Origin: a virus
Reading direction: 5' to 3' (one strand)
IMG/VR virus record: IMGVR_UViG_3300010885_010329
Span: 1 to 31,727 of that record
DNA: 31,727 bases
This document shows, piece after piece, positions 1-31,727 of this stretch. The notes beneath the pieces are model-generated. The model worked only from the letters and a program-made list of their open reading frames with translations. It was not told where the DNA came from and made no database searches. How positions within the stretch are numbered: position 1 is the first letter of the stretch; every line of letters starts with the position of its first letter. The position numbers and the translations under genes were made by a program.

Positions 1-225
1 AATCAAATGAAAATGCTACTAACTAGACTTGGGGAGGGGTCTAAAATGGTAGTAACAGGCGATTTAGCACAAGCAGATAGATTAAAAGATAATGGATTAA
101 TAGAATTCTGTAATCTATTAGAATCTGTATCTAAACTTGAACATATTAATGTTCAGTACTTTGAAACTAAAGATATCGAACGACACGATGCAGTTAAGGA
201 GGTTCTCAAAGTATACGGTGATTAA
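1..225 (+). CDS. phoH: PhoH-like ATPase, C-terminal part (5' cut by window edge)
   Basis: The reading frame is open from the first base (AAT CAA ATG...), so this is the 3' end of a longer gene and not a 72-residue protein. The visible part reads QMKMLLTRLGEGSKMVVTGD followed by LAQAD, which matches the C-terminal half of the PhoH P-loop ATPase domain (in the family, QMKMFLTRIG then SKMVVTGD, the region of the late ATPase motifs). PhoH-like proteins are common in marine T4-like phages. Their role is not settled: links to phosphate stress and to RNA metabolism have both been proposed. The Walker A motif would lie to the left of the window. The gene converges on the dCMP deaminase gene and shares its terminator. 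Confidence 0.85.
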   Translation, partial: NQMKMLLTRLGEGSKMVVTGDLAQADRLKDNGLIEFCNLLESVSKLEHINVQYFETKDIERHDAVKEVLKVYGD

Positions 226-230
226 TTAAT

Positions 231-255
231 AAAAAAGGGCCTTATTGGCCCTTTT
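231..255. terminator. Bidirectional rho-independent terminator
   Basis: A perfect 5-bp G/C stem, GGGCC (237-241) and GGCCC (247-251), encloses the loop TTATT. It is flanked by A6 on the left (231-236) and T4 on the right (252-255), so it can end transcription on both strands between convergent phoH and the dCMP deaminase gene. The TAA stop of the deaminase gene (242-244) lies in the loop, and its last codons form one arm of the stem. Confidence 0.85.
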
Positions 256-763
256 CTATTTGTGTAACTGCTATTCCTGATTGTTGCAGGAACTTAATTC
301 CTGCATCATCTCTATAGTTTTCACCAAACCACACACGACTAATACCTGACTGAAGAATGAGCTTGGCGCAGTGTATACAAGGACTGTGAGTTACAAATAA
401 GTCAGCCCCAAGACCGCTGTCATTAGACTTTGCCAATTTTGCAATAGCATTTGATTCGGCATGTAGGACCTCATCTCTAGTTACTAGTCTGTATCTACGA
501 TTACTTTCGACCTTTTGATCATACTCCTCATAGGGCCACTTTTCTACAATCTCATTGGGATCTAACCAACCGCCGGCATCTTGACTCATGTAATCTTTGT
601 ACTCACACTCGTTATCCCAACCAACTGGCATGCCGTTATAACCAATACTGATAATACGATCATCTTTAACTACAATAGCACCTACATTTAATCTACGTGC
701 TGGACTGAGTTGTGCAAATCTGTGTGCTACATCCATGTAGGCTTTAACAAACTTTTCTTTCAT
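242..763 (-). CDS. cd: dCMP deaminase (T4 Cd-like)
   Basis: Converts dCMP to dUMP, feeding thymidylate synthesis for phage DNA. The 173-residue protein carries the zinc cytidine/deoxycytidylate deaminase signature: HAE at 101-103 (zinc-binding His and catalytic Glu) and PCxxC at 128-132 (two zinc-binding Cys). The N-terminal part, with ARRLNVGAIVVKD and GYNGMP, is typical of dCMP deaminases and not of cytidine deaminases. Length is close to T4 Cd (193 aa). Its ATG overlaps the TGA of gp44 by 4 nt (ATGA, 760-763), so translation is probably coupled. It is the last gene of a five-gene chain and its stop sits in the loop of the shared terminator. The insert between about residues 50 and 95 is as expected for phage-type enzymes. 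Confidence 0.93.
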   Translation of the reverse strand: MKEKFVKAYMDVAHRFAQLSPARRLNVGAIVVKDDRIISIGYNGMPVGWDNECEYKDYMSQDAGGWLDPNEIVEKWPYEEYDQKVESNRRYRLVTRDEVLHAESNAIAKLAKSNDSGLGADLFVTHSPCIHCAKLILQSGISRVWFGENYRDDAGIKFLQQSGIAVTQIEKGQ

Positions 764-1674
764 AGATGACTTAATCTAATTAAGGTTGCTGCAAGATTAA
801 TTTCTGGATCAATAACTAACGTGTGATCTACAAGTCCTTGCTTAATGATAAGAATGGCTTTGTCTTGTTTTTCAGTCTCGCCAAATATTTCCACATTATC
901 GTAGAGCCAACGATAAACTTCTTCCATTTCTTCTGGACGAGCTTGTGAGCATACTAGTTTACGTGCTTCAGAAATTTTACCTTTCTTAAACAGTTCAACC
1001 ATTTCAATTTTGTAGTCGGCTTCCCCAGTATCACCTTTCTCTGGAGTATGTAAACTACCTTCCATTGAATTCATTTGAACTGTATTAATACATTTACGCA
1101 AATCTGGATAAGTTGCTTTAACAAAGGTATCTAAAGTATCTGGATCAAACTCTATTCCTTCTTCGACCATAATTGTTGCGACACGAGCAGTAAATTCTGT
1201 AATGTCCACTCGTTCGATATGAAAACCTTGACAGCGGCTGTGAAGAGCAGGGATAATACGATTAGGGTAATTGCATGTAAGGATAAAACGAGCAGTGGTA
1301 TGATACTCTTCCATAACTCCACGAAGGGCCGCTTGAGCATTGGGGGACAAATAATCAGCTTCATCTAATAGTACTACCTTAAATGGACCAAACGGGATCA
1401 TTTGGACAAAGTTTACAATCTTATCGCGTACATCTTCGACTGAGTTTGTTCGTGATGCATTAATTTCTAATACATCTAAATCATTAAGATCTAGCTCATT
1501 AAAAAGAATTTTAGCTAAGGTTGTCTTACCAATGCCAGCATTGCCACTAAACAATAGATGTGGAATAGTTTTTTGTTTAATCCAACTTTCCACTTGTTGT
1601 TTTTGATGCTCATCTCTAAACACATAACCGTCTATGGTCTTGGGGCGATATTTTTCAACCCATAATTCTTTCAT
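760..1674 (-). CDS. 44: Sliding-clamp loader large subunit, gp44-like AAA+ ATPase
   Basis: ATPase subunit that loads the sliding clamp (gp45) onto primed DNA for the T4-type replisome. The 304-residue protein starts with the clamp-loader signature WVEKYRPKTIDGYV. It has Walker A SGNAGIGKTT (43-52), Walker B VVLLDEAD (100-107), sensor 1 LTCNYPN (132-138) and the SRC arginine-finger motif (146-148). This is the RFC-small-subunit type, and the length matches T4 gp44 (319 aa). It overlaps the upstream 74-aa gene by 4 nt (ATGA, 1671-1674) and the downstream dCMP deaminase gene by 4 nt. In T4 and cyanophages gene 44 is followed by gene 62 (small clamp-loader subunit). Here the next gene is the deaminase, so gp62 must lie elsewhere or be too diverged to recognise. 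Confidence 0.95.
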   Translation of the reverse strand: MKELWVEKYRPKTIDGYVFRDEHQKQQVESWIKQKTIPHLLFSGNAGIGKTTLAKILFNELDLNDLDVLEINASRTNSVEDVRDKIVNFVQMIPFGPFKVVLLDEADYLSPNAQAALRGVMEEYHTTARFILTCNYPNRIIPALHSRCQGFHIERVDITEFTARVATIMVEEGIEFDPDTLDTFVKATYPDLRKCINTVQMNSMEGSLHTPEKGDTGEADYKIEMVELFKKGKISEARKLVCSQARPEEMEEVYRWLYDNVEIFGETEKQDKAILIIKQGLVDHTLVIDPEINLAATLIRLSHL

Positions 1675-1895
1675 ATAATTTTTCCTAATCCTAAATAGAT
1701 TAATGTTTCTAATTCTGTTTGGTAGTCTTGTCCAAGTCTACGCTTTTGATAAATGGATTCGAGCACTTCCTTGCCATCACCATAGTCCATAACACCTGAG
1801 CCACGGCTTTCTAATTCTTCAATTAGATCATCTGTATCAAAGTCTGACAAGTCTATATCAACTTCAACTTCTGTATAAACTGTTTTGTATGTCAT
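1671..1895 (-). CDS. Hypothetical 74-aa acidic protein
   Basis: Not recognised. It is a small acidic protein, rich in Asp/Glu in its first half (TEVEVDIDLSDFDTDDLIEE) with a helical-looking C-terminal half. No cysteine pair, membrane segment or catalytic motif is visible. Its ATG shares one base with the TAA of the upstream 46-aa gene (TAATG), and its TGA overlaps the gp44 ATG (ATGA). This tight placement supports it as a real gene of the replication operon. A role with the clamp loader is a guess from position only. The acidic character would also fit a DNA-mimic or binding-partner type protein, but nothing here proves that. Confidence 0.75.
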   Translation of the reverse strand: MTYKTVYTEVEVDIDLSDFDTDDLIEELESRGSGVMDYGDGKEVLESIYQKRRLGQDYQTELETLIYLGLGKII

Positions 1896-2035
1896 TAGAC
1901 ACCTGCTTTGGTTAGTTCGTTAAGTCTATCAGCGCAGGCTCTAATGTCCTCACTGAGTTGCCCTTTGCCAATTGTAAGTTCAATCTGTCTAGCAATATTG
2001 TGTAGTTCTATAACAAGTTGTGGATATTCGTTCAT
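1895..2035 (-). CDS. Hypothetical 46-aa protein
   Basis: A short gene of 46 codons plus TAA. The protein starts MNEYPQLVIELHNIARQ and ends NELTKAGV. It is predicted to be mostly helical, with no motif I recognise. It is supported by its junctions: its ATG overlaps the TGA of the nucleotidyltransferase gene by 4 nt (ATGA, 2032-2035), and its TAA shares one base with the ATG of the 74-aa gene (TAATG). It therefore fills exactly the space between two real genes, with no unexplained bases. The plus-strand reading frame over the same bases has low-complexity Ser/Leu/Cys composition and is treated as a shadow. Confidence 0.72.
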   Translation of the reverse strand: MNEYPQLVIELHNIARQIELTIGKGQLSEDIRACADRLNELTKAGV

Positions 2036-2439
2036 TTTTTACTCTCTGCGTCTATTACACGCTGTCTTAGTTCGGTTGTTGAAAAACTGTGCTTACGTTT
2101 ATTAAAATACAATTCAATATCTAAATCATGCCCTGTGAAACTATTATCTTTATATTCTTCACCTAGTATTCTAACATCAATGGGGTAAGAAAGCAAGATG
2201 TCTTTAAGCTCTTTTTCAGTAGCATAGACTATAATTTCATTTACAAATTTACAGGCTTTCAACTGTATAAAACGTTCAAACACACTTTGAACTGGTTTAT
2301 TTTTATGAGGCCGATCAATAGTTGGATCTGTTTGTAGTCCCACAATTAAAAAGTCGCATTGTCGTTTAGCCTCTTCGAGCATGATAATATGACCTGCGTG
2401 GAACAAGTCAAATGTTGAGCAAGTAAATCCTGTTTTCAT
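2032..2439 (-). CDS. Cytidylyltransferase-like nucleotidyltransferase (TagD/HIGH family)
   Basis: A small (135 aa) member of the HxGH nucleotidyltransferase superfamily. It has GFTCSTFDLFHAGHI with the HxGH motif at residues 14-17, and SFSTTELR at 118-125, equivalent to the ISSTxLR motif. Size and order match glycerol-3-phosphate cytidylyltransferase-like enzymes (about 130 aa), which join CTP or ATP to a phosphorylated substrate and release pyrophosphate. The substrate cannot be told from sequence. The start at 2439 is chosen because a longer reading frame would run back through a terminator and into groES in another frame. The ATG lies 6 nt after a consensus -10 box with no room for a ribosome-binding site. 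It opens the overlapping chain leading to gp44 and dCMP deaminase. Confidence 0.87.
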   Translation of the reverse strand: MKTGFTCSTFDLFHAGHIIMLEEAKRQCDFLIVGLQTDPTIDRPHKNKPVQSVFERFIQLKACKFVNEIIVYATEKELKDILLSYPIDVRILGEEYKDNSFTGHDLDIELYFNKRKHSFSTTELRQRVIDAESKK

Positions 2440-2445
2440 AGCTAT

Positions 2446-2474
2446 AGTATACAGAAAAAAATAGGGCTCGTCAA
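2446..2474 (-). promoter_or_regulatory. Sigma-70 promoter giving a predicted leaderless mRNA
   Basis: On the minus strand TTGACG (2474-2469) is followed by 17 bp and TATACT (2451-2446). Six bases later comes the ATG of the nucleotidyltransferase gene (2439-2437), so the expected start of transcription coincides with the A of the ATG. The TTGAC of the -35 box is exactly the loop of the groES terminator. Confidence 0.82.
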
Positions 2475-2481
2475 GAGCCCT
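2455..2481 (-). terminator. Rho-independent terminator after groES
   Basis: On the minus strand a perfect 7-bp stem, AGGGCTC (2481-2475) and GAGCCCT (2469-2463), encloses the loop TTGAC (2474-2470). It is followed by A and seven T (2461-2455). It lies 19 nt beyond the groES stop and ends the groES group. The next promoter is built into it. Confidence 0.9.
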
Positions 2482-2500
2482 GATGTTCGAAAGACTAAAG

Positions 2501-2890
2501 TTACATTCGCATAAAGTCTTCTGGACTATGACTAGAACCATGTTTTGGAGTTTCAAATGCACCAATAACAGCATCTGCTGGTTCGTCGTCCGAAACTAAC
2601 AATATTCCTTTGTTATCAATCATTCGGAGGATGGTTCTTTCACCATCCTCGTTTTCATAATCGATACCTCGGGTCCAACGCCCGTGCTCCATTAACAGCC
2701 ATTCACCAACTTTAACATCTTTTTGGTTAGGACCAATGGCCCATACTTGACACCAGCGAGGATGAATACCTTCGCTCTTGCCATCGTCACTGCGTAGAAT
2801 AATCCCGCCTTTGGTTTTCTGCTCGTCGAAGTTCATATTGCTGACAAGTACTTTGTCTCCAAGAGGAGTTACTTTACCTTTAACAGCCAT
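2501..2890 (-). CDS. groES: Co-chaperonin GroES / gp31-like
   Basis: Lid protein that works with the host GroEL chaperonin; in T4 the equivalent gp31 is needed to fold the major capsid protein. The 129-residue protein has the GroES fold signature near its N-terminus (VTPLGDKVLV), a mobile-loop region around residues 22-35 (EQKTKGGIIL, close to the host-type KxxGGIVL), and a later VGEWLLME strand. About 25 residues beyond the usual GroES end form a polar tail. Its ATG lies one base after the TAA of the 83-aa gene, and the ribosome-binding site AAAGGA is inside that gene. Downstream is a strong terminator, so it ends the transcript started at 3713-3685. Confidence 0.9.
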   Translation of the reverse strand: MAVKGKVTPLGDKVLVSNMNFDEQKTKGGIILRSDDGKSEGIHPRWCQVWAIGPNQKDVKVGEWLLMEHGRWTRGIDYENEDGERTILRMIDNKGILLVSDDEPADAVIGAFETPKHGSSHSPEDFMRM

Positions 2891-2891
2891 G

Positions 2892-3143
2892 TTAGTCCTT
2901 TGCTGGTTTTCGAACGATTACTTCGTCTGGAGCAGTGTTCGGATGATCTTGATAGTATTCTTTTAGAACATCTTCGCGTTTGCGAATAATTTTTCCTCCA
3001 GGACCTAGTTCATCACCCCGTGCATTAACTTTTACGTTACTTACTGCTACAGTCATCTCATTCTGATTAATCAATTTATTCATATCGACTTCTTTGCCTT
3101 GCATTGAGCGATATACTGATCTTTGTTGTTCTTTCATTGCCAT
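2892..3143 (-). CDS. Hypothetical 83-aa protein
   Basis: Not assigned a function. It is a polar, charged protein starting MAMKEQQRSVYRSMQGKEV, with a middle part that looks like beta strands (TVAVSNVKVNARGDELGPG) and a basic stretch KIIRKRED. It has no cysteine, membrane segment or known catalytic motif. The start is well supported by AAGGAGA about 6 nt before the ATG. It lies between the polIII-alpha-like gene and groES, one base from groES, so the three are almost certainly cotranscribed. Position next to the chaperonin gene would fit a protein that helps in virion assembly or folding, but that is only an inference. Confidence 0.75.
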   Translation of the reverse strand: MAMKEQQRSVYRSMQGKEVDMNKLINQNEMTVAVSNVKVNARGDELGPGGKIIRKREDVLKEYYQDHPNTAPDEVIVRKPAKD

Positions 3144-3170
3144 GTTAATCTCCTTGGATTATAATAGTAC

Positions 3171-3677
3171 TTATCTCAGGAATTCCTGCCAGTCTAAATT
3201 ATATTTAACGCTGTTAATTTTATGGACGCCTATCAAATACAGAGCATAGCTGGCTACACTGGATCCTCTACCTACTCCCCAAACAATATTATTAGCCCTA
3301 CAAGTATCTACAAAGTATTTGAGCCAGCGCAACAAATCCAGCATATTACGTTCTTTAAATGCTGCCATTTCTTCTGCAACCCTTGTTGATTCTGGATCCC
3401 ATGGGGGACACTGTTCTATTAACCATTGCTCAATATCTAGTGTTTTATATTCGTCGGGCATAAACCAATCAGTTTGAAGACTGCTATCGTATTCTTCAAT
3501 GCTGATATCATAGTCATCCAACGGCTTCCAGAATTTTAATTCTAACATTTCTTCTAACTTTTTGATATCATCGCTGTATTCTACAAACATTTCAGGCGAC
3601 AAAGTTTGGCCTTTGTATAAGGCTTCAAATATGTCTTTGTCGTTGAATATGGGATTGCTAAATTGATCTAGGCGCAT
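3171..3677 (-). CDS. Stand-alone fragment-like homologue of DNA polymerase III alpha (DnaE)
   Basis: The C-terminal half of this 168-residue protein closely follows bacterial DnaE/PolC just before its catalytic centre. WLKYFVDTCRANNIVWGVGR then GSS (121-140) continues into VASYALYLIGV and KYNLDWQEFLR, against the family pattern GPGRGSAAGSLVAYALGI...KYNLLFERFL. In DnaE the catalytic aspartates follow about ten residues later; here the protein stops at EFLR, so it lacks them and cannot polymerise by itself. The N-terminal half is acidic and unassigned. A promoter lies directly before the ATG, and 27 bp separate its stop from the 83-aa gene. Options: a regulatory or nucleotide-binding relic, a decoy for the host replicase, or one part of a split protein. 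Confidence 0.75.
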   Translation of the reverse strand: MRLDQFSNPIFNDKDIFEALYKGQTLSPEMFVEYSDDIKKLEEMLELKFWKPLDDYDISIEEYDSSLQTDWFMPDEYKTLDIEQWLIEQCPPWDPESTRVAEEMAAFKERNMLDLLRWLKYFVDTCRANNIVWGVGRGSSVASYALYLIGVHKINSVKYNLDWQEFLR

Positions 3678-3684
3678 AGCCTAT

Positions 3685-3713
3685 ATTTTAGTTGACTTTA
3701 ATTAAATTGTCAA
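3685..3713 (-). promoter_or_regulatory. Sigma-70 promoter, predicted leaderless or near-leaderless
   Basis: On the minus strand TTGACA (3713-3708), a 17-bp spacer and TAAAAT (3690-3685) precede the ATG at 3677 by seven bases (ATAGGCT). The expected start is the A of the ATG or the base before it. The -35 box is inside the end of the upstream 76-aa gene and the -10 box contains that gene's TAA stop. An AGG lies only 3 nt before the ATG, too close to act as a normal ribosome-binding site. Confidence 0.78.
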
Positions 3714-3918
3714 GCTCTTTATTGCGATTTTGATATTCAGTTTGCCAAGAGCGACTTCGACGAGTTTGAAGTTCGGCTTTGTAAGCATCGAGTAGATTTG
3801 AAATCTGCATTTGCAAATCTGGATTATGTGTCATAAAATATTTGCGAGTTAGATCTTGCATTTTATTTTCTAACTCGCCGTCTTTCATTGATTCAAAATT
3901 TAAACCTAATGGGTGCAT
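3688..3918 (-). CDS. Hypothetical 76-aa protein, end of the structural block
   Basis: Not recognised. It is a helical, charged protein with a basic central stretch (QTRRSRSWQ) and a likely amphipathic helix (HNPDLQMQISNLLDAYKAEL). A longer frame exists upstream, but the start at 3918 is preferred: it gives TAATG, sharing one base with the TAA of the upstream structural gene, a junction type used repeatedly in this genome. Earlier starts would overlap that gene by 60 bases. Its stop lies inside the -10 box of the next promoter. Being last in the late block, it may be a small virion or assembly protein; this is inferred from position only. Confidence 0.72.
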   Translation of the reverse strand: MHPLGLNFESMKDGELENKMQDLTRKYFMTHNPDLQMQISNLLDAYKAELQTRRSRSWQTEYQNRNKELDNLIKVN

Positions 3919-4535
3919 TATGCAAAATAACCAAGATATTTTAAGAATACAGTTGAACCGTTTGACAAATATGTCCATGCTTCGACAACATGAACTCGAT
4001 CATTTGCGCCAATGGTAAATGGACTAGGAAAAGCACTATCGTACTTTCGAGTACCTGAAGGAGTGTTGCTAAATGTTACTGGCTTAGATGTAAGACCATC
4101 ACCTTTGATATGTAATCTTACAGATGCATATTTTAAAGTGCTAGTAGTAACTGGCCAATTTTTAAACACTAATGTATAAGAAGTTCCTGTACCTAGAGTA
4201 ATCACTTGTAAAGGACCTGATTCTAGATCAATGTCAACTGTAACTGGTCCAGGTCCTCCTACGGGATTTACAGTTCCTAAATTAATAGCTTTACCGTAAA
4301 ATTCATTGTAAGTTGCGTTAACAATGGTATTTCCTAGAAAATCGTTAGTAACTGGGGTTGAGTCAGCATTACCAAGTTTTGCAGTATATGTTTGTAAGTC
4401 CCCAATTTCTTCACTAGCAACTTCGAGTGCAATTTTAATATTATTAAAATTATCTCGAAATCCTTGACTATTATTATCAATACCTGCAACTGGGTATTCT
4501 GGGTCGATGTTAGTTGTTGAAATTGCACTGGTCAT
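3918..4535 (-). CDS. Fibre-associated structural protein with 'NF' N-terminal module
   Basis: A 205-residue predicted virion protein. Its N-terminus (DPEYPVAGIDNNSQGFRDNF followed by NNIKIALE) is a variant of a module repeated at the start of other proteins here (8473-8958, 10855-12576, 12576-24065), where a turn precedes a helix with a conserved NF. Similar N-termini occur in structural proteins of marine T4-like phages. The remainder is Gly/Thr/Ser-rich with beta-strand character and ends in KYLGYFA. No enzymatic motif is seen. It overlaps the 797-aa gene by 4 nt (ATGA, 4532-4535), and a TAGGAA ribosome-binding site lies inside that gene. A late-type octamer GATAAATA at 4576-4569 could start a separate late transcript. 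Confidence 0.78.
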   Translation of the reverse strand: MTSAISTTNIDPEYPVAGIDNNSQGFRDNFNNIKIALEVASEEIGDLQTYTAKLGNADSTPVTNDFLGNTIVNATYNEFYGKAINLGTVNPVGGPGPVTVDIDLESGPLQVITLGTGTSYTLVFKNWPVTTSTLKYASVRLHIKGDGLTSKPVTFSNTPSGTRKYDSAFPSPFTIGANDRVHVVEAWTYLSNGSTVFLKYLGYFA

Positions 4536-6925
4536 GTTATAGTATTCCTATCGTTTTTAAACACTAGATATTTATCGTTAGCATAACCGTCCACTGCATC
4601 AATTATGTATCGATCAATTGTGTAGTCTAGCTGTCTAAAATTAAATCCACTGTTTTTAATATTGAGTATAATATCGTCTGCTGTGCCAGGTTTACAGAAA
4701 CAAATTGGCACAGCTAGAGTAAATCCTATCTCAGCCTTAGTCCCTGGCTGTATGCTTCTCATCCATAAAGGCAAATAATTACGTTCAGTTTCTAGCCCGT
4801 TACCGTAATCATCTTGCCAATTTTTAATATTGCTCTGCCAATTGCTAATACTATTAGGATAAATTTTTCTAGTATTTTTATCACTGACATTAATACTAGT
4901 TTCGTCTATGGTAATTCTTGGATCTGGTCTGCGCCCAAACGGATCATTAGAAATTCCTAAAATATCAGAATTTCTACTCCAAATATTATTGCTTGAATCA
5001 ATAGTAATGGTATTCGGATCGGCACTGATATTTAAAATGTCTTTATTAAGTTTTGATTTATTTGGTTCTAATGGATCTATTATTTCTACGTAGATTACTT
5101 CATAAACTACATTATTTGTTCCAGGATAGATTGCATAGGCCTTTTTAACAGATCCGAAGTTAAATCTTTTACGTTTGTGATTTAATCCTATTGCACTAAC
5201 ATACTTGGCTGCTTCGACAGTTTCAATACCAGCATAGACAATCATTTTAAGTTGAGTCTGTATGCCAAAGTCTGGATCATTTGGACGGTATATGCTGCTA
5301 GGTGTAAAAATTATATTGTTATTAACAAAGGATTTAAGAATTGATCTTTGATCCAAAGATAAGAACGGACGAACTGTTAGGTTGCTGTAGAGTTTATTAT
5401 TAGGAGTAGTTACATAAATTGTAAATTCTCTAGTAATAGCACTGAACCCATACTGATCTTTAGCCTTGGCTGTAAAGGTATATGAGCGATCAACACTGGT
5501 AGTGTCACCGTCAAAGGTAGTAAACACTTTTTCAGTTACACCTGGAGTTGGTGGTTCGTCGTAGAATCTAGTAAGGCCTGCTCTAGTTTCGTCACCGTAT
5601 TGATTTACTTTGCCAATAATCTCACCATCAGGTGTTAATGTTAACCCAGGAGGAAGACGCCCGGCTTCTTTAGTATAAACTAGAATAGCATTTTCAACAG
5701 TAGTCTCTGCACGGATACTTAGATTGCTAATAAAATTAGCAGGTACAGTTCCTAGATCTGGATTAGTTAGCCAGTTAATTACACTGTCAACCTCGCCTAG
5801 TATATCAATATAAAATATTTTTGTAGATAAAGAATTATCTGCAATGTTAGGACTGTATCTAGTTGCAGTTACACTAAATGTATATCTTTTTGTAATTGCT
5901 GGCTGATAAGGTACTGCTCCAAAAATCTCACCAGTAGCAATATCAAACTGCATACCTGGTGGCAAATTATTTTCATCGTCAATTGAATATATAACTGGCC
6001 CAGTATCCGGAGTTTCATATATGTCTAATAGCAACGTAATATAATTATTAGCACGATAAAGACCAAGGTATTCTGGAGTTTTCCAAACTGCTGGTCTTAA
6101 GAATGTGTTGTCTGCTCTGTATAATCCAGTACTTGAAGGTAGAACAGAGTTATCTGCTCGCATATAGTCGTCGGCTACAACAAATATTCTATATTTTTCT
6201 CTAGTAAAACTATCGCCGTCACTAACTGTAATGACAAATTCGTAGTTACGATTTAGTCGTCTAGGGGGATTTGTAGGAACACTATAATCAAAGAATACTA
6301 TATCATAGGTAAAACTATCATAACCGTTGCTAGGTCTAACACCAAAGTCGTAGGCTACACCATCAAATACACCGTCATCATAAGATCCAGTACCGTCAGT
6401 AATTTTAATAGCGTATGCCGGTTGAATAAATCCAGACAATAATCCAGTATCACTTAGTGTGAGGCCGGGCGGTAGTTCTCCATCACCTTCTGCTATAAAA
6501 TGATGTAATACTTGTCCAGCAGATGTGTCAAAATCAACAGTGTCAATTTGGAATTCAATATAACTTTGATCTAATGCATAAAAAGCACTGTTTGGACCTA
6601 AAGGTAAATCACCTGGCGGAGTAGTAAATGATGGCGAGTCAGCACCATTAATTTTCATTGTAAAAGTGCGATCAGAAATACCTGAGGTGCTCTTGGCTCT
6701 TATACAAAATTTAAATTCTGTTGTTCTAGCTACTTCAAATGGAGTACCTAAGACTTTATTTTCAGACAGTCTTAGACCTGGAGGCAATGAACCTGAAATG
6801 ATAGAAAAAGTAACACCAGATAAACTGCCTGTCGTTGGAAGTGATAGTCCAGGCGTAAATTGTGTTCTTTCTTCAAAGGTACCCAAAGAGTACCCCGAAT
6901 TCTGACTCCATACTGTTAAAGGCAT
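4532..6925 (-). CDS. Putative-Ig (He_PIG) repeat structural protein
   Basis: A 797-residue protein with four copies of the putative-Ig/He_PIG signature, in which LPPGL/M is followed by a short strand and a G-x-x-G turn: LPPGLRLSENKVLGTP (47-62), LPPGLTLSDTGLLSGF (151-166), LPPGMQFDIATGEIFGAVP (321-339), LPPGLTLTPDGEIIGKV (424-440). Such beta-sandwich repeats are common in phage tail and fibre proteins and often bind surfaces or carbohydrates. A short motif, (Y)RADN/RANN, occurs three times around 255-295. The C-terminal 250 residues are not repeat-like and contain CFC. No signal peptide or enzyme motif is visible. It ends in a 4-nt overlap with the 205-aa gene. Probably a distal tail or baseplate-attached adhesin; exact role unknown. 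Confidence 0.8.
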   Translation of the reverse strand: MPLTVWSQNSGYSLGTFEERTQFTPGLSLPTTGSLSGVTFSIISGSLPPGLRLSENKVLGTPFEVARTTEFKFCIRAKSTSGISDRTFTMKINGADSPSFTTPPGDLPLGPNSAFYALDQSYIEFQIDTVDFDTSAGQVLHHFIAEGDGELPPGLTLSDTGLLSGFIQPAYAIKITDGTGSYDDGVFDGVAYDFGVRPSNGYDSFTYDIVFFDYSVPTNPPRRLNRNYEFVITVSDGDSFTREKYRIFVVADDYMRADNSVLPSSTGLYRADNTFLRPAVWKTPEYLGLYRANNYITLLLDIYETPDTGPVIYSIDDENNLPPGMQFDIATGEIFGAVPYQPAITKRYTFSVTATRYSPNIADNSLSTKIFYIDILGEVDSVINWLTNPDLGTVPANFISNLSIRAETTVENAILVYTKEAGRLPPGLTLTPDGEIIGKVNQYGDETRAGLTRFYDEPPTPGVTEKVFTTFDGDTTSVDRSYTFTAKAKDQYGFSAITREFTIYVTTPNNKLYSNLTVRPFLSLDQRSILKSFVNNNIIFTPSSIYRPNDPDFGIQTQLKMIVYAGIETVEAAKYVSAIGLNHKRKRFNFGSVKKAYAIYPGTNNVVYEVIYVEIIDPLEPNKSKLNKDILNISADPNTITIDSSNNIWSRNSDILGISNDPFGRRPDPRITIDETSINVSDKNTRKIYPNSISNWQSNIKNWQDDYGNGLETERNYLPLWMRSIQPGTKAEIGFTLAVPICFCKPGTADDIILNIKNSGFNFRQLDYTIDRYIIDAVDGYANDKYLVFKNDRNTIT
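4569..4576 (-). promoter_or_regulatory. T4-late-like promoter element GATAAATA
   Basis: On the minus strand GATAAATA (7 of 8 matches to T4 late TATAAATA) lies about 33 bases before the ATG at 4535. The same GATAAATA stands before the Fe-S carrier gene and the 489-aa fibre gene, which supports it as a phage late element. It is inside the 3' end of the 797-aa gene, so chance occurrence is possible. Confidence 0.5.
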
Positions 6926-6931
6926 TTTAAA

Positions 6932-8455
6932 TTACCCTAGTGTTACCCAACCGCTACCTGTGTAGCCTTGGAATGTTCCGCCCTGTAGTACAATCATACC
7001 TGCTTCTGGAGGGCTAGGTAAAGGATCGCTTCCGTAGTTTTTAACTTTAATAAAACCTAGTGATCGGATTCCGCCGCCGTCGAATCGAGCAACTTCTGTA
7101 GCATTAGATGACACAACAATGACACCATCACTGGGATGTGAAAATCCTGTATCAACTCCGCCATCTGTTGTAAACGCAATACTTGGAGCACTTGCTGTAC
7201 CATCTGGGAATTTAGCCCGTAGCGCAAAATTTGTAGCAGTAGAAGTCACATTTATTGCGTCTACTAATATTCCAGCAGCATTGGCAACACTGATAGTTAG
7301 ATCTGCGGGTACAATTCCAAAATCAACTGTACCTGTAACTGTAGAACGAATTCTAGCACCTGATGCATATCCTGTAGTTCGACCAGGTCTAAGATCCTTA
7401 CCACTCCACAATAAATCACCTAAAACATCACCTGTATTTACAGGAGCAAAAGCATCTTGAGTTCCGCGAACCTTAGTTAAGAATACTGTAGGCCCTTCTG
7501 TATTTTCGTAGATATTTGTAAAGCCAACTGTTGGTGCAACACTAGATGGCACAGTTTGAGCCACGGCTAATGCGCCAGTTGATTGTTCGTTTCCGTAAAA
7601 CGGTCCAATAGTTAATTTACCGTACTGATCCCATCGTCCTACGTCTTGTAAAACTTTTCCGTTACCAGTAACGCTGAATACTAACCATCCAGGATAGTAT
7701 CCTGGGAAACCAGAAGGTGCTCCGTCACTGCCTGCACTAATACCTGCGGTAATAGCATACCCACCAGGTGTAGTACCTTCGGATGCATCATACGATGCCC
7801 AAATAATACTGGCATTAAAATCTTGATTCTGTGTTACAGCCGGTTCAGCTTCAGTGCCTCTCGCACGTCTAAATACCATCCAGCCACCATACTGATCATC
7901 GCCATATGAATCAAATTGAGTCATATACTGTGTAGGGAATGTAGCAGTTATTCTAAGTCTACTCTCAGCTAAGGTTAAAGTTTTGCTAACGCCATTCCAC
8001 TTTAATTCAGCAGCATCGTCTACTTCAGCAGTATTTCCAGTGTAGTAGGCCAGTGAGTTTGTTGAACCTACGTTTACCTTACCTTCTGGTGCAACAGTAG
8101 CAGACAATCTACCAGTGGTATCATTGTAGGTAAATGTAATTCTAGTATGGATACTGTTATCGGGACTGCCTACAGGATTTGATCCTAGTAGTGCTAGAGC
8201 AGTTGCATCCTGAGCACGTTCATCAGTGTACCATTTATTAGTTAATCCTTCTGGAATATCGTCAGTAGTTAGTTCTACTATGCCAATTTGATTGTTAACT
8301 TTAACCACAGAAGATGACACAAGATTAGCGTTGCCTTGATCGTCGCCAACATACAGTCCTTTGGTATCTGTAGTATAAAATAATTCACCTTCTACTGGTG
8401 CAGGATCCATGCTGCCTATGTTAGCTCTTAATCCTCTTCTAATTCTAAATGCCAT
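6932..8455 (-). CDS. Tail fibre-like structural protein (507 aa)
   Basis: The N-terminus reads FRIRRGLRANIGSMDPAPVE and then GELFYTTDTKGLYVGD. This resembles the attachment domain of many phage tail fibre and tropism-determinant proteins, where a short beta hairpin gives 'GEl.yttDt..lyvGd'. A linker (VELTTDDIPEGLTNKWYTDERA) of the kind found in T4-like fibres follows, then a long Gly/Thr/Ser-rich beta region. The C-terminus (PPEAGMIVLQGGTFQGYTG) resembles the terminal tip domain of other phage fibres. The start is supported by TAGGAGAA upstream. It lies 17 bases from the next upstream gene and 6 bases from the 797-aa gene, in one late block. Confidence 0.82.
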   Translation of the reverse strand: MAFRIRRGLRANIGSMDPAPVEGELFYTTDTKGLYVGDDQGNANLVSSSVVKVNNQIGIVELTTDDIPEGLTNKWYTDERAQDATALALLGSNPVGSPDNSIHTRITFTYNDTTGRLSATVAPEGKVNVGSTNSLAYYTGNTAEVDDAAELKWNGVSKTLTLAESRLRITATFPTQYMTQFDSYGDDQYGGWMVFRRARGTEAEPAVTQNQDFNASIIWASYDASEGTTPGGYAITAGISAGSDGAPSGFPGYYPGWLVFSVTGNGKVLQDVGRWDQYGKLTIGPFYGNEQSTGALAVAQTVPSSVAPTVGFTNIYENTEGPTVFLTKVRGTQDAFAPVNTGDVLGDLLWSGKDLRPGRTTGYASGARIRSTVTGTVDFGIVPADLTISVANAAGILVDAINVTSTATNFALRAKFPDGTASAPSIAFTTDGGVDTGFSHPSDGVIVVSSNATEVARFDGGGIRSLGFIKVKNYGSDPLPSPPEAGMIVLQGGTFQGYTGSGWVTLG

Positions 8456-8472
8456 GTAATTCTCCTAATTTC

Positions 8473-8958
8473 TTAAAATACACCCAGATCAATTCCGCCA
8501 ACGTAGGGATTTTCAAATGTACCTAGATCTATATCATGATAAAGTGCTTGTACTTGTATGTTAAGATCTCTAACATCAACTCCGTACACACTAGTTTGTA
8601 CATCGCCTATGCCCACAATATTATGGCTATTTAAATTTAAATTCCCACCTAGTACAGGATTAGGGTCACCTTGAACTGCTCGCAGTCCTGTTACTGTAAG
8701 TGTTGTTGAATCTGAAGAAACAACAACTCCATATAATCCGCCATTGCCCTTAATTGATTTTAATTGAAGTTCTGTATCAACAGTGCTTGCGTATACCCCC
8801 TCGCCAGTGCCAATATTAGCAGTACTAGTAAGGGTTAAATCACCAAACAAAGAAGCAAAGTTATTGTTAACTTTCTGAAAAGCGGTACGCAGGTCATCGC
8901 CTGTGCCGTCATTAGCATAGGCTCCTACTACGATTGTTTGCAATGGATCTAAAGACAT
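8473..8958 (-). CDS. Small fibre-associated structural protein with 'NDGTGD' N-terminal module
   Basis: A 161-residue protein whose N-terminus (VGAYANDGTGDDLRTAF then QKVNNNFASLFGDL) is the same module as in the giant protein (IGQTGNDGTGDAIREAF then RKVNENFSEIYGVL). Further similarity continues with RDPAPRLGGPL in the giant versus GDPNPVLGGNLNLNSHNIVGI here, a motif widespread in marine phage structural proteins. It looks like a short relative keeping only the N-terminal attachment or trimerisation part. AGAGAG is the likely ribosome-binding site, and a GCTAAATA late-like octamer stands 19 bases upstream of the start. It is probably a virion protein binding the same partner as the giant protein. 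Confidence 0.8.
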   Translation of the reverse strand: MSLDPLQTIVVGAYANDGTGDDLRTAFQKVNNNFASLFGDLTLTSTANIGTGEGVYASTVDTELQLKSIKGNGGLYGVVVSSDSTTLTVTGLRAVQGDPNPVLGGNLNLNSHNIVGIGDVQTSVYGVDVRDLNIQVQALYHDIDLGTFENPYVGGIDLGVF

Positions 8959-8976
8959 ATTTTCACTCTCTTTTAT

Positions 8977-8984
8977 TATTTAGC
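8977..8984 (-). promoter_or_regulatory. Late-like promoter element GCTAAATA
   Basis: On the minus strand GCTAAATA (6 of 8 to T4 late consensus) is followed by AATAAAAGAGAGTGAAAAT and the ATG at 8958. Spacing and the AAAAGAGAGT ribosome-binding region are nearly the same as for the 489-aa fibre gene at 28778, which has GATAAATA. The shared layout is the main support. Confidence 0.45.
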
Positions 8985-8994
8985 TGGTTTTCAA

Positions 8995-9849
8995 TTAAGG
9001 ATTGCGTACGGCACTAATTAACCAAAAATCGCTGCTCATACGTGTGTCTTTAATAACATCGTAGGGCATATAGAAATATCCATTGTCGCCCCAACTTGTA
9101 CCCCAACTATTACGCACAATAAATCTACCCGGGCTTCGTCCTGCAACTGGCATATTATCATTGTAACCTACTATACAGACAGCGTGTCCGCCGAGTTGTT
9201 GTTCTGTTGCAATATTAGGAAAAGGCATCATACCTGATCCTGTTTGCCCGCTAGGAATATCTGCCCAAACACCTTCAAAGCTATCGTAAACCGTAAAACC
9301 AATAGTTACGGGATTACCTGCTGCTAGTGCGTTCTTAACAGCAGCAAAATTTGTACAACGTTGATAGCCAGTTACTTTGCGTTTAAGAGCATCTGTATAG
9401 GCTGCGGTAGGGGGCTTAGTGGCAAATTTACTAGTATTATAGGGCCACAATGTTTCCACTGGAGCACCTTTTGTATAACATACTTTAATACCATCACGAA
9501 TGTAAGCACCTGAATCATATCTTACACTGCCTATCAGTACACGTTCTTCATAATAGATAAACAAGCGACTAATGTCTTTACCGGATGCAGAGTTTGCTTT
9601 ACGTTGTATTAGTTCAATTTGACCAGCAATAGCATTACCAGTACAAGACCCAATATTACCTTGATCTTCAATAGGACTACAATACTGTCTTAGATCAACA
9701 ACAGGAGCTAATGTTAGTGTATTGTCTAGTTGATACAAGTGATCCCTTGCATCTGGAGGATCTGGAATCCAGCGATACTTTCCCAGTAGACTAGGATTAA
9801 AAATTCCTGCTACATTAATCTTTGATAAATTTACGCCTGTTGTTTTCAT
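8995..9849 (-). CDS. Papain-family (C1) cysteine protease in the fibre cluster
   Basis: A 284-residue protein with a complete papain-type active site: EDQGNIGSCTGNA with oxyanion-hole Gln63 and nucleophile Cys69, GGHAVCIVGYND with His222, and RNSWGTSWGDNGYFYMPYD with Asn247. The stretch YRWIPDPPDARDHLY before the catalytic domain is typical of microbial C1A peptidases. There is no signal peptide, and the 50-residue N-terminus is short for an inhibitory propeptide. It lies between fibre genes in the same direction, 10 bases from the collagen-like gene, with ribosome-binding site AAGGGAG. The role is inferred: processing of the giant or fibre proteins, or a virion-borne enzyme attacking host surface protein. 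Usual T4-like head protease (gp21) is a serine enzyme, so this is not that gene. Confidence 0.9.
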   Translation of the reverse strand: MKTTGVNLSKINVAGIFNPSLLGKYRWIPDPPDARDHLYQLDNTLTLAPVVDLRQYCSPIEDQGNIGSCTGNAIAGQIELIQRKANSASGKDISRLFIYYEERVLIGSVRYDSGAYIRDGIKVCYTKGAPVETLWPYNTSKFATKPPTAAYTDALKRKVTGYQRCTNFAAVKNALAAGNPVTIGFTVYDSFEGVWADIPSGQTGSGMMPFPNIATEQQLGGHAVCIVGYNDNMPVAGRSPGRFIVRNSWGTSWGDNGYFYMPYDVIKDTRMSSDFWLISAVRNP

Positions 9850-9859
9850 ATTCGCTCCC

Positions 9860-10843
9860 TTAGATCAATCGCTCAATGCTGATAAAATTATTACTATAGC
9901 CTGGGCCAATCATCAGCGTAACCCTATAGAATCGCCAGTTTGTTACATCATTAATCAAGTATGTTGAGCCATCACCTTGGTTTGGAAAACTCCAACCAAA
10001 ATAAGACCCGCTAGGAGTTGTTGTATAAGTTATAGGGGCTGTTGTTGCACTACCACCTACTCCATTAACATAACCAAATGTACCAGAAATATGTGCTTGG
10101 AATGATCCTGTAACTGCGGCCACACTTAATCCTCTATTGCCACTTGTTGTTACAGTACATTTAATATTTTCTAGTGTTACAAATGTTCCAGCGTTTACAT
10201 AAGCACTAATAAATCCTTTAATACCTACGCCTGCCTCACCCTGGGCACCAGGTGCACCAACTAGTCCTTGGATACCTTGTTCTCCTGTATCGCCTTTGAC
10301 TCCTTGAATGCCTTGTAGTCCTTGAGGACCTGTTGCACCAGTGTCACCTTTAGGACCAGCAACACCTTGAATACCTTGTGCTCCAGTATCGCCTTTAAGT
10401 CCAGTTGGCCCTTGTTCACCTTGAGGTCCTTGAGCACCAGTAGCACCGTCTAAACCGTCCTTGCCATCCTTACTAGGTAGTCCTTGTTCACCTTGCGGCC
10501 CAATTGGCCCTTGAATTCCTTGTTCTCCGTCTTTACCAGGTGCACCATCTACACCATCACGTCCTGCTGGGCCTTGTTCTCCTAGTTGTCCCGGTTCTCC
10601 ACGTTCTCCTTGCGGCCCAACAGTACCTGGCAATCCGTCAATGCCATCTCTACCCGGTGGACCTTGTCTGCCATCTACACCTGCATCACCTTTAGGTCCT
10701 GTTGGTCCTACAACACCTTGACCTACAGCTAGTCCGTCGAAGGCACTTGATAAATCGTCTACGTGATCGTTAATAGCATCAATAACTTGTACTAGTGGAT
10801 TAGCGGGGTGTAGACCGTTTATTTCTATTTTTTTAAATGACAT
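9860..10843 (-). CDS. Collagen-like fibre protein
   Basis: A 327-residue protein in three parts. Residues 1-45 are a non-repetitive head (KIEINGLHPANPLVQVIDAI plus a short helix), probably the attachment and registration domain. Residues 46-207 are about 54 Gly-X-Y triplets (GPKGDAGVDG style, rich in GEQ, GPQ, GDT). Residues 208-327 form a beta-rich C-terminal domain likely to nucleate the triple helix and expose a binding face. One triplet is broken: position 124 is Ser (GLP-SKD-GKD), the AGT codon being one base from GGT. Phage collagen-like fibres are known and form trimers. It lies directly upstream of the protease gene and downstream of the 573-aa fibre protein. Confidence 0.92.
   Translation of the reverse strand: MSFKKIEINGLHPANPLVQVIDAINDHVDDLSSAFDGLAVGQGVVGPTGPKGDAGVDGRQGPPGRDGIDGLPGTVGPQGERGEPGQLGEQGPAGRDGVDGAPGKDGEQGIQGPIGPQGEQGLPSKDGKDGLDGATGAQGPQGEQGPTGLKGDTGAQGIQGVAGPKGDTGATGPQGLQGIQGVKGDTGEQGIQGLVGAPGAQGEAGVGIKGFISAYVNAGTFVTLENIKCTVTTSGNRGLSVAAVTGSFQAHISGTFGYVNGVGGSATTAPITYTTTPSGSYFGWSFPNQGDGSTYLINDVTNWRFYRVTLMIGPGYSNNFISIERLI
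10223..10708 (-). repeat. Gly-X-Y coding repeat (about 54 triplets)
   Basis: The 9-bp-periodic stretch encodes the collagen-like region of the 9860-10843 gene. Glycine stays in the first position of every triplet except one Ser. The DNA repeat is imperfect and uses varied codons for X and Y. Slippage or recombination here could change fibre length between strains. Confidence 0.9.
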
Positions 10844-10854
10844 TATAATTCCTT

Positions 10855-12576
10855 TTACCAGTTAGTATCAGTCCATACAGTACGAACCCAGATGTCAGGT
10901 TGTACCCCGCTTGGCCCAGTGAATGTAATAGGGCCAGATACAGTAAAACTTTGATCAAATTGAACAAAGGTAACACTTAAACCTATAGTTACATTTAAAA
11001 TATCCGCAGTTCCTACTATGCCCCCACCGGTAGCAGTCCATTCTGTAGTTACAGTATCAACATCACCGCCTACTACAAATTCCTTAGTATCCCCTGGCAC
11101 TCCAGAATTACTAGATGCTGAGAAAGAACTTCCGCTAGCAGACACATAGTTTGCAGTACAATAATAAATGTAATCACTGTCAAACGCTACCATACCTAAT
11201 TTATCGCCTACTGCTCCGTAACTATGTTGGGGAACTGTAGTAGTTGGGAATGTTGTTCTACCAGTTGTATCAAAGGTCCATACTTTACCATTAGAGTTAA
11301 CTTGAATGTTTATTGCTGAAGTTGTTTGAATAATAGCATTGTCAGCACTTACACTCTCTGGAAGATTTAATGTACCATCTGTGCCAAAAGTCCATTTGTA
11401 TTCGCCAGTTCCACCGTTGTTCCAACTAGAGTAGATTTCTACATTAGTGGGGTTAACATAAATGTTACCAGCACCGGTGCCGTCACCATCAGTACCATAT
11501 GAGTATAGATAGATTGATTTTTGATTTGTAACATTATTACTACGAATGTTAAGACCGCTATCAATACCTGCTTTGTCAAATATACCTTCACCCTGAGGTA
11601 ATGTTAATGCACCATCTGTGCCAAACTTCCAAGTATTATCTCCATTTCCTCGTAGACTAAATCCATCGCCGTTAGTATAAAAACCACGACCACTGCTATC
11701 ACGAAGGTCCAATGCCAGTGTAGTACCATCATTGACTTTAAGTTGTCCGTTATCACCTCTCACAAATCCAGCACCGCTTGGAAACACGGTACTACCATCA
11801 TTCTTAAACTGCCAAAGTTTCTGATTGGTGTTGTATTGTGTGGCAATATATGCACCGGTATGATCCACATACATCCAAGATTCTTCTCTATGTGCGGCAT
11901 CTGGTCCGATAGTAATACCAGTATAGTTTGCATCGCCTGTACCGTAGACGCCACGTAGTGTGCTACCATTGATAATACTTTGATCTGGTAAGTGTATGAC
12001 ACCGTTAGTATCTAATTCTAGTCTATAGTGCTGTGTGGGTTGTGTTTCGTTTGTGCTGTATAGTTTGTTAGTAACAATCTTGTCTGAATTATCTAAACCA
12101 AAGCCTTCACCAAAATCTGTAATATCAGCACCTACTAATACACTATCGCCATTACTGTCAACGATGCCTCCACCTTCTGGCAATTCTAATATACCGTCAT
12201 CTCTAAAAGTCCACATATTATTGTTAGACTCAATGGTAGTTTGTTGTGCAGCAAGTTCAATGTTACCTACAGTTCCGTCATTAGGTAATCCCGGACCGCC
12301 TGCTTCAATTACAACATTGCCGCCTACTCCGCCATCACTACAGTTAGCACCTTTGATGTATACTGGCATGCCAGTGTCAAAGCCGCTCTGTATTACAATA
12401 GTACCACTGTCTGGATCAATGTCAATAAACTGTACATCATCACCTAAATGGTACTTTGTTGAGGTATCAGTAGTGTATAGTTCAGTAAAATTTTCATTAA
12501 TTTTAACAAACGCATTGTAAAGAGGATCTCCGTTCCCTTGATTAGGATTTCCAACATTTATTATTTTTTGTGTCAT
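10855..12576 (-). CDS. Fibre-like structural protein with six WxF..G..LP repeats
   Basis: A 573-residue protein. The N-terminus (INVGNPNQGNGDPLYNAF then VKINENFTELY) is the same attachment module as in the giant protein and the 161-aa protein. After it the motif W-x-F-x-x-x-G-x-(L/F)-x-(L/F)-P recurs six times (about residues 122, 187, 255, 316, 395, 433; e.g. WTFRDDGILELPEGGGI, WKFGTDGALTLPQGEGI), spaced 40-80 residues, suggesting a row of beta units. The C-terminal 120 residues differ and end in TVWTDTNW. Its ATG shares one base with the TAA of the giant gene (TAATG), with AGGAAG as ribosome-binding site inside that gene, so the two are cotranscribed and coupled. No enzyme motif. Confidence 0.82.
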   Translation of the reverse strand: MTQKIINVGNPNQGNGDPLYNAFVKINENFTELYTTDTSTKYHLGDDVQFIDIDPDSGTIVIQSGFDTGMPVYIKGANCSDGGVGGNVVIEAGGPGLPNDGTVGNIELAAQQTTIESNNNMWTFRDDGILELPEGGGIVDSNGDSVLVGADITDFGEGFGLDNSDKIVTNKLYSTNETQPTQHYRLELDTNGVIHLPDQSIINGSTLRGVYGTGDANYTGITIGPDAAHREESWMYVDHTGAYIATQYNTNQKLWQFKNDGSTVFPSGAGFVRGDNGQLKVNDGTTLALDLRDSSGRGFYTNGDGFSLRGNGDNTWKFGTDGALTLPQGEGIFDKAGIDSGLNIRSNNVTNQKSIYLYSYGTDGDGTGAGNIYVNPTNVEIYSSWNNGGTGEYKWTFGTDGTLNLPESVSADNAIIQTTSAINIQVNSNGKVWTFDTTGRTTFPTTTVPQHSYGAVGDKLGMVAFDSDYIYYCTANYVSASGSSFSASSNSGVPGDTKEFVVGGDVDTVTTEWTATGGGIVGTADILNVTIGLSVTFVQFDQSFTVSGPITFTGPSGVQPDIWVRTVWTDTNW

Positions 12577-15500
12577 TATAGTCTTCCTACGGCAACTTCG
12601 ATAATGCCAACGTCAGCATCTGTCTTGTCAGCCAATGCTTTACCTATGATTGTACCAACCTGCGGAGTAATTGCCTTACAAGCATAACCTGCACGAGCTG
12701 CGGTAGTTAGTAAATCGCCTTTTTTAACTGCACCTAAAACTTTAACTGGAACACGACCCTGTAATGCTAAACACGCTCTAGTTCCTTGTAAACTTGCGTT
12801 CATAGTGTATGCTGGGTTTTCACTAACAACACCAGCAACTCTAGTATCACCAAATGTTGTTGTAGTTGTAACTTCTGCATCGCCGCCAAATACTAGCACA
12901 GTGCCAACTTCGTAGTCTTTGTCTGCTGAGTAGAATTCGGCCAAGTCAGCATAGGTAGCCTGCATCTTACTACCAGCATTTAACTGCCAATCACCTGTGA
13001 TGTATCCTACGGTTGTTGTTCCGCCTGTTGTCAAGGTCTTTGTTGTTAGTGTTGCATTATTAGTAGCAAAGTCAACATTACCAGCAGCAGCAACAGTTAC
13101 AGCTTTTACAGTTAGAGTACCTAATGAAGTAGTTAATGTACTACCAGATGCCAGTGACCAATCACCAGTTATAGTACCACTGCTTCCGCCTGAATTAATC
13201 TTTCTAGTTTTAAAATCAGCATTGTTAGTGGCAAAGTCAACTGAGCTGCTAGCAGTGATAGTCCAAGTTCCTGTAATACTACCTGTATCAGTTGCACTAG
13301 TACCTGTAGCATAAAGTTGTCTTACTTGAATAGAACTGTTAGCATCAACTGCTTTTAAAGTTCCTATTAGAGTAGCAATACTATTATTTGCCGCACTACC
13401 AGTTAAGGTAAGAATCTTGCTAGTAGTATTACCTGGGTTAGTTAATTCAATAGTAGAACCATTAATACCAATAAACGAGTTAGTACCAATTTTAACACCA
13501 GACACATCAATGTATCCATTGGTGTCAGTTTGTACTAGCGCATTTTGTACTCCAGATACTGCACTAATAGCAGTAATAGTTGTCGAAGCTAGTCCACCAC
13601 TACCGTTGGTAATTGCACCTGCACTAGTACCATGTTTTTGGAATACTCCGTTTTCAAATACTGACTGCGCAGTTTCTGAAATAGGATTAGCCAATGCACC
13701 ACTAAAGTTACCTAGTACTCTACCAGTGCCTAACGGAACAATTTGACTTAGTTGGATTGAACTTGATTTAACACCGACCCATCCACCTGACACTGTAAAG
13801 TTTGTAGAATCAAAACTAGCAATAGATCCTAGAGGTTTAATTGTTCCTCCAGATCCAGAACCTGTTATGCTACCGTCAATGGTTATTGCAGTCGGCGTAC
13901 AAGTTTTAACAGTCCATGTACCGTTATATCCAACCACGTTCATACCGGTTATTATAATTCTTTGGCCTGCGGTAAATGCTGCGGTAACTGTTGATGAATA
14001 AGTAAAGGTCATCAATGAACCGTTACCAGTAGCAGTTACACTGGTAATTTGTTGTAGACTAGCATAAGCACCGTCAAATCCAATCTTGGTTTGATTAATT
14101 GCTGCTGTAGAACTAACAGCCGAGTCAACAATAACACCGTTGTTAATATTGGTAACTAGTTTTCCAGATGAAGTACTGTAGTAAACATTTACTTGATTTC
14201 CAATAATTGTACCAGCTGATACATAGGCACCTGCTGCTGTGCTACTAAATTGTACAGTTGAGAATGTAGCATTGCTTACTGTAAATATTCCATTGTACTG
14301 GTTTGGATTAACTCCAGTGACAATGATAGTTTGACCAACAGCAAATGGTAAACTTGACTGTGTACTAAATGACAGAGTAACAGTTGTTCCGTTACCAATA
14401 GCATTAGTTGTGGTCAATGATGCAGTACCTGCTGGGTTAGGAATATTCTTCCAAGCTGTTGCCACAGTGTCATAGATTAAGAAGTCACCATTTAACACAC
14501 CTGCAATACTAGTATCTTTTAATTCACTTAATTGGTCAAATCTTGCAACCTGTACATCAACATATAGTTTTGTAGCAGCATCTTGATCGTTACTTGGATC
14601 AGTAACGTTGGTAATGTAATGACTGGCCATGTTAAGGTTGCCCTTCATGGATAAGTCACCACCTAATGATAGATAACCTTTACCAATTAGGTTAGTACTT
14701 GACACGGCTGTACCGCCATGATCAATACCAAGACGTCGATCAATATAGCCACGAACTGCTGATTGTACTGGAACAATTTCTGACGCATTGTTGGTCATAG
14801 TTGAGTCAGTTGAGAATTCACTAACTGTAACACCACGTTTAAAACCAATACCGTCCAAGTTACTCAACGCAATACTTGCTGAGAATGTAACAGTACCAGT
14901 ACCTTGGTCAACTGTAAAGAATCGACCTACACGGAAAATACCAAATTGGTCAGTTGACACGTGGAATACACGACCAACACCTTCTTCGTAGACTTCACCT
15001 GCATAACCAGTTGCACTCTGTGCTGGGTTACCATAAATTTGATATGGATAGTTAGTAGTGTTATATCCACCAGTACCAATATCTAAGAAGTCATGCCCAG
15101 TTGCACGAGTAGTTGAAATCTTAACAGTAATCTGTGCAGTTGAACCTTGTGCGTATCCTATACGGAAAGTATACGATCCTGAAGTGCTTAATGGTTTATC
15201 AATACCTGTTGCTGGTATTGATAATTTAGTAGTGCCATTGGCATATATTCCAGGATCAGTAGGATAAATTAATGTTACTCTATCAGTGTTAGTAATACTA
15301 CCTTGAGCTACAGATCCCTGTACACTGGCAGTTCCAGTTTGTGTACTAGCATACGTTACTGAACCATTAGATGATGCAGTAACCACATAGTTACCGTTGT
15401 AGCCTGCAGGTACAATATCCTTAATTGTAATAATACTACCTACTGGGAAAGGAACATCACCTGCTGCGGTAGTCCAAGACCCAGCTCCGTTGGTCAACGT

Positions 15501-18500
15501 CAGTACTGGAGATAGTGTTGAGCTTGCACTTATAGTAATTTGATTGTCAACAATGCTGGCTATGTAATAAGTAGTACCAGCAGTAATATTACTAAATGTA
15601 CTACCAGCAGTAACAGTCATTGATCCGCCACTGCCGTTGCCTACTCCAAAGTTTGCACCATTGTAAGTAGAACTTACAGAAATTTGTGTAGCAGAGATAA
15701 TCTGTTTAATGTAATAATTACCAGCGACTAAACTACCAATTGTTGATCCGGCAAATGTAATTGTTTCACCTGCAACCATACCAGTACTTGAACCTATGGT
15801 AATTAGATTATTTGTACCTGTAATTGTTGTACTAGATTGTGCAGTAGTAGTGTTGGTTTGCCAAGTAGATCCTGCACCACTACCGCTGATGTTAGCAGTA
15901 ATCCATACAGTGTTTGCAGCAATACTTCCGCCACTTAGCATCATACCAACTGCAACAGTTCCTGCACCAACAGTACCAACAGTTAGTACACCGCTACTAT
16001 TAATCGAACTAGTGTTCATAGTAGCAGTGGCATTAAGAGTAGCAGTGGCAGTAGTCGATTGTGTTACAGCAGTGAACTGAATCTTTTCACCAACACCGTG
16101 ACTAGCAGCAGAAGCAAGGGTAATTAAATTTCCACTACTGCTAGCTGAGGTAGCAGTTGATGCTGTTCTAATGTCACCAAAAGTTATTGTAGCGTAGGTA
16201 CCGTCACCGCTAACTACAATAGAGTTTAAAGTAATACCAGCAGCAACTTGATAATTGCCGTTGGCAGCGCCTTGAGTAGTAACAGTCAATGTTCCACTAG
16301 TTGCACCAAATACACTAGCAGATCCGCCTTTGGTAGTACTAATTTGAATAGTAGAATTGCTAGTAGTGATCTTAGTAATGTAGTAGGTTGTAGAAGTTGA
16401 AATACCACCAAAAGATGATCCGGCAAAGGTAATAGTATTGCCAACAGCTAGTCCTCTTGTGGTATTCACAGTAATATCAGAACTGGCCACAGCAGTGGCA
16501 GTAGTTGTGACTACATTGCCTGACACCTTCATGTATTGATCAAGTTCAATTGGCCAAGCCTGTGAAGGAATGTTGTAGGTAACATAGTACGGTCCAATAC
16601 CTACTTTAGACCTCATACTACTAATAGTTATGTCGCCAACACCTGTAGGATAACTCTGTGATGTACTCTTAACCGGTTTACTATCAAGTAACAAGAATGC
16701 CGGAACACCGCCACCGTAGATAGTACCAGCAATGACTTGTGATCCAATAGCTGTGCTAGCAAATGTTACATTATCAACGTCGCCAGTTATAACTGTAAAG
16801 GTACCGTTGTAAGTTGCAGGACTTACATTAACAATAGTAATTGTGCTACCTGCTGCAAACGGAGCCAATGCCTGAGGAGCAAATGTAACAGTTGCAGTAA
16901 CACCGTCACCACTAACTGTAGCAGTAGTAAATGTACTACCAGTAGTATCAGTATAACTTAATACTCGATGCGATCTGCCACCAAGTGCTGTAATATAAGT
17001 GCCTTTGTTTAATTGAGCAATAGTTGACGCAGAGCTGATAGGTGATACTGCAATTCGAACGTCACCTAAATTTAGACCCATGGTCTTAGTACTATCAATT
17101 GGATCAACAGTACTAATACGAGCTGGATCACTGTAGACCTTATAATAGTTAAATGATGTGTCTGATGATAGAACAGATTGGCCAGCACCATTCTGAATAG
17201 TCAATGTTTCACCAGTTGATTCAACTAGGTTATAGGCAATAATACGGTAAATGTCTGCTAGGTTATCGTCAAACTGTAAAGCAGTTGAAGGACGAGTTGG
17301 ATTAACGTTGGCAATATCATCAAATTTAAAATATTGTAATGCTTGAATAAGCACGTTCTGTTGATGATAAAGAGCCGATGCAAGACCAGTTGAAGAAGTA
17401 TTATTATTGCCACTAGTTCCTAAATTAAGTTGTATAACGTTTTGTGCATTAACAAATGTTGAACTAACAATACCTGCGATAGTTTGAGATCCGCTAGCAG
17501 TTCCAGCATATTTTACATAGCTGGTAGTACACTCAGTGACAGTGAACACTCCGTTGTAACCACTAGGGCTAACGCCTTTTACATAAATGGTTTGGTCTAC
17601 GCTAAATGGCACACTTGCTAATGGCGCACCAGCAAACGTAACAGTAACAATTCCACTAGCATTAGCCGCATTTGCAGTCTGGAATCCAGTAGTACCAGCA
17701 GTTCCTGGATCTTCTGTATATCTTAAAGTAATACTAGTTGTTGTACTTGAAGTACATAGATAGTTGCCATTATAATTTTTATTGCTGTTACCAGATACTG
17801 TATAATATACACCTAGAGTTGGTGCAGTCTGTGTGGCAATAGTATATGTTACATAGTAAGGACCAGTGCCTGACTTAACTGGATTTCTTACTGCTGCAAG
17901 ACTTGTACTGGCTTCTGTATAATACGGAGTGTGACCTAATGAAGTAACTTCGTATCTAGTATTTGACTTACCAGCAACACTAAAATCAATCTCTAATTGC
18001 GAAATGTTTTGTGGAATGTAATCATAATTGCTGATATAAACAATTTGATCACCTTCGTTCATTTGGCTAGCAGTAGTTCCAATTTTATAAACTTTGGCTA
18101 CTTGTGTTAAGTTGTTTGAAAGAGTTACTGCATCAGGTAGTTCAGTTACGTCATAGCCTGTAGCACGTAGCCCGTAGACACCGTGCGCATTAGATCCAGC
18201 AACAGAACGAATCTGTCCACCGTTGAATGCCCAATAGTGAGTATGACAGTAATAAGTGAACGTTGAAACTTGTTCTGTTAACGCCCCGTTACCTGCAACA
18301 ATACCATAACCAAGATCATTAACCATGGCAAAGTCATTGGCTAGCATTGACTTGTTACCGCCCATCTCAATATTAATATTGTAAACTGCACCATACTCTG
18401 AAGTTAATTCAGCAATGGTTGCTAACTGTATAGTAGATCTTGCTAGTTCAATAGCATTTCTAGCAGTGTGTAATGCTGAGTTAAATCTAGTAACAGTAAA

Positions 18501-21500
18501 TGTTAGGCCAGTTAGCGTACCAGCAGTAGTAGTAATTGCACTTCCACCATAGCTATTAGACAATGTAAACGTTGTTGACCCATCAGTTGCTATGATATAG
18601 AATGTTGTTGGGTTGCTATATGTGGGGGTTACAAATGCACCACTGCCACTTTTGATGCCGCTGATTGTAACTGCTTGTCCAGTGAACAATGTTGTTGCTG
18701 TACATGAGAATTGACCACCAGTGCCGGTGATAGCAACACCAGAAATTGTTCTAGTTAGTGTTGGTTCAATAACAGTTGGAGCAGCAGACAATCCATTCTT
18801 TACAACGCTAATAATTATATCTACTAAATCACTAGCAGTTTGTCCAGCAGCTAAACTACCTGCAGAGCCGCTAACTTGAGTTTCAGCATTACCGCTAGTT
18901 ATTGATACAGATATATTTTGAGCGATATCTTTCATTATGGCTTTTAATCGGCCATATGCTTCTCCAGTTACAGTTTGTTCGCCTGCAATAGTTGTTGACC
19001 CTGCTGCGTTATAGTATGCACGAGCAGCATCAATAGTCTGACTGTTACCACCATATAGTAAGTCGTATACCACTGCATCAACAACATAGCCAACATCTCT
19101 ACTGCATACTTCGGCATCGTAATTAGGAATAGCAGAAGTATTATAATAAAAATCAATCCAAGCAACAATTTCTGCGCGAATAAAATCTCTATTAGCAATC
19201 AACACATTCTTTGCATTAGTGTATCCAATTGCTGCATCTACTGGGTTTGGATAATCTAAATCAGCAGGATCAAATGCAGTTTCACCGTTATCGATAATGT
19301 CAGTAATAATACCCATCTCAGTAGTAATAGTACTGCTGTATGTAGGAGTAACTGCAATTGCTAGATCTCGAGCATAGTCAACACCGTATATAGTTTGGGA
19401 TTTCTGCAGAGTAGTAACACTGGAACTATAAGATCTTAGATAGCTAAGACCTGCTTTGTATGCTTGATAGTTAGAACCAGTTACTAAATCATAGGTCACT
19501 GCGTCTAAAATTAAACCAACGTCACGAGCACATTTATCTTGGTCATAGGCAAATGATATAGTGTACGGCCAAGGAGTATTTTTGCTTAGGCCTAATACCA
19601 CCGTAGAATTTGCACTGTCATAACTTAGAATGTTATTAATTTGATAGCGGAAACCCTGCCAGAAAAATGCACTAGGCGCCTTAGGAGCACGTACATCTAG
19701 ACCAGAATTAGCACCACCTTTAACAGTAATTTCTGTGTATCCTGCTGGTATAGTTCCACTGGCTGCGCGATATCCGTCAACTTCAGTTATAGTACCTTTT
19801 AGTCTACCAGCAAACCCGTCAACAAACTGACCACCAGCAAAGCGTTTTGTGTTTAATGAACCAGAGAAACTAGAACAAACTTGACCGTATGGTGATTTGC
19901 TTAGAATTTGTCCTTCTGGATCAAGTACCATAGCAAATCCGCCATGCCCTTGCATTGACAAGTTATTAACACGGGTTGCATCGTTACATAAGAATACGTC
20001 AATTAATTTGTTATTCTTAGCAGGACTATTGATGTCGTTAGGGTCAGTTAGGTAATGTCTACCGTAACTATTTGGTTTGTAAATATGCCAGCTGCCTGCT
20101 GCAACTGTTTCTGTACTATTAAATGGATAGATAGTTGAACAGTTTAGCAAATTGTTTGCTACAGAATCAACTTGTGCTTTACCAACACCAATTTGTAGAA
20201 CACGACCAATCCAATCTCTTGGAGCAGAACCTGATCCAAGTGTTGCTTGTATCTTACCAGTTACACCCGATAGAGTAACTGTGGTATTAGTTGCATAGTC
20301 CAATGATCTATCAATTTCACCTAATTCCATACCGTCTAATACAGCATCGCGGAAGAAGAAGATTTTACGCCATGGGCTTTGACTTTCTCTATCTCTTGGT
20401 CGAACAATAGTTCGACGGAAATCATTACCTTTAATAGAAACGTTTTGTGCTAAACGTATCGGATAATCTTCGTAGTAGATACCACTTTCAACAAATATTG
20501 TAATTTGTAAATCACGAACAGTCTCAGCATATAATAATTGTTCGTCTTCTTGGAAGTCAATTGGTTGTAATAGTCTTACAATAATAGTATCGTAAGGTGA
20601 GCCAGCACCTTGAGTATAACTCACAATGGTTGCATTACCACCACTGGTACTTCCGATTAATATTTTTCCAGGAATAATATCAGTATTTGTCGGTGAGCCT
20701 TGGTCAACATATCCGTTACCGCCATTGGTAAATCTAATCTGCACAGTACCTGTGCCAAATGACGGAGTTGGTGCAGCACCGTAACCAAATTTAATAATGT
20801 TTGTTACTATATCCCAATTAGTTGATACAGAGTTTTTGGCCAACGTGCTAGCAGTTAGTGATCCAGAAAAATCTGGTACTACTACTGCTTGATATCTATT
20901 GGTAGCAGTTTGATTTAAACATGCCAGTGTTAATACTTTTGCATATTCGATCGCGTCTAAAGTTTCAACATACTGAGTACCAATTGCTATACTTCTAGCA
21001 CTGGTGTTTCTGTAGTAACTTTTACCAGCATTTACTGATTGATAAGTGCCGCCGGTGATAATGTCAATAGCAGCAGCATCAACAAGATATCCTAAATCTC
21101 TAAAGCAGATACCTTCATCGTAACTAAATCCACCAGCGTATTTTACATCAAGATAATCAGTTACTTCATTTGCTATGGTATATTTGTTTTCTTGAATAAC
21201 TGTTCGTGCTCTAATATAAGAAGCAGTGTAACCAACTAAACTTGGTGTAACTATAGAAATAGTTTCTGGATTAGTGTTTAATACTTCAAGAATTCTATTC
21301 CATTTATCGTTAATGTCAATAACAGCATCGCCGCCAAGAATATAAGTAAAATTCTTAGTTTGTGTAGTTAACGAATAAATGCTTGACGGATCAGTATTTG
21401 TTGCAACCAATGTACATAACAATTGTGCATAGATGAATGCTTCATTAGCTGCTGACTGCTCTAAGGTTGTTATCTCAAGAATGTCATTGGTATAATATGT

Positions 21501-24065
21501 TTTTCCTATAGCAGTAGAAGCACTGTTTCCACCGTAGACTAAATCGTAGAGTACTGCTTCAATCGCATATTGTACATCAAAGCGGAATCCTACATTTCCT
21601 CCTGGTAGATTCCCGTCATAGACTGGAAGGCTACTGATATATCCAATTACTTCATCTTTAATAAATTCATAGTTGTCTTGAATCAAAGCAGCAGCTTGAG
21701 CATAGCCCTGAGGTAGACCGCTAGGATATGTATAATCAACAACTGGTAATTCATCTAATCCATTATCAAGTACATTGGTAATGATACCAAAACTAGTTGT
21801 AATACCGGTGATTGCGTTAGCATCATTAATTACGTCATAGGTATCGTTGATGTATGTAATAGTATCATCTTTAATGGTACTCTTGTTACTTTGTATTTCT
21901 ATTTGCGCATCAAGCAGATCTGGGTCTAATCCAGTATCATCAAATGCTAATTCGGTTGTAGTGCCAGTACCGTTGGCAACAATTTCTGCAATAGTATTAA
22001 ACAGTGTATCAATGTCATCATCTACATTGGCACCATTTTGAAGTCCTGAATTCTTATACTGTCTATAAGTTTGTTGATATACTGTCTCAGGAGTTAAGTT
22101 TGCTACAATCTTTTTGGCAATAGTTTTGATATATCCAATTGCATCAATAGTTGCTGCAACTTCAGTTGATGCAATTTCTAATCCGCCGCCGTAGGAATAA
22201 TATTGTCCACCAGCATAGAAGCTAGCAGTATTGCCACCGTACATCAGGTCATAGACAACAGCTTCAATCATAAACTTAGCATCACGCTTACAAGTTTCTT
22301 TACTATAGGCTAGAGTGGGGTAGTTTGCACCTAAGAAACCAATAACTTCAGCTTGAATAAATGGTATGTTACCTAGTAGTAGATCTCTGGCGCTAGTGGC
22401 ACCAGTTGGAGTATAAGGGCTTTCTGGTAAATCAAACTCCGGTGCAACTGCAACACCATTTTGAATAATATTAATAATAGTATCAATAGAATTAGTAATA
22501 AGTGTTGTAATTGTGCTTGATGCTGCTACAGTTTCTAATTCTAATAATTGTGTTTTAACAAATTCTAAAGCACCAATAGTCTGTGTTAATTCGTAGGCAA
22601 CTACGTTAGTAGCAGATGCTTGATAGTATGAAACACCTGCTCGAACACTTTGAAAGTTACAACCTAATACTAAGTCGTTTCCAATAGCATCTAAAATTAA
22701 TCCAGTATCTCGTCTACAGATAGTTTCGCTGTAACTATAATTTTGTATAATGCTTTTAGCATAGTTAATACCGTCAATTGTTTGTACTATGTCATTTGTT
22801 CCAGTGACCTCATTATAATATCTTGCTGAAACTACACTGTTATAATTAGTGTCTAATACAAGATCGTATCCAACAGCATCTAAAGTAGCACGAATATCTC
22901 TTTGAAAAATATCTTTATTATAGTTAAATTGATTTACATACTTTGTATTAATGTAGGCAATTACTTCAGATCGAATAAATTCTTTATTTTGCTTTAGCAA
23001 TGCATAGGCATCTTCGTAACCAGTATTCCCTACATTCCCATCTAAGAAATTAACATCGTAAACTGTAGAGTTATATGTATTAGGTGCCTGTGTATAGATA
23101 ATTGATTGCTTGTAAGGACCAGGCTCATAGTTTGATAAGTTGATTAAATTATCAGCAGCTAGAGCAGCAGCACCAATAGTTTTGTAAGCGTAATTCCAAT
23201 GACGTCCTTCTTTACCAGCTGGAGTTAACGATTGTGTGTCATCGCCACTGCTAGTACTAACAAACAGATTAACTTGGCTAGACCAACTAGACTTATCCAC
23301 ATAGAATTTTGTAGCTGCTTGTAGGTCGTCTTCTCCTACAGGAGTACCTAATCCAGCTAATCCATCTGGATGATCGTGAAGTGTTAAAAGACCTTCCATG
23401 GTATCGCCCTGTCGACGAACTACAGATTTTCTTGGTAGTACTTCAGTTGACACCCAGTTACCAGTTAAATTTTTGTCGTAATCTGGATCAGTAGTCTGTG
23501 GAAGAATTGGTTCATCTCTAACACGAATAGCATCTACTGCAACGCCTTCAAATGTTTGAATAAAATTATCGTCTACATAGGCCTTGTTAACAGCTAATTC
23601 TCTAACAGTTGTAGTAACACTTTCGCCAGTATGTGTATTGTTAAATGCAGTGACTATGTCTTGACCAAAGTTTGTGTTTACATCAATGTTAGGTACTTTA
23701 GCAATACCCTGTGTAGCGTTTAATGGACCACCTAATCTTGGAGCAGGATCACGATACATCTTAGCGGCTTGCGAAGAAACTACAATTTCATCTGCATTAA
23801 CAGTAACATCAATGCCGCCTTCGCCTACAATATTCTTTGTTAATACTTGATACCCGTCTTCGTCGGCAACAAGTACTCCATTGGGTTTAAATACTTCTCC
23901 AGGAGTCCAATCACTAAGACTTGTAATTCCAATTACTCCATCGGTAAGTCCTAGTACTCCGTAAATTTCACTGAAATTTTCATTTACTTTACGAAACGCT
24001 TCGCGTATCGCATCACCGGTACCGTCGTTACCTGTTTGACCAATATTAATATCTTGTTTTGACAT
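12576..24065 (-). CDS. Giant (3829-aa) modular tail/fibre structural protein
   Basis: The largest gene of the window. The start at 24065 is chosen because GGAG (overlapping the Fe-S carrier stop) lies 10 nt upstream; the longer frame overlaps that gene. Regions (from this start): attachment module NDGTGDAIREAF (about 10-40); seven copies of a helix-rich repeat with C-x-RD and YDL..G.N (382-1690); a stretch like right-handed beta-helix proteins (1190-1420; IFVESGIYYEDYPIRLAQNV, KSPYGQVCSSFSGS); a conserved GNKSMLANDFAMVNDLGYGI segment (about 1903); five or more beta modules with P-x-x-YNG (2140-3410); RVFHVSTDQFGIFRVGRFF (about 3032); and a C-terminal domain YADLAEFYSADKDYEVGTVL to VGRL. The last regions resemble large fibre proteins of marine T4-like phages. 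No enzyme motif is seen. Confidence 0.85.
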   Translation of the reverse strand: MSKQDINIGQTGNDGTGDAIREAFRKVNENFSEIYGVLGLTDGVIGITSLSDWTPGEVFKPNGVLVADEDGYQVLTKNIVGEGGIDVTVNADEIVVSSQAAKMYRDPAPRLGGPLNATQGIAKVPNIDVNTNFGQDIVTAFNNTHTGESVTTTVRELAVNKAYVDDNFIQTFEGVAVDAIRVRDEPILPQTTDPDYDKNLTGNWVSTEVLPRKSVVRRQGDTMEGLLTLHDHPDGLAGLGTPVGEDDLQAATKFYVDKSSWSSQVNLFVSTSSGDDTQSLTPAGKEGRHWNYAYKTIGAAALAADNLINLSNYEPGPYKQSIIYTQAPNTYNSTVYDVNFLDGNVGNTGYEDAYALLKQNKEFIRSEVIAYINTKYVNQFNYNKDIFQRDIRATLDAVGYDLVLDTNYNSVVSARYYNEVTGTNDIVQTIDGINYAKSIIQNYSYSETICRRDTGLILDAIGNDLVLGCNFQSVRAGVSYYQASATNVVAYELTQTIGALEFVKTQLLELETVAASSTITTLITNSIDTIINIIQNGVAVAPEFDLPESPYTPTGATSARDLLLGNIPFIQAEVIGFLGANYPTLAYSKETCKRDAKFMIEAVVYDLMYGGNTASFYAGGQYYSYGGGLEIASTEVAATIDAIGYIKTIAKKIVANLTPETVYQQTYRQYKNSGLQNGANVDDDIDTLFNTIAEIVANGTGTTTELAFDDTGLDPDLLDAQIEIQSNKSTIKDDTITYINDTYDVINDANAITGITTSFGIITNVLDNGLDELPVVDYTYPSGLPQGYAQAAALIQDNYEFIKDEVIGYISSLPVYDGNLPGGNVGFRFDVQYAIEAVLYDLVYGGNSASTAIGKTYYTNDILEITTLEQSAANEAFIYAQLLCTLVATNTDPSSIYSLTTQTKNFTYILGGDAVIDINDKWNRILEVLNTNPETISIVTPSLVGYTASYIRARTVIQENKYTIANEVTDYLDVKYAGGFSYDEGICFRDLGYLVDAAAIDIITGGTYQSVNAGKSYYRNTSARSIAIGTQYVETLDAIEYAKVLTLACLNQTATNRYQAVVVPDFSGSLTASTLAKNSVSTNWDIVTNIIKFGYGAAPTPSFGTGTVQIRFTNGGNGYVDQGSPTNTDIIPGKILIGSTSGGNATIVSYTQGAGSPYDTIIVRLLQPIDFQEDEQLLYAETVRDLQITIFVESGIYYEDYPIRLAQNVSIKGNDFRRTIVRPRDRESQSPWRKIFFFRDAVLDGMELGEIDRSLDYATNTTVTLSGVTGKIQATLGSGSAPRDWIGRVLQIGVGKAQVDSVANNLLNCSTIYPFNSTETVAAGSWHIYKPNSYGRHYLTDPNDINSPAKNNKLIDVFLCNDATRVNNLSMQGHGGFAMVLDPEGQILSKSPYGQVCSSFSGSLNTKRFAGGQFVDGFAGRLKGTITEVDGYRAASGTIPAGYTEITVKGGANSGLDVRAPKAPSAFFWQGFRYQINNILSYDSANSTVVLGLSKNTPWPYTISFAYDQDKCARDVGLILDAVTYDLVTGSNYQAYKAGLSYLRSYSSSVTTLQKSQTIYGVDYARDLAIAVTPTYSSTITTEMGIITDIIDNGETAFDPADLDYPNPVDAAIGYTNAKNVLIANRDFIRAEIVAWIDFYYNTSAIPNYDAEVCSRDVGYVVDAVVYDLLYGGNSQTIDAARAYYNAAGSTTIAGEQTVTGEAYGRLKAIMKDIAQNISVSITSGNAETQVSGSAGSLAAGQTASDLVDIIISVVKNGLSAAPTVIEPTLTRTISGVAITGTGGQFSCTATTLFTGQAVTISGIKSGSGAFVTPTYSNPTTFYIIATDGSTTFTLSNSYGGSAITTTAGTLTGLTFTVTRFNSALHTARNAIELARSTIQLATIAELTSEYGAVYNINIEMGGNKSMLANDFAMVNDLGYGIVAGNGALTEQVSTFTYYCHTHYWAFNGGQIRSVAGSNAHGVYGLRATGYDVTELPDAVTLSNNLTQVAKVYKIGTTASQMNEGDQIVYISNYDYIPQNISQLEIDFSVAGKSNTRYEVTSLGHTPYYTEASTSLAAVRNPVKSGTGPYYVTYTIATQTAPTLGVYYTVSGNSNKNYNGNYLCTSSTTTSITLRYTEDPGTAGTTGFQTANAANASGIVTVTFAGAPLASVPFSVDQTIYVKGVSPSGYNGVFTVTECTTSYVKYAGTASGSQTIAGIVSSTFVNAQNVIQLNLGTSGNNNTSSTGLASALYHQQNVLIQALQYFKFDDIANVNPTRPSTALQFDDNLADIYRIIAYNLVESTGETLTIQNGAGQSVLSSDTSFNYYKVYSDPARISTVDPIDSTKTMGLNLGDVRIAVSPISSASTIAQLNKGTYITALGGRSHRVLSYTDTTGSTFTTATVSGDGVTATVTFAPQALAPFAAGSTITIVNVSPATYNGTFTVITGDVDNVTFASTAIGSQVIAGTIYGGGVPAFLLLDSKPVKSTSQSYPTGVGDITISSMRSKVGIGPYYVTYNIPSQAWPIELDQYMKVSGNVVTTTATAVASSDITVNTTRGLAVGNTITFAGSSFGGISTSTTYYITKITTSNSTIQISTTKGGSASVFGATSGTLTVTTQGAANGNYQVAAGITLNSIVVSGDGTYATITFGDIRTASTATSASSSGNLITLASAASHGVGEKIQFTAVTQSTTATATLNATATMNTSSINSSGVLTVGTVGAGTVAVGMMLSGGSIAANTVWITANISGSGAGSTWQTNTTTAQSSTTITGTNNLITIGSSTGMVAGETITFAGSTIGSLVAGNYYIKQIISATQISVSSTYNGANFGVGNGSGGSMTVTAGSTFSNITAGTTYYIASIVDNQITISASSTLSPVLTLTNGAGSWTTAAGDVPFPVGSIITIKDIVPAGYNGNYVVTASSNGSVTYASTQTGTASVQGSVAQGSITNTDRVTLIYPTDPGIYANGTTKLSIPATGIDKPLSTSGSYTFRIGYAQGSTAQITVKISTTRATGHDFLDIGTGGYNTTNYPYQIYGNPAQSATGYAGEVYEEGVGRVFHVSTDQFGIFRVGRFFTVDQGTGTVTFSASIALSNLDGIGFKRGVTVSEFSTDSTMTNNASEIVPVQSAVRGYIDRRLGIDHGGTAVSSTNLIGKGYLSLGGDLSMKGNLNMASHYITNVTDPSNDQDAATKLYVDVQVARFDQLSELKDTSIAGVLNGDFLIYDTVATAWKNIPNPAGTASLTTTNAIGNGTTVTLSFSTQSSLPFAVGQTIIVTGVNPNQYNGIFTVSNATFSTVQFSSTAAGAYVSAGTIIGNQVNVYYSTSSGKLVTNINNGVIVDSAVSSTAAINQTKIGFDGAYASLQQITSVTATGNGSLMTFTYSSTVTAAFTAGQRIIITGMNVVGYNGTWTVKTCTPTAITIDGSITGSGSGGTIKPLGSIASFDSTNFTVSGGWVGVKSSSIQLSQIVPLGTGRVLGNFSGALANPISETAQSVFENGVFQKHGTSAGAITNGSGGLASTTITAISAVSGVQNALVQTDTNGYIDVSGVKIGTNSFIGINGSTIELTNPGNTTSKILTLTGSAANNSIATLIGTLKAVDANSSIQVRQLYATGTSATDTGSITGTWTITASSSVDFATNNADFKTRKINSGGSSGTITGDWSLASGSTLTTSLGTLTVKAVTVAAAGNVDFATNNATLTTKTLTTGGTTTVGYITGDWQLNAGSKMQATYADLAEFYSADKDYEVGTVLVFGGDAEVTTTTTFGDTRVAGVVSENPAYTMNASLQGTRACLALQGRVPVKVLGAVKKGDLLTTAARAGYACKAITPQVGTIIGKALADKTDADVGIIEVAVGRL
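13836..17642 (-). repeat. Beta-module repeats (PF..G..I.I..V.P..YNG.F.V) in the giant gene
   Basis: Five clear copies of about 60 residues, at residues 2142-2202, 2392-2450, 2867-2925, 3230-3288 and 3352-3410 counted from the proposed start. The shared pattern is PF-x-x-G-x-x-I-x-I-x-x-V-x-P-x-x-YNG-x-(F/Y/W)-x-V, then a V-x-(F/Y)-x-(S/G)-T strand. Examples: LPFAVGQTIIVTGVNPNQYN and APFAAGSTITIVNVSPATYN. A divergent copy (VSGNSNKNYNGNYLC) precedes them. A second short unit, (T/N)YYI followed by an (I/L)-x-(I/L)-S strand, is interspersed four times. Confidence 0.82.
19011..22922 (-). repeat. Seven helix-rich repeats (Y....C.RD...DA..YDL..G.N) in the giant gene
   Basis: Copies start near residues 382, 445, 587, 826, 982, 1507 and 1649 of the giant protein. 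Examples: YSETICRRDTGLILDAIGND, YDEGICFRDLGYLVDAAAID, YDQDKCARDVGLILDAVTYD, YDAEVCSRDVGYVVDAVVYD. Most are preceded by an amphipathic helix of the form N..FI..EVI.YI and followed by an alanine-rich helix with Q...T..AI.YAK. The fourth copy lacks the Cys and the first has Phe in its place. The pattern predicts an alpha-helical repeat, unlike the beta structure usual in tail fibres. Confidence 0.85.
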
Positions 24066-24070
24066 GTGGA

Positions 24071-24394
24071 TTAAACTCCGAAACTTGAACCGCATCCGCA
24101 GGTATTAACTGCGTTAGGGTTTTTAATTACAAAAGAACTGCCCATTAGTTCTTGTTTATAATCGATCTCTGCACCTTGCAGATATTGCATACTCATTGCA
24201 TCTATGAGGACTTTGAATTCGTCCAAGGGAAAGGCAAAATCGTCTTCATTCTGTATCTCGTCTAAAGTAAAGCCGTAACTAAAACCACTACAGCCACCAC
24301 CTTGTATAAATGTGCGTAATGACAAGTTGGGATTCCCCTCGTCATACAGAATGTCTTTGATTTTTTCTTTAGCTGAATCTGTTAAAGTAATCAT
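24071..24394 (-). CDS. A-type iron-sulfur carrier (IscA/ErpA/HesB family)
   Basis: A 107-residue protein of normal family length with all three cluster-binding cysteines: [11 protein letters not shown] (Cys35) and [11 protein letters not shown] (Cys99, Cys101). A-type carriers accept Fe-S clusters from a scaffold and pass them to target proteins. Such genes occur in some marine phages, where they are usually seen as host-derived metabolic genes. Here the gene has a late-type promoter (GATAAATA, 24420-24413) and lies only 5 bases upstream of the giant structural gene, whose ribosome-binding site overlaps the stop. It is therefore expressed late with virion proteins, and its client may be a phage protein. 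Subtype (IscA, SufA or ErpA) cannot be decided, so no symbol is given. Confidence 0.93.
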
Positions 24395-24412
24395 TTTTCG
24401 CCTTATATAGGA

Positions 24413-24420
24413 TATTTATC
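24413..24420 (-). promoter_or_regulatory. T4-late-like promoter GATAAATA before the Fe-S carrier and giant gene
   Basis: On the minus strand GATAAATATCCTATATAAGG leads to the ATG at 24394. The octamer differs from T4 late TATAAATA only in the first base. The AAGG that follows is the likely ribosome-binding site. It lies in a 59-bp divergent intergenic region and is the only visible promoter for the Fe-S carrier and the start of the structural block. Confidence 0.65.
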
Positions 24421-24441
24421 AAAGGCTTTTTATAACCTTAA

Positions 24442-24449
24442 TGTAAATA
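24442..24449 (+). promoter_or_regulatory. Late-like promoter TGTAAATA, 4 bases before an ATG
   Basis: TGTAAATA (7 of 8 to TATAAATA) is followed by AACT and the ATG at 24454. No ribosome-binding site lies before this ATG. If transcription starts 5-7 bases after the octamer, the mRNA would be leaderless. The SOD gene shows the same spacing. Confidence 0.4.
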
Positions 24450-24453
24450 AACT

Positions 24454-24741
24454 ATGTTCTTAACACATGAATATATCAGAACTGAATACCAACGACCTAG
24501 TAAAGCAGGAGTTATGCACACCTATTATAGAAAAAAGACCTTACTGGTCTTTAGATGTGATAATTGTAATGAATTATTTAAAAGGGATAAAGGATCAATG
24601 GATCCAAAACGTGTGAATAACAATTATTTTCATGTGTGTAATAACTGTGATAGCAAACAGTTTGCTCAACGTAAAGGAATAGAACAGAAGAAGATATGGG
24701 ATATGCCTGTAAGCATAGACTTACCTATTGGTAAGTTTTAA
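24454..24741 (+). CDS. Zinc-ribbon-like protein (95 aa)
   Basis: A small protein with two CxxC pairs 23 residues apart: FRCDNC (Cys35, Cys38) and HVCNNCDS (Cys62, Cys65), as in zinc ribbons that bind nucleic acid or proteins. Between them is a basic, conserved-looking stretch RDKGSMDPKRVNNNYFH. The C-terminal 30 residues are polar, and no nuclease motif (such as HNH) is complete. It is one of only two complete plus-strand genes here. Its last 21 bases overlap the 3' end of the SOD gene tail to tail. A late-like octamer stands just before the ATG. A DNA-binding or transcription-related role is possible, but function is unknown. Confidence 0.78.
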   Translation: MFLTHEYIRTEYQRPSKAGVMHTYYRKKTLLVFRCDNCNELFKRDKGSMDPKRVNNNYFHVCNNCDSKQFAQRKGIEQKKIWDMPVSIDLPIGKF

Positions 24742-25281
24742 GTTAATGATATTCCAATCAATGATCTTCCATTGATTTTCTAAGTACTTCTTTTTATTAG
24801 CCTGATAATCTAAGGCAAAAGCGTGTTCCCACCAGTCCACAAGTACTAGGATATCTCTTTTAATCTCATGGTTTGCGATGGTTTTAATTTCTCCGCTACG
24901 TGACAAATATACCCAACCGCTGCCCTGTATGCCCATTGCTACCTTGGCAAATGCTTCTTTAAACGCATCGAATGACTTGAAATGCTTTTCAATAAAGTCT
25001 AAACAAGCACCAAACGGTGCATTTGCACCATCAGGTTTCTTAAACTGCGTAAAGTATATTTCGTGTAAAAATGCACCTGCTTCGTTAAAATCAGGATCCC
25101 CTTCGGCGGCATTATAACGATCAACGTAGGCTTTATACAATTTTCCAAAGTGGTAGTCCATAGTTTTTTCACTAACTGCGGGCTCTAAATCGTCGTGGTC
25201 GTAGCTCAACTTAGCTTGTGTTACAGTTTTAGGTTGATTAGATTCTTGCAATGTAGTCCACTTGATAAAATTGTATGTCAT
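24721..25281 (-). CDS. Iron/manganese superoxide dismutase
   Basis: A 186-residue protein of the Fe/Mn-SOD family, converting superoxide to oxygen and peroxide. All four metal ligands are present: His44 (MDYHFGK), His73 (AFLHEIY), Asp149 and His153 (VDWWEHAFALDYQ). GSGWVYL (120-126) and active-site Tyr52 are also kept. Differences from cellular enzymes: the gateway His (E. coli FeSOD His30) is Leu48, the neighbouring His is Tyr49, the usual PHI motif is PAV (34-36), and the second-sphere position that is Gln in MnSOD appears to be His138 (IANHE), as in some cambialistic and archaeal enzymes. No signal peptide, so cytoplasmic. No clear ribosome-binding site; a late-like octamer lies just upstream. 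Metal preference cannot be read, so no sodA/sodB symbol is given. Confidence 0.92.
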   Translation of the reverse strand: MTYNFIKWTTLQESNQPKTVTQAKLSYDHDDLEPAVSEKTMDYHFGKLYKAYVDRYNAAEGDPDFNEAGAFLHEIYFTQFKKPDGANAPFGACLDFIEKHFKSFDAFKEAFAKVAMGIQGSGWVYLSRSGEIKTIANHEIKRDILVLVDWWEHAFALDYQANKKKYLENQWKIIDWNIINLKLTNR

Positions 25282-25285
25282 GCTG

Positions 25286-25293
25286 TATTTACC
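25286..25293 (-). promoter_or_regulatory. Late-like element GGTAAATA before SOD
   Basis: On the minus strand GGTAAATA is followed by CAGC and the SOD ATG (25281). It abuts the divergent TATAAATA (25294-25301). It matches the consensus at 6 of 8 positions, and no other promoter is visible in the 48-bp gap. Confidence 0.35.
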
Positions 25294-25301
25294 TATAAAT
25301 A
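25294..25301 (+). promoter_or_regulatory. Perfect T4 late promoter TATAAATA
   Basis: TATAAATA matches the T4 late consensus at all eight positions and lies 28 bases before the ATG at 25330, with AAGGAGA as ribosome-binding site in between. It drives the small membrane-anchored plus-strand gene and supports the idea that this phage uses T4-type late transcription (gp55/gp33/gp45). Confidence 0.75.
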
Positions 25302-25329
25302 AACTGTCTAGATTATTAAGGAGACTTAA

Positions 25330-25593
25330 ATGGAATATATTATTGCCGGTTTGTTTATTGTTGTTATTGCTTATCTACTATACACTAACAAATCAAAACT
25401 TGATGTAAATCAAGATGGTAAAGTAGACAGCGCAGATGCTAAGGCTGTAGTCGATGAAGTCAAAGCCGAAGTGGTAAAAGTTGAGGAAGCTGTTGTTACT
25501 GAAGTTAAAGAAGTAGCTACTAAAGTAAAAACAGCAGCCAAAAAAGCAGCCGCTAAAAAATCACCTGCTAAGAAAACTGCTAAGAAGCAGTAA
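25330..25593 (+). CDS. Small membrane-anchored protein with EF-hand-like loop and lysine-rich tail (87 aa)
   Basis: Three distinct parts in 87 residues. Residues 2-18 are a hydrophobic helix (EYIIAGLFIVVIAYLLY) that can span the membrane. Residues 25-33 form a DVNQDGKVD loop, matching the calcium loop of EF-hand/dockerin units (Asp25, Asn27, Asp29, Asp33). From 38 on an Ala/Val/Lys/Glu helix leads to a histone H1-like tail (AAKKAAAKKSPAKKTAKKQ). The tail is strongly basic and could bind DNA, RNA or acidic phospholipid. The gene has a perfect late promoter and a strong ribosome-binding site. Its last 14 bases overlap the 3' end of uvdE tail to tail. Ideas: a virion DNA-binding protein, or a late membrane protein in lysis or DNA ejection. 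Not recognised as a known holin or spanin. Confidence 0.8.
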   Translation: MEYIIAGLFIVVIAYLLYTNKSKLDVNQDGKVDSADAKAVVDEVKAEVVKVEEAVVTEVKEVATKVKTAAKKAAAKKSPAKKTAKKQ

Positions 25594-26605
25594 TCTTAGA
25601 TTGTTCATAGAGGGCAAAAGAGGCTAAATTCTTACCCTTGCTCTCGCACATGATATCAAACTGATCGTTAAAGCTCAGTGCCCATTCGTTAACTGCTGTA
25701 TTCCAGTAGAAATCAGAATGTGCTCTGAGCTTTTGTTTTTTGTAGCCTTCAGTTAAGAGGGACGGAAGATCGGGAAATGTGTGTTGGGCATGTTCTCGGA
25801 GTATATCTTCGCGACTAACACTGTAATGCATAGTAGGACGGAGACCGCGCCAGCTATCAACAACCCGCTTAACACGTTCATCATTAGGTTGTATATATTC
25901 GCCCGAGTTAACCCAGTGATGATGGATGTCCATAACGATTGGAACAACATCGGCAAGTTCCAAACAGGTTTCAAGATTGTGTGTAATTTCTTCATTTTCG
26001 ATTGTGAGTGTGTTGCGGGCTTCGGGGGTTAACCGTGCCAAAGCACGACGGATACCGTTGGGACCTTGTCGGCCACTGATATGAACATTAATTTTAAAGT
26101 CTTGAAAAGTTTTTCCATAACCCATCCACCTTGCCATGTCTACATGGTATTCAAATTCTTCAATACTACGTCGAACAATATCCTCGCTGTCAGATGCCAA
26201 AACAGTAAACTGGCCAGGATGAAAGCTGAGACGAACGTTGCGATTTCGAGCCAAATCGCCCACTTGTCTAAAATGTGTTTCGGCGTAACTACGTACATCA
26301 GCTTGACGCCAAAACCAGCTCCAGCTAGACTCAGTATATACGGGAAGGAGATCACTGCTAATACGTACCATCCTAAGTGGTTCATCTAGGTTACCTACTC
26401 TTTCTATGAGTTTACGGGTTGATTCAATATTCTGTTCCATTAAGGACCAGAGCTTTTCTACTGCCACATCTTTAGTTTGGCGATTAAGCCAAGCCACGGT
26501 AGTCGAACCTGTGTTGTACTGTTTGCAGTCATCCTTGGGTTTAATACCGTTTACTTGATCTGGATTGTCGATCCATTTACAAGCAAAACCAATACGCTTA
26601 ATCAT
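25580..26605 (-). CDS. uvdE: UV-damage endonuclease UvdE/UvsE
   Basis: Nicks DNA 5' to UV photoproducts, starting an excision repair path independent of UvrABC. The 341-residue protein has the TIM-barrel metal-site motifs of the family in order: RIGFACKW at the N-terminus, RISSDLLP, LSFHPGQF, INVHISGRQG, LTIENEE and MDIHHHW, together supplying the His/Glu/Asp ligands. Length is normal (about 300 in Thermus). The start at 26605 is preferred over an in-frame TTG three codons earlier because MIKRIG begins like family members and the ATG overlaps the TGA of a possible 9-codon leader. T4 instead uses the glycosylase DenV, so this is a different solution for sunlit-water DNA damage. It has its own sigma-70 promoter and so is probably expressed early. 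Confidence 0.93.
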   Translation of the reverse strand: MIKRIGFACKWIDNPDQVNGIKPKDDCKQYNTGSTTVAWLNRQTKDVAVEKLWSLMEQNIESTRKLIERVGNLDEPLRMVRISSDLLPVYTESSWSWFWRQADVRSYAETHFRQVGDLARNRNVRLSFHPGQFTVLASDSEDIVRRSIEEFEYHVDMARWMGYGKTFQDFKINVHISGRQGPNGIRRALARLTPEARNTLTIENEEITHNLETCLELADVVPIVMDIHHHWVNSGEYIQPNDERVKRVVDSWRGLRPTMHYSVSREDILREHAQHTFPDLPSLLTEGYKKQKLRAHSDFYWNTAVNEWALSFNDQFDIMCESKGKNLASFALYEQSKITAS

Positions 26606-26631
26606 AATAACCAATCAATAAAAATGGACAT
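26602..26631 (-). CDS. Possible 9-codon leader peptide overlapping the uvdE start
   Basis: The first ATG after the uvdE -10 box opens a short frame encoding MSIFIDWLL, whose TGA (26604-26602) overlaps the uvdE ATG as ATGA. The ATG lies 5 bases after the -10 box, so it would be at or near the 5' end of the mRNA. uvdE itself has no visible ribosome-binding site, so coupling from this leader could load ribosomes. It is too short to be sure by sequence alone. Confidence 0.35.
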   Translation of the reverse strand: MSIFIDWLL

Positions 26632-26654
26632 AGTGTATTATAACACCATGTCCA
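26620..26654 (-). terminator. Terminator of queD with the uvdE -10 box in its loop
   Basis: On the minus strand TGGACATGGTG (26654-26644) pairs with CACTATGTCCA (26635-26625), 10 of 11 positions with one mismatch, around the 8-base loop TTATAATA. It is followed by five T (26624-26620) and ATT. This is the form of a rho-independent terminator and lies 24 bases beyond the queD stop. Because the dyad surrounds a promoter, it could also be an operator. Confidence 0.72.
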
Positions 26655-26665
26655 CTCTAGGTCAA
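26637..26665 (-). promoter_or_regulatory. Sigma-70 promoter of uvdE
   Basis: On the minus strand TTGACC (26665-26660), a 17-bp spacer and the perfect TATAAT (26642-26637). The -10 box is in the loop of the queD terminator, and the expected start (about 26631) is in its 3' arm, so the new transcript cannot form the hairpin. Confidence 0.8.
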
Positions 26666-26678
26666 TCTATTTGATGAT

Positions 26679-27185
26679 TTAAACAAATAGATCTTCGTTC
26701 CATTCTCTGTGTCCTTCTCGGAATGCCATATTACTTTGAGTTTCACGTACTTCTACACGATAACACCAAAGTCTAGCCGCTTCTCCAGGCCCCCACATTT
26801 CTGGAATGTAAACACCATTAACATACTTATAGAGCATGTCGCTAAGTCCTTCACATCCTAATTTGGGTAGAACTACAATCTTAGCCATATTCTTTTCTTG
26901 TAACAATTTGAATGTTTCCATTTCTGGATCATCCTGTGCAACAATAAGTGTATGATCAAATTGGTCCTCAAGGATCTTTTTAAGTTCTTTGAGTCCACCG
27001 TAGTCAGCTGCCCAATTCCTAACGTCCAAATCATTAGTACCAAAGTAGAACTTCATACTAAATGAGTAGCCGTGAATTAGATTACAGTGACTATCACTAC
27101 GCCATTGGCGATATGCACATGGAAATGCATCGTGATATTCTTTTGTGCTTTGATATTTGTAAGCAATTGGTTGAAGATTTGCCAT
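26679..27185 (-). CDS. queD: QueD/6-pyruvoyl-tetrahydropterin synthase homologue with altered zinc site
   Basis: A 168-residue member of the PTPS/QueD (6-carboxytetrahydropterin synthase) family, which makes the queuosine/7-deazaguanine precursor from dihydroneopterin triphosphate. Kept features: catalytic Cys34 in SHCNLIHGYSF (E. coli HKCGRLHGHSF), Asp77-His78 in QFDHTLI, and Glu148 in VEVRETQS. Of the three zinc-binding His, only His38 is retained; the others are Tyr25 (CAYR for AAHR) and Tyr40 (HGY for HGH). His33 could compensate. Phages use this pathway for tRNA queuosine or for 7-deazaguanine in their DNA; no other pathway gene is in this window. It has its own promoter, an 80-nt leader and AAGGAG before the ATG. 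The symbol rests on family; activity is uncertain. Confidence 0.82.
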   Translation of the reverse strand: MANLQPIAYKYQSTKEYHDAFPCAYRQWRSDSHCNLIHGYSFSMKFYFGTNDLDVRNWAADYGGLKELKKILEDQFDHTLIVAQDDPEMETFKLLQEKNMAKIVVLPKLGCEGLSDMLYKYVNGVYIPEMWGPGEAARLWCYRVEVRETQSNMAFREGHREWNEDLFV

Positions 27186-27238
27186 CTCTAGTCTCCTTTT
27201 TATAAAGTAGCAAGTTTGATGACATGCAGAGTATTTAA

Positions 27239-27265
27239 AGTGGGATGAATGCCATAAAGTCCACT
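27239..27265 (-). promoter_or_regulatory. 5'-terminal stem-loop in the queD leader
   Basis: The predicted transcript starts at about 27265 and its first bases AGTGG (27265-27261) can pair with CCACT (27243-27239) around a 17-base loop. The rest of the 80-nt leader is A/U-rich with no strong structure. The hairpin may protect the 5' end; no preQ1 riboswitch consensus was found. Confidence 0.35.
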
Positions 27266-27271
27266 AGGTTT

Positions 27272-27300
27272 AGTATAATACTTATCTAGTTAAAAGTCAA
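27272..27300 (-). promoter_or_regulatory. Sigma-70 promoter of queD
   Basis: On the minus strand TTGACT (27300-27295), a 17-bp spacer and TATACT (27277-27272). It lies in the 123-bp gap between the fibre gene (stop at 27309) and queD (start at 27185), the longest non-coding stretch of the window. Confidence 0.8.
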
Positions 27301-27308
27301 CAATTATT

Positions 27309-28778
27309 TTAAGCAATTAAGCCAAATGGGCGCCACTGACCTGGGTTGCCTTCGACAATACAGATCCAACCAGCATAACTAGTACTAGATGGATTTGAGT
27401 TCCAGCAAATATCACCCTTGCTATAAACACCGTCTAATGGTGCGCTGTCTCCACTGGTAAATTGTTTATTGGAAAAACTAAAAGCACCTCCAATTGCTAG
27501 ATCAACAGTGCTAGACGGGTTTGATACATTAATTCCAACACGCCCGGATATTCTTACTGGTCGAGTTTTATTTTGTCTATGTCCAATCGAAATATCAGTA
27601 CTACTAATATGTAAATCAGAATCATGACCTCTAACGATTGTGAATTCGTTATCGGCTATGATACCTGTACTACAGAGAGATATACGATTTGTTTCTCCTG
27701 GAAGTTGGATGTCTGTCGATAATACTGTTGATAATTGAGCAGTACCAGCTACAGTTAAATTTTCTAATACACCGACTTTAATTAGATTACTTTCGACTAT
27801 CGTTGGACCTAATGCGTGATTACTCAACACCAGTTGATTGTTGATATAGTATCCGTTATTTTCAGCTAAGTCGATTGATTCAGTACTGTAGATTCTATCC
27901 GGATTATGACCTAATACTAAGCGTCTTACTCTATCGTTTGCAACCCATTCAATACCTTTGCCGTAAAATGTATCATCTTCAGTTGCTTGAAATATTAAAG
28001 AAGTACTTCTTGATAGTCTAGTATCAGCAATAATTTCATCAACATATAGTCTACCATTAACACGTAATACACCATTACGATATTCCGAATCACCTATAAC
28101 AACTTCACCGCCGTTGGTAATAGTAATTCGAGTAGTATCGTCGGTTATTATATCTAAATGATCGTTAGTGTAAGTACCAAATTTAGCTCTGTGTACAGAA
28201 TCGCTGCCAACAATAACTTCAATATTGTTTGTAATAACAGCTAGTTCACCATTTGGAGACTCTGTGTTTAATCCTAGTCTGCCACTGTCCGAGCTGAAGT
28301 GTGCAAAGTCTCCTAATACACTGTCTCCACTAACACGTAGCTTACTAAGTGTGCCAACTTGACGTAGGCTACTTTGTGTAACAGTTGGACCTAATTTATT
28401 AATTGAAAGGACTTCGGTGCTGTCAATATGATAGCTCTTTTCTGCGGCAATATCAACATTACTATTAGACCAAATTTTACCGCCTGCCCGGTATACTAAC
28501 ATAGCGTCTACATTAGGTGCAGTAAATCTTAAGCCACGCCCGTCAATTTCAGCTTCTTCTTTACCAGTGAAATTGCCTTTTTCTAAATTGCTACCTTCTA
28601 ATGTAACTATTCTTGCGGCTCTAATAGTGCCAACATCAAGTGTAGTTTCAACAGTTAAACTTTTAACAGATACACTACCGTCAATTGCGTAGTCGCCAAG
28701 ATGATGGAATGACCCCGATGTCGAAGCCATTCCCTCGTTTACTATTTGAATAATACTGTCTTGAATTGTTTGTGCCAT
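27309..28778 (-). CDS. Tail fibre-like structural protein with internal duplication (489 aa)
   Basis: A beta-rich 489-residue protein resembling phage fibre shafts. About 75 residues are duplicated: 80-155 (GRGLRFTAPNVDAMLV to SKLRVSGDSVL) and 273-349 (GKGIEWVANDRVRRLV to ENLTVAGTAQL), sharing the core Y.I....VLS...LGPT...S.L..VG.L..L.V.G. The repeats alternate with segments on a GRLGLNTESPNGEL / GRVGINVSNPSSTVDL theme seen in many fibre proteins. The C-terminus (KGDICWNSNPSSTSYAGWIC and GQWRPFGLI) looks like a tip domain. A GATAAATA late promoter and GAGAG ribosome-binding site precede the ATG, within a hairpin that may control translation. It is separated from the main structural block by the accessory genes. 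Confidence 0.82.
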   Translation of the reverse strand: MAQTIQDSIIQIVNEGMASTSGSFHHLGDYAIDGSVSVKSLTVETTLDVGTIRAARIVTLEGSNLEKGNFTGKEEAEIDGRGLRFTAPNVDAMLVYRAGGKIWSNSNVDIAAEKSYHIDSTEVLSINKLGPTVTQSSLRQVGTLSKLRVSGDSVLGDFAHFSSDSGRLGLNTESPNGELAVITNNIEVIVGSDSVHRAKFGTYTNDHLDIITDDTTRITITNGGEVVIGDSEYRNGVLRVNGRLYVDEIIADTRLSRSTSLIFQATEDDTFYGKGIEWVANDRVRRLVLGHNPDRIYSTESIDLAENNGYYINNQLVLSNHALGPTIVESNLIKVGVLENLTVAGTAQLSTVLSTDIQLPGETNRISLCSTGIIADNEFTIVRGHDSDLHISSTDISIGHRQNKTRPVRISGRVGINVSNPSSTVDLAIGGAFSFSNKQFTSGDSAPLDGVYSKGDICWNSNPSSTSYAGWICIVEGNPGQWRPFGLIA

Positions 28779-28781
28779 GGA

Positions 28782-28803
28782 AAATACTCTCTTTTGAGTA
28801 TTT
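28782..28803 (-). promoter_or_regulatory. Hairpin sequestering the ribosome-binding site of the 489-aa fibre gene
   Basis: On the minus strand AAATACTC (28803-28796) pairs perfectly with GAGTATTT (28789-28782) around AAAAGA. The ribosome-binding site GAGAG spans the loop and 3' arm, 8 bases before the ATG. The late promoter octamer overlaps the 5' arm, so late transcripts lack that arm while read-through transcripts from the 397-aa gene contain the whole hairpin. Confidence 0.62.
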
Positions 28804-28806
28804 ATC
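28799..28806 (-). promoter_or_regulatory. T4-late-like promoter GATAAATA before the 489-aa fibre gene
   Basis: On the minus strand GATAAATA lies 20 bases before the ATG at 28778, in the 43-bp gap after the 397-aa gene. It is identical to the octamer before the Fe-S carrier gene. Its position overlaps the 5' arm of the hairpin at 28782-28803. Confidence 0.65.
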
Positions 28807-28821
28807 CACGGACTAGTATGC

Positions 28822-30015
28822 TTAACTTGTTGCTTTGAGAATGATCGTTTCTTCGTTTAAACGACCGTTCATTTTGGTATCTGTAGCATTAATATCTTCT
28901 AAAAACTTACGCAGAGCTACTTTGCCAGCCGCTTTAAACTCTTTGAGCTTTTCTTCGGGTTTACGTAAAGTCTTGCAAATGCTGTCAGTTTCGCTGAAGT
29001 TAATAATACTTGCACCCTTAACATTAAGCTCTTGATATGCAGATGCTACATATTTGCCTAATTTACGGCTTTTAGTATTATAGACCCAAACTTCCTTAGA
29101 TCCAATAATATCCTGTGGATTAATTGACACAAGTTTTAAAGTTTCGAAAGTCTTCATGTACTTGAGTTTAGCTACAATCTTCTCTTTGGGCTGTGCTTTC
29201 TTAGCACGTGGCGCACGATTAACTTTGGCCTCTTGCATCAGCATAGTGCAGGCGCTGTCAACTTCTTTGTAGAAAGCAATTAGAGCAAGAATTTGTTTTT
29301 TACTACGGTGTTTGTAGCCTTCACGCAACTGCTCATCAGCATTGCCGCTGGCAAGTTCTTCGAGTTCTTCCAAATTGCGTTTGTAAAAGTCGCGGATTGT
29401 GCGAGCATGTGCTGCCTTTGCATCCTTGCCTTTAAGCAAATTAAGAACTTTAAATGCCTTTGGGTCAAAATTTTCTGGGTTTGCATTCCAAGATTCAATA
29501 GCATCTTCAATTTCTTCAGTCATACGTAAAGCCGTTTCACGCAAACGATCTTGTATGCTAGGCTGCATTACTACAGGCTTAGATACACCTTCAACAACTA
29601 CATCTTCAACGTCCTTACTACCTTCTTTGATAGCATTAGCAATGGCATTACGCAACCATTCTGTACTATCTTTACCATTGTTAAAGTCTGCACGTTGGGC
29701 TTGCATACCTTTGAGCAAGCAGGATGCCAATGCACCCATTGTAGTGTTTGAACGCCAATCTTTAGTTTTCTTAAAAGCGGCAATTGTTTCTTTGTCATAG
29801 TCCGCAGTACCCATCCATTTGATAACCTGCGGCTTCATATCCTTGCCGCTGTATTCCAAATTGTAATACTTCATGGAGTTATGAAAATGGTTGTAGAACT
29901 TGTCAGTATCCCAAGTTTCGCAACCAGCCCAATCTGGACTATGATCGCGTTTGGTTGTTGATCTAGCAACTGCTGTTTTTTTAGCAACTGTTTTTTTGGT
30001 AGCTACTTTGGCCAT
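28822..30015 (-). CDS. Hypothetical 397-aa protein with histone-like basic N-terminus
   Basis: Not assigned a function. The N-terminus (MAKVATKKTVAKKTAVARST) is a Lys/Ala/Thr-rich tail like histone H1 and resembles the C-terminal tail of the small gene at 25330. The rest is helical and charged: a possibly globular part with Trp-rich DWAGCETWDTDKFYNHFHNS (about 28-47), coiled-coil-like stretches (EEIEDAIESWN; YKRNLEELEELASG), a second basic patch (NRAPRAKKAQPKEK) and a mixed C-terminal domain. No nuclease, polymerase or protease motif is visible. It has a perfect-consensus sigma-70 promoter with AGGAG before the ATG, so early expression is likely. A DNA- or RNA-binding role is suggested only by the basic parts. 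Confidence 0.82.
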   Translation of the reverse strand: MAKVATKKTVAKKTAVARSTTKRDHSPDWAGCETWDTDKFYNHFHNSMKYYNLEYSGKDMKPQVIKWMGTADYDKETIAAFKKTKDWRSNTTMGALASCLLKGMQAQRADFNNGKDSTEWLRNAIANAIKEGSKDVEDVVVEGVSKPVVMQPSIQDRLRETALRMTEEIEDAIESWNANPENFDPKAFKVLNLLKGKDAKAAHARTIRDFYKRNLEELEELASGNADEQLREGYKHRSKKQILALIAFYKEVDSACTMLMQEAKVNRAPRAKKAQPKEKIVAKLKYMKTFETLKLVSINPQDIIGSKEVWVYNTKSRKLGKYVASAYQELNVKGASIINFSETDSICKTLRKPEEKLKEFKAAGKVALRKFLEDINATDTKMNGRLNEETIILKATS

Positions 30016-30045
30016 TTCTGCTCCTGTTTGTTAAACAATACACAT

Positions 30046-30074
30046 ATTATACTGTCAAACGATGTTGTTGTCAA
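30046..30074 (-). promoter_or_regulatory. Consensus sigma-70 promoter of the 397-aa gene
   Basis: On the minus strand the perfect boxes TTGACA (30074-30069) and TATAAT (30051-30046) are 17 bp apart. The -35 box lies within the last codons of the radical SAM gene. The predicted start near 30039 leaves a leader of about 25 nt containing AGGAG. Confidence 0.88.
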
Positions 30075-31305
30075 GTAAATTTGGACCCGTATATTTGCAT
30101 CCTCTAATGGATTCAAAGTGTTGTATTTTAGCCACACATTGATCGAATAATTTTGGATCCGCGGGTTCTCTTAGTATCTTACTAAAATAACTTTTTAACA
30201 TGTCCAATCGTTCAGTGCTGCCAAATTTATTGATATATTCTTGATTATTATTTTCCCAATCTAAAAACTTTTGGTGTGCTTTTTCTTTTAAGTGCATTGG
30301 TAAATTTACAGTATCAAAATAATTTGGACTAAACACATAATTTATCATTGGGTGAACTTCAATGCAATTAAGTTCTTTAGAGATAGTGTTGACCCAATCT
30401 AAAAATTCAGTAATAACTAGACAGTTTAATGAACTAAAAGTGGTATGTATTTGTATACTAATGTTACCTTGATTAGTAGCTAGCTCGTTAACTTCTCGTA
30501 GATTATTTTCTAATTTTTCCCATTTCATTGGAAATCTAATAAATTCATTTATATCTTTGTATCCATCGACACTTACACACAGATAAATCTTTTTAAATTC
30601 TTTCCAGCAGTTGATAATTTCTCTAGGTAGTGTTGTTAGATTTGAATTGTAACTAATAACAATATTTTTTGCAACACCTAACTCTACAAATTTCTGTAGG
30701 AATTCTTGATGCTCAATTATCAAAGGTTCGCCGCCGACAATGTGTATTCTTTCAACTTTATCAACGTGTTTGTATAATTTTTCAAATTGACTGTTATCTT
30801 CAAACCAATCAAGTTTAGCCAAGGCTTTATAATACGTTGGGGTAATTTCTTTTGTTTCTAATTGTTCTTTTAAAAATAGTGTACTATTGAATCCACTACA
30901 CATAACACATTTAAGGTTACATTTGTTTCCAAATGTAATATCAAGATATGTTAGTTCGACGTCGTTAATTGTGCCGTCTGGATTACATTTACTGATCCAA
31001 TAATCTTCATGGTGTGTATTTTTAAAACTGTCATTAAACCATTGCCTCCAAGATACTTGTCCTTCGTCTTCTATTTCCCAACATTTATTACAGCTTGGGT
31101 GACGCTGATCTTCAATCATATATTTTCTTACTTCTTTGTGTAAAGAATTATTGAAACTTTCATGTAGATCAAAGGTAGAATCTGCAAATGGTTTGTGCAT
31201 CATTACTCGATTCCATGCATCGTTATTGCAACAGATCCGTTGTTTACCAGCATTGTCAATACTAAAAGCAGTGAATGGATAGAGACAGAAATTCTTTTTG
31301 GTCAT
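30055..31305 (-). CDS. Radical SAM protein (twitch/SPASM-like)
   Basis: A 416-residue radical SAM enzyme. The [4Fe-4S] motif CxxxCxxC is at Cys129, Cys133, Cys136 (GNKCNLKCVMCSG), followed by the SAM-binding GGEP (191-194) and a later CVSVDGY strand. Extra cysteines precede the core: Cys7, Cys25, Cys26 (FCLYPFTAF; RICCNND) and Cys72, Cys75 (SCNKCWE), as in proteins holding an auxiliary cluster at the N-terminal side. Related radical SAM proteins are found in marine T4-like phages with unknown substrates; peptide or sugar modification is typical of the wider group. Its ATG overlaps the stop of the second radical SAM gene by 4 nt (31302-31305), so the two are coupled. Its last codons contain the next promoter. 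Confidence 0.9.
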   Translation of the reverse strand: MTKKNFCLYPFTAFSIDNAGKQRICCNNDAWNRVMMHKPFADSTFDLHESFNNSLHKEVRKYMIEDQRHPSCNKCWEIEDEGQVSWRQWFNDSFKNTHHEDYWISKCNPDGTINDVELTYLDITFGNKCNLKCVMCSGFNSTLFLKEQLETKEITPTYYKALAKLDWFEDNSQFEKLYKHVDKVERIHIVGGEPLIIEHQEFLQKFVELGVAKNIVISYNSNLTTLPREIINCWKEFKKIYLCVSVDGYKDINEFIRFPMKWEKLENNLREVNELATNQGNISIQIHTTFSSLNCLVITEFLDWVNTISKELNCIEVHPMINYVFSPNYFDTVNLPMHLKEKAHQKFLDWENNNQEYINKFGSTERLDMLKSYFSKILREPADPKLFDQCVAKIQHFESIRGCKYTGPNLLDNNIV

Positions 31306-31727
31306 ATATGTTTAGTTATTAAAATGTCAGTACCACAGTGACAGTAGTCTTTTTTACAAACTACGTGATCTGACGGAAAAGAAAATGTATTGAATATGTT
31401 ACCTAGGATAGGACCTTGGCCACAACTAGCAGCACTCATAGTACCACTAGGGCTAATAAAAACGCTTTCGTTAACATAGCAAGTCCACTCTTTAAAAAAG
31501 TTTTTATTCTCAGCAACAATTCTATTACTATTAAGTATCTTAATGACTCCGTTGTCGTAATGTTCTGCTGAACTAACATTCATAGATAAATGAGGTTTAG
31601 GCATACTAGTTTTAGTTTCAAAGTTATTTTTACTGAGAAACTCTGTGATCTTAGGATCATTGTAAGTCCAAGGCACTGCACCGGTACTCATTTCTTTTAG
31701 TAATGGTACCCATTCTAAATTATAATT
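31302..31727 (-). CDS. Second radical SAM/SPASM protein, C-terminal part (5' cut by window edge)
   Basis: The frame stays open through the window edge (AAT TAT AAT TTA GAA TGG...), so the ATG at 31691 is probably internal and the gene continues to the right. The visible 141 residues look like the end of a radical SAM enzyme: VNESVFISPSGTMSAASCGQ resembles the SPASM segment in which a strand and a Gly turn precede an auxiliary-cluster Cys, and the end CKKDYCHCGTDI gives Cys-x4-Cys-x-Cys. The core CxxxCxxC would lie outside. It is directly upstream of, and overlaps by 4 nt, the complete radical SAM gene, so the pair may act on one pathway. The call rests on the cysteine pattern and context. Confidence 0.7.
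   Translation of the reverse strand, partial: NYNLEWVPLLKEMSTGAVPWTYNDPKITEFLSKNNFETKTSMPKPHLSMNVSSAEHYDNGVIKILNSNRIVAENKNFFKEWTCYVNESVFISPSGTMSAASCGQGPILGNIFNTFSFPSDHVVCKKDYCHCGTDILITKHI

Follow-up and report, generated by a model that had tools for sequence, protein, structure and literature searches.

Intrinsic (Rho-independent) terminators, sigma-70 promoters, leaderless mRNAs and overlapping operons are each already known. The terminator of one operon may even overlap the beginning of the following operon, as in E. coli frd/ampC, where a terminator downstream of the promoter has an attenuating effect. Phage messages that begin with the AUG itself are known as well (e.g., lambda cI transcribed from PRM; leaderless phage mRNAs, Brock et al., 2008). 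In Kayvirus 515A1, an early phage promoter immediately follows a terminator (t97/p98); the accessible part of that report describes the two signals as adjacent and mentions no -35 box in the loop (PMC7698491). Furthermore, E. coli RNA polymerase was found in vitro to undergo post-termination recycling with reinitiation at nearby promoters (37%, rising to 55% when sigma was added), and reinitiation is said to depend on the distance between terminator and promoter (PMC6978380). The accessible part of this work deals with an in vitro construct in which a terminator is close to the reinitiation promoter, and the nested geometry is not studied there. Our searches of the open-access literature turned up neither a -35 box contributed by a terminator loop nor the recurrence of such an arrangement across phages.

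Here we describe such an arrangement in a virus contig of 31,727 nucleotides (31.7 kb; "the window" refers to this whole stretch). Its predicted terminator resembles other intrinsic terminators in having a GC-rich stem, a short loop and a T tract directly after a gene, whereas its loop is taken up by a fixed -35 hexamer and not by a stability-favoured tetraloop such as TTCG. The promoter has the TTGAC(N)-17-TATAAT layout of host sigma-70-type phage promoters (e.g., T4-like early promoters), but its -35 box falls within the preceding unit's terminator. In contrast to frd/ampC, the terminator surrounds the -35 box and lies upstream of the predicted RNA start, and in contrast to lambda cI, a whole class of phage genes is found at a fixed distance of 6-7 nt from the -10 box.

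Organization of the groES-nucleotidyltransferase junction

The window encodes, among others, a phage clamp loader, PhoH and a deaminase. The upstream unit of the junction contains a groES-like (Cpn10) gene (2501-2890; Pfam Cpn10, E = 7e-8; PHROG head morphogenesis/GroES). The gene following the junction encodes a nucleotidyltransferase (cytidylyltransferase-like) of 135 aa (2032-2439; Pfam PF01467, E = 8e-15; PHROG 7878) and is predicted to be leaderless; the clamp-loader gene (760-1674; PHROG 168, E = 1.5e-79) belongs to the same downstream unit. All three genes, as well as all features of the junction, are on the minus strand. No Rfam family matched in the window.

Read on the minus strand from the end of groES to the nucleotidyltransferase gene, the sequence consists of AGGGCTC, TTGAC, GAGCCCT, A, TTTTTTT, CTG, TATACT, ATAGCT and ATG. 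AGGGCTC (2481-2475) and GAGCCCT (2469-2463) form the GC-rich 7-bp stem and TTGAC (2474-2470) the loop of an intrinsic-terminator hairpin (2463-2481), which was also picked up by a terminator scan. The T7 tract of this terminator (2455-2461) is the place where the RNA 3' ends are predicted. The entire loop and the base that opens the 3' arm of the stem make up the -35 box TTGACG (2469-2474), which is separated by a 17-bp spacer (2468-2452) from the -10 box TATACT (2446-2451); the six-base discriminator ATAGCT (2440-2445) and the ATG of the nucleotidyltransferase gene (2439-2437) follow. In the promoter scan, the nested promoter scored 10/12 with a spacer of 17. Its hexamers lie within the 16-18 bp that define a promoter of the sigma-70 type, a class assignment made from the boxes and their distance. 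Judged by the usual distance between -10 and +1, the RNA would start at the A of the ATG (2439). The first-pass annotation had described a groES terminator with a 7-bp stem, the loop TTGAC and seven T, as well as a -35 box TTGACG in the loop, a 17-bp spacer, TATACT and six bases to the ATG. All these elements proved exact on direct reading, and the terminator needs only one refinement, an A between the stem and the T run.

Taken singly, such signals are not conspicuous. Scans of the whole window revealed 66 promoter-like sites (49 expected from shuffled sequence) and 12 terminator-like sites (9 expected), i.e., numbers little above chance. The nesting is what is conspicuous: a strong promoter whose -35 box is enclosed by a hairpin occurs once in the window, versus an expectation of about 0.08.

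Conservation of the junction in relatives

Relatives of the junction were gathered via the clamp loader encoded downstream, which yielded 80 loci; a search with the single groES sequence found one relative only. About 50 of the 80 loci possess a hairpin with a TTGAC (or TAGAC) loop 17-18 bp before a TATAAT-like box. This hairpin is usually located right after groES or another gene, and the first genes downstream of it differ. At all 38 unique junctions the loop is TTGAC or TAGAC, and the spacing between the -35 and -10 boxes is 17-18 in every one of them. In the clamp-loader tree, the element is confined to a single clade of 58 rows with 100% support and is absent from its sister of 23 rows; in the few rows of the 58-row clade that lack the element, the contig ends there.

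Pairing of the stem is almost complete: 264 of 266 cells (38 distinct junctions, seven pairs) are Watson-Crick, and compensatory changes can be found in all seven columns. If the 3' halves are re-dealt among the junctions, 215 pairs are obtained (sd 5.2; maximum 235 in 1000 rounds), and for the 16 distinct stems 110 of 112 positions are paired versus 88 on re-dealing, although these shuffle figures are not strict probabilities because the junctions are phylogenetically related. The stem, treated as a label on the clamp-loader tree, has changed at least 28 times. The conserved columns are the GAC of the loop, the -10 box and the T tract that directly follows the stem. This tract has no counterpart on the 5' side, and three of its positions have T in 97%. 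The d-score, an approximate value here, is above 0 in 31 of 39 junctions and is high in the window (23); in about one fifth of the junctions the T tract is weak (d-score of 0 or below), so termination may be partial there. In unbiased relatives, all seven TTGAC-loop terminators have a -10 box at 16-18.

In view of the covarying stems, the fixed spacing of 17-18 bp and the conserved T tract, the sharing of bases between terminator and promoter, as described in the first-pass annotation, is under selection. The annotation had also proposed an alignment of the junction in related phages as a check on whether the spacing drifts. In this alignment the hairpin and the -35 and -10 boxes keep their places, but the distance from the -10 box to the ATG does not, being mostly a leader of 17-20 nt.

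In several relatives (L084, L096, L119, L120, L122, L137), the hairpin and the -10 box are retained with TAGACA as the -35 box, which suggests that a hairpin can persist after a strong -35 box has been lost. A motif TTTGAG(C/T)AAC, situated just before the stem (8 to 17 bases upstream of TTGAC), is moderately conserved in many relatives (L083-L138); neither pairing nor the promoter explains it.

Occurrence in other phages

In generalised form, the geometry was searched as GGNNNTTGACNNNCC with three T, plus TATAAT at a distance of 17 bp; this pattern has at least 122 matches in viral contigs (note that contigs are counted, not independent origins). Among the 122 viral matches listed, 71 have a perfect stem of at least five pairs, many of them with 7-12 pairs. 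With the anagram CATTG instead of TTGAC, the pattern has 3 viral matches. With the -10 box shifted to 21 bp it has 8, an imperfect control because seven of these 8 also have TATAAT at 16-17 bp, i.e., four to five bp nearer. Bacterial and archaeal genomes (257 Gb) contain 61 matches, with five pairs in three of them and six pairs in none. The number of viral matches with real stems, compared with the controls and with bacteria, points to the nested geometry as a phage habit.

The viral contexts are varied: the element precedes genes for a high-light-inducible protein, glutaredoxin and members of PHROGs 878 and 431, and it follows genes for Hsp20 or PstS. In 21 of the 122 listed viral matches (L204, L210, L250-L264 and others), the upstream ORF ends on the TGA within TTGAC, so that its stop codon occupies bases of both the loop and the -35 box in these contigs. 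The element is located before hli03 in the cultured Synechococcus phages S-CAM1, ACG-2014d and S-H9-2 and, with one stem mismatch, in Syn1. In S-RSM4, S-WAM2, S-SCSM1 and S-SRM01 it is found before a PHROG-878 gene, with TTGATC, TTGACA or TTGATT as the -35 box. It is absent from Syn9 (whole genome scanned); S-PM2 has a different hairpin instead, and in Bellamy the promoter precedes the hairpin. A blastn search of cultured phages with one variant gave no match, and the hli03 variant gave many.

The window and each of three larger records carry one copy of the element, and a 345-kb record (G001) carries two. Genome-wide use inside one phage was rejected on these copy numbers. In G001, a second TTGAC-loop hairpin promoter is situated near the start of the record (L163:827) and has an unrelated stem, TGTAGGGAC.

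Predicted leaderless start of the nucleotidyltransferase gene

In the window, the ATG is located six bases after the -10 box, at the expected +1 of the promoter, and no Shine-Dalgarno sequence is present in the 30 nt upstream of 2439. In most relatives, the nested element is followed by a leader of 17-20 nt with AAAGGAG; an ATG six bases after the nested -10 box is found only in the window, L051 and the L109 group. Since most relatives are leadered, the exact leaderless spacing lies outside the conserved composite and is a separate, less conserved trait.

Over all loci, the gap between the -10 box and the ATG is 6 (25 cases) or 7 (12 cases), never 9-12, and then mostly at least 16. Genes of the near class (5-8 nt) in four larger relatives are devoid of Shine-Dalgarno sequences, whereas those of the far class usually have them; one larger relative possesses five genes with a gap of exactly six. 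The spike at gaps of 6 and 7 (37 starts) is dominated by one family, a DNA-polymerase-like gene, whose promoter overlaps the 3' end of the upstream gene. In the window, this leaderless-type promoter, TTGACA-17-TAAAAT-7-ATG (3675-3713, minus strand), precedes the DNA-polymerase-like gene 3171-3677, and its TAAAAT box begins with the TAA stop codon of the upstream ORF (3688-3978). A gap of 6 or 7 at this promoter is kept in about 30 relatives. The nucleotidyltransferase gene itself is located 6-7 nt after a promoter, without a hairpin, in three further lineages (L142 group, L160, L123); in L060 it starts after a leader.

Leaderless expression of the window gene is predicted as likely. The first-pass annotation's leaderless start stands for this gene and for a class of genes, given the 6-7 nt spike without Shine-Dalgarno sequences, but not as a part of the conserved nested element.

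Interpretation of the nested element

We interpret the 45 bases as a composite punctuation element, consisting of the terminator of the groES unit and the promoter of the next unit, and assign this reading a probability of about three in four. In RNA entering from the groES unit, the stretch 2481-2455 would fold as an intrinsic terminator and end the unit. As double-stranded DNA, the same stretch would present the loop TTGAC(G) as the -35 box and, with TATACT as the -10 box, form a promoter of the host sigma-70 type, from which the nucleotidyltransferase-to-clamp-loader unit would start. As transcripts of this promoter are predicted to begin downstream of the hairpin, the two signals can share bases without sequence conflict. 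The mutual exclusion of hairpin and promoter proposed in the first-pass annotation is doubtful as worded: the hairpin can form only in RNA coming from upstream, and the promoter RNA would start downstream of it, so no structural exclusion is expected. A polymerase terminating at the T tract and an initiating one may nevertheless compete, because both need the same DNA. Selection keeps both signals, most likely for compactness and insulation, whereby every polymerase arriving from upstream would halt at the very point at which the next unit takes over at a rate of its own. In the phage studied here, transcription would begin with the first base of the ATG, and the enzyme would be made from a leaderless mRNA. 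Judging from the comparisons among phages, the nesting is a real and widespread measure of phage economy.

A chance overlap of two common signals agrees with the near-shuffled frequency of each signal taken singly, but is refuted by the covariation, the synteny in relatives and the enrichment of the pattern over its controls. The inverted repeat could also be an operator, with a dimeric regulator bound to a dyad centred on the -35 box and termination being secondary or absent. In favour of this, the repeat is symmetric around the -35 box, one subgroup often shares the half-site ACAGGGCT, and the T tract is weak in some members. The half-site is not conserved, however: 16 distinct stems and at least 28 changes on the tree are observed with the pairing kept, the repeat is usually present in one copy per genome, and the same geometry exists in other phages with unrelated stems and strong T tracts. 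A T tract conserved on the 3' side only and a stem that changes yet always pairs are predicted by an intrinsic terminator and not by an operator, and we consider the latter quite improbable. Promoters of the N4 type, with a hairpin near -12 and no sigma-70 boxes, suggest yet another explanation, in which a phage polymerase recognises a DNA hairpin extruded as a cruciform or single strand, in the style of the N4 virion RNA polymerase. The distance from hairpin to -10 box is fixed, as this would require, but the hairpin is around -33, a complete pair of -35 and -10 boxes is held at 17-18 bp, and a T tract is conserved 3' of the stem; this explanation is thus extremely improbable.

The remaining alternatives concern the use of the element rather than its nature. 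The nucleotidyltransferase gene might be expressed in the ordinary leadered way, with an RNA start a few bases off or with read-through from groES, so that the six-base gap would be meaningless. Most relatives have a Shine-Dalgarno leader, and start-site choice can slip by 1-3 bases; the sharpness of the spike at 6-7 nt, the empty range of 9-12 and the missing Shine-Dalgarno sequences, both in that class and before 2439, speak against it, leaving leadered expression as a possibility of limited weight. Alternatively, the polymerase might stay on the DNA after release of the groES RNA and reinitiate at the promoter beneath it. The terminator-promoter distance is zero here and the geometry is widespread in phages, but compaction alone accounts for the nesting, and recycling in living cells is, according to the accessible part of the report, not demonstrated for E. 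coli either (PMC6978380). We regard such active coupling as rather improbable; compaction with insulation is the simplest account. Similarly speculative is the broader proposal of a phage-specific, repeatedly evolved class of composites (the loop being the next -35 box and sometimes a stop codon) that hand the polymerase over by post-termination reinitiation. If this hand-over were true, downstream output would track upstream traffic without read-through.

Phage genomes thus appear to fit the end of one unit and the start of the next repeatedly into a single stretch of 30-45 bases, in which the pairing of the hairpin is preserved along with the promoter boxes. The nested element would escape gene finders, as well as programs for predicting promoters or terminators, if they handle these signals separately. 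It also represents a ready-made natural test of RNA polymerase recycling from terminator to promoter, made feasible by the cultured Synechococcus phages that carry it, and the leaderless gene class described above is a second testable claim.

Other hairpins in the window

Another nesting is present on the minus strand at 26621-26665, where the promoter TTGACC-17-TATAAT has its -10 box as the loop of a hairpin with 16 pairs, after which comes TTTTTATT. An ORF of 341 aa begins downstream, with its ATG at 26605. A similar case can be found in L187 (G006). As a general counterpart of the element, a -10 box in the loop was rejected, being not enriched (5 of 975 promoters versus 98 of 21,627 TATAAT-like sites without a -35 box). 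Furthermore, a symmetric terminator, AAAAGGGCCTTATTGGCCCTTTT, is situated at 233-255 between the convergent PhoH and deaminase genes and probably serves both.
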